This document shows positions 1-64,000 of a stretch of 64,000 bases of DNA, piece by piece (position 1 is the stretch's first letter; every line of letters begins with the position of its first letter). Under the pieces are notes generated by a model. That model ran no database searches. It worked only from the letters and a program-made list of their open reading frames with translations, and had not been told where the DNA came from. Source of the stretch: Oleisolibacter albus (GTDB lineage Bacteria; Pseudomonadota; Alphaproteobacteria; Azospirillales; Azospirillaceae). The stretch spans positions 62,001 through 126,000 of the forward strand of contig NZ_QGNJ01000011.1 of NCBI RefSeq assembly GCF_003336875.1. Direction: 5' to 3'. The position numbers were made by a program, and so were the translations under genes.

Positions 1-2247
1 TCCAAAGCCATCATGATCATGGGCGGCAACCCCGCCGAGGCGCACCCGGTGTCGCTGCAGCATGTGCTGCGCGGCAAGGAGGTGAACCGCGCCCAGATGA
101 TCGTGGTGGACCCGCGCTTCACCCGCACGGCGGCGCACGCCACCGAATATGTGCGGCTGCGCCCCGGCTCCGACATTCCCCTGATCTGGGGCATGCTCTG
201 GCACATCTTCGAGAATGGCTGGGAAGACAAGGAATATATCCGCCAGCGCGTTTACGGCATGGACGAGATCCGCAAGGAAGTCGGCAAATGGGCGCCGGCC
301 GAGGTGGAGCGGGTCACGGGCGTGCCGGGTGAGCAGGTCCGGCGCATCGCCGAGATCATGGCCAAGAACAAGCCCAGCACCCTGATCTGGTGCATGGGCA
401 TCACCCAGCACACCGTGGGCACGGCCAATGTCCGCGCCCTGTCGATCCTGCAGCTGGCGCTGGGCAATATCGGCGTGGCCGGCGGCGGCGCCAACATCTT
501 CCGCGGCCACACCAACGTGCAGGGCGCCACCGACCTGGGCCTGGATGTCACCACGCTGCCCGCCTATTACGGGCTGGCGGAAGGGGCCTGGAAGCACTTC
601 GCCCGCGCCTGGGAGGTTGATTACGAGTATCTGCTGAACCGCTTCGGCAAGGCGGACATGCCGCGCGATGCCAAGAAGAAGCTGATGGAGGCCAAGGGCA
701 TCCCGACGACCCGCTGGTTCGACGGCGTGCTGAACGAGGCCAAGGACGTGGACCAGCCGGACCTGATCCGCGGCATGGTCGTCTTCGGCCATGGCGGCAA
801 CACCGTCACCCGCATGCCCGAGGTCAAGACCGGCATCGAGAAGCTGGAGCTGCTGGTCGTGGCCGACCCGCACCCCACCACCTTCGCCGCCCTGTCCGAC
901 CGCAGGGACGGCACCTATCTGCTGCCGATCTGCACCAATTTCGAGACGGCCGGGTCCCGCACCGCCTCCAACCGCTCGCTGCAATGGGGCGAGCAGGTGG
1001 TGAAGCCGATCTTCGAGTCCAAGGACGATTACGAGGTCCTGTACCTGCTGTCGCGCAGGCTGGGCTTCGCCGACCAGATGTTCAAGAACATCAAGGTCGA
1101 CGGCGTGCATCCCGAGCCCGAGGACATCCTGCGGGAGATCAACCGCTCCTGCTGGTCGATCGGCTATACCGGCCAGTCGCCGGAACGCCTGAAGCTGCAC
1201 ATGAAGCATCAGGCCGATTTCGACAAGATAACCCTGCTGGGCCGCGAGGGTTCCCCGGTGGCCGGGGACTATTACGGCCTGCCCTGGCCGTGCTGGGGCA
1301 CGCCGGAGCTGAAGCACCCCGGGACCCATGTGCTCTATGACACCTCCAAGCATGTCATGAAGGGCGGCGGCGCCTTCCGCGCCCGCTTCGGCGTGGAGCG
1401 CAACGGCGAGAGCCTGCTGGCCGACGGCAGCTATTCCGCCGGCTCCGAGATCGAGGACGGCTATCCCGAATTCACCTACGGCATGCTGAAGAAGCTGGGT
1501 TGGGACAGCGACCTGACGGCCGAGGAGCTGGCCGTGATCCAGCGCGTCGGCGGCGCCAGCCCCGATGGCGTGTCCTGGACCACCGACCTGTCCGGCGGCA
1601 TCCAGCGCGTGGCGCTGCTGCATGGCTGCTCGCCCATGGGCAACGCCAAGGCCCGCGCCGTGGCCTGGAACCTGCCCGACCCGATCCCGGTCCACCGCGA
1701 GCCGATCTACACCAGCCGCCCGGATCTGGTGGCCCAGTATCCGACCCGCGACGACAGCCGCGATTTCCGCGTGCTGAACATCGGCCGCACCGTGCAGACC
1801 AAGGCGGTGGAGCAGAAGCTGGCGGACAAGTTCCCCATCCTGCTGACCTCCGGCCGTCTGGTCGAATATGAGGGCGGCGGCGAGGAGACCCGGTCCAACA
1901 AGTGGCTGGCCGAGCTGCAGCAGGACATGTTCGTCGAGGTCAATGTGGACGATGCCCGGCGCCTGGGCGTCCGCGACGGCGGCATGGTCTGGGTCTATGG
2001 GCCGGAGAACGGCGCCAAGGCCCGGATGAAGGCCCTTGTCACCGCGCGCGTGGGCAAGGGCGTGGCCTTCATGCCCTTCCACTTCGCCGGCTTCTGGCAG
2101 GGGGCCGACCAGCGCGGCAACTACCCCAAGGGCACCGATCCGATCGTGCTGGGTGAGAGCGTGAACACGCTGACCACCTATGGCTACGATCCCGCCACCT
2201 TCATGCAGGAAACCAAGGTCACGCTGTGCCGCATCGAGGCGGCGTAA
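1..2247 (+). CDS. fdhA: Formate dehydrogenase, catalytic molybdopterin subunit (5' end missing)
   Basis: This is the C-terminal part of the bis-MGD subunit that oxidises formate to CO2 and hands electrons to the iron-sulfur subunit encoded next. The frame is open to base 1, so the start, any Tat signal, the N-terminal 4Fe-4S motif and the active-site Cys or Sec lie outside the window. The segment GGNPAEAHPVS close to the edge is typical of the FDH alpha fold. The last 150 residues form the molybdopterin dinucleotide-binding domain, with TSGRLVEYEGGGEETRSN beginning near base 1840. Gene order alpha-beta-gamma, a 198-residue beta subunit and a cytochrome b gamma subunit match FDH3-type membrane-bound enzymes. 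Mo or W as metal cannot be told from sequence, but the tungstate transporter nearby makes W possible. Confidence 0.93.
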   Translation, partial: SKAIMIMGGNPAEAHPVSLQHVLRGKEVNRAQMIVVDPRFTRTAAHATEYVRLRPGSDIPLIWGMLWHIFENGWEDKEYIRQRVYGMDEIRKEVGKWAPAEVERVTGVPGEQVRRIAEIMAKNKPSTLIWCMGITQHTVGTANVRALSILQLALGNIGVAGGGANIFRGHTNVQGATDLGLDVTTLPAYYGLAEGAWKHFARAWEVDYEYLLNRFGKADMPRDAKKKLMEAKGIPTTRWFDGVLNEAKDVDQPDLIRGMVVFGHGGNTVTRMPEVKTGIEKLELLVVADPHPTTFAALSDRRDGTYLLPICTNFETAGSRTASNRSLQWGEQVVKPIFESKDDYEVLYLLSRRLGFADQMFKNIKVDGVHPEPEDILREINRSCWSIGYTGQSPERLKLHMKHQADFDKITLLGREGSPVAGDYYGLPWPCWGTPELKHPGTHVLYDTSKHVMKGGGAFRARFGVERNGESLLADGSYSAGSEIEDGYPEFTYGMLKKLGWDSDLTAEELAVIQRVGGASPDGVSWTTDLSGGIQRVALLHGCSPMGNAKARAVAWNLPDPIPVHREPIYTSRPDLVAQYPTRDDSRDFRVLNIGRTVQTKAVEQKLADKFPILLTSGRLVEYEGGGEETRSNKWLAELQQDMFVEVNVDDARRLGVRDGGMVWVYGPENGAKARMKALVTARVGKGVAFMPFHFAGFWQGADQRGNYPKGTDPIVLGESVNTLTTYGYDPATFMQETKVTLCRIEAA

Positions 2248-2262
2248 GCGGAGGGACGAACA

Positions 2263-2859
2263 ATGGCACGGATGAAATTCCTCTGCGACTCCGAGCGCTG
2301 CATCGAGTGCAACGCCTGCGTCACCGCCTGCAAGAACGAGCATGAGGTGCCGTGGGGCATCAACCGCCGGCGCGTCGTCACCATCAATGACGGCACGCCC
2401 GGCGAGCGCTCCATCTCCATGGCCTGCATGCACTGCACGGACGCGCCCTGCGCCGCCGTCTGCCCGGTGGATTGCTTCTACACCACGGCCGACGGGGTGG
2501 TGCTGCACAGCAAGGATCTGTGCATCGGCTGCGGCTACTGCTTCTATGCCTGCCCGTTCGGGGCGCCGCAGTATCCGCAGCTCGGCAATTTCGGCAGCCG
2601 CGGCAAGATGGACAAATGCACCTTCTGCTCCGGCGGGCCGGAGGACGATGTCACCCCGGCGGAGTATGAGAAGTACGGTGCCAACCGCCTGGCCGAGGGC
2701 AAGCTGCCGCTCTGCGCCGAGATGTGCTCCACCAAGGCCCTGCTGGCCGGCGACGGCGACATCATCGCCTCCATCTACAAGGAGCGCGTGGTGACCCGCG
2801 GCTATGGCACCGGCGCCTGGGGCTGGTCCGTGGCCTACAAGGATGCAAGCGCGGCCTGA
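2263..2859 (+). CDS. fdhB: Formate dehydrogenase iron-sulfur (beta) subunit
   Basis: A 198-residue electron-transfer subunit that relays electrons from the catalytic subunit to the cytochrome b subunit. Four cysteine clusters are visible and should bind four 4Fe-4S centres: CIECNACVTAC near residue 12, CMHCTDAPCAAVC near 50, CIGCGYCFYAC near 87, and the split set CTFC near 125 with CAEMC near 150. It starts 15 bases after fdhA with a strong GGAGGGAC ribosome site, so it is translated in the same operon. The short length and lack of a C-terminal membrane anchor fit the FDH3 beta type rather than FdnH/FdoH, which are about 290 residues with an anchor helix. Confidence 0.93.
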   Translation: MARMKFLCDSERCIECNACVTACKNEHEVPWGINRRRVVTINDGTPGERSISMACMHCTDAPCAAVCPVDCFYTTADGVVLHSKDLCIGCGYCFYACPFGAPQYPQLGNFGSRGKMDKCTFCSGGPEDDVTPAEYEKYGANRLAEGKLPLCAEMCSTKALLAGDGDIIASIYKERVVTRGYGTGAWGWSVAYKDASAA

Positions 2860-2866
2860 GGCAGCG

Positions 2867-2896
2867 CCGCCCCTTTCCCCCCGGGGACAGGGGCGG
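2867..2896 (+). other. Intercistronic stem-loop between fdhB and fdhC
   Basis: The arms CCGCCCCT and AGGGGCGG (8 bp, 14-base loop) lie just after the fdhB stop and before the fdhC ribosome site GGAGGA. There is no T-run, so it looks like an mRNA processing or partial attenuation element, not a full terminator. Only the pairing is observed; the role is inferred. Confidence 0.35.
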
Positions 2897-2910
2897 GATG
2901 GAGGATACCC

Positions 2911-3984
2911 ATGATCACCAAGCTCACCCGCCTCACGGTTACCCGCCTGGCCGCCGGACTTCTGGCCTTGCCGCTGCTGGCGTCAGCACCAGCCCTGGCC
3001 CAGACCGGGACGGCGGCAACCGCGGCGGCAGCCGCCGCGCCGTCCGCCGCACCCGTGCTGGGGCAGACCCCCACCGGCCAGCAGCCGCAGAGCATCTCCG
3101 AACAGGAGGTGCAGCTGTTCCAGCAGCTGAAGGGCGACGTGGCCGGCCGCGTCAGCATCCCCGACAAGAAGGCCGCCCTGCTGATCCAGCCGGAAGGCAA
3201 GGCATGGCGCGACTTCCGCCGTGAGGACATGCCGGTTATCGGCGGCGTCATCATCCTGGGCATGCTGGTCGTGCTGATGGGCTTTTTCGCCATCCGCGGC
3301 CGCATCCGCATGGAGCAGGGGCAGGCCGGGGAGACCATCAGCCGCTTCAACGGTTTCGAGCGCTTCGCCCACTGGCTGAGCGCCAGCTGCTTCATCATCC
3401 TGGGCCTGTCCGGCCTGAACATCGCCTTCGGCCGCACGCTGCTGCTGCCGCTGGTGGGGCCGGAGACCTTCACCGCCCTGTCCGCGGCCGGCAAGTTCGC
3501 GCACAATTACCTGTCCTTCCCCTTCACCCTGGGCGTCATCCTGATGTTCGTCCTGTGGGTCAAGGACAATATTCCCGACAGGGGGGATATCGACTGGCTG
3601 AAGCAGGGCGGCGGTCTGGTCGGCAAGGGCCATCCCCATGCCCACCGCTTCAATGCCGGCCAGAAGGGCATCTTCTGGAGCGTGGTGCTGGGCGGGGCGC
3701 TGCTGTCCGTCACCGGCTATACGCTGATGTTCCCCTTCTGGTTCACCGGCATGGACGGGATGCATCTGGTCCAGATCGTCCACGCCGTGGTGGCGGTCGG
3801 GCTGATCGCCATCGTGCTGGCCCACATCTATATCGGCTCCGTCGGCATGGAGGGGGCGTTCGCCGCCATGGGGTCGGGCGAGGTCGATCTCAACTGGGCC
3901 CGCGCCCACCATGATCTGTGGGTGCAGGACATGCTGGGGCCGCGCAACGATCCGCCGAAGCCGCATCCCGTGGCCGCCGAATAG
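2911..3984 (+). CDS. fdhC: Formate dehydrogenase cytochrome b (gamma) subunit
   Basis: A 357-residue inner-membrane dihaem cytochrome b that takes electrons from FdhB to the quinone pool. It begins with a signal peptide (residues 1-30, ending ALAQ), followed by an Ala/Pro-rich stretch to about 65. An extra membrane helix (about 110-130) comes before the four-helix cytochrome b core (about 145-340). Likely haem-ligand histidines are seen in FERFAHWLSA, KFAHNYLSF and IVHAVVAVGLIAIVLAHIYIG is split over the last helix with two His. It is the last gene before a strong terminator at 4012. The periplasmic Ala-rich extension is common in this subfamily. The start ATG has a GGAGGA site 6 bases upstream. 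Confidence 0.92.
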   Translation: MITKLTRLTVTRLAAGLLALPLLASAPALAQTGTAATAAAAAAPSAAPVLGQTPTGQQPQSISEQEVQLFQQLKGDVAGRVSIPDKKAALLIQPEGKAWRDFRREDMPVIGGVIILGMLVVLMGFFAIRGRIRMEQGQAGETISRFNGFERFAHWLSASCFIILGLSGLNIAFGRTLLLPLVGPETFTALSAAGKFAHNYLSFPFTLGVILMFVLWVKDNIPDRGDIDWLKQGGGLVGKGHPHAHRFNAGQKGIFWSVVLGGALLSVTGYTLMFPFWFTGMDGMHLVQIVHAVVAVGLIAIVLAHIYIGSVGMEGAFAAMGSGEVDLNWARAHHDLWVQDMLGPRNDPPKPHPVAAE

Positions 3985-4011
3985 GCCGCAGCCAGCGGTG
4001 GGGTCCGCCAG

Positions 4012-4041
4012 ACGGGCGCCGGGGGAGACCCCGGCGCCCGT
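4012..4041 (+). terminator. Rho-independent-type terminator after the fdh operon
   Basis: A perfect 13-bp stem, ACGGGCGCCGGGG paired with its complement across a GAGA loop, followed by TTTCGCT. It lies 28 bases after the fdhC stop and separates the fdhABC run from the hydrolase and mobB genes. Confidence 0.8.
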
Positions 4042-4143
4042 TTCGCTGGGGGGGGGCGGATGATCGGGTGCCGCAATCGGGTATTTACGGACCTCCGAAA
4101 AAAAAGTGCATCGTCGGCCGGTCTTCACCTCAGGGTCGTGATC

Positions 4144-5094
4144 ATGCTCCGGCGTCCATTGGTGCTTCTGCTTCTGCTGGTCGGTTGTCTGTTTCATCCG
4201 GTGCAAGCCGCGGAGGTGCAGCTGTCGACGCCCACGGGTGCGCTGTTCGGGACGCTGCTGACCACGCCGGGTGATGGTCCCATGGATGTGGTCATCCTGC
4301 ATGCGGGGTCCGGTCCGACCGACCGGGATGGCAACAATCCCAAGATGCGCAACGACAGTCTGAAGCTGCTGGCCGAGGGGCTGGCCCAGGCGGGCTGGGG
4401 CAGCCTGCGCATGGACAAGCGGGCCATTGCCGCCTCGGCGGCCGCCGGCGCGGTGGAGCAGGACCTGCGCTTCGATACCTATGTCGACGATCTGGTGGCC
4501 TGGACCGGGTGGCTGCGGCAGCAGCCGCGTGTCCGCCGCATCGTGCTGCTGGGGCACAGCGAAGGCGCCCTGATCGCCACGGCCGCCGCTGGCAGGGTGC
4601 CGCTCGCCGGTCTGGTTCTGCTGAACGGGGCCGGGCATAAGGCGGGCGATGTGATCCGCGCGCAGTTGGCCGCCGCGCCGATGCCCCCGGACCTGCGGGC
4701 GCAGGCGGACAGCATCCTGACCAGCCTGGAACAGGGGAAGACGGTGGCCGAGGTGCCGCCGCCGCTGGCCATGCTCTACCGGCCCAGCGTGCAGCCCTAT
4801 ATGATCAGCTGGTTGCGCCATGATCCGGCCGCCCTGCTGGCGGATCTGCGCCTGCCGGTGCTGATCGTCGGCGGCAGCACCGACCTGCTGGTGGGGGCTG
4901 CGGACTTCCGCGCCCTGGCCGCCGCCCGTCCCGATGCCACGGCGGTGATGCTGGACGGCATGAACCATGTGCTGAAGACGGCACCCGCCGACCGCGCCGC
5001 CAACATCGCCGCCTATGGTGATCCGTCGCGGCCCCTGCATCCCGGCCTGATGCCGGTCCTCACCGGCTTCCTGGAAAAACTGCCGCCTGTTTGA
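4144..5094 (+). CDS. Alpha/beta-fold hydrolase, exported
   Basis: A 316-residue predicted serine hydrolase. The ATG at 4144 is preferred over an in-frame one at 4060 because it opens directly on a signal sequence (RRPLVLLLLLVGCLFHPVQA). LVGC could be a lipobox, or VQA could be a signal peptidase I site. The nucleophile elbow is GHSEG near residue 140 and the terminal catalytic histidine is probably in GMNHVLK near 280. An early HAGSGPTDRDGNN loop is typical of the DUF-like hydrolases related to acyl-peptide esterases. The substrate is unknown. It overlaps no FDH gene but lies between the fdh terminator and mobB, so a link to formate metabolism is only positional. Confidence 0.8.
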   Translation: MLRRPLVLLLLLVGCLFHPVQAAEVQLSTPTGALFGTLLTTPGDGPMDVVILHAGSGPTDRDGNNPKMRNDSLKLLAEGLAQAGWGSLRMDKRAIAASAAAGAVEQDLRFDTYVDDLVAWTGWLRQQPRVRRIVLLGHSEGALIATAAAGRVPLAGLVLLNGAGHKAGDVIRAQLAAAPMPPDLRAQADSILTSLEQGKTVAEVPPPLAMLYRPSVQPYMISWLRHDPAALLADLRLPVLIVGGSTDLLVGAADFRALAAARPDATAVMLDGMNHVLKTAPADRAANIAAYGDPSRPLHPGLMPVLTGFLEKLPPV

Positions 5095-5159
5095 GCGCCC
5101 GCATGGTGCGGGCGGGGACTTCCGGGCTAGACTGGGCGGACCATGACCCAGATCGCATC

Positions 5160-5729
5160 ATGACCCAGATACACCGACTCTTCGGTCTGGCCGGCTGGAG
5201 CGGCAGCGGCAAGACCACGCTGATGGCGAAGCTGATCCCGGCCATCCTGGCCCACGGCTTCACCCTGTCCACCCTGAAACATGCGCACCATGCTTTCGAT
5301 GTGGACCAGCCGGGCAAGGATTCCTATGTCCACCGCATGTCCGGGGCGACAGAGGTGCTGGTGTCCTCCGCCAACCGTTGGGCGCTGATGCATGAGAACC
5401 GCGGCGCACCCGAGCCGACCCTGGCCGAGCTGGTGGCCAAGCTGTCGCCGGTGGATCTGGTGCTGGTGGAAGGCTTCAAGCGCGACAGCCATCCCAAGCT
5501 GGAGATCTGGCGCGCCGCCAACGGCAAGCCGCTGCTGCACCCGGACGATCCCCATATCGTCGCCGTGGCCAGTGACGGCCCCATCCCCGGCTGTGCGCTG
5601 CCGGTGCTGGACCTCAACGATGTGGAGGCAATCGCCGACTTCATCCTGACCAACGTCGGGCTGACCAACGTCCGCCTGACCAAGTTTGGGCGGACCGACG
5701 CGGGGTCGGGAACGGGGGAGGCGGGCTGA
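5160..5729 (+). CDS. mobB: MobB, molybdopterin-guanine dinucleotide biosynthesis adapter
   Basis: A 189-residue P-loop GTPase that assists MobA in converting Mo-molybdopterin to the guanine dinucleotide cofactor used by formate dehydrogenase. The Walker A motif GWSGSGKTTL is at residues 10-19, and the family motif LKHAHHAFDVDQPGKDS follows. DLVLVEGFKRDSHPK is the conserved MobB signature. The ATG at 5160 is chosen because the P-loop starts only ten residues later, as in other MobB proteins. The stop codon overlaps the moeA ATG by one base (TGATG), so the two are translationally coupled. The C-terminus carries a short imperfect repeat (LTNVGLTNVRLT). Confidence 0.93.
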   Translation: MTQIHRLFGLAGWSGSGKTTLMAKLIPAILAHGFTLSTLKHAHHAFDVDQPGKDSYVHRMSGATEVLVSSANRWALMHENRGAPEPTLAELVAKLSPVDLVLVEGFKRDSHPKLEIWRAANGKPLLHPDDPHIVAVASDGPIPGCALPVLDLNDVEAIADFILTNVGLTNVRLTKFGRTDAGSGTGEAG

Positions 5730-6982
5730 TGGCCCAGCTCAGCGATGATTGCTTCGCCTTCGGCGGGCCGCTGCTGCCGCTGGACGAGGCGGTCGCCCTG
5801 ATCCGTGGCCGGTTGGGTCCGGTGGCGGCGGAAGAGCGGCTGCCGCTACGCCAGTGCCTGGACCGGGTGCTGGCCGAGGATCTGATCGCCCCGGTCGATG
5901 TGCCGCCCTTCGCCAATTCCGCCGTGGACGGCTATGCCGTGCGCTTCGCCGATCTGGCGGCGGCGGGGGAGACGGCGCTGCCGGTGGCGGCGCGGGTGGC
6001 GGCGGGACAGCGGCTGGACGGGCCGGCGCCGCCGGGCACAGCCGTGCGCATCTTCACCGGCGCGCCCATGCCGGACGGCTTCGATACGGTGATGATGCAG
6101 GAGGATGCGGTGCTGGACGGCGACCGCGTCATCCTGCGCCCCGGCCTGAAACGCGGCGCCAATGCCCGCGCGGCGGGCGAGGATGTGGCCCGCGGCAGCC
6201 TGGCGCTGCCGGCCGGCCGGCGCCTGCGCCCGCAGGAGATCGGGCTGGCGGCCAGCCTGGGGCTGACGGTGCTGCCCGTGCGCAGGCCCCTGCGCGTCGC
6301 CATCTTCTCCACCGGCGACGAGCTGGCCGAGCCGGGCGGGGAACGGCCGCCGCAGGCCATCTATGACAGCAACCGCTTCACCCTTGCCGCCCTGCTGGCC
6401 CGCATGGGCTGCCGCGTCACCGACCTGGGCATCCTGCGCGACAGCCGCGACGGCATCGCCGCCGCCCTGGCCGCCGCCGCCCCGGACCATGACCTGATCC
6501 TGACCAGCGGCGGCGTCTCCACCGGCGAGGAGGACCATGTCAAGGCGGCGGTCGAGGCCCAGGGCCGCCTGCATGTCTGGCGCGTCGGCATCAAGCCGGG
6601 CCGGCCGGTGGCGCTGGGGCAGGTGGGGGAGACGGCCTTCGCCGGGCTGCCCGGCAATCCGGTGGCGGTCATGGTCACCTTCCTCTGCCTGGTGCGCCCG
6701 CTGGTGCAGCGGCTGCAGGGGGCCGAACCGCTGGACCCGCCGCGGTTCCCGGTGCGGGCGGGTTTCGATTACAGGAAGAAGAAGGACCGGCGGGAATATG
6801 TGCGGGTGCAGCTGCACACGGCCGCGGACGGCACGCTGGAGGCCGTGAAATTCCCGCGTGAGGGCGCCGGCATCATGTCCAGCATGGTGGCCGCCGATGC
6901 GCTGGTGGAACTGCCGGAGGAGTGTACCCGCGTGGCGCCGGGGGATCCCCTGTGCTGCCTGCCGCTGGGGCTGCTGCTGTAG
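5729..6982 (+). CDS. moeA: MoeA, molybdopterin molybdotransferase
   Basis: A 417-residue cytosolic enzyme that inserts molybdate (or tungstate) into adenylylated molybdopterin. The N-terminal domain has the family signature PPFANSAVDGYAVR near residue 60. The central MoCF-binding fold has IFSTGDEL near 190, YDSNRF near 210 and TSGGVSTGEEDHVK near 255, then GLPGNPVAVMVTF near 305. The C-terminal beta-barrel domain (about 340-417) is present, so the protein is full length. It shares a one-base overlap with mobB. The coupling of mobB and moeA next to fdh genes supports a dedicated cofactor supply. Confidence 0.95.
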   Translation: MAQLSDDCFAFGGPLLPLDEAVALIRGRLGPVAAEERLPLRQCLDRVLAEDLIAPVDVPPFANSAVDGYAVRFADLAAAGETALPVAARVAAGQRLDGPAPPGTAVRIFTGAPMPDGFDTVMMQEDAVLDGDRVILRPGLKRGANARAAGEDVARGSLALPAGRRLRPQEIGLAASLGLTVLPVRRPLRVAIFSTGDELAEPGGERPPQAIYDSNRFTLAALLARMGCRVTDLGILRDSRDGIAAALAAAAPDHDLILTSGGVSTGEEDHVKAAVEAQGRLHVWRVGIKPGRPVALGQVGETAFAGLPGNPVAVMVTFLCLVRPLVQRLQGAEPLDPPRFPVRAGFDYRKKKDRREYVRVQLHTAADGTLEAVKFPREGAGIMSSMVAADALVELPEECTRVAPGDPLCCLPLGLLL

Positions 6983-7020
6983 CGGGGACCGGCCCGGCTT
7001 GCCGCCGCTTTCCCCTCACC

Positions 7021-7045
7021 CGGCCCCCGCCGACGGGCGGGGCCG
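7021..7045. terminator. Possible bidirectional terminator between moeA and the 40-residue ORF
   Basis: Arms CGGCCCC and GGGGCCG (7 bp) flank an imperfectly paired centre in the 76-base gap between two convergent genes. There is no T-run, so support is moderate. Confidence 0.35.
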
Positions 7046-7058
7046 TCAGGGGCGGGGG

Positions 7059-7181
7059 TTACAGCCGCACGCCCTGGGTGGCGAAGCCCTCCTCGGCGGG
7101 CTTCTGCACCTCGCCCAGGATCAGGGCGGCGCCGGCAGCCATGCCCAGCGCGACGACGATGGCGGTCAGGAAAGCCTTCAT
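7059..7181 (-). CDS. 40-residue single-pass membrane peptide
   Basis: A small gene too short for routine calling. It reads MKAFLTAIVVALGMAAGAAL, then ILGEVQKPAEEGFATQGVRL and stop. One hydrophobic helix spans residues 4-23 and the C-terminal half is polar, with an exposed FATQGVRL end. A GGGAG ribosome site lies about 8 bases before the ATG. It is the last gene of the minus-strand tup-fdhD-mobA run, about 150 bases after the mobA stop. I recall similar short peptides annotated as hypothetical in other alphaproteobacteria, but the function is unknown. Candidate roles are a small subunit or stabiliser of the membrane formate dehydrogenase. Confidence 0.6.
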   Translation of the reverse strand: MKAFLTAIVVALGMAAGAALILGEVQKPAEEGFATQGVRL

Positions 7182-7331
7182 GGCGGAACTCCCGGGGAAA
7201 GCAGGGCGGGGCGGTTGCGCCCGTTTGCCTGGATCATAGGGGGCGCCGCCGCCGGCGACAAGGCTGCACGAAAGGTTCGGTCCGCCGGTCGGTGACGCGA
7301 CGGAACGATCCGGCGCGCCCGGCCGCTGGTG

Positions 7332-8015
7332 TCAGAGCCGGGGATGGGCGGCCAGCAGCCGCTCGGCCTCGGCCAGATCCTCCGGCCGGTTGGCATTGAA
7401 GAAGGGATCGACCGGATCGGCGGGGAAATCGGCATAGGCCAGCCTGTAGCGGGCGGTCCAGCGGTCGATCTTGCGCAGATCCTCCTCCACCAGGGCGCGG
7501 CGCAGGTCGTGGCGCAGCGCCACCGGCCACAGGCCGACCACCGGATGGGCCTGCCAGTCGTCATTGCCGTCCTCGACCCCGCGGTTCGGGAAGGGGCCGG
7601 AGCGGGCGCAGGCTAGTTCGGCCCCGGCGCCGTCGCGGGCGCCGGCCAGATGGGCGGCCAGATCGCGGGGCAGGAAGGGGCAGTCGGTGGGGACGCTCAG
7701 CACGTCGGTGGCCTCGGGCGCCTGCGCCGCCGTCCAGTCCAGCGCCGCCAGGATGCCGGCCAGCGGGCCGGGATGGCCCGGCAGCCCGTCGGGCACCACC
7801 GGCAGGCCGCGCAGGGCCTCCAGCCCGGCGAAGCGGGCGGGATCGCCATTGGCGTTGAGGATCAGAAGCTCCACCTGCGGCCGCAGGCGGGCCACCACCC
7901 GCTCCAGGATGGAGCGGCCGCCGATCCGGTTCAGCCCCTTGTCACCGCCGCCCATGCGCCGGGCCAGCCCGCCGGCCAGCAGCACGCCCACCAGCCTGGT
8001 GCTGTCAGTCCTCAT
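7332..8015 (-). CDS. mobA: MobA, molybdenum cofactor guanylyltransferase
   Basis: A 227-residue nucleotidyltransferase that joins GMP from GTP to molybdopterin to give the MGD cofactor needed by FdhA. The N-terminal loop [17 protein letters not shown] (residues 10-27) is the GTP-binding signature, and DCPFLPRDL near residue 110 carries the metal-binding aspartate. A start at 8015 is preferred because it lies ten residues before the loop; upstream in-frame starts fall well inside fdhD. It overlaps the fdhD stop by 11 bases, indicating coupling. Length is slightly above the E. coli protein (194). Confidence 0.92.
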
Positions 8016-9018
8016 CGCGGCCTCCCTTGCGGCGGTGACGGGCGGACTCCTCCTCCGCATAGGCCGGGTCGGCATCGAAGACGATGCGCCCGGCCCCGGA
8101 CAGGGCGACGAAGCGCTTGCCACGGGCGCGGCCGATCAGGGTCAGCCCGGCCTGACGGGCCAGCTGCACCCCCCAGGCGGTGAAGCCGGAGCGGCTGACC
8201 AGGATGGGAATGCCCATCTGCACCGTCTTGATCACCATTTCCGAGGTCAGGCGGCCGGTGGTGTAGAAGATCTTGTCATCGGCCGGAACCCGGTGGCGAA
8301 ACATCCAGCCGGCGATCTTGTCCACGGCGTTGTGACGGCCGACATCCTCCATATAGGCCAGCGGCCGGTCCTCCTGCGCCAGCACGCAGCCATGGATGGC
8401 CCCGGCGGTGAGATAGAGGCTGGGGGCCGTGTTGATCTGATGCAGCAGGCTGTAGAGCCAGGAGGTGCGCAGGCGCGCGTCCGGCGCCAGCCGCACCGTC
8501 TCGAACTTCTCCATGACGTCGCCGAAGGCGGTACCCTGGGCGCAGCCGGAGGTGAGGGTCTTCTTCTTCAGCTTTTCCTCGAAGTCGGTGCGCCGTTCGG
8601 TGCGCACCACGACCACATCCAACTCCGGATCGACCTGCACCGCCGTGACCGTATCGTCCGGCCGCAGCATGTTCTGGTTCAGCAGATAGCCCAGGGCCAG
8701 ATCCTCGGGATGGTCGCCGATCGTCATCATGGTGACGATCTCCTGCCCGTTGAGATAGAGCGTCAGCGGCCGTTCCACGGTGACCGCCGCGTCCACCGCC
8801 GCCCCGGTCTGGTCGATGCCGCTGACGGTTTCGGTCAGGCGCGGATCATCCGGCGCGGGCCGGACGAGGAAAGCCGGCAGGCGGCCGCTGAAATCGGTCG
8901 GACAGGACACGGGCAGGCGCTTTCCCCAGGCGATGGTCACAGGGTCAGGGGAGGCCAAGCCGCCGCCGCTTGTCAACAGGGCAGGGGCGTCAGGCGCCGT
9001 TCCAGCGAACGCTGCCAT
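8005..9018 (-). CDS. fdhD: FdhD, formate dehydrogenase sulfurtransferase
   Basis: A 337-residue protein that transfers sulfur from a cysteine desulfurase to the Mo/W centre of formate dehydrogenase, which is required for activity. Conserved segments are [33 protein letters not shown], the active loop [13 protein letters not shown] near residue 175, [14 protein letters not shown] near 230 and TGRLTSEMV near 255. Only one cysteine is in the active loop, as in other alphaproteobacterial long forms, unlike the CxxC of E. coli. The N-terminal 60 residues are variable, so the exact start is uncertain; the one given overlaps the upstream regulator by 29 bases. Confidence 0.93.
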
Positions 9019-9904
9019 GGCCGGTCAGGTCGTAGCCCGACAGGTCCTTCGCCTTGGCCACCGCCGCGGTGCCGCGGGCGAAGTGCAGCAGGGTCTGCAT
9101 CGGTGGCTCGAAATAGTCGCGGCGGCCCACCAGCAGGTCGAACCGTTCCCAGGCCAGGGGCAGGAAATCCAGGTGCAGGCGGCGGGCCACGGCCCGGGTG
9201 GCGAGGCCGGTGTCGGCGCGGCCGTCCAGCACGGCCAGCCCCAGCTCGAAGCCGCTGGCCTGGATGGTGCCGTCCGTGGTCAGCGCCTGCGGCCCGTGGC
9301 CGGCACGGTCCAGCAGGGCCAGCAGCAGCACATGGGCGCCGGCTTCCGCCGGGCGCAGGGCCGTGCGGATGTCGGGGCGGGCCAGATCGGCGATCCCCTG
9401 GACGGATTTGGGGTTGCCGGGGGGCAGGACGAGGCCCTGTTCGCGCTTGGCCCATTCCAGCAGCACCAACCCGTCGGTGCCGCCCCGCCCCTCCAGATAG
9501 GGGGCGTTGTAGCCGCCGCTGGCGGCGTCGAGCAGATGGATGCCGGCGGCCAGAGCCTCCCCGGCCAGCACGGCGTCGAGCCCGGTCAGGCTGCCGCCGC
9601 CCATGGTGGCCAGTCCGCAGCCGGACTGGGCGATGCACCAGTCCAGCCAGGGATCGCGGCTGCCGGCGACGATGGCCGGTGCCGCCGGGCGCGCCGCCGG
9701 GACCGCGCCGGCGCTGTCCAGGGCGCGGCGGCCGCTGGACAGCCAATGCTCCACCTGCCCTTTGGGGAACAGCCATTTGCCCGTCACCTTCAGACAGGGA
9801 ATCCGCCCCTCCTTCACCAGATCGTAGACCTTGCGCTCCTTGAGGCGCAGAAGGTCGGCGACCTCCTTGACGGTGAGGTAGTCGGTCGGGGCGGAAGGGG
9901 CCAT
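8990..9904 (-). CDS. Helix-turn-helix regulator with periplasmic-binding-like domain (tungstate/molybdate responsive)
   Basis: A 304-residue cytosolic protein with two parts. Residues 8-60 are an excisionase-type winged helix (YLTVKEVADLLRLKERKVYDLVK), and residues 85-295 are a PBP-like fold of the PF12727 type, related to molybdate/tungstate-binding proteins. This arrangement is known for regulators next to tup or mod transporters, so I infer that it senses W or Mo and controls this operon. It sits between tupA and fdhD, 30 bases after tupA. No experimentally defined operator was recognised in the window. Confidence 0.8.
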   Translation of the reverse strand: MAPSAPTDYLTVKEVADLLRLKERKVYDLVKEGRIPCLKVTGKWLFPKGQVEHWLSSGRRALDSAGAVPAARPAAPAIVAGSRDPWLDWCIAQSGCGLATMGGGSLTGLDAVLAGEALAAGIHLLDAASGGYNAPYLEGRGGTDGLVLLEWAKREQGLVLPPGNPKSVQGIADLARPDIRTALRPAEAGAHVLLLALLDRAGHGPQALTTDGTIQASGFELGLAVLDGRADTGLATRAVARRLHLDFLPLAWERFDLLVGRRDYFEPPMQTLLHFARGTAAVAKAKDLSGYDLTGHGSVRWNGA

Positions 9905-9934
9905 GGCGGGTCCGTCAGGCAGGATGCCCCGGGA

Positions 9935-10783
9935 TCAGGAGCCCGAGGCGGCATTGGGGAAGAACAGCTGCTCGCCGCCCACTTTGTAGTCGGCAATGGC
10001 GGCCTGTCCATCCTTGGACACCAGCCAGTCGATGAAAGCCTGGCCTTCCTTGGCCTTGACGGTGGGATGCCGGCCCGGGTTGACCAGGATGACGCCGTAC
10101 TGGTTGAACAGGCGCGGATCGCCCTGCACCACGATCTCCAGGTTCTGGCGGTTGGTGAAGCTGAGCCAGGTGCCGCGGTCCGACAGGGTGTAGGCATCCA
10201 TGGCGGCGGCGGTGTTCAGCGTCTGGCCCATGCCGGCGCCCAGCTCGCGGTACCAGTCGCCCTTGGGCGCGACGCCGGCCTCCTTCCAGAAGCGCTTCTC
10301 AGCCCGGTCGGTGCCGCTGTCGTCGCCGCGGCTGGCGAAGGGGGCTGATTTGCCGGCGATGGTCTTCATGGCGGCGACGATGTCCTTGCCGCCCTTGATC
10401 CCGGCGGGATCGGCCTTGGGGCCGGCCAGGATGAAGTCGTTGTACATCACATCCTGGCGCTTCACGCCGAAGCCCTGGGCCACAAACTCCAGCTCGGCCT
10501 TCTTGTCATGGACGAAGACCACGTCCGCATTGCCGTCCTTGGCCGTCTGCAGGGCCTGGCCGGTGCCCTGGGCCACCACGCGCACCTCGATGCCGGTCCT
10601 GGCGGTGAAAGCCGGCAGCAGATGCTTGAACAGGCCCGACGCCTCGGTGCTGGTGGTGGAGGCGACGGTGATGAAGGGCTTGTCGGCGGCCAGGGCCGCG
10701 GAGGGGCCGGTCAGGGCGGCGGTGGCGAAGCCGGTCGCGGCGGCAAGGGCCAGCAGATGGCGGCGGGTCAGGGTGCGGAACAT
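9935..10783 (-). CDS. tupA: TupA, tungstate-type ABC transporter substrate-binding protein
   Basis: A 282-residue periplasmic oxyanion receptor. The N-terminus (MFRTLTRRHLLALAAATGF) is a signal peptide with a twin-arginine-like TRRHLLAL; cleavage is probably near ALAAD at residue 33. The mature start ITVASTTSTEASGLFKHLLP carries the TTST-xSG oxyanion motif that marks the TupA group, and SRGDDSGTDRAEKRFW near 155 is the second conserved ligand segment. Tungstate is therefore the likelier ligand, though molybdate is possible. The gene is followed by the regulator, and preceded by the ATPase gene, 53 bases upstream. Confidence 0.88.
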   Translation of the reverse strand: MFRTLTRRHLLALAAATGFATAALTGPSAALAADKPFITVASTTSTEASGLFKHLLPAFTARTGIEVRVVAQGTGQALQTAKDGNADVVFVHDKKAELEFVAQGFGVKRQDVMYNDFILAGPKADPAGIKGGKDIVAAMKTIAGKSAPFASRGDDSGTDRAEKRFWKEAGVAPKGDWYRELGAGMGQTLNTAAAMDAYTLSDRGTWLSFTNRQNLEIVVQGDPRLFNQYGVILVNPGRHPTVKAKEGQAFIDWLVSKDGQAAIADYKVGGEQLFFPNAASGS

Positions 10784-10836
10784 GGTGGGTCCCTCGGTCT
10801 TGGTTGTCGTTGACGGCGGGTGTGGTGAGCGCGTGG

Positions 10837-11559
10837 TCAGTCGATATGCTCGCCGCGCAGGAAGGCGGCGGCCTGGGGTGTCCGGGGCGTGTCGAAGAAG
10901 CGGGGGGCCGGCGTCTGCTCCAGCAGGCGGCCCTGATGCAGGAACAGCACCTGATCGGCCAGACGGCGGGCCTGGCCCAGATCATGGGTGGTCATGACCA
11001 CGGCCGTGCCTTCCTGGCGGAACACCTCCAGCGCCGCCTCCACCCCCCGGGTGGCGGCGGGATCGAGATGGGCCGTGGGCTCGTCCAGGAAGACCAGTTG
11101 CGGCCGGACGGCCCAGGCGCGGGCGATGGCAAGACGCTGCTGTTCGCCGCCCGACAGCACGCGGGCGGCGCGGCCGGCCAGGGCGGCGAGGCCGAACCGG
11201 TCCAGCGCCGCATCGGCCCGCAGGGCGCGGCTGCGCCGGTCCAACCCGGCCAGGGCCAGGGCGTGCAGCAGGTTGTCCCGCGCCGAGCGGCGCAGCAGCA
11301 CCGGACGCTGGAACACCATGGCATGCTTGCGCACGCTGTCGCCGCCGCCGGGGCCGCGCCAGCGCACCTGCCCCTCCGCCGGGGTCAGCAGCCCGTGGCA
11401 GAGGCGCAGCATCAGGCTTTTCCCGGCGCCATTGTGCCCGAGGACGATGCTGCGCCCGCCCTCGATGCGGAAGGAGACCTGGCGCAGCAGCCAGCGCCCG
11501 TCGGCCTGGAACCCCAGATCGGCGACCTCCAGCGGCAGGATGGCGGGATCGGCGCGCAT
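10837..11559 (-). CDS. tupC: TupC, tungstate-type ABC transporter ATPase
   Basis: A 240-residue ABC ATPase that powers uptake. Walker A is GHNGAGKSLML near residue 40, the signature is LSGGEQQRLAIARAW near 135 and Walker B is LVFLDEPTAHLD near 157; a switch histidine follows in MTTHDLGQ. The ATG at 11559 is chosen because the 110 residues of open frame before it are the out-of-frame shadow of tupB. It begins 8 bases after the tupB stop. It has no C-terminal MOP (molbindin) domain, unlike ModC, which supports a Tup-type assignment. Confidence 0.9.
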   Translation of the reverse strand: MRADPAILPLEVADLGFQADGRWLLRQVSFRIEGGRSIVLGHNGAGKSLMLRLCHGLLTPAEGQVRWRGPGGGDSVRKHAMVFQRPVLLRRSARDNLLHALALAGLDRRSRALRADAALDRFGLAALAGRAARVLSGGEQQRLAIARAWAVRPQLVFLDEPTAHLDPAATRGVEAALEVFRQEGTAVVMTTHDLGQARRLADQVLFLHQGRLLEQTPAPRFFDTPRTPQAAAFLRGEHID

Positions 11560-11567
11560 GGGCGACC

Positions 11568-12266
11568 TCACAGCCCGGCACTGCGGCGGGCGGCGCGGCC
11601 GGCGCCATAGGCCGCGGCGTTGATGGCCAGGGCCAGCAGCATCAGGATCAGGCCCAGCCCCAGGGCCAGGGCCAGATTGCCCTTCGAGGTCTCCAGCGCG
11701 ATGGCGGTGGTCATGGTGCGGGTGTGGCCGGCGATGTTGCCGCCGACGATGATGACGGCCCCCACCTCGGCACTGGCGCGGCCGAAGCCGGCCAGCACGC
11801 CGGTCACCAGCGAATGGCGCCCGTCCCACAGCAGGGTGGGCACGGCGCGCAGGCGGCCGGACCCCAGCGAGCGCAGCTGCTCCCCATATTCGGCCCACAG
11901 ATCCTCCACCACCTGGCGGGTGATGCTGGTGACGATGGGCAGGATCAGGATGGACTGGGCCAGGATCATGGCGCCGGGGGTGAACAGCAGGCCCAGCGCC
12001 CCCAGCGGGCCGGTGCGCGACAGCAGCAGATAGACCAGCAGTCCGGCCACCACCGGAGGGAATCCCATCAGGGCGTTGATCAGCACCACCACGGGACCGC
12101 GGCCGGGAAAGCGCACGATGCCCAGCAGCGCCCCCAGCGGCAGGCCGACGACGCAGGCGAGCAGCAGCGCGCTGAGCGTGACGCGCAGCGACAGCAGCAC
12201 GATCTCCACCAGCGTCTCGTCCGCGCCGGCAATCAGCGCCAGCGCCGCCGCAAAGGCGTCACCCAT
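11568..12266 (-). CDS. tupB: TupB, tungstate-type ABC transporter permease
   Basis: A 232-residue inner-membrane permease with about five or six membrane helices. The ABC permease EAA-loop region is seen as EYGEQLRSLGSGRLRAVPTLL near residues 125-150. The length and the N-terminal MGDAFAAALALIAGADETLVEIVLLSL are typical of TupB rather than ModB. It is the first gene of the minus-strand tupB-tupC-tupA-regulator-fdhD-mobA run; its promoter must lie within 12267-12650, a region shared with the divergent sigma-54 gene. Confidence 0.9.
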   Translation of the reverse strand: MGDAFAAALALIAGADETLVEIVLLSLRVTLSALLLACVVGLPLGALLGIVRFPGRGPVVVLINALMGFPPVVAGLLVYLLLSRTGPLGALGLLFTPGAMILAQSILILPIVTSITRQVVEDLWAEYGEQLRSLGSGRLRAVPTLLWDGRHSLVTGVLAGFGRASAEVGAVIIVGGNIAGHTRTMTTAIALETSKGNLALALGLGLILMLLALAINAAAYGAGRAARRSAGL

Positions 12267-12328
12267 ACTCGCCCCCGATCACGCCCCGCCCGATCAGGTC
12301 CCCGGCCGGGCCTGCCTGCCCTGCCGTC

Positions 12329-12387
12329 AATCCTGCAGGACCCTGCATAAACTCCAGGATTTGCGCAAGAACTCCCTTGCACGGGAG
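12329..12387 (-). promoter_or_regulatory. Inverted repeats in the tupB upstream region
   Basis: Two pairings are seen between the tupB start and the sigma-54 region. AATCCTG at 12329 pairs with CAGGATT at 12355, with a 19-base spacer. CTCCC at 12372 pairs with GGGAG at 12383. Either could be an operator for the regulator in this operon; this is inference from position only. Confidence 0.3.
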
Positions 12388-12468
12388 GACGTGGCGGAAA
12401 TGGGGAAAAATGCAAGACCGGCCATGACGGCGGGCCGTTCACTGCCGCACGCATGCGCGCATGCGTTC

Positions 12469-12504
12469 TGTCCGTTCCCGGACAGGGGTGTCCGGTTCCG
12501 GACA
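12469..12504 (+). promoter_or_regulatory. Two tandem 16-bp palindromes, probable enhancer for a sigma-54 activator
   Basis: TGTCCGTTCCCGGACA at 12469-12484 and TGTCCGGTTCCGGACA at 12489-12504 are palindromes with TGTCCG/CGGACA arms and a 4-base centre. They are spaced exactly 20 bases apart, two helical turns. They lie about 160-180 bases before the predicted sigma-54 start site, the usual place for enhancer-binding activators. Extra CGGACA half-sites are at 12522, 12654 and 12682. I do not recognise which activator uses this motif. Confidence 0.7.
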
Positions 12505-12630
12505 CGGAGGCCGGCGCCCATCGGACAGGCGGGTGGTGGTTTCCGCGACTTGCTGCGGGGGGCCGTCATTTTGTCGCGCCCCACCCCCAGCATGTCTGAA
12601 TTTTTCAAGGAAAACCGAGGCTTCCGGCGG

Positions 12631-12647
12631 TTGGCACGCCTCTTGCT
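12631..12647 (+). promoter_or_regulatory. Sigma-54 (RpoN) -24/-12 promoter
   Basis: TTGGCACGCCTCTTGCT matches the sigma-54 consensus YTGGCACG-N4-TTGCW at every fixed position, with correct GG to GC spacing. The predicted start site is near 12658, giving a leader of about 44 bases to the ATG at 12702. Confidence 0.85.
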
Positions 12648-12701
12648 TTTTGTCGGACAGGCGCGGACGGCGCCGCCAACCCGGACATGAGGACGCGACC
12701 G

Positions 12702-12869
12702 ATGACCATCCTGACGCTGACCACGCCGAAATCCGCCAAGATCCGTGCGCCGCAGGGCCGGCTGGCCCGCCTGTGGGATGCGATGCCCAGCATGACCGAT
12801 CTGGTCGAAACCACGACCGTGCTGTCGGTGGCGCTGATCATGGTGCTGTGCCTGAACGCCCTGCTGTGA
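12702..12869 (+). CDS. 55-residue C-tail membrane protein under sigma-54 control
   Basis: A small protein beginning MTILTLTTPKSAKIRAP and ending with a hydrophobic helix (about residues 36-55, VLSVALIMVLCLNALL). The N-terminal half is basic and polar, so it probably has a cytosolic N-terminus and a tail anchor. The ATG at 12702 has a GAGGA site 8 bases upstream; an in-frame ATG at 12687 lacks one. The sigma-54 promoter and twin palindromes directly upstream show that it is a real, switchable gene. I do not recognise a family. It is transcribed away from tupB. Confidence 0.7.
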   Translation: MTILTLTTPKSAKIRAPQGRLARLWDAMPSMTDLVETTTVLSVALIMVLCLNALL

Positions 12870-12922
12870 GCCTGCCCCCCGCCGGCCCGGCGCGGGACGG
12901 GCATGCGGGAAGAGGGCCTGTT

Positions 12923-14299
12923 TCAGCTTTCGATCTGCGGGGCGTAGCGGCCCGGTGTCAGCCCGAAGGTCCAGGCGATGCCGGCATGGGCACCCGCGGT
13001 TCCCGGCGGAACCCGCAGCCAATAGGGCTTGTAGCTGCCATCCGGCTCGGGCGTGGAATTCAGCACCCGCACCATGACCAGCGGCTCCCCGTCGAAATCG
13101 TCGATGCGCCAGAGTTCGCCCACGGCATCGACACTGACCCGGCGCCCCAGGGTGCGCATGAGACGTTCCGGCCCGTACTGGGCGATGAGGGCGCGGCGCA
13201 GACCGGGATCGGGCTCGTGCCGGATCTGGAACACCGTCAGCTCGTCCGGTGCCACCAGGATCGAGGGATCGCTGGCGAAGCGGCCGTCGATGGCGAACAG
13301 GGCCGACCCGTCGCGCCAGCGCAATGCCGGCCCGTCGGCCCGATGGAACCGGCCGCGCTCATCGAGATGCACCTCCACCGGCGGTTCCATGGCGATGGCC
13401 ACGCCGGTGAAGCTCCACAGCCCGTCCACCCGCCAGGCAAGGTCGGCGAAGGCGGCCAGCCGCCGCTCGGCATCGCCGGTCCGTTCGGGGGCGAGCGTGA
13501 TCCGCACCAGCCGGTCGAGGGCATAGAAGGCGATCGGCGTGTCGAAACTGGGGGGACAGACCACGGCCAGCAGCCGCACGAAGGCCGAGATGCGGTCCCC
13601 CAGCTCCAGCCCGTAGGGAGCGGGGTGGACGGTGCGGCGGGTGCGGTCCAGCAGCCGGTGGAAGGCCCGGCTGAGCCGCGGCCCGGCACTGCGGCCGAAC
13701 AGGAGCGGCGTGCCGTGCAGCCGGGTCGGCCGCGGCAGCGTCAACAGGATCAGGGCGGTGAGGGCCAGCAGGCCGCCCAGGGCCGTCAGCGGCGGCAGCG
13801 ACAGGTCTCCCTGCATCACGGCGCCGAGGCCGATGCAGGACAGCCCCACCAGGACGGGAATCATCAGCCAGGGTGTCAGCCGGCCGGGGCCGGCCAGGGC
13901 GCCGGACAGCAGCTGGGCAAAGATCAGCACGGTGAGAAAGGCCAGCCCCAGCACCATGAGGGCACCGTGCGGCAGCTCCAGCCGCAGCCCGTCCAGGCCG
14001 GGACGGGTTTCCATCAGCGGCATGGCGGCGATCAGCAGGCCGAGGACCAGCAGCAGCCAGGGTCCCATGCGACGCCAGGCGGTGCGCTCCAGCAGGGTCC
14101 GGGCGTCCCGCGGGCCGCCGGCCCAGAGGATGGCCCTGGGCGGGGGCAGGTCGGCCGCTTCATAGGCGGCCCGGATGGCGGCCTCGGCCGCCGTCCGGCT
14201 GCTGCGCGTGCGCCAGACCAGCCGGTCACGCCAGGCCGTGTGGTCCGGCCAGACGGGCGGCGGGCCTTCGACAGGCCGGCCCGTTTCCTCCATCACCAT
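12923..14299 (-). CDS. DUF6745-like membrane protein
   Basis: A 458-residue protein of unknown function. Residues 75-190 hold four or five membrane helices. The C-terminal half resembles DUF6745: an HRADGPALRWRDGSALFAIDG segment near residue 305, AQYGPERLMRTLG near 375, a GELWRI segment near 398, MVRVLNSTPEPDGSYKPYWL near 415 and AIAWTFGL-like IAWTFGLTPGRY near 445. Soluble DUF6745 proteins normally lack the membrane part, so this is a fused form. The next gene upstream on the same strand encodes a small protein of the type often found beside DUF6745 genes. No catalytic motif is evident to me. Confidence 0.65.
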   Translation of the reverse strand: MVMEETGRPVEGPPPVWPDHTAWRDRLVWRTRSSRTAAEAAIRAAYEAADLPPPRAILWAGGPRDARTLLERTAWRRMGPWLLLVLGLLIAAMPLMETRPGLDGLRLELPHGALMVLGLAFLTVLIFAQLLSGALAGPGRLTPWLMIPVLVGLSCIGLGAVMQGDLSLPPLTALGGLLALTALILLTLPRPTRLHGTPLLFGRSAGPRLSRAFHRLLDRTRRTVHPAPYGLELGDRISAFVRLLAVVCPPSFDTPIAFYALDRLVRITLAPERTGDAERRLAAFADLAWRVDGLWSFTGVAIAMEPPVEVHLDERGRFHRADGPALRWRDGSALFAIDGRFASDPSILVAPDELTVFQIRHEPDPGLRRALIAQYGPERLMRTLGRRVSVDAVGELWRIDDFDGEPLVMVRVLNSTPEPDGSYKPYWLRVPPGTAGAHAGIAWTFGLTPGRYAPQIES

Positions 14300-14338
14300 C
14301 GGTGGTCCCCTTGGCCGCCGCCCCCGTTTTCGGGCTGA

Positions 14339-14395
14339 CCCATCAGTCGGCCCATCGTCAGTCGGCCCATGGCCAGCCGGCCCATGGTCAGTCGG
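14339..14395. repeat. 15-bp tandem repeat
   Basis: Four imperfect units of CCCATCGTCAGTCGG (12, 15, 15 and 15 bp) run from 14339 to 14395. The last unit contains the stop codon of the 115-residue gene, so the array forms the gap between it and the DUF6745-like gene. Confidence 0.75.
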
Positions 14396-14735
14396 CGATG
14401 GCGCGGGGCTGGGCCTTCGGCTCGTATTCGCGCTGCTGGGTCACTTCATAGAGGCCCGGCTCGACGGGAATGGTCCGGTGTTCCTCGTGCGACAGGGCGG
14501 TGGGACCGTCGCCGCTGACCTGGATGAAGGCCCGGCGGCCGCCATCGTCGCGGAAATAGCAGACGCGGGCCGCCCCCATGGCGTGGGCATGGCCGGTGAC
14601 CTCGCCATAGGCCAGGACCACACGGTCCTGCTCCGGCCGCAGGGGCCGTGCCGTGGGCGGAAGATTGTCGATGCGGGTGAGCAGGACGTCGCCCTGACGG
14701 TATTGAACAGGGCGGGTCGGGACGGGCATGACCAT
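14388..14735 (-). CDS. Small conserved protein, partner of the DUF6745-like gene
   Basis: A 115-residue soluble protein of unknown function. It opens with RQGDVLLTRIDNLPPTARPL, then has VVLAYGEVTGHAHAM and a C-terminal EEHRTIPVEPGLYEVTQQREY. The histidines in TGHAHAM and SHEEH are the most striking residues and could bind a metal. A GGAGAT ribosome site precedes the ATG by 5 bases. It is encoded just upstream of the DUF6745-like gene, with 88 bases between, and I recall small RQGDVLL-type proteins next to DUF6745 in other bacteria. That association is memory, not a search result. Confidence 0.6.
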   Translation of the reverse strand: MVMPVPTRPVQYRQGDVLLTRIDNLPPTARPLRPEQDRVVLAYGEVTGHAHAMGAARVCYFRDDGGRRAFIQVSGDGPTALSHEEHRTIPVEPGLYEVTQQREYEPKAQPRAIAD

Positions 14736-14916
14736 GACGCATCTCCACAGGGCAAGAAAGGGAAGGTCGGTCGGCCGGGTACCGGTCGCTTGTTGTTCTT
14801 AAACAGGAGCATGCGCCCCAATGCCCGCCCTGCCTTCCGGGGCACGCGGGGTAACCTGGACGGGCGGGGAATGCCCGCCCGGCGTCTCCACCCGGCCTTG
14901 CCGTCCCGTCGCCCCG

Positions 14917-16197
14917 TTATTCGGCCGCCACCGGCCCGACGGCCGCATTGTCGCCGGGCCGGGCCATGTGGGGTTCGGGGATCGGCAGGATGAAGCTGCC
15001 GCCCTGGTCGGCATAGGCCCGCTGCTGCTCCATGATCTCGCGCCCGAAGTTCCAGGCCAGGATCAGCAGATGGTCCGGCTTCTCCGTCAGCAGGTCCTCC
15101 ACCGGGCGGATCGGCAGCTTGGCGCCCGGCATGGCCTTGCCCACCTTGTGGGTGTTGCGGTCGACGACGAAATCCAGCTGCGCCCGCGTCAGCCCGGCAT
15201 AGTTCAGCAGGGTGGCGCCCTTGGCGGCGGCGCCATAGGCGGCGATGCGCCTGCCCTGGCCGCGCAGGTCCGCCACCAGCGCCAGCAGCTTCTCGCGCAC
15301 GGCGGCCACGCGGCGGGCGAAGGAGGCGTAATAGGCCTCCTCGTGCATGCCGAGCTGGCGCTCCTCGTCCATCAGGGTCTGCAGCCGTGCGGTCCGGCCG
15401 GGATTCTTGCTGACCGTCAGCCGCAGCGAGCCGCCATGGATGTCGAGGCGGACCACGTCGTTGAGATGCAGCCCGTGCCGGCCGAACAGCGGCTCCAGCG
15501 CTGTCAGCGCGTAGTAGAAGACATGTTCGTGATAGATGGTGTCGAAGGCGCAGGATTCGATGAGGTCGCGCAGATAGGGGAACTCGAACTCGGCGATGCC
15601 GTCATCCTTCAGCAGGGCGGCGAAGCCGGCCACGAATTCGTTGATGCCGTCCACATGGGCCAGCACGTTCTTGGCCAGGATGACATCGGCCTTGTAACCT
15701 TCGGCGGCCAGACGCTCGGCCAGGGTCCGGTTGAAGAAATCCTCCACCGTGGGAACGCCGATGGCACGGGCTGCCGCCGCCGGGCCGCTGGCCGGGTCGA
15801 TGCCCAGCACCGGGATGCCGGCGGCGGCGAAGTTGCGCAGCAGATAGCCGTCATTGCTGGCCACCTCGGCCACCAGGGTGCCGGGTCCGAGCGTGCGCCG
15901 CTCCACCAGATCCAGGGCGTGGGCGCGGCTGTGCGCCAGCAGCGCCGGGGAGAAGCTAGAGAAGTAGGGATAGTCGCGGCCGAACAGCACCTCCGGCGGC
16001 ACCGTCTCCGTCACCTGCACCAGGGCGCAGCCGGTGCAGAAGCAGACCTCCAGCGGGAACAGATCCTCGGGCTGGTCGATCCTGTCCAGATCCACCAGGG
16101 CATTGGCCAGGGGCTGGCGGCCGAGATCGAGCAGGGGCAGGAGATGGGTGCTGCCACAGGACCGGCACTGGGTGATGGCGCTCATGTCTGTCCTCAA
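14917..16197 (-). CDS. SAM-dependent C-methyltransferase (sugar type)
   Basis: A 426-residue three-domain methyltransferase of the NovU/TylC3 kind, which methylates carbon 3 of nucleotide-activated 4-keto-6-deoxysugars. An N-terminal zinc-binding part carries CRSCGSTHL and CFCTGC (residues 9-60). The SAM-binding motif is EVASNDGYLLRNF near residue 108, and the C-terminal region (about 250-410) has YGAAAKGATLLNY, the conserved C-methyltransferase segment. It is the last gene of the CDP-sugar run, 40 bases after the M28-like gene. Its product is likely a branched-chain sugar for the surface polysaccharide. Confidence 0.85.
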   Translation of the reverse strand: MRTDMSAITQCRSCGSTHLLPLLDLGRQPLANALVDLDRIDQPEDLFPLEVCFCTGCALVQVTETVPPEVLFGRDYPYFSSFSPALLAHSRAHALDLVERRTLGPGTLVAEVASNDGYLLRNFAAAGIPVLGIDPASGPAAAARAIGVPTVEDFFNRTLAERLAAEGYKADVILAKNVLAHVDGINEFVAGFAALLKDDGIAEFEFPYLRDLIESCAFDTIYHEHVFYYALTALEPLFGRHGLHLNDVVRLDIHGGSLRLTVSKNPGRTARLQTLMDEERQLGMHEEAYYASFARRVAAVREKLLALVADLRGQGRRIAAYGAAAKGATLLNYAGLTRAQLDFVVDRNTHKVGKAMPGAKLPIRPVEDLLTEKPDHLLILAWNFGREIMEQQRAYADQGGSFILPIPEPHMARPGDNAAVGPVAAE

Positions 16198-16237
16198 ACG
16201 GTCGGAGCCCCCCCTTGGGGGCGGCGCGGGGAAGGGA

Positions 16238-17590
16238 TCAGCCGGCGGTGCCGGCGGGGATGATGAGATCGGCGGCCAGGCAGGCGTCGGCGGCGGCCTT
16301 CAGCGTGGCGAAGGGCAGGCCGGCCCGCTCGGCCATGTCCAGCAGGCTGTGCCGGCCGTCGGCCAGGTTCAGCACCCAGAGCACGGCCATCTGGTCCAGG
16401 CCGCCGCCGGACCGGCCCTGCTCCTTCTGGCCGGCGATCTGGCGGTAGAGGCCGCGGCGGCCCAGCTGCGGCTCGCCGCGGCCGTCGCGGCGGACATAGG
16501 TCACATCGGCGTCCAGCAGGTCCAGCAGCTGCGCCAGCAGCCGGTAGGACTGGTCCAGGGCGGCGGGGGTGATGAAGTCGAGATTGTCGGCGGAGGTGTG
16601 GTATTCCGGGAAGGTGCCGTGGACGCCGCGCATGAAGCAGCCCACCGGCAGGTCGTAGCCCGGCGAGCAATATTGCCGCTCGTCATAGCCGTAGGGGCTG
16701 AAGGGCAGCAGACCGTGCTCCACCCCGGCATGGCGCAGCAGATGGGCCATGGCCCGGTCGATGTCCGCCGTTTCCCGCCGGCTGTGCTTGTAATGGACCG
16801 GGCCGGGATCGCCGACGCAGCTCAGCGTCAGCCCGTGGCGGATGCGGGCCGCGGCCTCTGCGTTGCGGGCCAGCCAGGTGATGGCGCCGATGGTGGCCGG
16901 CAGCAGCAGCAGGCGCAGACCCAGCCGGCGGCCGGGGGTTTCCAGGACCCGCTTCACCAGCGCGGTGGCCACCGCCAGGCCGGAGAGGTTGTCGTTGGCC
17001 AGCTGGGGATGGCAGACATGGACCGACAGCAGGATGTCGTCGCCGGTTTCGCCGGGGATGTGCAGCTCGCCATAGGTCAGGTGGCCGGGGGCCAGCGTGC
17101 TGTCGATGACCACGCGGTACTCCGGGTCGGTCATCTCCTCCCACAGCCGATGCGGCAGGCAGAAACCCCAGGTCTCCGCGTAATAGGCGGTGCGGTAGGG
17201 GATCAGGTCCGGTTGCTGCGGCAGGGTGTGGACATGGGCCGCCAGGTCGGCGCGGCTGACCACGGCGTCCACGGGCCCGCTGTAATTCAACACATGCAGC
17301 GCGTGGTCGCGCAGATCCACCAGCCGGCGCCCGTCCAGCGTCTCGATCCGGGCGCCGCGGATGGTCCATTCCTTCGGCACCGCCCAGTCCAGCACCGGCG
17401 TGCCGCTGGGCACCTCGTGCAGGGTCAGCGGGATCTCCGCCGCCACGCGGCCCAGGGTCCGGCGCACGCCCGCGCCGGTGAGGCTGCGGCAGATGGGGTA
17501 AAGCTCGGCGGCCAGGGCGTGCATCCAGGCGCCGATATCCTTGTCGGCGGCCGGGGGCGGGGAGAGGGCGGGACCATCCATGGGCGTCAC
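16238..17590 (-). CDS. M28-like aminopeptidase-fold protein (DUF4910/DUF2172 type)
   Basis: A 450-residue protein with a zinc-peptidase-like fold and a C-terminal winged-helix part. HVCHPQLANDNLSGLAVA near residue 193 has the H-x-D-N pattern of M28-like proteins; GVHGTFPEYHTSADNLDF near 325 carries further His, Glu and Asp ligands. Proteins of this type occur repeatedly in polysaccharide and nucleotide-sugar clusters, where peptidase activity is doubtful and an amide- or acyl-bond role on the sugar has been supposed. The ATG overlaps the stop of the epimerase gene upstream by 4 bases. Confidence 0.75.
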   Translation of the reverse strand: MTPMDGPALSPPPAADKDIGAWMHALAAELYPICRSLTGAGVRRTLGRVAAEIPLTLHEVPSGTPVLDWAVPKEWTIRGARIETLDGRRLVDLRDHALHVLNYSGPVDAVVSRADLAAHVHTLPQQPDLIPYRTAYYAETWGFCLPHRLWEEMTDPEYRVVIDSTLAPGHLTYGELHIPGETGDDILLSVHVCHPQLANDNLSGLAVATALVKRVLETPGRRLGLRLLLLPATIGAITWLARNAEAAARIRHGLTLSCVGDPGPVHYKHSRRETADIDRAMAHLLRHAGVEHGLLPFSPYGYDERQYCSPGYDLPVGCFMRGVHGTFPEYHTSADNLDFITPAALDQSYRLLAQLLDLLDADVTYVRRDGRGEPQLGRRGLYRQIAGQKEQGRSGGGLDQMAVLWVLNLADGRHSLLDMAERAGLPFATLKAAADACLAADLIIPAGTAG

Positions 17591-18153
17591 TCCGCGGCCT
17601 GATGCGTGGGGAAGCCGGGCATGCGGCCGGCCAGCGGCGGCCAGGACAGGTCCTTGTCCGAGACCTGGGTCACCGGCAGCGGCCAGCGGAGGCCCAGGGC
17701 CGCATCGTCGTAGCGGCAGCCGTCATAGAGGTCGGGCACATAGCGGGCGCCCATGAGGTATTCCACCCCGGCCTCCTCCTCCAGCAGCTGGAAGCCGTGG
17801 GCGCAGCCGGGCGGGATGTAGAGCATGGCGTCGCTGTCCGCCGACAGCTCCAGCGCGTGCCAGCGGCCGAAGCTGGGGCTGTCCGGCCGCAGGTCGGCGA
17901 TGATGTCGTGGATGCGGCCGGACACCAGCCGCACCACCTTGGCATCGGCGTGCGGGGCGCGCTGGAAATGCAGGCCCCGCAGCGTGCCCCGGCCCCGCGT
18001 CCAGGAACTGTTGCCCTGGACGGGGGTGAAGTCGATGCCGGCCGCCCGGAAGCTGTCGCCGCACCAGGTGCGGGCGAAGCCGCCGCGGCCATCCCGATGC
18101 ACCGTCAGCCGGACCAGGGCCGCCCCGGTGATGGGCAGAGGCTCGAACCGCAT
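17587..18153 (-). CDS. dTDP-4-dehydrorhamnose 3,5-epimerase-like protein (RfbC family)
   Basis: A 188-residue cupin-fold epimerase acting on a nucleotide-activated 4-keto-6-deoxysugar. The conserved WCGDSFRAAGIDFTPVQGNSS segment near residue 30, the RGLHFQ stretch with its catalytic histidine near 60, and YIPPGCAHGFQLLEE near 110-125 are present. The nearby cytidylyltransferase suggests that the carrier is CDP rather than dTDP, so I give no rfbC symbol. It lies 9 bases after the NAD-dependent epimerase gene. Confidence 0.85.
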   Translation of the reverse strand: MRFEPLPITGAALVRLTVHRDGRGGFARTWCGDSFRAAGIDFTPVQGNSSWTRGRGTLRGLHFQRAPHADAKVVRLVSGRIHDIIADLRPDSPSFGRWHALELSADSDAMLYIPPGCAHGFQLLEEEAGVEYLMGARYVPDLYDGCRYDDAALGLRWPLPVTQVSDKDLSWPPLAGRMPGFPTHQAAE

Positions 18154-18162
18154 CGCCCGCCC

Positions 18163-19233
18163 CTATTCCGCCGCCTGCATCCGCGGTTCCGCGGCCGGCG
18201 TCTCGTCCAGTCCGCGCCACTGGAAGACCGGGTCGAGCTGGCCGGAGGCGACCAGCTGCTTCAGCGCGTTGATGCGGGTGAAGGCCGGAGCCTCGAAGGT
18301 TTCCCTGCTCATGCCGATGCGCCTGAAGATGCCGTACAGCTCGCGGGCGCCGCGCTCGGCGGACCAGTCGCAGCGGAAATCCGGCAGATGCCTGTGGATC
18401 TTGGCGAAGGAGACGCGGTAGCTGCGGTTGTCCGGGCCGGGCGGGCCGAAGCTGATCTCGCAGCCGGGGAAGGCGGCGGCCACGATCTCGGCGATCTCCG
18501 ACACGCGGTAGTTCTGGGCGTCGTCGCCCACATTGAAGATCTGGCCACGCACCGCCTCGGCCGGGGCGGCCAGGGTGCAGAGGATGGCACGGCAGATGTC
18601 CCGCACATGCACCAGCGGCCGCCAGGGCCTGCCGTCCGAGGTCATGGCGATGCGGCCGGTGGTCCAGGCCAGGCCCGACAGGTTGTTCAGCACGATGTCG
18701 AAGCGCATGCGCGGGCTGGCGCCGAAGGCGGTGGCGTTGCGCAGGGCCGTGGTGATGAAGCCGTCGCCGGCCAGTTCTGCCAACCCCTGCTCGCAGCGGA
18801 CCTTGCACTCGGCATAGGCGGTCTGCGGATTGGGCGCGGAGTCCTCGGTCTTGATGTCGTCGTTGCCGGCGCCGTAGACGGAGCAGCTGGAGGCGTAGAC
18901 GAAGCGCGGCACGCCCGCCGCCTTGGCCGCCCGGGCCACGGTCATGCTGCCGCGGAAATTGATGTCGTAGGTGATCTCGGGATTGTGGGCGCCCAGGGGA
19001 TCGTTCGACAGCTCGGCCAGATGCACCACGGCGTCGAAGCCGCGCAGATCGTCGGCCGTGACCGAGCGGATGTCGCGGGTCAGCGTGCGCGGCCGGTCGC
19101 ACAGATCGTCGAACAGCCAGCCGCCCCGGTAGAAGCCGGCATCCAGCCCCGTCACCTCATGGCCGGCGGCCTGGAGCAGGGGGGCCAGCACCGCCCCGAT
19201 ATAGCCATCGGTACCCGTCACCAGAATCTTCAC
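18163..19233 (-). CDS. NAD-dependent sugar epimerase/dehydratase
   Basis: A 356-residue extended short-chain dehydrogenase acting on a nucleotide sugar. The cofactor loop is VTGTDGYIGAVL (residues 5-16); the catalytic region has the SSCSVYG stretch near residue 118 and YAECKV (YxxxK) near 140. It is closest in appearance to sugar epimerases/reductases that follow glucose-1-phosphate cytidylyltransferase in CDP-sugar clusters. Whether it is the missing 4,6-dehydratase or a later 4-reductase cannot be decided from motifs alone. It lies 66 bases after the cytidylyltransferase gene. Confidence 0.8.
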   Translation of the reverse strand: MKILVTGTDGYIGAVLAPLLQAAGHEVTGLDAGFYRGGWLFDDLCDRPRTLTRDIRSVTADDLRGFDAVVHLAELSNDPLGAHNPEITYDINFRGSMTVARAAKAAGVPRFVYASSCSVYGAGNDDIKTEDSAPNPQTAYAECKVRCEQGLAELAGDGFITTALRNATAFGASPRMRFDIVLNNLSGLAWTTGRIAMTSDGRPWRPLVHVRDICRAILCTLAAPAEAVRGQIFNVGDDAQNYRVSEIAEIVAAAFPGCEISFGPPGPDNRSYRVSFAKIHRHLPDFRCDWSAERGARELYGIFRRIGMSRETFEAPAFTRINALKQLVASGQLDPVFQWRGLDETPAAEPRMQAAE

Positions 19234-19299
19234 GTCGATCCTCCCAGAACAGGGACTGCGGGAAAGGGAAGCACCGGCGCACCGCCGGCGCGGGGGGCG

Positions 19300-20115
19300 T
19301 CAGGCCGTGCGGGCGTGCCGGGCGGCATCGGGGGCCGGGGCGCGGTCCCAGACCTTCCAGGGCGCCTTGCCGGACTTCCACAGATCCTCCAGCACCATCT
19401 TGTCCCGCAGGCTGTCCATGGGCTGCCAGAAGCCGTGATGGCGGAACGCCTGGAGCTGGTTCATGGCGCAGAGGCGTTCCAGCGGCTCCTGCTCCCACAC
19501 GGTCTGGTCGTCGTCGATCAGGTCGATGACGCGCGGGTCGAGCACGAAGAAGCCGCCATTGATCATGCCGCCATCCTCCGGCCCCTTCTCGCGGAAGCCC
19601 TGGACCAGCGGGTCGCCGGGGACGAGATGCAGGGCGCCGAAGCGGCCGGGCTGGGTCACGGCGGTGACCGTGGCCAGGTGCCCGCCGCTACGGTGATGCG
19701 CGATCAGGGCGGCGATATCGACATCGCCGACGCCGTCGCCATAGGTCAGGCAAAAAGTGTCGTCCAGCAGGTGGGCCACCCGTTTCAGACGGCCGCCGGT
19801 CATGGTGGCCTGGCCGGTATCGACCAGGGTGACGCGCCAGGGCTCGACCTCACGCGGGACGATGGTCATGGCATTGCGGGCCAGATCGAAGACGACATCC
19901 CCGGTGGACAGCATGAAGTCCCGGAAATACTGCTTCAGCATCTCGCCCTTGTACCCGCAGAGGATGACGAAGTCGTTCAATCCGTAATGCGAGTAGATCT
20001 TCATGATATGCCAGATGATCGGGCGTCCGCCGATCTCGACCAGCGGTTTCGGCCGGATCTGGCTCTCCTCGCTGATGCGGGTGCCAAATCCACCGGCCAG
20101 GATAACCACCTTCAT
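19300..20115 (-). CDS. rfbF: Glucose-1-phosphate cytidylyltransferase
   Basis: A 271-residue nucleotidyltransferase that makes CDP-glucose from CTP and glucose-1-phosphate, the entry step to CDP-deoxysugars. The N-terminus KVVILAGGFGTRISEESQ with RPKPLVEIGGRPIIWHIM is diagnostic of RfbF. YGDGVGDVD near residue 125 holds the metal-binding aspartate. Two adjacent ATGs are possible; 20115 gives the better spacing to the GGGGGA site. It is the first gene of a five-gene minus-strand run. Confidence 0.92.
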   Translation of the reverse strand: MKVVILAGGFGTRISEESQIRPKPLVEIGGRPIIWHIMKIYSHYGLNDFVILCGYKGEMLKQYFRDFMLSTGDVVFDLARNAMTIVPREVEPWRVTLVDTGQATMTGGRLKRVAHLLDDTFCLTYGDGVGDVDIAALIAHHRSGGHLATVTAVTQPGRFGALHLVPGDPLVQGFREKGPEDGGMINGGFFVLDPRVIDLIDDDQTVWEQEPLERLCAMNQLQAFRHHGFWQPMDSLRDKMVLEDLWKSGKAPWKVWDRAPAPDAARHARTA

Positions 20116-20506
20116 CATGTCCCCCGGTCTGTTGACGCGCAGATGGACGGCGCAAAACGTCGGGCCGTGCTCCGGTCCAGCAGCTATGCCGTGAAAACGC
20201 GCCGTCCGCACCGGCGTATTCGGCGTATTCTGTTCTGTGCCCCGATCGGGGTGGGCAGTGCCGCCAACCGAGAAGACTTGCCCTTTATTTGGAAAAATGC
20301 GGAGCGGATGGGCTCATCCATCGGGGGATCGGGCGGCCTGTCGCCGGTCCGCCCGCCGCGGCCATGGAAGCGGGGCGGCGGAGTAAGCCGGGTGCGCCGG
20401 GCCGTGCTCCCCCTTTCCACCCCAGATGCCGATAGGGCGTCGCTATGCTCCCCCCCGATCGGGCTGCGTTGCAGGCCCAGAGAGGGGATCGGGAACCGGG
20501 GGAGTC
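20116..20506. other. Divergent promoter region, rfbF and GT2 gene
   Basis: 391 bases without a gene, between the start of the minus-strand CDP-sugar run and the plus-strand glycosyltransferase. It contains a direct repeat GGCGTATTC (two copies near 20215-20230) and a mildly AT-rich stretch near 20280. No consensus promoter is certain. Confidence 0.5.
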
Positions 20507-21547
20507 ATGAGCACGGGCGTGGTCGCTGCGGTGGTCGTCACCTTCAACCGCAAGGACGTGCTGGCGCAATGCCTGGCGGCCATTCAGGCCCAGACGCGGC
20601 CGCCGGACCGGATCGTGATCCTGGACAACGGCTCGACCGACGGCAGTTTCGAAGCCATGTGCCAGGCCGGCCTGCTGACGCGGGACACCGATTATCTGCG
20701 CTTCGCGGTCAATCGGGGGCCGGCCCGCGCCTTCTGGCAAGGTATGTCGCATGCCTATGCCGGCGGAGCCGACTGGCTGTGGGTCATGGATGACGATGTC
20801 CTGCCCGATTCCACGGCACTGGAGCTGCTGCTGGAGGCGGCGCGGACGCAATTCCGCAGCCCGGAGGAGATCGGCTTCCTGTGCAGCCGTGTCCGCGCCC
20901 CCGATGGCCGGCCCATGAACACGCCGGAGATCGCCTGGCGCGACAGCGACGAGGACTATGCCTCCTGGGCCGAGAAGATGGACCATGGGATGGTGAAGAT
21001 CCGCCGCTCCGCCCTGATCTCCAACCTGTTCCCGCGCTCGACCCTGCGCGATTTCCCGCCAACACCGCCCGACTATTTCATGTGGGGCGAGGACAGCGAC
21101 TTCACCCTGCGCATCACCGAACAGCGGCCCGCCTATATGCTGGCCGGCAGCAAGGCCGTGCATCTGCGCGCCATTTCCCGGCCGCTGCATCCGCTGACGG
21201 AGACCGATCCGGCCCGGCTGCGGCGCATGCGTCTGCTGTTCCGCAACACCCTCTATCTGCGCCGCCGCTTCTATCCGCCGGCGGAAGCGCTGATGACCCT
21301 GATCGACAATACCCGGCTGGTGTTCAAGGCCCTGGTCCAGGGTAAGCCGCTGGCTGCCTGGACCGTGCTGTCGGGCACGGTGGCGGGCCTGTTCTTCCGC
21401 CCCCGGATCCCGCCCACCGCCGAGCCGGCGCTGCTGGCGGAGACGCAGCATCTGGCCGGGCCGGGGCTGCCGCCGGTGGCCACCCCTGCCAACGCCCGGC
21501 CGCGCCCGCGACCGCACGAGCGCCCGGCACGAGCCGCGGGGGTGTGA
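20507..21547 (+). CDS. Glycosyltransferase family 2
   Basis: A 346-residue GT-A glycosyltransferase, similar in pattern to rhamnosyl- and galactofuranosyltransferases. VVVTFNRKDVLAQCL (residues 8-22) and ILDNGSTDGSF near 42 bind the nucleotide sugar. MDDDVLPD near 95 is the metal-binding DxD, and MWGEDSDFTLR near 193 supplies the catalytic acid region. The ATG at 20507 is preferred: it lies just before the first beta strand and follows GGGGGAGTC. It probably adds a sugar to the lipid-linked exopolysaccharide repeat. No membrane helix is evident. Confidence 0.85.
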   Translation: MSTGVVAAVVVTFNRKDVLAQCLAAIQAQTRPPDRIVILDNGSTDGSFEAMCQAGLLTRDTDYLRFAVNRGPARAFWQGMSHAYAGGADWLWVMDDDVLPDSTALELLLEAARTQFRSPEEIGFLCSRVRAPDGRPMNTPEIAWRDSDEDYASWAEKMDHGMVKIRRSALISNLFPRSTLRDFPPTPPDYFMWGEDSDFTLRITEQRPAYMLAGSKAVHLRAISRPLHPLTETDPARLRRMRLLFRNTLYLRRRFYPPAEALMTLIDNTRLVFKALVQGKPLAAWTVLSGTVAGLFFRPRIPPTAEPALLAETQHLAGPGLPPVATPANARPRPRPHERPARAAGV

Positions 21548-21906
21548 AACGGCGGAGGGCGCCCTTAGCCCTATTGCGAAGGTCAGGGATCGTACCCCCT
21601 CTGCCCGCCGGGGTTCCCCTGCATGAGTTCGCGCCGACTCCCCTGGATGCTGCGTTTCCTTCCCGGCAAACGGTAAAATCCCTTCGACTTCACCGGACGT
21701 CACGATGATGACCGCATCTGCCGCAGTCCTGCCGGTGTCAGAGATGACGCCACCCTGAGATCAGGGGCCCTGATTTCAGGGGCTGTCCCCCCTTCGCCGG
21801 GGGGGCGGGAGATCCGCCTGCCGTGGACACGGGTCCCGGCGGGGGATGACGGGGCGATATGTGCCCCGGCCGGACCAGAGCTGTCTTCCACCAGGATCGT
21901 GCCGCC
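21548..21906. other. Leader region before the FkbH-like gene
   Basis: 359 bases with no convincing gene. It contains a 29-bp near-perfect palindrome (separate entry) and a GC hairpin with arms CCCCCC and GGGGGG around 21785-21805. Confidence 0.5.
21753..21781 (+). promoter_or_regulatory. 29-bp near-perfect palindrome upstream of the FkbH-like gene
   Basis: CCCTGAGATCAGGG and CCCTGATTTCAGGG face each other around a single central base, with one mismatched pair. It lies about 125 bases before the ATG. It could be an operator or an mRNA hairpin; there is no T-run. Confidence 0.5.
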
Positions 21907-23835
21907 ATGACCCTGCCGACATCGACCCTCGACCTGTACTGGCTGCCGGAAGCGGTGGAGTTCTCCACCGCCGTGACGGCGCTGCGCGCGGCTGCCGCCA
22001 AGGGCGCCGATGGGAATGCAGATGCGGGCGCCGCCGCCGGGACGGCCCGGATGCTGGCCAATCAGCGCCTGGATTTCCTGCAGACGCGCACCCTGGACCG
22101 GGCGGTGCAGGGTCTGCCGGACGCGGCCTGGGGTGCGGAGCTGACCCTGGCCGTGCTGGGCACCGGGACGCTGGAGCATCTGCTGCCCGCCATCCGCGTG
22201 GCCGGCCTGCGCCGGGGGCTGCGGGTCCGCTGCTGGCAGGCCCCCTATGGGCAATGGCGGCAGCAGATCCTCGACCCCGCCGCCGACCTGCACCGGCAGC
22301 GCCCGGATGTGATCCTGCTGGCCGTCGATCCGGCGGAGCTGCTGCCCGACCTGCCGCTGTCGGCCACGGCGGAGGAGGCGGACACCGCCCTGGCCGCCCG
22401 CGCCGAGGAGATGGTGGGGCTGTGGCGCACGGCGCGGGAGCGCACGGGGGCCGTGATCCTGCAGCAGCTGATGCCCCTGGCCGAGCCGCCGGCCTTCGGC
22501 CATTTCGAGCGGCTGGTGCCGGCGGCGCCGGGAGCGCTGGCGGCCCGGCTGGACGAAGCCCTGGTGCGGGCGGCGGCCCGGGAGCGGGTGCTGCTGCTGG
22601 ACCTGGGCCGGTCGCTGGCCGAGATCGGCCGGCGCAGCGTGGGCGATGCACGCCTGTGGCACCATGCCAAGCAGGCCATCTCTCCGGCGGCGGCGCCCTG
22701 GTACGGCGAGCAGGTGGGGCGGGTGCTGGCGTCGCTGCGCGGCCTGTCGCGCAAGGTTCTGGTGCTGGACCTGGACAACACCCTGTGGGGAGGCGTCATC
22801 GGCGATGACGGGCTGGGCGGCATCGTGCTGGGCCAGGGCAGCGCCGCCGGCGAGGCCTTCGTCGCCTTCCAGCGCCATCTGCGCCAGCTGTCGCGCCGGG
22901 GGGTCATCCTGGCCGTCAGTTCCAAGAATTCGCCCGCGGTGGCCGAGGCCGTCTTCCGCGAGCATCCCGACATGGTGCTGACGCGCAGCGACATCGCCGC
23001 TTTCGAAGCCAACTGGGAGGACAAGCCCGCCGCCCTGCGCCGCATCGCCCGCGATCTGGAGCTGGGCATCGACAGTCTGGTCTTCTTCGACGACAACCCG
23101 GTGGAGCGCGACCTGATGCGGCGCAGCCTGCCCGCCGTGGCCGTGCCGGAGGTGCCCGACGCGCCGGAACTCTATGGGCAGACCCTGGCCGATGCCGGCT
23201 ATTTCGAGCCGGTGGCCTTCACCGCCGACGATGCCGGCCGCACACGGCAGTACCAGGCCAATGCCGAGCGGCGGCAGGGACAGGCCGCCGCCACCGACAT
23301 GGACAGTTTCCTGCGCGATCTGGACATGGTGCTGGCGGTGGAGCCCGTCACCCCGGTCACCCTGGCCCGGGTGACGCAGCTGATCAACAAGACCAACCAG
23401 TTCAACCTGACCACGCGCCGCTACACCGAGCCGGAGGTGCGGGATCTGCGGGACAGCCCGGACGTGCTGACCTTTGCCGCCCGGCTGAAGGACCGTTTCG
23501 GCGATAACGGCATCATCGCCGTCGTCATCGGCCGGCGGGTCGAGGATGGGCGGACGCTGGATCTGGACAGCTGGCTGATGAGCTGCCGCGTGCTGGGCCG
23601 CGGGGTGGAGCAGGCCCTGCTGTCGGTGGTCGCCGCGTCCGCCGCCCGGCGGGGTGTGGAGCGGCTGGTCGGCCATTACCGGCCCACGGCCCGGAACGGG
23701 ATGGTGCGGGATTTCTATCCCGGCCTGGGCTTCACGGCCCTGCCCGCTTCGGCGGAGGACCAGGGCTGGAGCCTGGACCTGCGCACGGCCGTCCTGCCGC
23801 AGCCCCGGCATTTCACCCTGGCGCTTTCGGTCTGA
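21907..23835 (+). CDS. FkbH-like HAD-IIIC family protein
   Basis: A 642-residue multidomain protein. The N-terminal 260 residues are the SGNH-like part typical of long FkbH homologues. A HAD phosphatase domain begins at VLVLDLDNTLWGGVIGDDG near residue 285 and includes SSKNS near 340 and VFFDDNPVERDLM near 395. A GNAT-like C-terminal domain (about 500-642) ends with a YRPTARNGMVRDFYPGLGF segment. FkbH enzymes dephosphorylate 1,3-bisphosphoglycerate while loading the glyceryl group on an acyl carrier protein. The acyl carrier protein gene follows at once, which supports that role here. The ATG at 21907 is chosen over 21859 because family homology begins after it. Confidence 0.88.
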   Translation: MTLPTSTLDLYWLPEAVEFSTAVTALRAAAAKGADGNADAGAAAGTARMLANQRLDFLQTRTLDRAVQGLPDAAWGAELTLAVLGTGTLEHLLPAIRVAGLRRGLRVRCWQAPYGQWRQQILDPAADLHRQRPDVILLAVDPAELLPDLPLSATAEEADTALAARAEEMVGLWRTARERTGAVILQQLMPLAEPPAFGHFERLVPAAPGALAARLDEALVRAAARERVLLLDLGRSLAEIGRRSVGDARLWHHAKQAISPAAAPWYGEQVGRVLASLRGLSRKVLVLDLDNTLWGGVIGDDGLGGIVLGQGSAAGEAFVAFQRHLRQLSRRGVILAVSSKNSPAVAEAVFREHPDMVLTRSDIAAFEANWEDKPAALRRIARDLELGIDSLVFFDDNPVERDLMRRSLPAVAVPEVPDAPELYGQTLADAGYFEPVAFTADDAGRTRQYQANAERRQGQAAATDMDSFLRDLDMVLAVEPVTPVTLARVTQLINKTNQFNLTTRRYTEPEVRDLRDSPDVLTFAARLKDRFGDNGIIAVVIGRRVEDGRTLDLDSWLMSCRVLGRGVEQALLSVVAASAARRGVERLVGHYRPTARNGMVRDFYPGLGFTALPASAEDQGWSLDLRTAVLPQPRHFTLALSV

Positions 23836-23891
23836 GTCCGGGTGAGGCCCGTGCTCCGCAACCGACCCTTGCCAACAAAGGACCCTCTGCG

Positions 23892-24140
23892 ATGACCGAA
23901 CAACAGATCTATGACGGGCTGACCGCCATCCTGCGCGACGTCTTCGACGACGACGGCCTGGTCGCCCGGCCGGAGCTGTCGGCCCGGGATGTGCCGGGCT
24001 GGGACAGCTTCAACCACATCAATGTCATCGTCGCCGCCGAGCTGCGCTTCGGCGTGAAGTTCAAGGCGTCGGAACTCGACGGGCTGCACACTCTGGGCGA
24101 CTTCGCCCGGCTGATCGCCCGCCGCAAGGCGGCCGCCTGA
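23892..24140 (+). CDS. Acyl carrier protein
   Basis: An 82-residue carrier protein. The phosphopantetheine attachment serine is probably Ser39 in GWDSFNHINVIVA, where DS is followed by Phe rather than the usual Leu. It is not the fatty-acid synthesis AcpP (which has DSLDTVEL). It lies between the FkbH-like gene and the MBOAT acyltransferase, so it should carry the acyl or glyceryl group from one to the other. Confidence 0.88.
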   Translation: MTEQQIYDGLTAILRDVFDDDGLVARPELSARDVPGWDSFNHINVIVAAELRFGVKFKASELDGLHTLGDFARLIARRKAAA

Positions 24141-24183
24141 CCGCCCCGGCGGCCGGGGGCGCCTGTCCGGGAGTGCGCAGGAC

Positions 24184-25752
24184 ATGCTGTTCAACTCGCC
24201 CGACTTCATCCTGGTCTTCCTGCCCGTCACGCTGACCGGCTTCTTCCTGATCGGGCGTGTGGCCGGACACCGGCCCGCCATCATCTGGCTGGCCTGCGCC
24301 TCCGTCGCCTTCTACGGCTATTGGCGGCTGGAGTTCCTGCCGCTGCTGCTGGGCTCGCTGGTCTTCAACTTCCTGGTTGGACGCAGGCTGGCGCGGCAGG
24401 CCAGCACGCCGCTGCTGGTCTTCGGCATCGTCACCAATCTGGCGCTGCTGGGCTGGTTCAAATATGCGGGCTTCCTGGCCGAGAGCATCGCCACGCTGCT
24501 GGCCCTGGATGTGCCGATCCCGCACATCATCCTGCCGCTGGCCATCTCCTTCTTCACCTTCCAGCAGATCGCCTTCCTGGTGGATGCCTATGACGGCACC
24601 TCGGAGGACCCGGATTTCTGGCGCTATGCCCTGTTCGTCACCTTCTTCCCGCACCTGATCGCCGGCCCGCTGGTGCACCACAAGGAGATGCTGGTCCAGT
24701 TCCAGCGGCCGGAAACATCGCGGCCGCAGCCGGACAGGATGACCCTGGGCCTGACGCTGTTCCTGATCGGCCTGTTCAAGAAGGTGGTGCTGGCGGACAA
24801 TCTGTCGCCCGTCGCCCTGGACGTCTATGGTCCGGCCCTGGACGGCGCCGTGCCGACGCTGGTGCAGGGCTGGGTCGGCGCCCTGGCCTATATGCTGCAG
24901 CTCTATTTCGACTTTTCCGGCTACAGCGACATGGCGGTGGGGCTGGGGCTGCTGTTCGGCATCCTGCTGCCGATCAATTTCAACAGCCCCTACAAGGCGC
25001 CCAGCATCATCGACTATTGGTCGCGCTGGCACATGACGCTGACGCGCTGGATCACGGCCTATATCTACAACCCCATGGTCCTGGCCCTGACCAAGCGGCG
25101 CTTGCGGGCCGGCAAGCCGCTGCTGCGCCGGAAGCAGGCCTCCGCCGGCGCGTTCCTGGTGCTGCTGGCCTGGCCCACCATCGCCACCATGGCCCTGGCC
25201 GGCCTCTGGCATGGCGCGGGCTGGCAGTTCCTGGTGTTCGGGCTGTTGCACGGGCTGTACCTGACCATCAACCATGGCTGGCGGAGCATCCGCCAGAGGC
25301 GGGGGATCGGCGCGGAAACGGGCCGGCTGTTCCGGCCGGTCGGCGTGCTGCTGACCTTTTTCTGCGTGACCGTGGCCTCGGTCTTCTTCAAGGCGGCCAG
25401 CGTCGGCCAGGCCATGACCATGCTGACCGGCATGGCCGGCCTGGGCCCCGACGGGTCGCTGGCCGAGCTGCTGCGCCTGCCGAAGCTGAGCCTGATCCTG
25501 CTGGCCGGCGGCTTCGCCATCGTCTGGATGCTGCCCAACAGCGTGGAGTGGCTGGGGCGCGACCGGCTGGGCCATGAGCCGGCGCCGGTTCCGGTCCCGG
25601 ACGTCCCGACCCCGCGGCCACGCTGGTCCCTTGGGGTTCCGCGCTGGCGGCCCACGCTGGCCCAGGGCATTGCCCTGGGCGTGATCGGCTGTCTGACCCT
25701 GATCCAGGCCCTGTCGATGAATCCGACGGAATTCCTGTATTTCACCTTCTAG
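24184..25752 (+). CDS. MBOAT-family O-acyltransferase (AlgI-like)
   Basis: A 522-residue polytopic membrane protein that moves acyl groups across or at the inner membrane onto polysaccharide. It starts MLFNSPDFILVFLPVTL as AlgI/DltB relatives do. TFFPHLIAGPLVHHKEM near residue 155 and the invariant catalytic histidine in GLWHGAGWQFLVFGLLHG near 340 are present. About ten to twelve helices are visible. The preceding ACP suggests an ACP-linked donor, and the next gene encodes an SGNH-type partner, as in alginate and cellulose acetylation systems. Confidence 0.92.
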   Translation: MLFNSPDFILVFLPVTLTGFFLIGRVAGHRPAIIWLACASVAFYGYWRLEFLPLLLGSLVFNFLVGRRLARQASTPLLVFGIVTNLALLGWFKYAGFLAESIATLLALDVPIPHIILPLAISFFTFQQIAFLVDAYDGTSEDPDFWRYALFVTFFPHLIAGPLVHHKEMLVQFQRPETSRPQPDRMTLGLTLFLIGLFKKVVLADNLSPVALDVYGPALDGAVPTLVQGWVGALAYMLQLYFDFSGYSDMAVGLGLLFGILLPINFNSPYKAPSIIDYWSRWHMTLTRWITAYIYNPMVLALTKRRLRAGKPLLRRKQASAGAFLVLLAWPTIATMALAGLWHGAGWQFLVFGLLHGLYLTINHGWRSIRQRRGIGAETGRLFRPVGVLLTFFCVTVASVFFKAASVGQAMTMLTGMAGLGPDGSLAELLRLPKLSLILLAGGFAIVWMLPNSVEWLGRDRLGHEPAPVPVPDVPTPRPRWSLGVPRWRPTLAQGIALGVIGCLTLIQALSMNPTEFLYFTF

Positions 25753-25761
25753 GAGGCCGCC

Positions 25762-26772
25762 ATGCACCGCTATCTCGTGGGATTGCTGGGCGGTGCCGCC
25801 GGGACACTGGCGCTGCTGGCCGGCGGATATTATGCGGCGCTGGGGCTGGCGCCGGACCGCGTGCCGGCACCGGCCATCACCCGGCTGGAGCATCTGGACG
25901 AGAAGCTGGCCTTCCTGCGCGCCCGGCCCGACCTGGACCCCACGGTGCTGGCCATCGGCTCGTCCATGACCTGGCGCCAGTTCGACGGCAGCGCCTTTGT
26001 CGCGATGGCCGGCGGCGAGGCGCATGTGCTGAACGGCGGGACGGCCTTCCTGAAGACGCACCAGACCCGGTTCGTGGCCGATTTCTATCTCGACCATTTT
26101 CCCAATGTGCGCACGGTGATCCAGATCACCAACCTGCCCGACTTCCGCCGGTGCCACAGCGAACCGGCGGAGATGTTCGACCGCGAGGACGCCGCCGCCT
26201 ATGCCTTCGGCCGCGACCCGGCGCTGCCCTTCTATCTCCGCTACTTCGCGCCCTACCGCTATCTGCGCACGGCCAGGGACCTGCCGCAGCAGCGGCGCCT
26301 GGGCGGGGGTGAGCTGGCGCTGGATCATTTCGGCAGCGGCCCGATCGGATCCCAGCGGGATCGCGGCCTGTTCTACGGCCCCATCGCCGTGGAGCGCGAC
26401 TGTATCGCGCCGCTGGTGGAACTGGCCCGGCGCATGGCCGCGCGCGGCATCCATTACGTCGTCGTCTTCGCCCCCGTCCACCCCGCCTATTTCGCCGCCT
26501 ATCCCGCCATGCGGACGGAAACCGAGGCGGTGGTGTCGCTGCTGCGGACGCATTTACGCCCCTACGAAGCCGAGGTCATCGCCATGCAAACCGAACCCGG
26601 CTACCGGCCGGCCGATTTCTATGACGCCTTCCACCTGCACTGGCCGGCGGTCCGGCGCCTGTCCCGCCAGATCGCCGACCGGCTGCAGGCACGGGGAACG
26701 CCCAACGGTGCCGCCCCCAACCTGACCAGCCGCGCCGCCAATGCCAGCCCGATCCCGGCGGTGGTGCAATGA
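25762..26772 (+). CDS. SGNH-like membrane-anchored protein, MBOAT partner
   Basis: A 336-residue protein with one N-terminal membrane helix (residues 5-27) and a periplasmic domain. IGSSMTW near residue 67 resembles the SGNH block I with its nucleophile serine, and DAFHLHW near 288-293 matches block V (D-x-x-H). Such proteins complete the acyl transfer from MBOAT to the polysaccharide, as AlgJ/AlgX-type proteins do. Similarity is by motif only, and I do not recognise a named family. The gene follows MBOAT by 9 bases and overlaps the next by 4. Confidence 0.7.
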   Translation: MHRYLVGLLGGAAGTLALLAGGYYAALGLAPDRVPAPAITRLEHLDEKLAFLRARPDLDPTVLAIGSSMTWRQFDGSAFVAMAGGEAHVLNGGTAFLKTHQTRFVADFYLDHFPNVRTVIQITNLPDFRRCHSEPAEMFDREDAAAYAFGRDPALPFYLRYFAPYRYLRTARDLPQQRRLGGGELALDHFGSGPIGSQRDRGLFYGPIAVERDCIAPLVELARRMAARGIHYVVVFAPVHPAYFAAYPAMRTETEAVVSLLRTHLRPYEAEVIAMQTEPGYRPADFYDAFHLHWPAVRRLSRQIADRLQARGTPNGAAPNLTSRAANASPIPAVVQ

Positions 26773-27710
26773 GCGGGGGCACGGATCATGAGGCCGACCT
26801 GGCCGGACGGCGGGTGCTGGTCGTGGGCGCCAGCGGCTTCCTGGGAGCGCATCTGACCCGGCGGCTGGCGGCGGCCGGGGCCGAAATCATCGCCTTCTCC
26901 CGCAGCGCCAGCCCGGAGCACTGGGCCGGGCAGACGGGTATCCGGCCCTGGCGCGGCGATGCCGCCGACCGGGCGCAGGTGGAGGCGGTGTTCGCCCAGA
27001 CGCGGCCGGACCTGGTCTATCACCTGACCAGCGACAGCCGCGGCGGGCGGGAAATCGCGCTGATCCCCGACAGCATCCGCAACGATGTCATGGCCACGCT
27101 GCTGGTCATGGAGGCGGTCCACCGCTTCGGCACCGGACGGCTGGTGCTGACGGCCAGCATGGAGGAGCCCATGGGGGAGGCCGGCAGCGCCGTCCCCTCC
27201 AGCCCCTATGCGGCGGCCAAATGGATGTCGGCCGGCTATGCCCGCATGCTGGCCGCCCTGCACGGGCTGCCGGCGGTGGTGCTGCGGCTGATGATGACCT
27301 ATGGGCCGGGGCAGAAGGACTACAAGGTGATCCCGGCCACCATCCTGGCGCTGCTGCGCGGCGCGCCGGCGACCCTCAGCAGCGGCGTGCGCCCGGTGGA
27401 CTGGGTCTATGTCGACGATGTGACGGAGGCCTTCGTGCGGGCCGGGCTGGCCCCCGATCCCGGCGCCGCCTCCATCGATATCGGCACGGGCCGGCTGACG
27501 ACGGTGCGCGACTGCCTGTCCCTGGTCGGCGCGCTGACCGGGCGGCCGGATCTGCTGCGGTTCGGCGGGCAGGCCGACCGTCCGCTGGAGATGGTGCGGG
27601 CGGCGGAGACGGAGGCGGCGGCACGGCTTCTGGGCTGGCGGGCCACGACCGGCCTGCGCGACGGGCTGGCCCGCACCATCGAGGCCTATGCCGGGCGGTG
27701 CGGCCCTTAG
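26769..27710 (+). CDS. NAD-dependent epimerase/dehydratase
   Basis: A 313-residue nucleotide-sugar short-chain dehydrogenase. The cofactor motif is VVGASGFLGAHL (residues 19-30). The catalytic stretch is SSPYAAAKWMSAGY near 145 (YxxxK). It overlaps the SGNH-like gene by 4 bases, so it belongs to the same transcript as the acylation genes. The exact sugar is unknown; UDP- or GDP-sugar 4-epimerase/reductase activity is plausible. It ends 15 bases before the end of a convergent gene. Confidence 0.82.
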   Translation: MSGGTDHEADLAGRRVLVVGASGFLGAHLTRRLAAAGAEIIAFSRSASPEHWAGQTGIRPWRGDAADRAQVEAVFAQTRPDLVYHLTSDSRGGREIALIPDSIRNDVMATLLVMEAVHRFGTGRLVLTASMEEPMGEAGSAVPSSPYAAAKWMSAGYARMLAALHGLPAVVLRLMMTYGPGQKDYKVIPATILALLRGAPATLSSGVRPVDWVYVDDVTEAFVRAGLAPDPGAASIDIGTGRLTTVRDCLSLVGALTGRPDLLRFGGQADRPLEMVRAAETEAAARLLGWRATTGLRDGLARTIEAYAGRCGP

Positions 27711-27725
27711 ATCCCGCCTTGGCGC

Positions 27726-29123
27726 TCAATAGGCGCCCTTGCTGGCCAGCATGGCATAGGGCGTGGTGGCGATGATGTGCAGGTCCAGCCAGATCGACCA
27801 GTTGCGGATATAGTAGCTGTCCAGCGCCTCCTGCACCCGCAGATCGCCATCACTGCGGGCGGAGATCTGCCAGAAGCCGGTCATGCCGGGCCGTACCGTC
27901 GCGCGCAGCCGCTGGAAGTCCTGCGGGAACTGGTCGAGATGGTAGGTGGGAAAGGGCCGAGGCCCCACCAGGCTCATGCTGCCGTTCAGCACATTGAACA
28001 GCTGCGGCAGCTCGTCCAGGCTGGATCTGCGCAGGAAGCTGCCGACGCCGGGGATGATGCGCGGGTCCTTCTTCAGCTTGAAATAGGTCTTCCATTCCTG
28101 CAGAGCGTCGGGATTGGTGTCCAGATAGGCCTGCAGATGCTGTTCGGCATCCACCCGCATGGTGCGGAACTTCCACATGCGGAAGGGCCGGCCATGCTGG
28201 CCGATCCGCGTCTGGCTGTAGAAAACGGGGCCGGGGCTGGTGAGCTTCAGCGCCGCCATGATGGCCAGCAGCGCCGGCAGGAAGGCCAGCAGGGCGGTCC
28301 CGGCCACCAGCTTGTCCAGGGCGATCTTCACCGCCATGGCCACCGGATTGGCCTGGCGCCGGCGATAGACCAGGCCGACGAAACCGCCGAGATCGTGCAG
28401 ATCCATGATGGCCCCGTCGGGACGGGCCGGGGCCGGCAGCAGCACGGCAGTGACCGGCCCCGTCGCGGCCGGCATGGCCTTGCCCCTGCCGGCCGGATCC
28501 GGCCAGGACAAGGACGTGTCATCCATGCTGGCGCGCGCCAGTACCATGCCGCCGAAATCAGCTCCGGCCGTCAGAAGATCGGCACCGGTCTGGCGGAAGC
28601 CGGTGTCGCCCAGCAGCAGGGTCGGGACCCGGGCGCGGAACAGGCCGGCCAGCATGGGCCGGACCATCCCCTCCATCACCAGCCCGACGGTCAGGCTGAC
28701 CAGCAGCAGCGTCAGCGGCAGCAACAGCCCGGCCGGGCCGGACGAGGTCAGGACCGCCTGGGCGGCGACCAGGGAAAAGGCGGCCGCCACCGCGGCCAGC
28801 CGCCGTTGCACCCGCACGGCGGCCACAGGCGCGCCGCTGCGGTACAGCCCCTGGGCCAGATGCCAGACCGGCAGCAGCAGCAGCACCGCCATGACACCGC
28901 TCTGCACGGCGGTGGCGCTGCCCAGATCGGCCGGCAATATCCGCGACGGCAACAGCCAGGACACCAGGGCTGTGAGGGTGGCCATCATGGTCAGTTCAAT
29001 GCCGAACTGGCTGACCTGGAACAGGCCATAGCGTGCGCGCCGCCCCTGGGCCGGGCGTTCCGCCACGACCACCGGTTCCTGGTCGATCGCGCGGTCTTCA
29101 GTCGAAAGCGCCTGTGTCATCAT
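27726..29123 (-). CDS. Polyprenyl-phosphate sugar-1-phosphate transferase (WbaP-like)
   Basis: A 465-residue membrane enzyme that starts the exopolysaccharide repeat by moving a sugar phosphate to undecaprenyl phosphate. The N-terminal 270 residues hold about four helices and a nucleotide-binding-like region. The catalytic C-terminal domain starts near 275 with a reentrant helix, followed by [32 protein letters not shown] and [13 protein letters not shown] (DE catalytic pair), then [11 protein letters not shown] and [13 protein letters not shown]. Its order and pattern match WbaP rather than the short WecP/PglC forms. It lies 40 bases after the UDP-xylose synthase gene on the same strand. Confidence 0.9.
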
Positions 29124-29163
29124 GCCGTTCCGCTTACCCGTCCTTCGTTCCGCGCCGCCGGTA

Positions 29164-30186
<1,023 letters not shown>

Positions 30187-30617
30187 GGGGCCTCCAGAAG
30201 CGAAGAATGGTCGGCGCGGAGCCAGCCTTGGCGCAGGGACGGGCCGTGGCCGCGTGATCCCCGCTGATCAGCCAATGCACGCTTGAACAGGTCGGCTCCG
30301 ACGTTTGATCCGGCTTGTCGTGAGAACGTTCGCTCTGTGTTGCGGAAATGCAAATGAACGAAGCGTCCTTATCGCATAAGTCTGCGATTGCGAACAGTAA
30401 TATAGGTTGATTGTGCGGCGCAGTGCCAATAATGGGATGATACGGCTGTCGTGATATGTTTTCTAATTAATCCGCTAATGCACTGCTTTTACACGCGAGA
30501 AAGGGCTGGTTTGGGGTCATAAAATCACCTGAACGGGTGAGTTATTGGGAAATATTATGGATTGTCCCTGGCGATGGGGGTAGGAGAGGTGGTGTCTGTC
30601 CATCCCCCGCGCGGCGA
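30187..30617. other. AT-richer gene-free region upstream of uxs
   Basis: 431 bases without a gene and clearly less GC-rich than the surroundings. It should hold the promoter of the uxs-wbaP unit on the minus strand. Features seen are ATCGCA-TAAGTC-TGCGAT (30371-30388), GAACGTTC near 30325, and TCACC/GGTGA arms near 30525-30540. The 11-mer TAAGTCTGCGA at 30377 recurs upstream of the RTX gene. Confidence 0.6.
30371..30388 (-). promoter_or_regulatory. Inverted repeat ATCGCA-N6-TGCGAT upstream of uxs
   Basis: Six-base arms around TAAGTC. The string TAAGTCTGCGA within it is also found 99-109 bases before the RTX gene start at 34791, in the same orientation to its gene, which suggests a shared regulator of polysaccharide genes. 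Confidence 0.45.
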
Positions 30618-31811
30618 TCACCGCTCCGGAAGCAGTGTGGCTCCGGCCGAACGGGGCTCGCCCGTCCGCGTGCGCGGGGCCAGAAGCGGCAGCAGCAGCC
30701 GGAGATAGGCACCGGTGGCTTCCTCCGCCGTGAAGGCGGCGGCCCGCTGTTGCAGGGCGGCGCGGTCCGGCGGCTGCTCCAGGGTGCCCTCCAGCGCCTT
30801 GGCCAGGGCCGGCGCCTCGCCCACGGGCACCAGGGCGCCGAGCAGTCCGCCCTCCAGAATTTCAGCGGGGCCGTGCGGGCAGTTGGTGCTGACGACGGGG
30901 GTGCCGCAGGCCAGAGCCTCCACCAGCACCAGCCCGAACCCCTCGAAACGGGAGGACAGGACCAGCAGATCGGCCTGGCGGATGAAGGGCAGCGGGTTGG
31001 CGCGGGTGCCGGCGAACCAGACATCGCCGGCGATGCCCAGATCCGCGGCCAGCCGCTCCAGGTCGCCGCGGCGGCTGCCGTCGCCCACCAGCACCAGCCG
31101 TGCAGCGCGCTGCCGGCGCAGCAGCGCGAAGGCGTGCAGCAGGGTGGGGATGTCCTTCTGATCCTCAAGCCGGCCGACGCAGACCAGGACGGGAACCCGA
31201 TGGTCCCTGTTTGCGGGGCTGTACCATGATCCGAACGCCGGATCCTCGACCGGCTCGGCCGCCCGCGCGGCGAAGGTCTCATCGACGACCGGATTGTAGA
31301 TGGTGCAGATCCGACGCCGCGGGATGCAGGCCGTGGCCGCCCAGTCGCAGGCCACTCCTTCGGACACGGCCACATAGCCGGCCGTCCAGTGCTGGGTCCA
31401 GCGGTAGAGACCGGGCAGGAGGCGATGGGAGAGCGAATCGCTGGCCGCTGTCTGGGCCGACAGGGCATTGTGCTGGCAGGCCACCACCTTGGTGCCGGTG
31501 CCAAGGGCGGCCAGGGTGGCCATGATGTTGCCATGCCCCAGATGGCTGATCAGAACCTGCGGGCGTTGCCGCCGCAGCAGACGGGCCAGCCGGGGCAGCG
31601 CCTCCAGCTTGCGCCCGGCCTCCAGGGACAGGACGGGGCAGCCGGCGGGCACCTCGCCGCGCAATTCCCCCTGGTCGCGGTCGACGATCAGCAGCGGCGG
31701 CAGGCCGTGCGCGCCCAATCCGCGGGCCAGCCGCAGCACCACGGCGGCAACGCCCCCCATGGCGAAGTCCGGCAGATACATGGCGAGGGGAGGGCGGGGG
31801 GACTTGGTCAT
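30618..31811 (-). CDS. Glycosyltransferase family 4
   Basis: A 397-residue GT-B retaining glycosyltransferase. The N-terminal acceptor domain starts MYLPDFAMGGVAAVVLRLA, typical of GT4. The donor domain has VCVGRLEDQKDIPTLLHAF near residue 205 and SRFEGFGLVLVEALACGTPVVSTNCP near 280-305 is split by its E-x7-E motif. The ATG at 31811 is selected since homology begins a few residues later; upstream open frame has no family features. It adds a sugar to the exopolysaccharide unit on the cytosolic face. It follows the RTX gene, from which it is separated by a terminator. Confidence 0.87.
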   Translation of the reverse strand: MTKSPRPPLAMYLPDFAMGGVAAVVLRLARGLGAHGLPPLLIVDRDQGELRGEVPAGCPVLSLEAGRKLEALPRLARLLRRQRPQVLISHLGHGNIMATLAALGTGTKVVACQHNALSAQTAASDSLSHRLLPGLYRWTQHWTAGYVAVSEGVACDWAATACIPRRRICTIYNPVVDETFAARAAEPVEDPAFGSWYSPANRDHRVPVLVCVGRLEDQKDIPTLLHAFALLRRQRAARLVLVGDGSRRGDLERLAADLGIAGDVWFAGTRANPLPFIRQADLLVLSSRFEGFGLVLVEALACGTPVVSTNCPHGPAEILEGGLLGALVPVGEAPALAKALEGTLEQPPDRAALQQRAAAFTAEEATGAYLRLLLPLLAPRTRTGEPRSAGATLLPER

Positions 31812-31894
31812 GGCGGGGCTCCATTTTCCCTGATCCTGGGGAAACAGCGGGGCGTCCGCGATGGCGCATCCGTTTGATCGTCCGAAAGAAAGAA

Positions 31895-31917
31895 GCCCCG
31901 GCGGAAACCGCCGGGGC
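31895..31917 (-). terminator. Rho-independent terminator after the RTX gene
   Basis: On the minus strand, GCCCCGGCGG pairs with CCGCCGGGGC across a TTT loop (10-bp perfect stem), followed by TTCTTTCTTTC. It is 37 bases past the RTX gene stop and before the GT4 gene. The same ten-base arm forms the terminator at 39792. Confidence 0.88.
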
Positions 31918-31953
31918 CAGGGAAACGGGGGGATGCGCGAGCCGTCGGGCCTG

Positions 31954-34692
31954 TCAGAGCAGCAGGCCGCTGCTGTTGACATGCAGCAGGAAGGTGTCGT
32001 GGCCGATGACGGTGTCGTGGCCGTCATAGGCCGTCACCACCACTTCGTGCGTACCGCTGTCCCAGCTTTTCGGCGTCATGGTCAGATGGTCGCCATTGTA
32101 GCTCATCCAGGAAGGCAGGCCGTCCTTGCCGTCCACCGCCAGCTTCAGGGTGGCGTCATGGCCGAACTTCTGCTCCGGCACATCGAACTTGAAGTAGCTG
32201 CCCGTCTTCACCGCCATGTCGGCGATGATGCCGGGAGGCGCAACCGGCGCCGGCAGCGGGGCGGGCTCGGCGATCAGGGGCAGCTTGCCGGTGCTGTTCA
32301 CGGTCAGGCTGAAAGCATCCTCGACCTTGGTGCCGGATGCGGTGGTGATGACGGCCTTGAGGTCCAGGGTGCCCATGTCCCAGCTTTTGGCCTGGCCCGT
32401 GAGCGACGTGCCGTCGAAGTTGATCCAACTGGGCAGCGCGCTGCCATCGGCCTGGACGATGCCGACCTTGGTGCCGGCGCCCAGACTGTCATAGCCGGGC
32501 ACCGCCAGTTTGAACCAGGCACCAACTTTCACCGCCTGGTCCTTCAGCAGATCCGGCGCCGTAGGGGTGGTGGGCACCGTCGGCGTGGTCGGAGCGGTGG
32601 GCGTTGCCGGTGTGCCCGGTGCGGCCGGAAGGGTGCCGGTGCTGTTGACGGTCAGGGCAAAGGCGTCCGCCATCTTGGTTCCAGACGCGGTGGTGATGAC
32701 GGCCTTGAGGTCCAGGGTGCCCATGTCCCAGCTTTTGGCCTGGCCCGTGATGTATTTGCCGTCGAAGCCAAGCCAGCTGGGCAGATCGCCGCCATCGGCC
32801 TGGACGATGCTGACCTTGGTGCCGGCGCCCAGACTGTCATAGCCGGGCACCGCCAGTTTGAACCAGGCACCAACTTTCACCGCCTGATCCTTCAGCAGAT
32901 CCGGCGCCATGGGGGTGGTGGGGGTCGTGGGGGGCGTGGGCGTGGTCGGTGTAGTCGGGGTGGTCGGCGTTGTGGGGGGCGTGGCCGGGACCAGCGTGCC
33001 GCCGGTCCCGCCCATGGCGGTGTTGATGTTCTCCGCCGTCAGCGCCGTGGCCTGCACCCCCTTCAGTGTGGTCAGGGTCACGGGCGCCCCTTTGCCGGCG
33101 CCGCCGTCCACATCGATCTGCACCAGCGTATCGGCGCCGGACTGCACCAGCTTGAGATAGCCGCCGCCAACCGCATCCTTGAACATCAGGCCGGAGCGCA
33201 CCATCAGGGCGCCCAGGTCCAGCACGTCGCCGGACTTGCCGGTCTGGAAGTCGGTGATGACGTCGCCCTTCTCGCTGATGTCATTGTACATGAAGTGGTC
33301 GCGGCCGCTGCCGCCGGTCAGGGTGTCTGCACCGACACCGCCCCAGATCACATCATCGCCACCAAGGCCGGACAGGGTGTCGTTTCCGGCACCGCCCAGC
33401 AGGATGTCCAGCTTGGCGCTGCCGGTGACGGTATCGTTCTCGCCGATGGCCGAGGTGCTCTGGGCGACGTTGGCCACCTCCACCGCGCTGCTGTCATAGA
33501 TCTTGTAGGACATCTTGGTGTCGAAGCTGGAGTTCGTCACGCTGCTGTCCGTGACGGCGCCCGCCGTGTAGACGGTCTTGTCCTTGATGTCGTTGAGCGT
33601 GATGTTGTCCAGCGTCAGCCGCTGGGCATCGTTGTCGCCATAGCGGAACAGCTGCACGCCGCGCCCGGAACTGTCGGCCCCGCTGTTCTGCATGGTCACG
33701 TCCAGCCCGCGCAGCACGGCCAGCTGGCTGCCGCCGAAGGCGAAGACATGGTCGTAGAGGGTGTGGTTCGCCTCGGAATGGGTGGAATAGGAGCCGCTGC
33801 TGCTGTCATAGGTGACGGCGTTGCGCACGGTCATGTGCAGGTCGCCGCCATATTTGACGATGTCGGAATTGGCGGGGTCTGACCCGCTGTTGTTGTCGGT
33901 GGTGTGGCGGGTGTTCTGGCCATAGATGCCGTCCACCAGCGTGCCGTAGGACTGGGCGGAGTGGACACCGTAGCCGTAATGGCCGTTGGCGATATCGTCC
34001 TTGAGATCGATGACGGCCACGTTGGTGGCCTTGGCATTGACCGTGTTGACGAAGTCGATGCCGGGGCCGCCGCCGTCCCGCACCATCACCTTGTCCACCT
34101 GCGGGCCGACCGTGCTGTTGATGCTGACCAGCGGCGAACCGCTGACGCCGTTGCCCTTGATGGTGCCGTTCTGCAGGGCGAAGGCGCCCGGCTCGAAGGC
34201 GGCGGCGCGGATGTTGGTCTTGTAGAGGCCGGCATCTTCCACCGGCGGCTCGCAGATCAGGGTGTTGCCCTGGATGGCCACGACCTTGGTGGCCTGGCCG
34301 ATGCGCACGGCGTTGGTGCTGGTGTGGGTGCCGCCGGGCAGCTTGTCGTCGGCGCCGATCTTGATCCAGTCGCCGACCTGGATGTTCTGGGGTGCGCTTT
34401 TGAAGGTGACCGCGGTCTGGTCGCCCTTGGCCGTGACGGCGGAGACGCCCTGTGTTGTCTCCAGCCCGCCCATGACCTTGAACACGCTGCCCATGGAGGC
34501 GCCCTGCTGCAGCGTGGAGCCGTTGAGATCCACCGTGATCGACTGGCCGTTGAGATCAACGGCCAGCGTCTGGTCCACCCGGATCACTTCGTCCTTGGGG
34601 AAGACGATCCGGGTGTCAGTGCCGGCCTTTTCGATGGCCGACAGAATTTCCTGTGTCGTCACGCCGGAGCGCAAAGTGATCACAGTGGTCAT
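31954..34692 (-). CDS. RTX beta-helix protein with repeated cadherin-like domains, probable type I secretion substrate
   Basis: A 912-residue protein with no signal peptide. Residues 1-400 look like a right-handed parallel beta-helix of the pectate-lyase/epimerase kind (ITVDLNGSTLQQG; many short N-rich turns). Residues about 425-475 hold RTX calcium-binding nonapeptides (GGAGNDTLSGLGGDD, GGSGRDHF). After a Pro/Thr-rich linker near 575 come three immunoglobulin/cadherin-like modules, each starting with a KxGxxFKxxVP pattern; the first two are nearly identical 116-residue units. RTX repeats and absence of a Sec signal indicate type I export. Context suggests a polysaccharide lyase, epimerase or matrix protein. 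No catalytic residues are certain. Confidence 0.85.
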   Translation of the reverse strand: MTTVITLRSGVTTQEILSAIEKAGTDTRIVFPKDEVIRVDQTLAVDLNGQSITVDLNGSTLQQGASMGSVFKVMGGLETTQGVSAVTAKGDQTAVTFKSAPQNIQVGDWIKIGADDKLPGGTHTSTNAVRIGQATKVVAIQGNTLICEPPVEDAGLYKTNIRAAAFEPGAFALQNGTIKGNGVSGSPLVSINSTVGPQVDKVMVRDGGGPGIDFVNTVNAKATNVAVIDLKDDIANGHYGYGVHSAQSYGTLVDGIYGQNTRHTTDNNSGSDPANSDIVKYGGDLHMTVRNAVTYDSSSGSYSTHSEANHTLYDHVFAFGGSQLAVLRGLDVTMQNSGADSSGRGVQLFRYGDNDAQRLTLDNITLNDIKDKTVYTAGAVTDSSVTNSSFDTKMSYKIYDSSAVEVANVAQSTSAIGENDTVTGSAKLDILLGGAGNDTLSGLGGDDVIWGGVGADTLTGGSGRDHFMYNDISEKGDVITDFQTGKSGDVLDLGALMVRSGLMFKDAVGGGYLKLVQSGADTLVQIDVDGGAGKGAPVTLTTLKGVQATALTAENINTAMGGTGGTLVPATPPTTPTTPTTPTTPTPPTTPTTPMAPDLLKDQAVKVGAWFKLAVPGYDSLGAGTKVSIVQADGGDLPSWLGFDGKYITGQAKSWDMGTLDLKAVITTASGTKMADAFALTVNSTGTLPAAPGTPATPTAPTTPTVPTTPTAPDLLKDQAVKVGAWFKLAVPGYDSLGAGTKVGIVQADGSALPSWINFDGTSLTGQAKSWDMGTLDLKAVITTASGTKVEDAFSLTVNSTGKLPLIAEPAPLPAPVAPPGIIADMAVKTGSYFKFDVPEQKFGHDATLKLAVDGKDGLPSWMSYNGDHLTMTPKSWDSGTHEVVVTAYDGHDTVIGHDTFLLHVNSSGLLL
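32286..32909. repeat. Two near-identical 348-bp-period repeats within the RTX gene
   Basis: Copies at about 32286-32561 and 32634-32909 are offset by 348 bp (116 codons) and share long exact stretches, for example around the GCCCATGTCCCAGC string. They encode the first two cadherin-like modules (VKVGAWFKLAVPGYDSLGAG). The similarity at DNA level implies recent duplication or gene conversion. Confidence 0.85.
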
Positions 34693-35124
34693 AATCAGCT
34701 CCTCCGCTGTGTCCCGAAAACCGCGGTCAAGCTAATCGAGTTACCACTATCGGCGTTGTGACCTATAAGTGGTAATCCTGTAGATGAGAGTAAGTCTGCG
34801 AAAACGCATAAAATCCACGCGATCCGTTGTGGCGCAGCAACGGGCAAGGCGTGGAGTGGCTTTGAGGCCGGGAAATGTCTGTGACCTTTCCGGACCGGCT
34901 ACTCCGTCGGCGGGATATGAAGATTTCGGTTCGACTTTCTAAATACTTACAGGGCTACCGCTTGGTTCCCCGATTTAACGCCTTCGCGGCGTTGTGACGG
35001 GGGGTGTCCTGCCGGTTCAATGCGGGCGTGGAGCGGGACCAGGGTGACCGTTGCCGCGTTTCGTGGGCGATGGGGGTTGATCACCAGAACCCCGCTCTGG
35101 ACCAAGACCAAGGGATGGCCGACC
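34693..35124. other. AT-richer divergent promoter region, RTX gene and GT2 gene
   Basis: 432 bases without a gene, lower in GC than the flanks. It carries the inverted repeat at 34741-34775 and the shared 11-mer at 34791-34801. It must contain the RTX promoter (minus) and probably that of the plus-strand glycosyltransferase-Wzc run. Confidence 0.55.
34741..34775 (-). promoter_or_regulatory. Inverted repeat upstream of the RTX gene
   Basis: Perfect 8-bp arms TTACCACT and AGTGGTAA separated by 19 bases, centred about 65 bases before the RTX ATG. The position suits a repressor or activator site at the promoter. The regulator is unknown. Confidence 0.5.
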
Positions 35125-36168
35125 ATGTCCGACCTCGCCGGGCCCTGCGCCGCAGGCGCGCCGACACCGGATGCCGCAGGCGCGCCGACAGGCGCAGCCA
35201 CGGGGAACCTGCCGCAGATCGATGTCGTGGTTCTGTGCTGGGACCGTCTCGACGACACCATCGAAACCCTGGACAGCGTTCTGGCCCAGCGGCAGGTGGA
35301 TGTGCGCGTCTATGTGGTGGACCAGGGCAGCAAGCCCGAAACGCTGGCCGGCATGCGGGCCTACCGCGACGCCCATGCCGACCGGGTCGTCTATCACGAG
35401 GTCGGTCACAATACCGGCGTGCCGGGCGGCCGCAACATCGGTACGCGGCTGGGCCATGCCCCGCTGGTGGTGGCGCTGGACAATGATGCCGTCCTGCCGG
35501 ACGCGCTGGCGCTGCGGCGGGCGGCGGATCTGTTCGCCGCTGATCCGGGGCTGGGCGCCCTGGCCTTCCGCGTCGTCAATTATTTCACCGGCGCTTTCGA
35601 CCGGCGCACCTGGGTGTCCAAGCGCTCCATCGAGCGGGATGAGAGGGTCGCGCATGCGGTGCCGCGCTTCAACGGCACCGGACACGCTTATCGGCGCGAC
35701 GCCTTCGACCGGGCCGGCGGCTATGATGACGGGCTGTTCTTCTGCTGGGAGGAACTGGATCTGTGCCTGCGCATCGTCAATCTGGGCTATGAGATCCGCT
35801 ACACTCCCGACGTGACCGTGCGCCACAAGGTGGCGCCGGAGGCACGGGTCAACTGGGGCGGTGAGCGCTTCTATTACCTGGTGCGCAACCGCCTGTACGT
35901 CACCTACAAGTACAACCGGCGGCCGGAACAGGTGCTGCTCTACGCCGCCGGCTACATCGCCAAGGGGCTGTACAATGGCATCCTGCCGCAGACCCTGCGC
36001 GGCATCGGCGACGGGGTGCGCCTGTGCCTGGGCCTGTCCCGGCGGCCACGCGACCCGAACACGCGGCTGGCCGCGGCCACCCGATCCTATTTCCGCACCA
36101 CCGACCTGGCCCATCGCGGCTCGCTGTTGACGCGCGTCCGCACCGAGATCTTCACGCGCCTGTCCTGA
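35125..36168 (+). CDS. Glycosyltransferase family 2
   Basis: A 347-residue GT-A glycosyltransferase. DVVVLCWDRLDDTIETLDSVL near residue 35 opens the fold, NTGVPGGRNIG near 105 and ALDNDAVLPDALAL near 120 give the metal site, and FFCWEELDLCLRI near 208 gives the catalytic acid. The ATG at 35125 follows AGGGAT by 9 bases and is chosen over an upstream frame lacking homology. It starts a three-gene plus-strand run with a GT4 and the Wzc-like kinase. The N-terminal 30 residues are Ala/Gly-rich and probably unstructured. Confidence 0.85.
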   Translation: MSDLAGPCAAGAPTPDAAGAPTGAATGNLPQIDVVVLCWDRLDDTIETLDSVLAQRQVDVRVYVVDQGSKPETLAGMRAYRDAHADRVVYHEVGHNTGVPGGRNIGTRLGHAPLVVALDNDAVLPDALALRRAADLFAADPGLGALAFRVVNYFTGAFDRRTWVSKRSIERDERVAHAVPRFNGTGHAYRRDAFDRAGGYDDGLFFCWEELDLCLRIVNLGYEIRYTPDVTVRHKVAPEARVNWGGERFYYLVRNRLYVTYKYNRRPEQVLLYAAGYIAKGLYNGILPQTLRGIGDGVRLCLGLSRRPRDPNTRLAAATRSYFRTTDLAHRGSLLTRVRTEIFTRLS

Positions 36169-36214
36169 AGCCTGGCCCGGCCAGCCGGCCGGCGCCCGCG
36201 ACACCGGAGCGACC

Positions 36215-37471
36215 ATGGCTCTTCCGTCCATCCTGATCTATGTCGAGAACCAGCCGGTTCCCTATGACCGGCGTGTCTGGCAGCACGCGACGACGCTGCA
36301 GCGGGCCGGGCATGCGGTCAGCGTCATCTCTCCCGCCGCCCGGCAATGGACCAAGCCCTATGAGGAGCTGGAGGGGGTGGCCATCCACCGCTACAGCCAG
36401 GGTATCGAGGGCGAGGGGGTGGCCGGGCTGCTGCTGGAATATCTCGTCAGCTTCTTCAGCCTGCTCTGGCTGTCGCTGGTGGTGGCGGTGCGCGGCCGCG
36501 GCTTCGACGTGCTGGTGCTGTGCAATCCGCCCGAGATCTACTGGCCCATCGCCGGCGTCTGGCGGCTGCTGGGCAAGACCATCGTCTTCGATCACCATGA
36601 TCTGTCGCCGGAGATGTACACGGCGAAGTTCAACAAAGCGTCGGGCGGCTTCCTGACCCTGCTGCGCTTCATGGAGAAAATGACCTTCGCCGTGGCGCAC
36701 AAGGTCATCAGCACCAATGAGAGCTATGCCGCAGTGGCCCTGGGTCGTGGCGGCAAGGCGGCTGCCGATGTGGTCGTGGTGCGCAATGCCCCCGACCCCA
36801 GCCGTTTCGAGATCCTGCCACCGGACCCCGGCCTGCGCCGGGGCGCCCGCCACCTGCTGGCGTTCCTGGGCGAGATCGGCGAGCAGGACGGGGTCGATGT
36901 GCTGCTGCGCAGCCTGCGCCGCATCCGTGACCGGATGGGGCCGGGGGCCGTGCATTGCGTGCTGATGGGCGGCGGTCCGGCCTATGAGCGCATCCGCCGG
37001 ATGGCGGACACGGACGGTGTGGCCGATCTCATCACCTTCACCGGCCGCGTCGGCAACGACACCATCAGCCGGGTGCTGTCCTCCGCCGATCTGGCGGTCG
37101 ATCCCAACCCCTACACCCCCTATGCCGACAAGAGCACGGCCACGAAGATCATGGAGTACATGCATTTCGGCCTGCCCATCGTCGCCTTCGACCTGACGGA
37201 GACGCGGCGGTCGGCCGGGGATGGCGCGCACTATGTGCCCCATGGCGGATCGCCGGCGGACGAAGCGGCGGCCTTCGCCGACGCCATCATCGACCTGCTG
37301 CGCGACGAGCCGCGGCGGCGGGCCATCGGCGGTGCCGGCAAGGACCGGCTGGAGCGCGACCTGGCCTGGCGGCACAGCCGCGACCGGCTGCTGGCCCTGT
37401 TCGCCGGCCTGCGCGGCCAGCCCATCGATGTGGAACCCAAGGTTCAGACCAGCTCACGGAAACGGGCATGA
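36215..37471 (+). CDS. Glycosyltransferase family 4
   Basis: A 418-residue GT-B glycosyltransferase. It starts ILIYVENQPVPYDRRVWQHATTL, typical of the WcaI-like/exopolysaccharide GT4 group. A membrane-associated hydrophobic patch lies near residues 72-92. The nucleotide-binding domain has FLGEIGEQDGVDVLLRSL near residue 218 and KIMEYMHFGLPIVAFDL near 310 with the second Glu replaced in the usual E-x7-E. It overlaps the Wzc-like gene by 4 bases, indicating translational coupling. Confidence 0.87.
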   Translation: MALPSILIYVENQPVPYDRRVWQHATTLQRAGHAVSVISPAARQWTKPYEELEGVAIHRYSQGIEGEGVAGLLLEYLVSFFSLLWLSLVVAVRGRGFDVLVLCNPPEIYWPIAGVWRLLGKTIVFDHHDLSPEMYTAKFNKASGGFLTLLRFMEKMTFAVAHKVISTNESYAAVALGRGGKAAADVVVVRNAPDPSRFEILPPDPGLRRGARHLLAFLGEIGEQDGVDVLLRSLRRIRDRMGPGAVHCVLMGGGPAYERIRRMADTDGVADLITFTGRVGNDTISRVLSSADLAVDPNPYTPYADKSTATKIMEYMHFGLPIVAFDLTETRRSAGDGAHYVPHGGSPADEAAAFADAIIDLLRDEPRRRAIGGAGKDRLERDLAWRHSRDRLLALFAGLRGQPIDVEPKVQTSSRKRA

Positions 37472-39747
37472 CACAGCAGACCTCTAGTCCGGCGGCCCGC
37501 CTCGCCCCCGTCACGGTGGTGCGCGGCCAGGATGGCGGCCCCCGGGCCGCCGCCGGCGATACCCTGGATTTCGACCTCAGCGGCCTGTTGCGGATCTTCC
37601 GCCGGCGCCTCGGCTGGTTCATCGGCACCCTGCTGCTGCTGGGCACGGTGGGGCTGGTGGCCGTGCTGAACCTGACGCCGACCTACATGGCCGATGCCGT
37701 GGTCTTCATCGAGAGCCGGCGGCCCAAGCTGCTGGACGTGGAGGAACTGGTCCAGGGCATCAGCAGCACGGCCGAATCCATCCAGAGCGAGGTGGAGATC
37801 CTGAAATCGCGCGAGATGGCGCTGAAGGTCGTCAACAAGCTCAATCTCGTCGACCATCCGCTGTTCAACACGCCGACGCGGGCCATGTCGGTGTGCAACG
37901 CCGTGGGCGGCATGTTGGGGGCGGGGGGCCGCGACGGCCTGTTCTCGGCCCTGGGCATGGCGGATTACTGCGTGTTCCCGGACGACCGCCAGGCCAAGGC
38001 CCTGGCCATCGCCTCCGGCATCGCCCAGACGCTGACGGCGACGCAGATCGCCCGCTCCTACACCATCCTGCTGGCCTATGAGAGCACGGATCCGCAGCTG
38101 TCGGCCGATATCGTCAACACCGTGGCCGACCTGTATCTGGTGGACCAGTACGAGGCCAAGTACCAGGCGGCCCAGCGGGCCACGACCTGGCTGGAGGAGC
38201 GCATCGGCGAGCTGCGCTCGCAGGTGGTCAGCGCCGAACAGGCGGTGGAGAGCTTCCGCGCCCAGTCCGGCATGGTGGCCGGCAAGGACGACACCACCAT
38301 CCTCCAGCAGCAGATCTCGGAGAGCAACGCCAACCTGTCCCAGGCCCGGGCGCAGCTGGCCGATGCCCGCGCCCGCCTGAACGAGGCGCAGGCCGCCGCC
38401 GGCACCGGCAGCCGCAACATCTCCGCCCTGCAGGCCATCGCCTCGCCGCTGTTGAGCGAGCTGATCGGCAAGGAGGCCGAGCTGCAGCGGCGCATGGCCG
38501 ACCTGTCCCAGTCCCTGGGCGACCGGCATCCGCAGATGGTGGCGCTGAAGGCCGAGCTGGAGGGCGCCACGGCCCAGGTCAATGCCGAGATCAGCCGCCG
38601 GCTGGCCGGCCTGCGCTCGGAGGTCAATTCGGCCCAGGCCCGGGTGAACTCGCTGCAGGGCAATCTCAGCGCCGTGGAGAGGCGCGCCGGCGACATCAGC
38701 GGCGACCTGGTGAAGCTGCGTGAACTGGAGCGCGAGGCGACGGCCAGCCGCACCCTGCTGGAGACCTTCCTGGCCCGGTCGAAGGAGATCGGCGAACAGC
38801 ACCAGATGATGGAGGCCGACGCCCGTATCATCAGCCGCGCCCTGGTGCCCGCCGACCCGGCCGGAGCCAGCAAGAAGCTGCTGTTCCTGGGCATCCTGGT
38901 GGTGGCCACCGTGGCCGGGCTGGCCGTGGTCGGCATCGTCGAGAAGCTGGACAACGGCTTCCGCGACGTGCGGCAGGTGGAGAACACCACCGGCACCCCC
39001 GTCATCGCCCTGGTCCCCGACCTGCGCAAAGTGGTCAAGGGCGACAAGGCCGTGGCCAATTACATCATCCAGAAACCGCTGTCCCAGGCGGCGGAGGCGG
39101 TCAACGCCCTGCGTTCGCAGATCTGGCTCAGCACCCGCGGCGGCCGCACCCGCACCGTGGCCCTGACCTCGTCCCTGGCCAACGAGGGCAAGACCACCCT
39201 GACCATCTGGCTGGCCCGGATGTGCGCCATGCATGGCGAGCGGGTGCTGCTGATCGACTGCGACTTCCGCAACCCCAACGTCCACAAGAGCCTGGGCGGC
39301 GAGAACAAGGTGGGCGTGGTCGATCTGCTGCTGGGCCGGGCCGAGATCGGCGAGACGGTGCAGACCGACGCCTCCACCGGCCTGAGCTACATCGCCGCCG
39401 GCCGCGGCGCCTTCGACGGCAGCGCCCAGCTGCGCACGCCGAACTTCGGCCGGCTGCTGATGCAGCTGTCGCAGAGCTATGATCTGGTGCTGATCGACTG
39501 CCCGCCGGTCATGGCGCTGAGCGACAGCAAGATCCTGGCGGCGGCGGCCGACCAGACCGTGTTCGTCTGCCGCTGGAGGACCACCAACCGCAAGACGGCC
39601 ATCCGCTCGCTGGAGGAACTGCGCAATGCCGGCGTCCACGTCATGGGCGTGATGCTGAGCGTGGTCGATGTCGAGCGCAACGCCCTCTTTACCGACTATT
39701 ATACGGGGGCCTATCTGAAGGGCACCAACAAGTACTACGCGGACTGA
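37468..39747 (+). CDS. Wzc-like polysaccharide co-polymerase with tyrosine autokinase
   Basis: A 759-residue inner-membrane protein that sets chain length and export of exopolysaccharide. It has a first helix near residues 50-70 (Wzz domain), a long periplasmic coiled-coil region (about 230-440), a second helix near 470-490 and a cytosolic BY-kinase domain. Walker A is SLANEGKTTLT near 572, Walker A' is LLIDCDFRNPN near 597 and Walker B is LVLIDCPP near 673. The C-terminus carries a Tyr cluster (FTDYYTGAY, NKYYAD), the usual autophosphorylation site. The phosphatase and outer-membrane Wza partners are not in the window. Confidence 0.92.
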   Translation: MTQQTSSPAARLAPVTVVRGQDGGPRAAAGDTLDFDLSGLLRIFRRRLGWFIGTLLLLGTVGLVAVLNLTPTYMADAVVFIESRRPKLLDVEELVQGISSTAESIQSEVEILKSREMALKVVNKLNLVDHPLFNTPTRAMSVCNAVGGMLGAGGRDGLFSALGMADYCVFPDDRQAKALAIASGIAQTLTATQIARSYTILLAYESTDPQLSADIVNTVADLYLVDQYEAKYQAAQRATTWLEERIGELRSQVVSAEQAVESFRAQSGMVAGKDDTTILQQQISESNANLSQARAQLADARARLNEAQAAAGTGSRNISALQAIASPLLSELIGKEAELQRRMADLSQSLGDRHPQMVALKAELEGATAQVNAEISRRLAGLRSEVNSAQARVNSLQGNLSAVERRAGDISGDLVKLRELEREATASRTLLETFLARSKEIGEQHQMMEADARIISRALVPADPAGASKKLLFLGILVVATVAGLAVVGIVEKLDNGFRDVRQVENTTGTPVIALVPDLRKVVKGDKAVANYIIQKPLSQAAEAVNALRSQIWLSTRGGRTRTVALTSSLANEGKTTLTIWLARMCAMHGERVLLIDCDFRNPNVHKSLGGENKVGVVDLLLGRAEIGETVQTDASTGLSYIAAGRGAFDGSAQLRTPNFGRLLMQLSQSYDLVLIDCPPVMALSDSKILAAAADQTVFVCRWRTTNRKTAIRSLEELRNAGVHVMGVMLSVVDVERNALFTDYYTGAYLKGTNKYYAD

Positions 39748-39791
39748 TACTACGCGCACTGATCTCCGCGTTCGCTTGTGGCCGAACCGAC

Positions 39792-39815
39792 GCCCCGGCG
39801 GGTTCCCGCCGGGGC
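39792..39815 (+). terminator. Terminator after the Wzc-like gene
   Basis: GCCCCGGCGGG pairs with CCCGCCGGGGC across two bases, followed by TGTCTTCG. It lies 44 bases after the stop and ends the plus-strand run. The arm matches that of the RTX terminator. Confidence 0.7.
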
Positions 39816-39886
39816 TGTCTTCGCGGCACCGCCCCGGAGGTCCCGCCGGCACGGCGCGGCCGGGCGGCGCCCCCCTTCGCTGCCGG

Positions 39887-40270
39887 TCAGCGCTGCCCGA
39901 CCAGCGCCACCTGCGTTTCGGCCAGGCGGCCGGCGCTGGCATCGGCGAGAAGCCGGTCGATCCGCGGGCGGACCATGGCAACGCTGGCCCGGACGCAGAT
40001 CCCACAGGACGCCAGGGTCTGCGCCGGTGGTTCATCGCGGTGGATCTCTCTGCATCCATCCCAGGCGGCCATGCGGACCCGATGCACAATCTGGCGCCGG
40101 GCATCCGGGGCGGAGGGATCGATGTCGCGGATATCGACAGTCCGTCGGAAACCCGTGCTGTTGGTGTAGTCACGCCCCGCACTGGTGACGACCTCGGGGA
40201 GCGTCTGGGCGGAAGCGGATGCGGACAGCAGAGCGAGCGCCAGAACGGCGCTGCCGAACAGAGGGCGCAT
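39887..40270 (-). CDS. UrcA-family-like secreted protein
   Basis: A 127-residue protein with a signal peptide (MRPLFGSAVLALALLSASASAQ, cleaved near residue 22). The mature part has the pattern of UrcA proteins: a short beta strand (RRTVDIRDIDPS), an RRQIVHRVRMAAWDGC helix with Cys, two more Cys (LASCGIC) and a final RLAETQVALV segment. UrcA proteins are small periplasmic proteins of unknown function common in alphaproteobacteria. It is a single gene with no operon partner, converging on the Wzc terminator. Confidence 0.6.
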   Translation of the reverse strand: MRPLFGSAVLALALLSASASAQTLPEVVTSAGRDYTNSTGFRRTVDIRDIDPSAPDARRQIVHRVRMAAWDGCREIHRDEPPAQTLASCGICVRASVAMVRPRIDRLLADASAGRLAETQVALVGQR

Positions 40271-40657
40271 GGTCCATCTCCCTGGAAGGCGGCCGCCATC
40301 CCCGCGGGCCGGCGCCGCGTTTCATCTGGTGTCACGTCACACGGGACGTCGGTGTCGTGCCGGTGACGCGGGTCTCGCGATCGGTCCGCCGCCCGGACCG
40401 CCATCAGGACGGCAGCCGGCGAAGAAGCGGTGGACAGGTGGGGCTTGTTGCCCCGGGCTGCTATGCAGCCTTCGCCCAGCGGCGCTCGGGCCGGGGCTTT
40501 TCTTGCCGGATCAGGATGAACCGCAACGCGGATAAATGGCAGAAAAAAACTCAGCCCAGCCGGATGCGTATACGGCAGTAAGGGCGATGACAAGAGTTCA
40601 GCGATTCACCCTGTGCGGGATGACGCTATTTGGGTTGGCGCATAATATTATTTTGTT

Positions 40658-40810
40658 CTAGTGATAATTTCTGGAAATGGAGGGGGCGTCCCGTCGCGGG
40701 CACCGTACCACTTCCCTGCGACGCAGGGACCGGGCGGCGCCGGGATGGCTTTCCGCAATCAGATCGCGGGCAGCCTGAAGATCGATCCGGGCAGTCTCAC
40801 TCCAGTCCAC
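40658..40810 (-). pseudogene. ParE/RelE-type toxin remnant
   Basis: A GTG-started 50-codon frame begins VDWSETARIDLQAARDLIAE and continues SHPGAARSL, like the first 30 residues of ParE-family toxins. It then turns to unrelated Arg-rich sequence and stops, so the rest of the toxin (normally about 95 residues) is lost by frameshift or deletion. No antitoxin gene is adjacent. Similarity is short, so confidence is limited. Confidence 0.35.
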
Positions 40811-40887
40811 GATTCCCGTCCCCTCTCCGCCACGACCCGCCGCTGTGAAGATAAAGGTAAAGCGAAGCCCTATCGTCCATAGGCGCC

Positions 40888-41028
40888 GGGGGGGGGGGGG
40901 GGGCGGCGGCCGGGACCCCGGCCGCGCAGGCCCGCCCCGCCGCCGCCGCACAAACCACCACCACCCCTCCCCCCACCCCCCCCCCCCCCCCCCCCCCCCC
41001 CCCGGGGGGGGGGGGGGGGGGGGGGGGG
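40888..41028. repeat. Homopolymer runs: G16, then C28 directly followed by G25
   Basis: A G-run lies at 40888-40903. A 28-base C-run (40976-41003) abuts a 25-base G-run (41004-41028), making a perfect palindrome. Such a structure is not expected to be stable in DNA replication or readable by sequencing; it probably marks a misjoin or a sequencing/assembly artefact. Confidence 0.85.
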
Positions 41029-41053
41029 CGGCGGCTGCCGGTGCCGCGGCCGG

Positions 41054-41224
41054 TCAGGACGGCCGCGCATCGAGCAGAAAATACACAGCAACAGCTATGG
41101 CCACGGTATCAGCAACACGAATGGCAGCACCACGGGCGGCAAAATAGCGGCCTTGAACGCGGACCATCAATTTTCCCGCCAACATGACAGCGGTTCCTGC
41201 CCCGGCCAGCAGTCCCAACGGCAT
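41054..41224 (-). CDS. Possible 56-residue two-helix membrane protein
   Basis: A small frame starting MPLGLLAGAGTAVMLAGKLM and ending AIAVAVYFLLDARPS, with two hydrophobic segments (about residues 3-20 and 38-52). AGGAG lies 7 bases before the ATG. It continues in frame from the transposase fragment, so it may instead be a piece of an interrupted membrane gene. No family is recognised. Confidence 0.35.
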   Translation of the reverse strand: MPLGLLAGAGTAVMLAGKLMVRVQGRYFAARGAAIRVADTVAIAVAVYFLLDARPS

Positions 41225-41272
41225 CGCTGCACTCCTGCCGGTAACAAGATAGCCGGCGAGGGTGGCGATCAC

Positions 41273-41473
41273 ACGGTTGAAGCGATTGTAAACCGTGGTC
41301 GGGGAGCCATATTCTGGCGGACAGTCCTTCCAGCGGCAGCCGCTCTTCAGGACGTGGATGATCCCGCTGATGATGCGCCGGTCATCAACACGCAGCGCAC
41401 AATACCTGTGTTCGGGAAGGTGCGGCTCAATCGCTGCCCACGCCGCGTCCGATAGCCAGCAACTCTCCCGCAT
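41273..41473 (-). mobile_element. IS5-family transposase N-terminal fragment
   Basis: The first 67 residues (MRESCWLSDAAWAAIEPHLP, then ISGIIHVLKSGCRWKDCPPEYG and TTVYNRFNR) match the DUF4096 helix-turn-helix start of IS5/IS427-group transposases. The usual WxxxGxW continuation is missing; the reading frame runs into unrelated membrane-protein-like sequence. The catalytic DDE domain is absent, so this is a dead remnant. No clear terminal inverted repeats were found. Confidence 0.75.
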
Positions 41474-41550
41474 TCATTCCGCCAAGGCCTAATCAACACC
41501 TTGGAATCGCATTCTCAGCGCAATTTCAACATGCTGTGCGGGTTTCGACC

Positions 41551-42739
<1,189 letters not shown>

Positions 42740-42741
<2 letters not shown>

Positions 42742-43378
42742 AGACGCTTAGGGAAAGCTGTTGCGAAATGGGCGCAAAAGAACGCCGATGTTCCGGCGTA
42801 ACACCAAGCCGCCGGATGGCCTCGCGATGCTGGGCGGTGCCATAGCCGGCATTACGCTCCCACCCATATCCGGGGTATCGGGCCGCCAGTTCCCCCATGA
42901 TCTTGTCCCTGGTCACTTTGGCCAGGATGCTGGCCGCGGCGATGGACAGGCTGAGCGCGTCGCCCTCCACCAGGCATTCCACCCGCGCCACCGGCAAGGG
43001 CGGGCGCTGGTTGCCGTCGACCAGCGCCACGGCCGGCACCATCCGGGCCGGACCCAGCGCCTCCACCGCCCGGCGCATGGCCAGGAAGGTGGCCTGGAGG
43101 ATGTTGATCTCGTCGATCTCCGCCACGCTGGCGCTGCCGATGCCATAGGCCAGGGCGTTGGCGGTGATGGTGTCGAACAGCGCGTCGCGCCGGGCCGGCT
43201 TCAGCGCCTTGCTGTCGTCGATGCCGGCGCACCAGGCGGGAATGCCGGTTCCGGTGGGCAGGATCACGGCCGCGGCCACCACCGGGCCGGCCAGCGGACC
43301 GCGCCCGGCCTCGTCCACCCCGCAGACAAGGGCGGTGGAGGCATGGCCGAGACGGTGTTCATGGGAGAGATCGGGCAT
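42740..43378 (-). CDS. rnhB: Ribonuclease HII
   Basis: A 212-residue endonuclease that cuts the RNA strand of RNA-DNA hybrids and removes misincorporated ribonucleotides. The catalytic DEAGRGPLAGPVVAAAVIL motif is near residue 24, GIDDSKAL near 55 has the second acid, and AAASILAKVTRDKIM near 145 is typical. An in-frame ATG at 43435 would add 19 residues; the inner start at 43378 gives a length nearer the family norm. It is followed closely by ccrM, the usual gene order in alphaproteobacteria. Confidence 0.93.
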
Positions 43379-43478
43379 GGGGCAGGGGTTTGCCCCAGCG
43401 GCCGGCCGGCGGCAAGGGGATTGTGGGATCTGCATCCTTTGATTTATATGTAGAAATACTTATACAAGTAAGAGGCGG

Positions 43479-43676
43479 GTGGTGCCGACGCTCAGGCGTT
43501 TCAGCAACTGTTCGCTCTGCCTGTTCCCCCAGGACCACAATCCACCCCATGTCCATCTGCCCGGCCCCGGCTTCACGGCCCGTCTGGGCGAGGATGATTA
43601 CAGTGTGGAGTGGGCGGGCGACATGGCCCTTCCCTGCACCAGGCTGGGAGACCGGGCGCAGCAGCAGGCGGCCTGA
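43479..43676 (+). CDS. DUF4160-like small protein
   Basis: A 65-residue protein starting at a GTG (GTGGTGCCGACG). VPTLRRFSNCSLCLFPQDHN then PPHVHLPGPGFTARLGEDD matches the DUF4160 pattern (PTl-RF, DH-PPHvH). An AGAGG site and an AT-rich TATA-like stretch (around 43440-43465) precede it. DUF4160 genes usually pair with DUF2442 in a toxin-antitoxin-like arrangement; no DUF2442 gene follows here, and the C-terminus looks shortened. It may therefore be a solitary remnant. Confidence 0.6.
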   Translation: MVPTLRRFSNCSLCLFPQDHNPPHVHLPGPGFTARLGEDDYSVEWAGDMALPCTRLGDRAQQQAA

Positions 43677-43712
43677 CCCGCTGGCTGACCTGTCAGCCGA
43701 TCGGTCGGCGGA

Positions 43713-43726
43713 TTGCGCCAGATCAA
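43713..43726 (+). promoter_or_regulatory. FNR/FnrL-type box upstream of hemN
   Basis: TTGCGCCAGATCAA is a variant of TTGAT-N4-ATCAA with one half-site perfect. It lies 54 bases before the hemN ATG. Oxygen-independent HemN is a classical FNR/FnrL target in alphaproteobacteria, so induction under low oxygen is likely. Confidence 0.65.
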
Positions 43727-43779
43727 AGCGATTGTTCGGCAACCGACGCATCCTCCCGCCCGTCGCAAGGAGTGAGAGC

Positions 43780-45132
43780 ATGCATCCGGACCTCGTCGCC
43801 AAGTACCGCGGCCAGCGCGTCCCCCGTTACACCAGCTATCCGCCGTCGCCGCATTTCTCCGCGGCGGTGACCAACGAGACCTATCGCGGCTGGCTGGCCG
43901 GGCTGGAGCCGACGGCGACCCTGTCGCTCTATCTGCATGTGCCCTTCTGCCGTTCCATGTGCTGGTATTGCGGCTGCCACACCACCATCGTCCGCCAGGA
44001 CGAGCCGATCCGCCACTATCTGGCCGGGCTGACGCGGGAGGCCGAGACGGTGGCCGGGCTGCTGCCGGACGGGCCGCGGGTGACGCATCTGCATTTCGGC
44101 GGCGGCACCCCGACGCTGATGCCGGCGGACGCCTTCACCGCGCTGATGGACGGGCTGCGCCAGCGCTTCCGCTTCGCCGACGATGCCGAACTGGCCATCG
44201 AGATCGACCCGCGCACCCTGACCGCCGCCATGCCGGCCGTGCTGGCGGCGGGGGGCATCACCCGCGCCTCGCTGGGGGTGCAGAGCTTCGATCCGGCGGT
44301 GCAGGCCGCCATCAACCGCATCCAGCCGCCGGAACAGACGGCGGCGGCCGTGCAGGGCCTGCGGGCCGCCGGCGTGCGCGGCATCAATCTCGACCTGATC
44401 TACGGCCTGCCGCGCCAGAGCGTGGCCAGCTGCCTGGATACGGTGGAGAAGGCGGTCGCCCTGCGGCCGGACCGGCTGTCGGTGTTCGGCTATGCCCATA
44501 TGCCCGGCTTCAAGGCCCATCAGGGCCGCATCGAGGAGGTGGACCTGCCCGATGCCGACGAGCGGCTGCGCCAGCTTGTGGCCATCGAGGAGGCGCTGCT
44601 GGCTGCCGGCTATGTGCGGATCGGCATGGACCATTTCGCCCGCCCTGACGACGCCATCGCCATCGCCGCCCGCACCGGCACGCTGCGCCGGAACTTCCAG
44701 GGCTACACCACCGACGGGGCCGATGCGCTGATCGGGCTGGGCGCCTCGGCCATCGGGCGGCTGCCGCAGGGCTTCGTCGCCAATGTGGTGCCCGTGCCCG
44801 GCTATCTGAAGGCCGTGGAGCAGACCGGGCTGGCCGTGGGCCGCGGCTTCGCCGTCAGCGTCGAGGACCGGCTGCGGGCCGAGCTGATCGAGCGGGTCAT
44901 GTGCCGGTTCGAGGTGGATGTGGCCGCGGTGGCGGGCCGCTACGGGCTGGACAGCGCCCTGGTGCTGCCGGCGGCGGCGGAGCTGGAACGGCTGGTGGCG
45001 GACGGGCTGGTGGAGGTGCGGGGCACCCACATCCAGGTGCGCGAGGCGGCCCGGCCGCTTGTCCGCAGCGTGGCTGCCCTGTTCGACGCCTATCTCGACC
45101 CCGAGGGCGGGCGGCACAGCAAGGCGATCTGA
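43780..45132 (+). CDS. hemN: Oxygen-independent coproporphyrinogen III oxidase
   Basis: A 450-residue cytosolic radical SAM enzyme that makes protoporphyrinogen IX for haem without oxygen. The cluster motif CRSMCWYCGC (CxxxCxxCxC) is at about residues 58-67, the N-terminal VPRYTSYPPSPHF is the HemN signature, and FGGGTPTLM near 107 and GINLDLIYGLPRQ near 205 follow. The ATG at 43780 has AAGGAG 8 bases upstream. The C-terminal HemN domain (about 370-440) is present, which separates it from HemW-type proteins. Confidence 0.95.
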   Translation: MHPDLVAKYRGQRVPRYTSYPPSPHFSAAVTNETYRGWLAGLEPTATLSLYLHVPFCRSMCWYCGCHTTIVRQDEPIRHYLAGLTREAETVAGLLPDGPRVTHLHFGGGTPTLMPADAFTALMDGLRQRFRFADDAELAIEIDPRTLTAAMPAVLAAGGITRASLGVQSFDPAVQAAINRIQPPEQTAAAVQGLRAAGVRGINLDLIYGLPRQSVASCLDTVEKAVALRPDRLSVFGYAHMPGFKAHQGRIEEVDLPDADERLRQLVAIEEALLAAGYVRIGMDHFARPDDAIAIAARTGTLRRNFQGYTTDGADALIGLGASAIGRLPQGFVANVVPVPGYLKAVEQTGLAVGRGFAVSVEDRLRAELIERVMCRFEVDVAAVAGRYGLDSALVLPAAAELERLVADGLVEVRGTHIQVREAARPLVRSVAALFDAYLDPEGGRHSKAI

Positions 45133-45144
45133 GCGGCCGCGCGG

Positions 45145-45162
45145 CCGGGGCCTGCGCCCCGG
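45145..45162. terminator. Bidirectional terminator between hemN and yeiH
   Basis: CCGGGGC pairs with GCCCCGG across CTGC, in the 44-base gap between convergent genes; on the plus strand TTCCCCC follows. Confidence 0.55.
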
Positions 45163-45176
45163 TTCCCCCGTCTCCG

Positions 45177-46196
45177 TCAGGGCAGGTGCAAGAGCGCGAT
45201 CAGCCCCAGGCTGAACCCCAGCAGGGCCAGCAGCGACAGGCTGGCGGCCAGGACCACCCGCCCGCCGGCGGCGGCCAGGGTGCGCAGATCGACGCTCAGG
45301 CCCAGCCCGGCCATGGCCAGCAGGGTCAGGCCATGGCTGCCCAGCCCGGCCAGCTCCGCCGCCGCCGCCGGGACCAGACCGGCGGCGCGCAGAGCCGCGG
45401 TGGCGGCGAATCCCAGGATGAACCAGGGCAGCAGCGCCGTGCGCGGCGCGTCCACGCGCCGGCGCGGCCCGCCGCCCAGGCTGCCCAGCAGGCTGAGCCC
45501 CAGCAGCACCGGCCCCAGCAGCATGACCCGCACCAGCTTCACCAGCGTGCCCAGATGCAGGCTGACGGCGCCGGCCGCCGCCGTGGCCGCCAGCACCTGC
45601 GGCACGGCGTAGACGGTGAGGCCGGCCAGCACCCCGTACTGGCTGGGGCTGGACACCAGCGGGCCTTGACTCAACGGCAGCAGCAGCACGGCGCCCACGC
45701 CCAGCACGGCGGTGAAGGCCAGGGCCGCCGTCGTCTCCCTGTCCCGGGCCCCGACCACGGGGGCGGCGGCGGCGATGGCGGTGTTGCCGCAGATGGAATT
45801 GCCGCAGGCCACCAGCAGGGCCAGCCGGTGGCCCAGCCCCAGCGTGCGCCCGATGCCGTAGCTGGTCAGCAGCGACAGGGCCACCAGCATGGCGATGCCG
45901 CCCAGCAACCCCGGCCCGACCGCCAGCAGGGCCTGGGTGTCCAGCGTGGCGCCCAGCAGGATGATGGCCAGTTCCAGCGGCAGCTTGGCGGCGAAATGGA
46001 TGCCGGCGCCATGGGCACGCAGGCCGGGCCGGGCGCTGCGCAGCAGGGTCCCGACCAGGATGGCCAGCACCAGCCCGTCCAGCCAGACCCGGCCGGCCAG
46101 GGCCTGCTGGGCCTGCTGAAGCAGAAGGGCTGTGGCGGAGACGGCCAGGGCAAGGGCAAGGCCGGTGACGAGTGGACGGGAGGATGTGATCGGCAT
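45177..46196 (-). CDS. YeiH-family putative sulfate/sulfonate exporter
   Basis: A 339-residue inner-membrane protein with about ten helices, of the Cons_hypoth698 (UPF0324) family. LPLELAIILLGATLD near residue 73, ACGNSICGNTAIAAAAPVV near 128 and a final GLGLSVDLRTLAAAGGR are the family signatures. Members have been proposed to export sulfate when sulfonates are catabolised; that is not shown by sequence. A divergent LysR regulator gene lies 139 bases away, the standard arrangement for yeiH and yeiE. Confidence 0.87.
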   Translation of the reverse strand: MPITSSRPLVTGLALALAVSATALLLQQAQQALAGRVWLDGLVLAILVGTLLRSARPGLRAHGAGIHFAAKLPLELAIILLGATLDTQALLAVGPGLLGGIAMLVALSLLTSYGIGRTLGLGHRLALLVACGNSICGNTAIAAAAPVVGARDRETTAALAFTAVLGVGAVLLLPLSQGPLVSSPSQYGVLAGLTVYAVPQVLAATAAAGAVSLHLGTLVKLVRVMLLGPVLLGLSLLGSLGGGPRRRVDAPRTALLPWFILGFAATAALRAAGLVPAAAAELAGLGSHGLTLLAMAGLGLSVDLRTLAAAGGRVVLAASLSLLALLGFSLGLIALLHLP

Positions 46197-46335
46197 GAGA
46201 TGCTTCGGGGTGACGGAACCGGCGCCACCCTGCGCTGTGGCAATTCAGCAATCCAACGCATCGTTTTTGTGGTTATGATCGGAGAAATCGAATGATTGTC
46301 CGGCCCCCCCGGACCGGCATGGCCGCGGATCGAGC

Positions 46336-47232
46336 ATGACGCTGGAGCAGTTGCGCATCTTCCTGGCCGTGGCCGAGCGCGAGCATGTGACCCGCGCCGC
46401 CGAGGCGTTGAACCTGACCCAGTCCGCGGTCAGTGCGGCCATCCGGGCGCTGGAGGCCCGCCATGCCGTGACCCTGCTGCACCGGGTCGGGCGGCGGGTG
46501 GCGCTGACCGAGGCCGGACGCCTGTTCAAGGCCGAGGCGGAGGCGGTGCTGGCCCGGGTGGACCGGGCGGAACGGCTGCTGGCCGATCTGGCCGGGCTGC
46601 GGCTTGGCCGGCTGACCCTGGGGGCCAGCCAGACCGTGGCCAGCTATTGGCTGCCGCGGCTGCTGGTGCGCTTCCGCCAGCAGCATCCCGGCATCGCGCT
46701 GTCGCTGACCGTGGGCAACACCAGCGCCATCGCCCGCGCCGTGCATGACGGCAGCGCCGATCTGGGTCTGGTGGAGGGGGAGGTGGATGATCCAGCCCTG
46801 CAGGCTCTGCCGGTGGCAGACGACCGGCTGGTCATCGTGGTGGCCCCGGGCCATCCCTGGGCGGCCGAACCCAACCCGGCCCGGCCCCGCGACCTGGGCG
46901 GCACCGACTGGGTCATGCGCGAGCCGGGGTCGGGCACCCGCTCCGCCTTCGTCCAGGCGCTGCGCGGGCTGGGCCAGGAGCCGGAGACGCTGCGGGTGCT
47001 GCTGGAACTGCCCTCCAACGAGGCGGTCTGTGCCGCCGTGGCCGCCGGCGCCGGGGCGGCGGCCCTGTCCATCCATGTGGTGGAACCGCTGGTGACCGAG
47101 GGGCGGCTGCGTGTGGTGGGGCCGGCCCTGCCGCTGCGGCGCTTCGTGCTGCTGACCCACCGCGAGCGGCACCGGACCCAGGCGGCGGAGGCCATGATCC
47201 GGCTGCTCAAGGCGGCGCCCTGGTCGGGCTGA
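46336..47232 (+). CDS. LysR-family regulator, divergent from yeiH
   Basis: A 298-residue transcription factor. The N-terminal winged helix is LEQLRIFLAVAEREHVTRAA with SQSAVSAAI-type recognition helix TQSAVSAAIRALE; the effector-binding domain runs from about 90 to 290 (LTLGASQTVASYWLPRLL). It most likely controls yeiH, which starts divergently across a 139-base gap. I could not pick a single LysR box with confidence in that gap. Confidence 0.9.
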   Translation: MTLEQLRIFLAVAEREHVTRAAEALNLTQSAVSAAIRALEARHAVTLLHRVGRRVALTEAGRLFKAEAEAVLARVDRAERLLADLAGLRLGRLTLGASQTVASYWLPRLLVRFRQQHPGIALSLTVGNTSAIARAVHDGSADLGLVEGEVDDPALQALPVADDRLVIVVAPGHPWAAEPNPARPRDLGGTDWVMREPGSGTRSAFVQALRGLGQEPETLRVLLELPSNEAVCAAVAAGAGAAALSIHVVEPLVTEGRLRVVGPALPLRRFVLLTHRERHRTQAAEAMIRLLKAAPWSG

Positions 47233-47309
47233 GACGCCATGGGCATGGACGGGGCCTGAGCAAAAGGGGCATGGTCGCCCCTTATTCCCGTCACTGACCG
47301 TTGAAAGCC

Positions 47310-48203
47310 ATGTCCCTGTTCCGTTCCGTCCTGGTCGGCGGTGCCGCGTCCGCCGCCGCCGTTCTGGCCCTGCTCCCCAGTTCCGGTTCCGCCGATACCG
47401 TGCGGACGGCGCCGCCGGTGGCCGCCGCACCGGTCGCCGAGCAAGCCGCGCCCGCAAACGATCCGCGCCTGAACGCCACCTTGTTCATGCAGGTGTCGGA
47501 GGAGATGCAGCGGTTGTCGCGGCAATCCTTTGCCCTGGCGGCCCTGCGGCTGCCGGCCGCCCTTGACGAGCCGGGCTCGGCGGCGCTGGAACAGGCCGAT
47601 GGCGGCGCCGGCAAGCCCCCGGCCGTGATCTTCGACGTGGATGAGACGGTGCTGGACAACAGCCCGGCCCAGGCCCGCGCCATCCTGGCCGGCGAGCGCG
47701 CCTTCAACCTGGACTCCTGGGACAAATGGGTCGGTGAGCGGGCGGCCAAGGCCATGCCGGGCGCCGTGGATTTCGTGGCCGAGCTGCGCCGGCGCAAGGT
47801 GCGCGTGGTCTTCATCACCAACCGCGAGTGCCGTCCGCGTGCCGCCCAGCCGGGGGAGGCCTGCCCGCAGCAGGCCGATACGCTGGCCAATCTGCGCAGC
47901 GCCGGCCTGGGTCCGGTCGATCCGGCCGACCTGATGCTGAAGGGCCAGAAGAAGGACTGGCCCAGCGAGAAGGCCAGCCGGCGTGAGACAGTGGCCAGCA
48001 CCCACCGCATCGTCATGTCGGTGGGCGACCAGTTCAGCGACTTCATGCCGGTGACCCGCAGCCAGGGGCCGGAGGAGCGCCAGCGCCTGGCCGCCGCGCA
48101 TGAGGATCTGTGGCGGACCCGCTGGATCGTCATTCCCAACCCCAGCTACGGCGCCTGGCTGGACGCCCTGCCCGAGCCGGCGACACGCGCCCTGCGTCCC
48201 TGA
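47310..48203 (+). CDS. HAD-family acid phosphatase, exported (class B/e(P4)-like)
   Basis: A 297-residue secreted phosphatase. The N-terminus (MSLFRSVLVGGAASAAAVLA) is a signal peptide with cleavage near residue 28. FDVDETVLDNS near 110 is the DDDD-superfamily motif I nucleophile, VFITNRECR near 168 is motif II and GDQFSDFM near 240 is motif IV. A TTG lies in frame at 47301, but the ATG at 47310 better fits the signal peptide. The substrate is probably a periplasmic nucleotide or phosphomonoester. Confidence 0.87.
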   Translation: MSLFRSVLVGGAASAAAVLALLPSSGSADTVRTAPPVAAAPVAEQAAPANDPRLNATLFMQVSEEMQRLSRQSFALAALRLPAALDEPGSAALEQADGGAGKPPAVIFDVDETVLDNSPAQARAILAGERAFNLDSWDKWVGERAAKAMPGAVDFVAELRRRKVRVVFITNRECRPRAAQPGEACPQQADTLANLRSAGLGPVDPADLMLKGQKKDWPSEKASRRETVASTHRIVMSVGDQFSDFMPVTRSQGPEERQRLAAAHEDLWRTRWIVIPNPSYGAWLDALPEPATRALRP

Positions 48204-48293
48204 GACGGCGGGACCGGCGCCAGGGACCGGCCCGGAGCCTCCAGCCATTCTGTTCCTGTTGTGTTCTTGTCCGCCGCCCGTTAGTCTGTGGCC

Positions 48294-49370
48294 ATGGACG
48301 AGCTGCGGCGACAGGCGCTGAAGGGGCGGGGGGCCATCAGCAACGACAGCTCCCGCTATGAGCGGGAGCGTCGGGTGCTGGTCGATGACGGCTGGAGCGA
48401 CCATGCCGACCTGCAGGCTGCGGTGCGCACCACGGTGCAGACGGACACGGCCCGCCGCATCATCGCCCGCAACGACAGTCCCGACATCCCCTTCGACCAG
48501 TCGGTCAATCCCTATCGCGGCTGCGAGCACGCCTGCATCTATTGCTTCGCCCGGCCGAGCCACGCCTATCTCGGCCTGTCGCCGGGGCTGGATTTCGAGA
48601 CGCGGCTGTTCGCCAAGCGCGACGCCGCCGCCCTGCTGGCGCGGGAACTGCGGTCGCGGACCTATGTCTGCCGGCCGCTGGCCCTGGGGGCCAACACCGA
48701 CCCCTATCAGCCCGCCGAGCGGGAGGAGCGCATCACCCGGTCGGTGCTGGAGGTCTGCCGCGACTTCAGGCAGCCCGTCAGCATCGTCACCAAATCAGCC
48801 CTGGTCCTGCGCGACCTGGACATCCTGGCGCCGATGGCGGCGGAGGGGCTGGCCCATGTGGCGGTCAGCATCACCAGCCTGGACCGGGATCTGGCCCGGC
48901 GCATGGAACCGCGGGCCGCGACCCCGCCGCGGCGGCTGGAAACCATCCGGGCGCTGACGGCGGCGGGGGTGCGGGTGGCCGTGCTGGCCAGCCCCATGAT
49001 CCCGGCCCTGAACGACCAGGAGCTGGAGGCCATCCTGGAGGCGGCGGCGGCGGCCGGGGCCAGCCGGGCCGCCTATATCCTGCTGCGGCTGCCGCTGGAG
49101 ATCGCCGACCTGTTCACGGAATGGCTGCGCACCCATTATCCCGACCGGGCCGAGCGGGTGCTGAGCCTGGTGCGGCAGAGCCGCGACGGCGCGCTCTACC
49201 GCGCGCAATGGGGCACGCGGATGAAGGGGACCGGCCCCTATGCCGAGATGTTGCGGGCCCGCTTCCATCTGGCCTGCAAGCGACTGGGCTACGCCGCCCG
49301 CGGCTGGGATCTGGATTGCAGCCGCTTCCGCCCGCCGCCGGAACCGGGGGAGCAGATGGCCCTGTTCTGA
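48294..49370 (+). CDS. Radical SAM protein, PA0069 family
   Basis: A 358-residue protein of the spore photoproduct lyase-like radical SAM branch. The cluster motif is CEHACIYC (CxxxCxxC) near residue 76, with the SVNPYRGC lead-in typical of the PA0069 group. Later segments are LGANTDPYQPAERE near 125 and LASPMIPALND near 235. The family has no proven function; members have been linked to DNA repair or RNA modification by guesswork only. A GTG two codons upstream is also in frame. Confidence 0.88.
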   Translation: MDELRRQALKGRGAISNDSSRYERERRVLVDDGWSDHADLQAAVRTTVQTDTARRIIARNDSPDIPFDQSVNPYRGCEHACIYCFARPSHAYLGLSPGLDFETRLFAKRDAAALLARELRSRTYVCRPLALGANTDPYQPAEREERITRSVLEVCRDFRQPVSIVTKSALVLRDLDILAPMAAEGLAHVAVSITSLDRDLARRMEPRAATPPRRLETIRALTAAGVRVAVLASPMIPALNDQELEAILEAAAAAGASRAAYILLRLPLEIADLFTEWLRTHYPDRAERVLSLVRQSRDGALYRAQWGTRMKGTGPYAEMLRARFHLACKRLGYAARGWDLDCSRFRPPPEPGEQMALF

Positions 49371-49409
49371 CGGATGCCGATGGCGGCAGGCACCGGCGTC
49401 CGGCCGGGA

Positions 49410-50123
49410 TCAGACGGCGCGGTCGGCGGCCATGGTCAGGGTGATCAGCGTGCCCTCGTCGCGGAGGATGTCGAGGCGGGCCCCCAGGTCGGCGGCCAGG
49501 GACCGCACCAGGAACAGGCCGCTGCTGCCGAGGGCCAGGGTCTTGTCGGAAATGCCGATGCCATCGTCACGCACCGACAGGGTCAGGCGCCCGCCATCCA
49601 CGCGCAGCGCCACCTGGACGCGCCCGCTGCGCCGGTCGCGGAAGGCGTAGCGCAGGGCGTTGCCGATCAGCTCGTTGGCGATGAGGGCCAGCGGGATGGC
49701 CGCGCTGGTGAGGATGTCCGGCGCATCGGTCGTGACCTGGATGGCGATGCGCCGTTCCGCCGCCTCCAGCGCCTCGGCCAGGGCCCCCACCAGATCCCGC
49801 AGCAGGCGGCCGAGATCCAGCGACTTGCCGTCGCCGGAGTCCGACACCAGCCGGTGGGCCCGGCCCATGGCGGCGATGCGGCTGCGCGTCAGCTCCAGCG
49901 CGGCGCGCACGGCCGGATCGCGCATTTCCCGCATCTGCAGGCTGATCAGGCTGGTGATCGACCCCGATGTGCTGCGCGCCCGGTGCAGGGCCGCCCGCAG
50001 CAGCAGGTCCTTCCGGGCCAGTTCCCGCCGGAGATGATCGATTTCCGCCCGCAGGATGTCCGGATCGTCGGGCCCGGCCTCCGGACCCTGTGCCACCAAG
50101 ACAGACTGCCCGGCCTTCCCCAT
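49410..50123 (-). CDS. Soluble HisKA_2/HWE-like histidine kinase
   Basis: A 237-residue cytosolic protein. A short coiled coil (residues 22-45) leads to the dimerisation helix, LHRARSTSGSITSLISLQ, in which His47 keeps the position of the phosphoacceptor while the usual HRVKN sequence is degenerate. The ATPase domain has IANELIGNALRYAF (N-box) near 155 and VRDDGIGISD near 190. There is no sensor or receiver domain. The ATG at 50123 follows GGGAG by 5 bases. It could signal through general stress PhyR-type partners, which are not in the window. Confidence 0.75.
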   Translation of the reverse strand: MGKAGQSVLVAQGPEAGPDDPDILRAEIDHLRRELARKDLLLRAALHRARSTSGSITSLISLQMREMRDPAVRAALELTRSRIAAMGRAHRLVSDSGDGKSLDLGRLLRDLVGALAEALEAAERRIAIQVTTDAPDILTSAAIPLALIANELIGNALRYAFRDRRSGRVQVALRVDGGRLTLSVRDDGIGISDKTLALGSSGLFLVRSLAADLGARLDILRDEGTLITLTMAADRAV

Positions 50124-50362
50124 CTGAACTCCCTCCGCATAGGCAGACGATCGCAACCGGTGCGGCCGGCCTCCGTGCCGGTCAGTGATGCCACAGCGCG
50201 CGCCGCGGGTCCGGGGTCCGGATGGATGTCCTACCAGAGGGTTCAGGGCGGCGGCGGCGCGGTATCCCCGACGATCACGCGGATGCGATCACCAGCCGTC
50301 TTGCCGCGCCGGTGCGGATGGGCTTTGCTGGCCCCGGCCTATTCGTTAACGAGGGAAGCATC

Positions 50363-51049
50363 ATGGGCTTCGTCATTGCCGCACCGGACCAGCCGAGCCT
50401 TGCCGTGGCCGGTGGGGATGGACGGTTTCCGGTGCGCCGGATCTACTGCGTTGGCCGCAACTATGCCGACCATGCCCGCGAGATGGGGGCCGACCCCGTG
50501 CGGGAGCCGCCCTTCTTCTTCATGAAGCCGGCCGACGCCGTCATGCCGGACGGGGCGGACATCCCCTATCCGCCGGGGACCGCCAACCTGCACCATGAGG
50601 TGGAGCTGGTGGCCGCCATCGGCGCCACGGGCCGCGATGTGGCCGTGGAGAAGGCGCTGGATCTGGTCTGGGGCTATGGCGTCGGCAACGACCTGACCCG
50701 GCGCGACCTGCAGGGCCAGGCCAAGGCCAAGGGCCATCCCTGGGACGTGGGCAAGGGCTTCGACCATTCCGCCCCGGTGTCGCCCTTGCGTCCGGTGACG
50801 GAGATCGGGCATCCGGCCACCGGCGCCATCGCCCTGTCGGTCAACGGGACCCTGCGCCAGCAGGGCGATCTCGGCGACATGATCTGGTCTGTGGCCGAAA
50901 TCATCGCCCACCTGTCCCGTCTGTTCGTGCTGCAGCCGGGCGACCTGATCTTCACCGGCACCCCGGCCGGCGTCGGCGCGGTGGTGGCGGGCGACGTGAT
51001 TGAGGCCTCCATCGCCGGCGTCGGGCGCCTGCGCAACCGGGTGGTCTGA
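50363..51049 (+). CDS. Fumarylacetoacetate hydrolase-family protein
   Basis: A 228-residue metal-dependent hydrolase/decarboxylase. [15 protein letters not shown] near residue 30 and [13 protein letters not shown] near 50 start the fold. [11 protein letters not shown] near 77 supplies the metal-binding Glu pair, [10 protein letters not shown] near 110 and [11 protein letters not shown] near 198 end it. Substrate specificity in this group (oxaloacetate, acylpyruvates, catechol intermediates) cannot be assigned. The ATG at 50363 has GAGGGAAG 5 bases upstream. Confidence 0.9.
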
Positions 51050-51060
51050 CCCGTGTCGAA

Positions 51061-51093
51061 GGCCTGTGGCGGCCGGCCCGGCCGCCACAGGCC
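51061..51093 (+). terminator. 33-bp perfect hairpin after the FAA hydrolase gene
   Basis: GGCCTGTGGCGGCCGG pairs with its exact complement around one base. It starts 11 bases after the stop codon. No T-run follows, so termination would rely on the stem strength. Confidence 0.6.
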
Positions 51094-51360
51094 GGAATAG
51101 TACCATCGGCCCATGGCGGCCCGATAGGTCCCCTGTTACCGTCGTTGTCCAGAAGGGCCGGAAAGGCTCCGACAGCCGGGAAGACCCCGACAATGGCCGC
51201 GGAGCAGGCGGGTTCGGGTGTTACCGCCCTGCCTGCCCCCTGCGGTCGACCATGCTCTGAGACGGGACCAGCCGGCGGCACTCACCAGCCGCACGCACAC
51301 GGCCAACCTCAGACCAGGCCCAACTTCAGACAGGCCGAATACACAACAGGGAGGACGCAC

Positions 51361-51969
51361 ATGGTCTTGCACCAGCATGCCGACGGCAGGTCGGCCAGCG
51401 ATATCCATATCCACCCCGCCGTCGATGGCGGGGTCAAGCCGGGGCGGTCGGATTTCGCCGGCGGCACGCTGCATTGCCACTGCGCGCAGGACCGGGTGGA
51501 GGTGACCATCAGCGGTAACACCGCCCACAACCATGTCTGCGGCTGCACCAAATGCTGGAAGCCGTCCGGCGCCACCTTCTCCATGATCGCCGTGGTGCCG
51601 CGGGACCATGTGCGGGTGACGGCCCATGCCGAGAAGCTGCAGGTGGTGGACCCCGCCGCCGCCATCCAGCGCCATGCCTGCACCGGCTGCGGCGTCCACA
51701 TGTTCGGTCGCATCGAGAACACGGCGCATCCCTTCTATGGGCTGGACTTCGTGCATACGGAGCTGTCGGACCAGGACGGCTGGAGCGCCCCGGAATTCGC
51801 CGCCTTCGTCTCCTCCATCATCGAATCCGGCTTCCCGCCGGACCGGATGAAGGATGTGCGGGTCCGGCTGCACGATCTGGGGCTGGAACCCTATGACTGC
51901 CTGTCGCCGCCGCTGATGGACCTGATCGCCTCCCATACGGCCAAGAGCCGGGGCGTGCTGGCGGCCTGA
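51361..51969 (+). CDS. gfa: S-(hydroxymethyl)glutathione synthase-like (Gfa)
   Basis: A 202-residue zinc protein of the GFA family, which promotes the joining of formaldehyde and glutathione. The zinc-binding cysteines are visible in [10 protein letters not shown] near residue 38, [11 protein letters not shown] near 60 and [16 protein letters not shown] near 105; length and the [17 protein letters not shown] run match Gfa closely. GGGAGG precedes the ATG. The usual glutathione-dependent formaldehyde dehydrogenase gene is not adjacent. Formaldehyde detoxification would feed formate to the dehydrogenase at the start of the window. Confidence 0.9.
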
Positions 51970-51992
51970 TCCGGTCCCCGCCGCTCGGCCTG

Positions 51993-52032
51993 TTCCGGTC
52001 GCTCCGCTCCGCTTCCGGTCGCTTCGCTCCGC
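51993..52032. repeat. 20-bp direct repeat, two copies
   Basis: TTCCGGTCGCTCCGCTCCGC and a copy with one change lie head to tail at 51993-52012 and 52013-52032, just before the terminator between gfa and the efflux operon. Confidence 0.75.
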
Positions 52033-52065
52033 CCGTCCGGGAGGCACATGCCAGCCCGGACGGGC
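52031..52065. terminator. Bidirectional terminator between gfa and the HlyD gene
   Basis: GCCCGTCCGGG pairs with CCCGGACGGGC (11-bp perfect stem, 13-base loop) between two convergent genes. Confidence 0.7.
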
Positions 52066-52075
52066 GGGCCGGCCC

Positions 52076-52936
52076 TCAGGGGTCGATGCGCACGGTCACC
52101 GTGCGGCCGGCCACCAGACGCAGGTCGGGCGGCGGGCCGTCCAGGGCGATGCGCACCGGGATGCGCTGGGCCAGCCGCACCCAGCTGAAGGTGGGGTTGA
52201 CATTGGGCAGCAGGTCGTTGCTGGCCTGGCGCTCGCGGTCCTCGATGCCGGCGGCGATGCTCTCCACATGGCCCTTCAGCGCCACCTCCTCGCCCATCAG
52301 GTGCAGCGTCACCGGGGCGCCGATGCGGATATGGTGCAGCTTGGTCTCCTCGAAATAGCCGACGGCGTGCAGCGAGGTGGTCTTCACCAGCGCCGCCACG
52401 GCCGATCCGGCCCTGGCATAGTCGCCGGGGTTGAGGCTGAAATTGGTGATGATGCCGTCCACCGGGGTCCGCACCTCCGACCGGGCCAGCTCGAGGCGGG
52501 CAAGGTCGCGGTCGGCGATGGCCTGGTCCAGCGCCGCCTCGGCCTGACGGGCTTCGGCCTCCACCTGGTCGACCTTCTGCCGCGACACGGCGGACTCGTC
52601 GAGATGATGGTAGCGGGCGACATCGCGCCGGGCCACGTCCAGCGCCGCCTGCCGGTTGGCCACCGCCGCCTCCGCCTGCTTCAGCGCCAGGGTGAAGCGC
52701 TGGCGGTCGATGCGGAACAGCAGGTCGCCGGCATGGACCACCTGGTTGTCACGCACCAGCACCTCGTCCACCAGCCCGGAGACGTCGGGGGCGACGCCGA
52801 CCACGTCGACGCGCAGGCGTCCGTCGCGCGTCCAGGGCGCATCCATGTAGTAGAGCCAGAGCTGGCGGCCGACCAGGACGGCGGCGGCACAGACGGCCAG
52901 GGTGAGGAGGATACGGGCAAAACCGGGGAACTTCAT
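52076..52936 (-). CDS. HlyD-family efflux adaptor (AaeA-like)
   Basis: A 286-residue periplasmic adaptor. One N-terminal membrane helix (residues 5-24) is followed by a biotinyl-lipoyl-like half (DVSGLVDEVLVRDNQVVHAGD), a coiled-coil hairpin (about 75-150) and a beta-barrel part (RTPVDGIITNFSLNPGDYA). Length and order match AaeA/EmrA-like partners of FUSC transporters. It overlaps the DUF1656 gene by 4 bases and is the last gene of the operon. Confidence 0.9.
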   Translation of the reverse strand: MKFPGFARILLTLAVCAAAVLVGRQLWLYYMDAPWTRDGRLRVDVVGVAPDVSGLVDEVLVRDNQVVHAGDLLFRIDRQRFTLALKQAEAAVANRQAALDVARRDVARYHHLDESAVSRQKVDQVEAEARQAEAALDQAIADRDLARLELARSEVRTPVDGIITNFSLNPGDYARAGSAVAALVKTTSLHAVGYFEETKLHHIRIGAPVTLHLMGEEVALKGHVESIAAGIEDRERQASNDLLPNVNPTFSWVRLAQRIPVRIALDGPPPDLRLVAGRTVTVRIDP

Positions 52937-53208
52937 GGCACGGCCATCGGCGACAGGGTGGAGGACAGCAGGGTGGCGGGGGCGAGCGACGGGCCGGCAA
53001 AGCCCGCGAGATGGGAGAGGGCGGCGGCGCTGAAGCCCAGCATCAGCACCAGCAGCGCGAAATCGAACAGGGGCTGGTGCCAGACGAAGCGGTAGAGGTC
53101 GGCCCGCCGCAGCAGCCGGCGCAGCAGGCCGGTGAGGAACAGGGCGGGCAGGGCCGCCACCAGCAGCGGCGGCAGGAACACGCCCAGAAGATCGACATCA
53201 CCGCTCAT
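52933..53208 (-). CDS. DUF1656 small membrane protein
   Basis: A 91-residue protein starting MSGDVDLLGVFLPPLLVAAL with two membrane helices and the DUF1656 signature LYRFVWHQPLFDFALLVLML. It is the usual third component of FUSC/HlyD (AaeX-like) efflux operons. It overlaps the FUSC gene by 4 bases upstream and the HlyD gene by 4 bases downstream, so all three are coupled. A long open frame through the FUSC gene in the same phase is a shadow. Confidence 0.88.
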   Translation of the reverse strand: MSGDVDLLGVFLPPLLVAALPALFLTGLLRRLLRRADLYRFVWHQPLFDFALLVLMLGFSAAALSHLAGFAGPSLAPATLLSSTLSPMAVP

Positions 53209-55277
53209 GCGGGCATCTCCTCGGGGGACGGCAGGGGGGAGGGGGGAAACAGGGGGCGCTGCTGGCTGCTGTCCGGGAACAGGCCGCGGCGTAGACCGGC
53301 CAGCGCCAGCAGCAGCCGGCGCGTCTGCCGCGTCGGCGGCGCCGCGGCCACATCGGCCAGGGCCGCATCGATCCGGTCCAGCAGGGCCGCCGGGGCCGGC
53401 AGCGGCCCCCTGCGGCGGGCCTGGGCGTGGAAATGGGCGGCGGTCAGGTCCAGCACCGTGTCCACCGACTGCAAGGCAGCGCCGCCGAGATAGCGCCGGC
53501 GGCGGCGCAGATCGGCCAGATTCAAGCCCACGCGCAGGTCGGACAGCGCGTCGACCGCGGCCAGATCGGCGCCGGGGGCCACCGTGCCCAGCCGGGGCAC
53601 CAGCAGGGCCAGCCGGTCCAGCATATGGGCGGACAGGGTCTGCGGCCGCACGCTGGCCCCGTGGCGGGCGGCGTCGGCCAGTTCGCGCCAGCCGGCGCGC
53701 AGCAGACGGCGGGCGCTCCATTCGGCTCCGACGGAGCGGACCAGGGCGGTGATGAGACCGGCCAGCCCCATGCCCAGCACCATGGCCAGACCGCTGTTGG
53801 ACAGGCTGGCGATGTCCGGGACATAGACCCGGTCCTGCAGGTTCAGCATTGTCGGCATGCCGACGGCGATGGGCAGGAAACGGCCATAGAGGGCCGGGCG
53901 GGTCATGGCGATGCCGGTGATCAGCAGTGCCGGGGAGAAGGCCAGGACCAGCAGCGCGAAACCGTCGATGAAGGGGAACACGAACAGGGCATAGACCATG
54001 GCGGCCACGACGCCCAGCCCGTTGGCGATGGTGAAGGAGACGATGGCCGGGACCGGATTGTCCTGGGCGGCGAAGAAGCAGCAGGCCACGGCCGCCATCT
54101 GGGTGGCGATGGCCCCTTCCTGCCATTCGGTCCCGATCCAGATGACGCAGCAGGCGATGACGGTCAGCGCGGCGGCCAGCGCCGACCACAGGGCCATGCC
54201 GTAATCCACATGCCGCGTTTCCGCCACCTGGTGCCGGGTGCCCGTCTCCTCCGCCTGGTCGGCGCGACCATCGACCAGGGCGGCCTGCAGGGCGCGGCAG
54301 GACTGCCAGAGCGAGACCGTCTCGCCCAGCCGGTGCAGCAGGCTGACGGTCAGCACCCCGGTCCAGTCCAGATGCGCGTCGGCGGGCGGGCTGAGGGCGG
54401 CGATGCGGCGGCGCAGATCGGGCGCCCGCTCCGCCGGGGCGCCGGCGGCGATCCAGCCATCCATGTCGGCCAGCAGCGCCTGGAGATCGGGCGGCAGCCC
54501 GCCCTCCTCCCGCGACAGGGCGGCGACACGGTCGGCCACGGAGGACAGCACCGGCATCAGCATGACCATCTGCCGCCGCAGCCGGCGGACCACCGCCGTG
54601 GCGCCGCGCAGGGCGGAGGTGTCGAAATCCAGATGGGTGGCCAGCGCGTCGATCTCGGCGGCGTCGGCCGCCAGCTTGCGGCGGTCGCGGCCGGCCACGG
54701 CGGCATCGGCCAGCCCGGCCAGCGCATCCCGGCTCCAGCGGCTGGCGTCGTTCAGCCAGTTCTCCACCCGTCCGGCCAGCACGGGGCCAAAGGGACGGGG
54801 AAAGGCGAGACTGCCCACCAGGGCGGCACAGCAGACGCCCAGCGTGATCTCCTCCACCCGGGACAGGGCGGTGTCGAAGATGCTGGCGGGATCGGTGACG
54901 GCGGGAAAGCCGATCAGGGCGGCGCTGTAGCCCGCCAGCATGAAGGCATAGCCGCGCGGCGTGCGGTCCAGCAGCGAAATGAACAGGCAGAGCCCGGTCC
55001 AGCCGGCCATGGCCAGCACCAGCAGTTCCGGAGCCGAGGCGAGGTTCGGGATCAGCACCACGGTGGCGATGGCCCCCAGCAGGGTGCCGACGGCGCGGTA
55101 GGAGGCTTTCGATCGCAGGGTGCCGGTCAGCGGCTGCATGACGATATAGACCGTGGCCAGCGCCCAGTAGGGGCGCTGCAGGTCCAGCATCAGGGCGATC
55201 CACAGCGCCAGCATGCCGGCGGTGAAGGCCTTGAGCGAGAACAGCAGTTCCTCGCCGCTGGGAAGAAGCCGGCTCAT
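53205..55277 (-). CDS. FUSC-family efflux transporter (AaeB-like)
   Basis: A 690-residue inner-membrane protein with two blocks of six helices (about residues 10-170 and 355-500) and cytosolic domains, as in AaeB. It starts with the family-typical FSLKAFTAGMLALWIALMLDLQRPYWA, and PYWALATVYIVMQPLTG follows. It is expected to export aromatic carboxylic acids or similar compounds, together with the HlyD adaptor. It begins 3 bases after the marR stop, so regulator and pump are one transcript. Confidence 0.9.
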   Translation of the reverse strand: MSRLLPSGEELLFSLKAFTAGMLALWIALMLDLQRPYWALATVYIVMQPLTGTLRSKASYRAVGTLLGAIATVVLIPNLASAPELLVLAMAGWTGLCLFISLLDRTPRGYAFMLAGYSAALIGFPAVTDPASIFDTALSRVEEITLGVCCAALVGSLAFPRPFGPVLAGRVENWLNDASRWSRDALAGLADAAVAGRDRRKLAADAAEIDALATHLDFDTSALRGATAVVRRLRRQMVMLMPVLSSVADRVAALSREEGGLPPDLQALLADMDGWIAAGAPAERAPDLRRRIAALSPPADAHLDWTGVLTVSLLHRLGETVSLWQSCRALQAALVDGRADQAEETGTRHQVAETRHVDYGMALWSALAAALTVIACCVIWIGTEWQEGAIATQMAAVACCFFAAQDNPVPAIVSFTIANGLGVVAAMVYALFVFPFIDGFALLVLAFSPALLITGIAMTRPALYGRFLPIAVGMPTMLNLQDRVYVPDIASLSNSGLAMVLGMGLAGLITALVRSVGAEWSARRLLRAGWRELADAARHGASVRPQTLSAHMLDRLALLVPRLGTVAPGADLAAVDALSDLRVGLNLADLRRRRRYLGGAALQSVDTVLDLTAAHFHAQARRRGPLPAPAALLDRIDAALADVAAAPPTRQTRRLLLALAGLRRGLFPDSSQQRPLFPPSPLPSPEEMPA

Positions 55278-55280
55278 GGA

Positions 55281-55790
55281 TCAGCGATCCTTGCTCGCCC
55301 CGGCCGGGGACTGTCCGATGGGGTCGGCCGGGGGCTGGCCCGTCCGGTCCGGTCCGGCCAGGGACTGGCCGATACGGGCGATAACAGCCGCGGTGGCCAT
55401 AAGGTCGGCGGCGGGGATGCCGTCAAGGGCACGGGCGCGCACATCGGCCAGGGCCTCATCGATGCGCGCGACCATGGCCAGACCCTGCGCCGTCAGATGG
55501 ATGGTCTTGGCCCGGCGGTCGTCGGGGGCGCAGCGGCGCTCCACCAGCCCTTCCTGCTCCAGCCGGTCCAGCAGCCGCACCAGCGACGGTCCCTCGATCT
55601 CCATCTCCGTGGCCAGGGTGCCCTGGCGCATGCCGTCGGGATGATGGTGCGACAGGGTCAGCAGCGGCAGGGCCGTTGCCTCCGACAGCCCATGGTTCGA
55701 CAGGGCGACGTCGACGGCGCGGCGCCAGGCCCTGGCGACCAGGATCAGCTGGCGGCCGAAGCGGCCGGGGGGGAGCGGGAAGTCCGTCAT
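55281..55790 (-). CDS. MarR-family regulator of the FUSC efflux operon
   Basis: A 169-residue winged-helix regulator. The recognition region is MRQGTLATEMEIEGPSLVRLLDRLEQEGLVERR (quoted in part: TEMEIEGPSLVRLLDRL) near residue 60-80, followed by the wing DDRRAKTIHLTAQG. It is first in the operon and starts directly beside a 17-bp palindrome, so autorepression relieved by the pump substrate is likely. The C-terminal tail after 140 is Pro-rich and variable. Confidence 0.9.
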   Translation of the reverse strand: MTDFPLPPGRFGRQLILVARAWRRAVDVALSNHGLSEATALPLLTLSHHHPDGMRQGTLATEMEIEGPSLVRLLDRLEQEGLVERRCAPDDRRAKTIHLTAQGLAMVARIDEALADVRARALDGIPAADLMATAAVIARIGQSLAGPDRTGQPPADPIGQSPAGASKDR

Positions 55791-55791
55791 G

Positions 55792-55808
55792 ATCCTATTT
55801 ATTAGGAT
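55792..55808 (-). promoter_or_regulatory. 17-bp MarR-type operator at the start codon
   Basis: ATCCTATTTATTAGGAT is a perfect palindrome with 6-base arms and lies one base before the marR ATG. The AGGA of its proximal arm (minus strand) also acts as the ribosome site. Bound MarR would cover promoter and translation start alike. Confidence 0.75.
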
Positions 55809-55957
55809 GCTACCAATGAGCAGACTATCTGGTCCGGCCCGGGCCGGTTGTCACTTGCAGAAATGGCGGGTCAGCCCGTCCCCCCTGCCGCCGCAGGGCA
55901 GCGATGCGGGTTTCGGCGCGGGTCGGCGCGGGGGGCGGAGGGGGTGAGGTCTGCGGC

Positions 55958-56872
55958 TCAGGCGTCCAGCTTCTGGCGCAGGGCCAGCCAGTCGCGCCAG
56001 GCCTCGCGCTTGGCCACGGGGTTACGCAGCAGATAGGCCGGATGCAGCATGGCCAGCGCCGGAATGGGCCGCTCCAGCCCTGGGGAGGCATAGTCGAACC
56101 AGCGCCCGCGCAGCCGGGTGATGCCTTCCGACTGGTTCAGCAGCGTTTTGGCGCTGATGCCACCTAGAAAAACCAGTATGTCCGGCCGCTTCAGCGCGAT
56201 ATGGCGCTGCATGAAGGGCAGGCAGGCCGCGATCTCCATGTCGGTGGGGCTGCGGTTGCCCGGCGGACGCCAGGGCAGCATGTTGGAGATGTAGACGGCA
56301 CGGGCGGGATCGTCGGCGTGGCGGTCCAGGCCGATGGCGGCCAGCATGCGGTCCAGCAGGTGCCCGGCCGGGCCGACGAAGGGCAGGCCCTGCCGGTCCT
56401 CCTGCTCCCCCGGCGCCTCGCCCACCAGCATGAGCCGGGCGTCGGGCCGGCCGTCGGCGAAGACCAGGCTGGTGGCCGTGCGCTTCAGTGGGCAGCCCTC
56501 GAACGCGGCCAGGGCCTGTTTCAGGGCGTCCAGAGACTGGGCCGCGCCGGCGGCCTCGCGGGCGGACTGACCGGCCTCGGCCGCTCCCAGCACGGGTGCC
56601 GATTCGTGGGAGGCCGGGGCCGCGGCGGGGGCTGGCCGCCGGTTCTGGCCGGTCTGGGGCGCTGTCGCCGCGGCCGGACCCGGCGGGCGGGACGGCATGA
56701 GCGGGTCACGGCCGGGGGCCGCGCGACCGGCCGCAGCCGCCCGCGCACGGGCCGCCACCGCCGTCCAGTCGGTCGGGGTGTCGCCTACAGCCTCGTCACA
56801 GCCCAGATCCATGAGGAAGCGCAGGGCGGCGACACTCTCGAGTACGGCATTCATGGTGTTTGCTTCTACCAT
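55958..56872 (-). CDS. Family 4-type uracil-DNA glycosylase
   Basis: A 304-residue DNA repair enzyme removing uracil from DNA. After a 120-residue Ala/Pro-rich N-terminal extension, motif [21 protein letters not shown] lies near residue 152, [17 protein letters not shown] near 195 and the substrate-binding [10 protein letters not shown] near 277. Few cysteines are in the core (GCPLKRT and AACLPF), so the 4Fe-4S cluster of the thermophilic enzymes may be incomplete, as in other alphaproteobacterial members. An alternative ATG is at 56854. Confidence 0.85.
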
Positions 56873-56964
56873 TTGCCTATGCTGTCTTACACGCCTGAAT
56901 CGCCGGTACGAAAATCAGGGGCGGCGGCTGAAGGTCGCCCGCGTGCCGGCCACAGAAGAAGTGG

Positions 56965-58635
56965 ATGCGGGGAATGGAACGCGAATTCATGGAATACGAC
57001 GTCGTGATCGTCGGCGCCGGGCCTTCGGGCCTGTCCGCGGCGATCCGGCTGAAGCAGCTGTCGGCCGAACAGGGCCACGACGTCAGCGTCTGCGTCATCG
57101 AGAAGGGGTCCGAGGTCGGGGCGCACATCCTGTCCGGCAATGTGCTGGATCCCCGCGCCCTGAATGAACTGATCCCGGACTGGAAGGAAAAGGGCGCGCC
57201 GCTTAACACCCCGGTCATCGACGATCGCTTCTATCTGCTGTCCGACACGGGCAGCACCCGCATTCCCAACAGGCTGTTGCCGCCGCTGATGCACAATGAC
57301 GGCAATTACGCCATCAGCCTGGGCAATCTCTGCCGCTGGCTGGCCGGCCAGGCCGAGGAGCTGGGGGTCGAGATCTATCCCGGCTTCGCCGCTGCCGAGG
57401 TGCTGTTCGACGCCGATGGCAGCGTCAAGGGCGTGGCCACCGGCGACATGGGCATCGGCAAGGATGGCCAGCCCACCGACCGTTTCACCCCGGGCATGGA
57501 GCTGCACGGCAAGTACACCTTCTTCGCCGAAGGGGTGCGCGGCAACCTGTCGAAGCAGCTGATGGAGACGTTCGGGCTGCGCGAGGGCGTCGATCCGCAG
57601 AAATACGGTCTCGGCATCAAGGAGCTGTGGCAGATCGAACCGGAGAAGCACAAGGCCGGTCTGGTCATGCACACCCAGGGCTGGCCCCTGGACAGCAAGA
57701 CCGCCGGCGGGTCCTGGATGTACCATCTGGAGGACAACCAGGTTTCCATCGGCTTCGTGGTCAATCTGGACTATTGGAACCCGCATCTCAGCCCGTTCGA
57801 GGAGTTCCAGCGCTTCAAGCAGCACCCGCTGATCCGCAGATATCTGGAGGGCGGCAAGCGCCTGGCCTATGGCGCCCGCGCCATCAACGAGGGCGGGCTG
57901 CAATCGGTGCCGAAGCTGGTCTTCCCCGGCGGGGCGCTGATCGGCTGTTCCGCCGGCTTCGTCAATGTGCCGCGCATCAAGGGCACCCACAACGCCATGA
58001 AGACCGGCATGCTGGCGGCCGAGGCGGCCTTCGCCCGGCTGAAGCACGGGGCCGAGGCGGGCGACACGCTGGACAATTACGAGGCCGCCTGGAAGACCAG
58101 CTGGGTGCATGAGGATCTGTACAAGGTGCGCAACGTCAAGCCCGGCCTGAAGCTGGGGCTGGCGCTGGGCAACCTGCATGGTGGCATCCAGATGTGGCTG
58201 CACGAGCTGGGGCTGGGCAAGCTGCTGCCCTATACGCTGCACCACAAGAAGCCGGACAATGAAAGCCTGGTCCCGGCCGCGCAGGCGCCGAAGATCGCCT
58301 ATCCCAAGCCCGACGGCGTCATCAGCTTCGACCGGCTGTCCTCGGTGTTCCTGTCGAGCACCAACCATGAGGAGGACCAGCCCAGCCATCTGAAGCTGAA
58401 GGACCCGGCCATCCCCATCAGCCACAACCTGCCGCTCTATGACGAGCCGGCCCAGCGCTACTGCCCGGCCGGGGTGTACGAGGTGGTGCGGGACGAGGGC
58501 GGCAACAATCCGCGTTTCGTCATCAACGCCCAGAACTGTGTCCACTGCAAGACGTGCGACATCAAGGACCCGCTGCAGAACATCGTCTGGACCGTGCCCG
58601 AGGGCGGCGGGGGACCGAACTACCCGAACATGTGA
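56965..58635 (+). CDS. Electron transfer flavoprotein-ubiquinone oxidoreductase
   Basis: A 556-residue membrane-associated flavoprotein that passes electrons from ETF (fatty and amino acid oxidation) to ubiquinone. The FAD motif is [17 protein letters not shown] near residue 14, and [15 protein letters not shown] follows near 45. The C-terminal 4Fe-4S ligands are CPAGVYEVV near 495 and CVHCKTC near 530-536. Length is standard for the family. The ATG given is 8 codons before an alternative ATG directly at [12 protein letters not shown] genes are not in the window. Confidence 0.94.
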
Positions 58636-58646
58636 CGGTCACAGCC

Positions 58647-58675
58647 GGTCGGGCGGCCCCGAGAGCGGCCCGACC
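58647..58675 (+). terminator. Probable terminator after ETF-QO
   Basis: GGTCGGGC pairs with GCCCGACC across 13 bases, starting 12 bases past the stop. There is no T-run. Confidence 0.45.
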
Positions 58676-58863
58676 AGCCCCTGGATGGGACAACCCCCCC
58701 GTCCGGGGCTGCGCCCGGATGGCCGCGTGCGGCTTCTGCCGCATCCACAACCTGTAATTTGTCGGGGCGCTATGCCCTGCGCCCCATCTTTCGTTGCTGT
58801 GGCGCGCAATGCGCGCTAGGGTGGTGTTTGCGATGTCGTGAACGCGCAAAGATGGAGGCGGCG

Positions 58864-59715
58864 ATGCGGTCTGGTTTCTTTCTTGTCGCGGGGATCAGTT
58901 TGCTGCCGGCCTTGGCGCAGGCCGATTGCGGCTGTACCGGCATGACGGTGAACTGGCGGAATGCCGGTGGCACCTACCAAATCTGCTCGAATAATGGAGC
59001 CTATAACTTTCCTGAATGTACGAGGTCGCCAGCCCAGGGAACGACCTGTGGCGGGAAGACGACCTATGCCTGGACATGTCCGATCGGCCCGAATTCGCTG
59101 GTGACGGAGACAAAAAAAGACAGCCAGAGCAACGACTATGAAGGTCCCTGGCAACGGACCGGGTTTGCGATCGTGGCCACACTTGCCCAGAACAGCATGG
59201 CGGAGCAATGCGTGACCGGACAGGTGCTGCAGGAGCGGATCATATCGAACGGCAGCAAGCAGCCCAATCCCAACATCAACTCGACGTCGGTCTCCGATGA
59301 GTACAGATTTGCCGATCTCGATGTCTTTGTCGAAAATGATCCGGACGAGACATTTCCCGATATCGATGCACAGCGGGGCGGAGACCAGCTGTATGGCGGG
59401 GACAACTATCAGCTGGTGAATTCGGCGACATCGCTGATCAGCACGTTCGGCACCACCACCATGTGGTGGGACAATACCGACCAGACCAAGACGGGATCGA
59501 CCAAGGCCGAGGCGCAGAACGAAAGGGCAAGCTGGGCCTATCGCTTCATCGCGTTTGTCGATGGATCGGATGACACGAAGCCATCCTGTTCCTGTGCCTT
59601 CGACATCAATGTCGACTGGACCAATACCGGTGCCGCAGCGCCAAGAGCGACGGTGTTCACCGCGCGGCCCAACGCCAATCAGGGAACCGTCAATTGTACC
59701 TTCAATGCACAGTGA
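58864..59715 (+). CDS. Secreted Cys-rich protein of unknown function
   Basis: A 283-residue protein with a signal peptide (MRSGFFLVAGISLLPALAQA, cleaved before DCGC). The mature protein has nine or more cysteines (CGCTGM, ICSN, ECTRS, TTCGGK, WTCPIG, QCVTG, SCSCAF, NCTFN), several probably in disulfides, and is rich in Asn, Thr and Ser. The ATG at 58864 has GGAGG 5 bases upstream. Base composition is visibly less GC-rich than neighbours, with AAT, ATA and AAA codons, suggesting a foreign origin. No family is recognised; the gene stands alone. Confidence 0.8.
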   Translation: MRSGFFLVAGISLLPALAQADCGCTGMTVNWRNAGGTYQICSNNGAYNFPECTRSPAQGTTCGGKTTYAWTCPIGPNSLVTETKKDSQSNDYEGPWQRTGFAIVATLAQNSMAEQCVTGQVLQERIISNGSKQPNPNINSTSVSDEYRFADLDVFVENDPDETFPDIDAQRGGDQLYGGDNYQLVNSATSLISTFGTTTMWWDNTDQTKTGSTKAEAQNERASWAYRFIAFVDGSDDTKPSCSCAFDINVDWTNTGAAAPRATVFTARPNANQGTVNCTFNAQ

Positions 59716-59742
59716 TGCCATGCAAGGCACAGTGATGCCATG
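59707..59742 (+). repeat. 16-bp direct repeat at the 3' end of the Cys-rich gene
   Basis: GCACAGTGATGCCATG occurs at 59707-59722 and 59727-59742 (20-base period), the first copy spanning the stop codon. It could be a small duplication or the scar of an excised element. Confidence 0.75.
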
Positions 59743-59832
59743 GCCGTCCGCCGCATGCCCCGGCGGGCCGCCGCGGCGGTGACGGGCTGACCGGGGCCGC
59801 TGCTGCCCCCGGCCTCTGCCTGTTTGCGCCAG

Positions 59833-59859
59833 AAGGCCGCCGGGGGGTCCGGCGGCCTT
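59833..59859. terminator. Bidirectional terminator between the Cys-rich gene and the chemoreceptor
   Basis: AAGGCCGCCGG pairs with CCGGCGGCCTT (11-bp perfect stem, 5-base loop) followed by CGTCCTGTC. It is between convergent genes. Confidence 0.7.
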
Positions 59860-59924
59860 CGTCCTGTCAGGGGGGCTGAGGGGCTCTGTCCAGGGTCGTT
59901 GTCCGTCCTGGGGGTCCCGCGGGA

Positions 59925-61610
59925 TCAGCCGGCGCGCACGCGGCGCAGGAAGTTCTCCACCTCCAGCCGCAGGGTTTCCGCTTCCCGCGACAGGCCGCCG
60001 GAGGCTTCCAGTACATTGCCGGCGGCCATGCTGGTGCTCTGGGCCGTCTGCTCGACCCCGCTGATGTTGTTGCTGATCTCCTGCGTGCCCAGGGCCGCCT
60101 GCTGCACGTTGCGGGCGATCTCGCGGGTGGCGGCGTCCTGCTCCTCCACGGCGGCGGCGATGGCGGAGGCGATCTGGTTGATCTCACCGATGGTGCGGGT
60201 GATCTCCAGCGTGGCCGACACGGCGTTGTTGGTGGCCTGCTGGATGCCGGCGATACGGGTGGAGATGTCCTCCGTTGCCTTGGCCGTCTGGCTGGCCAGG
60301 GACTTCACCTCCGACGCCACCACGGCGAAGCCCTTGCCGGCGTCCCCGGCCCGCGCCGCCTCGATGGTGGCGTTCAGCGCCAGCAGGTTGGTCTGGCTGG
60401 CGATTTCCGCGATCAGCTTGATGACGGCGCCGATGGCGTCCGCCTCGGTCGCCAGGGTCTGGATGGTCTTGTTGGTGCCGTCGGCCCGCTCGGCGGCGGC
60501 GCGGGCGATGGTGGCGGAGCTGCCGACCTGACGGGTGATCTCACCGATGGAGCTGGTCATCTCCTCGGCCGAGGCGGCGACGGTCTGCACATTGGCGCTG
60601 GTCTGCTCGGTCGCGGCGGAGACGATGCCGCTCTGGCTGCGGGTCTGCTCGGCGGCGGAGGACAGGCTCTGGGCATTGGCGTTCAATTCGGTCGCGGCGG
60701 ACGCCACCTGGGCCACCACGCCCATGACGCTGCTTTCGAAGCTGTCGGCCAGGGCATGCAGCGCCTGCTTGCGCTCCTCCTCGGCCCGCAGTTCGGCCCG
60801 CTTGGCCTCCTCTTCCATTTCGCGTGTGCGCAGGGCGTTGGCCTTGAAGGTCTCCAGCGCCGCGGCCAGCTTGCCGATCTCGTCACCGCGGCCCAGGCCC
60901 GGAACGGTGGTGTTGAGGTCACCGCCGGCCACCTTGCCCATGGCCGTGGTCACGGCATTGATCGGGCCGGTGATGGTGGCGGTGGAGACAAAGAGCGCGA
61001 TGCCACCGCAGAGCAGCAGGCCGACGCCGGTCACGATGAAGACCAGGGTGCTCGTGGAATTGGAGATGGCGGTCGCCTCATCCGACGCCTTCAACATGTT
61101 CTGGCGGACTTCCTCGGTGAGTTTGATGTTGTCGTCACGCAGCGCATCCAGCTTGGGATCGAAGCTGGCATTGAGGATCGCCAGCGCCTCTTCGTTGCGG
61201 TTGGCTGTGGCCAGCGGCTTGATCTCGTCATAATGGCGCATGACCTCGTTGAAGCGGGCTTCGAGCCCGTCGATCTTCGCGGTATATTGCGGCAGCAGCT
61301 CGCGCACCTTGGCATAGGTCTCACGCGCCACCTTGGTGTTGCTGTCGACGGCCTGACGCGCCGACTCCATCCGCGCCTCATCGGTCTGGGCGATCAGCTT
61401 GTAGGTCTGGCGGCCGATGGCGATGATGGTCCGGTTGGCGCGGGCGATCTCCACCGTGCCAGCGGCTTCCCGGTCCAGCAGGCTGGAATAGCGGTCATCC
61501 ACGTCGATCAGTTTGCTGGTGGCGTACACCGCGACGGCAATGACCATCAGGCTCAGCAGGCCGAGGATGCCGAGGATGCGGGTTGAAATATTGAGATTTG
61601 AAAGATTCAT
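59925..61610 (-). CDS. Methyl-accepting chemotaxis protein
   Basis: A 561-residue chemoreceptor. It has an N-terminal helix (residues 10-32), a periplasmic four-helix-bundle sensor (about 35-185), a second helix (about 188-210, [19 protein letters not shown]), a HAMP domain ([19 protein letters not shown]) and the signalling domain. The hairpin tip is [25 protein letters not shown]-type (quoted in part: [18 protein letters not shown]) near residue 410. No C-terminal pentapeptide for CheR is seen. The ATG at 61610 fits a GGGGG-rich ribosome site; an upstream start at 61637 is less likely. The ligand is unknown. Confidence 0.93.
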
Positions 61611-61898
61611 GATGGACCCCCAGTGACGGACTGGCATTTTTAATCACGTCTCATGTGAAACAAAAAGATGACCAAAAGGCGTTTCCACTCAACTTTGTCC
61701 TTTGGATTGGGATCTTTGATTTAAAGTGGCGTAATTGAATCATTTGATTTCTTTTTATGAGAAACGATCTTTCGTTTGTCTCGGTGCTGTGCCCGGTCCA
61801 CGCTGCCGGCGCTCCTGCCGGCGCCGCTGCCGGCGCTATTGAACCGCCACGTCCTTCCCGCGTAGGCTGCCCCCTATGGTTCTGGCAGGCGGACGGTG
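61611..61898. other. AT-rich divergent promoter region, chemoreceptor and TPR gene
   Basis: 288 bases; 61640-61780 is distinctly AT-rich and should hold the chemoreceptor promoter. It also has a 12-bp tandem repeat (separate entry). No consensus sigma-28 or CtrA site was found. Confidence 0.5.
61802..61837 (+). repeat. 12-bp tandem repeat, three copies
   Basis: GCTGCCGGCGCT, CCTGCCGGCGCC and GCTGCCGGCGCT lie head to tail upstream of the TPR gene. Each unit holds a CGCCGGCG-like palindromic core. Confidence 0.75.
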
Positions 61899-63662
61899 AT
61901 GATGGCGGGTCGTGGGGAGCGGGCGGGCGCAGTCGTGCTGGCGCTGCTGCTGTCGCTGGGGGCTGGTCCGGGCGTCGCCGCGGACGGGCCGGACGGCCAG
62001 ACCCGGCCGGCCAAGGCCGCCCCGTCCAGGGAAAGCCCGCTGGCGGCCTATCTCAGCGGCCGGGTGGCCCGCGGCGCCGGCGATTGGGGCCGGGCCGCCA
62101 GCAGCCTGACGGCGGCCCTGGCCGCCGATCCCGACAACAAGGCGCTGCTGACCCAGGCCTTCCTGCTGAATCTGGGGGAAGGGAACATCCCGCAGGCGCT
62201 GACCCTGGCCCGCGCCATGGAGCGGCTGGAGCTGAACAGCCTGCCGGCCATGGCCCTGCTGGTGTCCGAGGATCTGGGGGCTGGCCGCATCGATGCTGCG
62301 CGGGCGCGTCTGGCCAAGAAGCCGGGCGACCCGCTGGCCCAGTACATGGTGCCGCTGATGGCGGCCTGGGTCGAAATGGCCGGCGGCAAGCCCGACATGG
62401 CCAAGGCGCGGTTGCAGCCCCTGCTGGAGGCGCCCGGACTGACGGCCCTGGCCCAGTTGCAGCTGGCCCTGATGGCCGATCAGGCCGGCCGGACGGAGGA
62501 GGCCGCCACGGCCTATGACAAGGCGCTGGAGGGGGGCGCGCCCCTGCGTGTGGTGCAGCTGGCCGGCAATTTCCAGGAACGCACCGGCCATCCCGATCAG
62601 GCCCGCCGACTCTATGAGGCGTTCGCTGCCGACAATCCCGGCAACCTGCACATCGAGGAGGCGCTGACGCGCCTGCGCGGCGGTGGCAAGTCCAAGCCCC
62701 TGGTGGCGACGGCCCGCGACGGGCTGGCCGAATCCCTGTTCCAGTTCGCCTCGGCCCTGCAACAGGACAGCCGGCACGAAATGTCGCTGCTCTATGGCCG
62801 CATCTCGCTGTTTCTGCGGGCGGAGCAGCCGCTGGCGCGGCTGATGATCGGCGATGTGCTGGCCGCCCGGCAGCGCCATGAGCAGGCCCTGGTCGAATAC
62901 CGGACCATCGGCGGCAGCGGTGCCGCGGGCTGGGCCGCCCGGCTGCGCGAAGCCGACGCCCTGCGCCGGCTGGACCGCAACGACGAGGCGGTGAAACTGC
63001 TCCAGGCCATGGCGGCCGAACGCCCGGACCGGACGGACGCGCTGGTGCGCCTGGGCGACCTGTACCGGGCCGCCGACAAGGATCAGGCCGCCATCGACGT
63101 CTATACCAAGGCCATCGCCCGCGCCGGCGGGGCGGAGGCCAAGGACTGGGTCCTGTTCTTCGCCCGCGGCATGGCGCTGGAGGCCGCCGGGCGCTGGCCC
63201 GAGGCGGAGGCCGACCTGAAGGCGGCGCTGCAACGGCGTCCGGACGAGCCGCAACTGCTGAACTATCTCGGCTACAGCTATGTGGACCGCAACCTGAACC
63301 TGCCGGAAGCCAAGGTGCTGATCGAGCGGGCGGTGGCGCAGCTGCCCGACAATGGGCAGATCGTCGACAGCCTGGGCTGGGTGCTGTACCGGACCGGGGA
63401 CCTGACCGGCGCCGTGGAGCAGCTGGAGAAGGCCGTGCAGCTGAGCCCGGCCGACCCCGCCATCAACGACCATCTGGGCGATGTCTATTGGGCGGTGGGG
63501 CGCAAGCCCGAGGCCCGGTTCCAATGGCGCCGTGCCGTCCAGCTGGCCCAGGACGACGCCAAGCTGCGCGGCAAGGCCGAGGAAAAGCTGAAGAACGGGC
63601 TGCCCCAGGACAAGACCGCGGCCAGCACCGCCCCGGCGGCGGAGGCCGGGACACCGCGCTGA
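61899..63662 (+). CDS. Exported TPR-repeat protein
   Basis: A 587-residue protein with an N-terminal signal (AVVLALLLSLGAGPGVAA) and TPR-like helical repeats through most of its length, clearest at residues 380-540 (ALVRLGDLYRAADKDQAAIDVY; LLNYLGYSYVDRNLNLPEA; VDSLGWVLYRTGDLTGAVEQ; quoted segments separate). LNYLGYSYVD and IVDSLGWVLYRTGD are the marks of a conserved alphaproteobacterial TPR protein encoded just before ispE. It probably acts in the periplasm in outer-membrane or envelope assembly; partner unknown. GTG and two ATGs cluster at the start; 61899 is a choice. Confidence 0.85.
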   Translation: MMAGRGERAGAVVLALLLSLGAGPGVAADGPDGQTRPAKAAPSRESPLAAYLSGRVARGAGDWGRAASSLTAALAADPDNKALLTQAFLLNLGEGNIPQALTLARAMERLELNSLPAMALLVSEDLGAGRIDAARARLAKKPGDPLAQYMVPLMAAWVEMAGGKPDMAKARLQPLLEAPGLTALAQLQLALMADQAGRTEEAATAYDKALEGGAPLRVVQLAGNFQERTGHPDQARRLYEAFAADNPGNLHIEEALTRLRGGGKSKPLVATARDGLAESLFQFASALQQDSRHEMSLLYGRISLFLRAEQPLARLMIGDVLAARQRHEQALVEYRTIGGSGAAGWAARLREADALRRLDRNDEAVKLLQAMAAERPDRTDALVRLGDLYRAADKDQAAIDVYTKAIARAGGAEAKDWVLFFARGMALEAAGRWPEAEADLKAALQRRPDEPQLLNYLGYSYVDRNLNLPEAKVLIERAVAQLPDNGQIVDSLGWVLYRTGDLTGAVEQLEKAVQLSPADPAINDHLGDVYWAVGRKPEARFQWRRAVQLAQDDAKLRGKAEEKLKNGLPQDKTAASTAPAAEAGTPR

Positions 63663-63786
63663 CGGCATCCGCGCGCGGCGGGATCTGTGGCGGAGAGCCG
63701 TGACCGGGCGGGGCGGCGTGCGCTAGAAGGACGCCCGGCTTCGTTGACCAGGTCCGCTGCCCGGTTCCGCTGCAAGAGGGCTCCTC

Positions 63787-64000
63787 ATGCCGTCCACCAT
63801 CTTATCCGCTCCTGCCACGCCGTCCGAGCCTGCCGCGGATACGGTGCGCGTGGCTGCGCCCGCCAAGCTGAACCTCTACCTGCATGTGCTGGGCCGGCGG
63901 CCCGACGGCTATCACCTGCTGGACAGTCTGGTGGCCTTCGCCGGCATCCACGACATCCTCAGCGTCCGGCCGGCGGACGGGTTCAGCCTGGAGATCACCG
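63787..64000 (+). CDS. ispE: 4-diphosphocytidyl-2-C-methyl-D-erythritol kinase (3' end missing)
   Basis: The first 71 residues of a GHMP kinase of the non-mevalonate isoprenoid pathway, which phosphorylates the 2-hydroxyl of CDP-methylerythritol. [20 protein letters not shown] near residue 24 and [13 protein letters not shown] are diagnostic for IspE. The ATP-binding glycine-rich loop lies beyond the window. An N-terminal extension of about 20 residues is Pro/Ala-rich. A following TPR-ispE gene order is common in alphaproteobacteria. Confidence 0.92.

What the first reader, a model, noticed from the sequence alone, without database searches (positions are those of the whole stretch)
12469..12869. 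Sigma-54-controlled 55-residue membrane protein with twin palindromic enhancer
A flawless sigma-54 promoter (12631-12647), two TGTCCG-N4-CGGACA palindromes exactly 20 bases apart at about -180 and -160, and a well-placed ribosome site all serve a tiny tail-anchored protein that gene callers would miss. Such investment in regulation for 55 residues implies an important switch. It sits divergent to the tungstate uptake and Moco operon. The palindrome does not match a sigma-54 activator site I know, and extra CGGACA half-sites run into the leader. This is my best candidate for an undescribed small regulatory system.
Basis: partly seen in the sequence, partly recalled or inferred. Interest (0 to 1): 0.7.

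Follow-up and report, generated by a model that had tools for sequence, protein, structure and literature searches.

The report
Stress-type small membrane protein, two enhancers
A tiny, easily overlooked bacterial membrane protein sits behind a switch that appears to be wired to two separate envelope-damage alarms at once, a two-component system that also controls an export pump and, probably, the phage shock response.

Summary
In detail: two exact TGTCCG-N4-CGGACA palindromes 20 bp apart, a sigma-54 promoter and a 55-codon ORF. The ORF looks like a real gene: its family occurs in 21 of 82 Azospirillaceae genomes, often as sigma-54 mini-operons of 1-3 paralogues. The palindrome is very probably the site of an NtrC-type response regulator (RR). 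In this genome its only other exact copies lie between that RR-kinase pair and a divergent sigma-54-driven MacA/MacB-like exporter operon; 16 of 16 complete orthologous exporter promoters carry it, and so do 36 of 36 distinct peptide promoters in genomes that keep the kinase, against 0 of 3 in genomes that lack it. It recurs before about half of the pspA operons tested and is probably a PspF site; psp operons here begin with a similar small membrane protein. Best reading: an unlinked, Psp-like small membrane protein activated by two enhancer-binding proteins (PspF and the exporter's RR), joining two envelope-stress circuits. It is a regulated output, not a regulator. Shown: conservation, motifs, co-occurrence. 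Inferred: binding, induction, function. New variant of a known kind.

The parts
12469..12484 (+). palindrome 1, upstream activating site for the exporter-linked response regulator (RR), inferred
   Evidence: exact TGTCCG-N4-CGGACA; starts 163 bp before the sigma-54 element
12489..12504 (+). palindrome 2, RR site, inferred
   Evidence: exact TGTCCG-N4-CGGACA; starts 143 bp before the sigma-54 element
12522..12527 (+). extra CGGACA half-site, meaning unknown
12564..12578 (+). second palindromic element gGCCA-N5-TGGCc, probable PspF site
   Evidence: motif found de novo in 39 peptide-A promoters; window site 15.1 bits, 14.7 with the site left out of training; random 80-mers from four stretches of this genome, window included: 99th percentile 9.2
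12632..12647 (+). sigma-54 (-24/-12) promoter; transcript expected to start near 12658 (inference)
   Evidence: exact match, only one in the window
12689..12693 (+). ribosome binding site GAGGA, 8 bases before ATG
   Evidence: sequence
12702..12869 (+). 55-aa small membrane protein (peptide A family), C-terminal helix 31-54
   Evidence: family in 21 of 82 family genomes, this one included; model helix 31-54, mean pLDDT 85-96 in the blocks from residue 31 on

Best explanation
The ORF encodes a small inner-membrane protein of the envelope-stress type, with a polar N-terminus, a short amphipathic stretch, and a C-terminal transmembrane helix that starts at an invariant Glu and ends the protein. 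RNA polymerase with sigma-54 waits at 12632-12647. Two enhancer-binding proteins can open it: PspF (freed from PspA on membrane damage, as known from E. coli) from the site at 12564-12578, and the NtrC-type RR of a two-TM kinase/MacB-like exporter module from the twin palindromes at 12469-12504. The exporter promoters have only the RR site and the psp operons, as far as seen, only the PspF-type site, so this protein is the shared output of two alarms, probably OR-like. Shown: gene conservation, both motifs, sigma-54 promoter, co-occurrence with the RR-kinase and exporter, a small membrane ORF leading pspA. Inferred: binding of PspF and RR to these sites, membrane insertion, and a membrane-stabilising role like that of PspG or other Psp membrane proteins.
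For: Peptide A in 21 of 82 family genomes; kinase orthologue in 18 of 82 and adaptor in 17 of 82; all 18 kinase genomes have peptide A. RR-type palindrome (<=2 mismatches) in 36 of 36 distinct peptide promoters of kinase genomes and 0 of 3 of genomes without it; shuffled rate about 1.1% per promoter. 16 of 16 complete exporter promoters have it with sigma-54 and a small ORF. Of 38 sigma-54-like sites in the own genome, 2 have the palindrome within 260 bp upstream: this one and the exporter. RR-kinase-exporter with related palindromes also in Kordiimonadales and Alteromonadales. Second motif: 36 of 39 peptide promoters (these 36 trained it), 0 of 16 exporter promoters; 13 of 27 psp promoters >=9 bits, against 2.6% of shuffles and 3.6% of coding windows; own second pspA operon 8.8 bits and a Toastrack (DUF2807) gene 10.2 bits. 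PspF present (507.6 bits, cut-off 443.55). A small membrane ORF follows the divergent sigma-54 promoter in 27 of the 30 PspF loci fetched, profile match to peptide A E 9.6e-5. Coding: median dN/dS 0.39 in 83 close pairs. Kinase with two TM segments 5-10 residues apart in the four sequences looked at.
Against: No binding or expression data. The own pspF-pspA promoter scores only 4.5 bits with the second motif, although it holds GGCCA-N5-TGGCG, and 14 of 27 psp promoters are below 9 bits. The motif model was trained on peptide promoters of related genomes; three peptide promoters (those of G019, G012 and G001 left out of training) do not reach it. The peptide A/psp-leader match is weak (probability 58%) and both are short TM peptides. 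A paralogue in the same genome (C12) lacks the RR palindrome despite the RR being present. dN/dS says nothing for the window ORF itself: against the 39 others pS and pN are about equal (saturated or too distant), and over all pairs pN exceeds pS in 251 of 780. The genomes are related, so the counts are not independent. No Psp family among the Pfam hits.
Confidence: 0.6

Rival explanations
1. The small peptides are substrates of the co-regulated MacA/MacB-like tripartite exporter: leaderless hydrophobic peptides made in multi-gene operons and sent out of the cell, as staphylococcal phenol-soluble modulins or leaderless bacteriocins are (recalled), with the RR-kinase sensing the peptide or its damage.
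Against: 3 of 21 peptide-A genomes have neither exporter nor kinase hits; no exact peptide-A-type promoter in 30 genomes with the exporter module outside the family (0 of 30); N-part net charge runs from -6 to +5, not a cationic toxin pattern; the C-terminus is a well-formed TM helix.
Confidence: 0.15
2. The ORF is not a protein of interest: the transcript acts as an sRNA or leader, or the ORF is a type I toxin-like or spurious frame.
For: Short, monocistronic here, no NCBIfam or Psp-type Pfam hit; no informative dN/dS for the window ORF itself.
Against: Pro and Glu are invariant and the TM conserved at 27-47% identity to the window ORF; dN/dS not above 1 in 82 of 83 close pairs of the family; duplicated as coding units.
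Confidence: 0.06
3. The second element belongs not to PspF but to another regulator, and the protein answers only to the exporter's RR plus an unknown factor.
For: Own psp promoter scores low (4.5 bits) and 14 of 27 psp promoters are below 9 bits.
Against: In the own genome the sigma-54 sites with 8.8 bits or more are this promoter, a second pspA operon, a Toastrack gene and two sites inside genes; strong palindromes stand in pspF-pspA regions of genomes that lack peptide A, such as CGCCATAATATGGCG.
Confidence: 0.17
4. The palindromes serve the divergent tungstate/Moco operon.
For: They lie about 200 bp upstream of the tungstate-type permease gene that starts at 12266.
Against: No sigma-54 site on that strand there; the palindrome travels with peptide and exporter promoters, and tup/Moco-type neighbours were not found in 24 fetched stretches.
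Confidence: 0.02

Closest known systems
PspG of Escherichia coli (and other Psp membrane proteins)
   Same: Gene away from the psp operon under sigma-54 and one PspF enhancer site (PMC3709507 passages); small inner-membrane protein (recalled)
   Different: No Psp family among the Pfam hits; here a second enhancer-type site is present, genes are often multi-copy, and the protein is mostly 45-70 aa with one C-terminal helix
Two-enhancer sigma-54 promoter of qrr1 in Vibrio fischeri (LuxO and SypG, OR-like gate)
   Same: Two enhancer-binding proteins at one sigma-54 promoter joining two signalling pathways (PMC10162802 abstract)
   Different: There the output is an sRNA in quorum sensing; here a membrane protein, with two distinct site types
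Bce-type modules (intramembrane-sensing kinase plus FtsX/MacB-type ABC transporter)
   Same: Kinase with two TM segments and almost no loop between them beside an FtsX-type exporter (Bce features recalled)
   Different: Regulator is an NtrC-type sigma-54 activator and the pump has a MacA-like adaptor
Darobactin exporter DarBCD / ADOP permeases
   Same: Best family hits of adaptor and ATPase by E-value (NF038010, NF038007); for the permeases ADOP (TIGR03434) ranks first and DarB (NF038008) second
   Different: All below their curated cut-offs (the adaptor does pass the general TIGR01730, 155.6 over 94.9); no radical SAM domain among the 10 proteins scanned

Membership tests
PspF/sigma-54 regulon | sigma-54 promoter | tested here: met
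   exact match 12632-12647
PspF/sigma-54 regulon | PspF upstream site | tested here: inconclusive
   site of 14.7-15.1 bits; same motif in 13 of 27 psp promoters at >=9 bits, but own psp promoter 4.5 bits
PspF/sigma-54 regulon | true PspF in the genome | tested here: met
   TIGR02974 507.6 bits over cut-off 443.55
PspF/sigma-54 regulon | induction by membrane stress through PspF | not testable with these tools
   needs expression data
PspA/B/C/D/G protein families | sequence match to a family model | tested here: not met
   no Psp family in Pfam for any of 25 peptide-A members; the only hits were two weak unrelated ones
NtrC, AtoC, PrsR (PEP-CTERM), FlbD equivalogs for the RR | score over curated cut-off | tested here: not met
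   354.9/558.6, 346.2/714, 347.4/502.6, 312.3/750 bits
sigma-54 response regulator (general) | receiver, AAA+ sigma-54 and Fis-type HTH domains | tested here: met
   PF00072, PF00158, PF02954 over cut-off
Darobactin exporter / ADOP permease | score over curated cut-off | tested here: not met
   adaptor 215.5/450, ATPase 273.1/375, ADOP 344.8 and 312.2/622.3

The most novel reading that the evidence does not exclude
The peptides form a secreted or pump-handled family of membrane-active peptides, expanded in tandem operons, made and exported under joint control of a dedicated kinase-RR-MacB-type pump and the phage shock system, a link between Psp and peptide export that I have not seen described.
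Probability: 0.12. Interest if true: 0.78.

Novelty: new variant of a known kind. Interest (0 to 1): 0.52.

Why it matters
It puts an unannotated small-protein family on the map with its likely regulators, predicts that PspF regulons in Azospirillaceae reach beyond pspABC to multi-copy small membrane proteins, and predicts a sigma-54 promoter that reads two envelope alarms. It also defines a conserved RR-kinase-exporter module, from Azospirillaceae to Alteromonadales, with its likely DNA site. Each link is testable with single mutants.

Tried and rejected
Rejected: PEP-CTERM regulator PrsR, NtrC and AtoC as identity of the RR (all below cut-off). Rejected: darobactin system (below cut-off). 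Rejected: one-mismatch palindromes as further regulon members in this genome (at control level; no palindrome within two mismatches in the 260 bp before any other of the 38 sigma-54-like sites). First thought that genomes G002 and G009 lacked peptide A (one search gave one hit each, inside a 246-codon frame); the profile search showed three each; the promoter read in each has no RR palindrome. Peptide B (leader ORF of the exporter operon) against peptide A: no profile similarity (E 0.1, probability 0.6%); against the psp leader E 0.005, probability 7%, not claimed as homology. Class-wide peptide A search: 9 of 385 genomes at E<=0.01, of which 3 are the same genus and 6 are weak matches, 5 of them inside frames of 276-604 codons and one in a frame of 72. 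Class-wide psp-leader search: 6 of 289 genomes, 4 of them of the same family. Literature searches (listings, four papers opened in part) showed no description of this palindrome, this peptide family, the pspA-leading ORF or the exporter module; the library holds open-licence papers only, so this is weak evidence of absence. From the 19 rows, three were set aside before counting exporter promoters: L156 and L158 (two pieces of one gene in draft genome G005) and L157 (37% paralogue). From, L142 (an exporter promoter) was dropped from the peptide promoters. Of the 20 promoters, one (L040) is not followed by a peptide but by a transposase-like ORF, with a peptide copy about 1.1 kb further on.

Full report
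What is there. The promoter is the only exact TGGCAY-N5-TTGC in the 64 kb. In the whole genome the exact palindrome occurs four times, as two pairs. Copies with up to one mismatch are at the level of the reversed-pattern control, so only exact or clustered sites carry weight.

The other pair names the likely activator. The second pair (contig C6, L005:9057 and 9074) lies between two divergent units. On one side is a sigma-54 response regulator (receiver, AAA+ and HTH_8 domains) with a histidine kinase. On the other is a sigma-54 promoter, a 44-aa ORF (peptide B), a HlyD/MacA-type adaptor, an ABC ATPase and two MacB/FtsX-type permeases. The kinase shows two hydrophobic segments five residues apart (5-10 in the four orthologues looked at), a layout known for intramembrane-sensing kinases (recalled). 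Of 38 sigma-54-like sites in the genome (reversed control 5), two have the palindrome within 260 bp upstream: this one and the exporter operon.

Conservation. Peptide A, the family of the window ORF, occurs in 21 of 82 Azospirillaceae genomes, this one included. Many copies form tandem sigma-54 mini-operons of one to three paralogues; examples in G008, G007 and G011 were read. The joint pattern palindrome + 110-140 bp + sigma-54 occurs 20 times in 13 of 82 genomes, with none in the reversed control. In 19 of 20 the next ORF is a peptide A; in the other (L040) a transposase-like ORF stands in between. Kinase orthologues are in 18 of 82 genomes (E<=1e-40) and adaptor orthologues in 17 of 82 (E<=1e-60), nearly the same set: G103, a 730-contig draft, has the kinase but no adaptor hit. 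All 18 have peptide A; 3 of the 64 others do (G002, G009, G012). In the 18, 36 of 36 distinct peptide promoters hold the palindrome with at most two mismatches (18 exact, 10 with one, 8 with two); shuffled promoters reach this in about 1.1%. 'Distinct' means by the last 40 residues, so G023 is represented only through identical peptides of G031. In the three without the kinase, 0 of 3 do; the own paralogue on C12 does not either. Nine of the 36 lie on loci fetched with the palindrome pattern, but the same genes were found by the peptide profile alone. The genomes are related, so the Fisher values overstate the evidence.

Exporter promoters. Of 19 rows, 16 are complete orthologues; 16 of 16 have at least one exact palindrome, a second within two mismatches 17 bp (once 26 bp) away, a sigma-54 promoter and a peptide B ORF of 44-66 codons before the adaptor (alignment of 14). 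In 14 of the 15 stretches that hold an RR orthologue a one-mismatch palindrome (TGTACG-N4-CGGACA or its reverse) lies shortly before the RR start, suggesting autoregulation. A scan of genome contigs for the adaptor gave 64 loci; 14 are close (Niveispirillum, Nitrospirillum, Aerophototrophica and similar) and 50 more distant, many titled Kordiimonas, Emcibacter, Thalassotalea, Colwellia and the like. Among the 50 the RR lies beside the exporter in 49, the kinase in 48, and a palindrome within two mismatches in the 700 bp before the adaptor in 36 (my count; no chance rate computed for that stretch), often as TGTTCG-N4-CGTACA about 79 or 100 bp before a sigma-54 site. The palindrome therefore seems to follow this RR across two classes. 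No exact peptide-A-type promoter was found in 30 of those genomes.

The missed element. A motif search on 39 peptide promoters gave a second palindrome, gGCCActaagTGGCc, mostly at helically phased places about 68, 79 and 88 bp before the sigma-54 element (likelihood 244 against 71 for shuffles). 36 of 39 reach 9.4 bits or more; these trained the model, and the three others reach 3.5-4.2. The window site at 12564-12578 scores 15.1, or 14.7 when left out of training. None of 16 exporter promoters reaches 9.2 (best 7.0). In the own genome the same element stands before a second pspA operon (8.8 bits) and a Toastrack/DUF2807 gene (10.2 bits); two further hits are inside genes. PspF itself scores 507.6 bits against a cut-off of 443.55 and is found in 78 of 82 family genomes (77 over the cut-off). 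Of 27 psp promoters among the 30 best PspF loci, 13 reach 9 bits and 12 reach 13.5, against 2.6% and 0.2% of shuffles and 3.6% and 2.4% of coding windows. Against this, the own psp promoter scores only 4.5, although it holds GGCCA-N5-TGGCG, and several Niveispirillum psp promoters show a variant GGCGA-N5-TGG[CT]. I put PspF at about 75-80% for this site.

The psp link in the proteins. In 27 of the 30 PspF loci fetched a small ORF of 45-74 codons with a C-terminal hydrophobic segment follows the divergent sigma-54 promoter; in 25 of these a PspA start follows in the stretch read. Many share the MTD-T start and the Glu at the head of the helix with peptide A. Profile comparison gives E 9.6e-5, probability 58%, against E 0.1, probability 0.6% for peptide A and peptide B. 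This is suggestive, not proof, for short TM peptides. A similar ORF leads pspA in a genome of another alphaproteobacterial family. The survey of Psp partners that I read in part (PMC11237479, passages and section 17) does not mention it there; nor do the passages of PMC9239133 that I saw.

The protein. AlphaFold predicts a helix 31-54 (blocks from residue 31 on at pLDDT 85-96), a short helix 20-26 and a disordered start (mean 71.8). Among 83 close homologue pairs median dN/dS is 0.39, with 1 pair above 1, so the family is under selection as protein. For the window ORF itself the comparison is uninformative: pS and pN against the 39 others are about equal, and over all pairs pN exceeds pS in 251 of 780.

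Mechanism and standing. The simplest account is an OR-like sigma-54 promoter reading PspF and the exporter's RR and making a small membrane protein. Each half has a precedent: pspG, an unlinked PspF target in E. coli (PMC3709507 passages), and qrr1, where two enhancer-binding proteins act like an OR gate (PMC10162802 abstract). What the protein does in the membrane is inferred from company only. The main rival, export of the peptides by the co-regulated pump, is not excluded but is weakened by genomes that have peptides without the pump.

Noticed in passing
L244/L282 (G000:C33:85237-85428) and L271-L300: psp operons of the family begin with an unnamed 45-74-codon single-helix ORF: 27 of the 30 PspF loci fetched have it behind the divergent sigma-54 promoter, 25 with a PspA start after it.
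   Followed up: partly
L231 (G000:C5 near 45.3 kb) and L232 (C5:50537): A second pspA copy with its own sigma-54 promoter and 58-codon leader ORF, and a Toastrack (DUF2807) gene with a sigma-54 promoter, both with the PspF-like element.
   Followed up: partly
L140-L155, upstream of the adaptor gene: A separate small-protein family (peptide B, core NPDLWL, 44-66 codons) leads the exporter operon in 16 of 16 loci; perhaps a pump accessory subunit as AcrZ is for AcrB (recalled).
   Followed up: partly
L095 / L157 (G102:C24): A second, diverged copy (34-59% identity in tblastn pieces) of the RR-kinase-exporter module in one genome of genus g2.
   Followed up: no
L172-L217, L219-L222: The RR-kinase-exporter module with related palindromes is present in Kordiimonadales and Alteromonadales records; function unknown.
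   Followed up: partly
L021 (G000:C12:414174-414305): A paralogue of the window ORF with a sigma-54-like promoter (TGGCACGGCGGATGC) and the PspF-like element but no RR palindrome.
   Followed up: partly
L040 (G028:C3:46030-46194 and downstream): A peptide promoter separated from its peptide copy by a transposase-like ORF.
   Followed up: no
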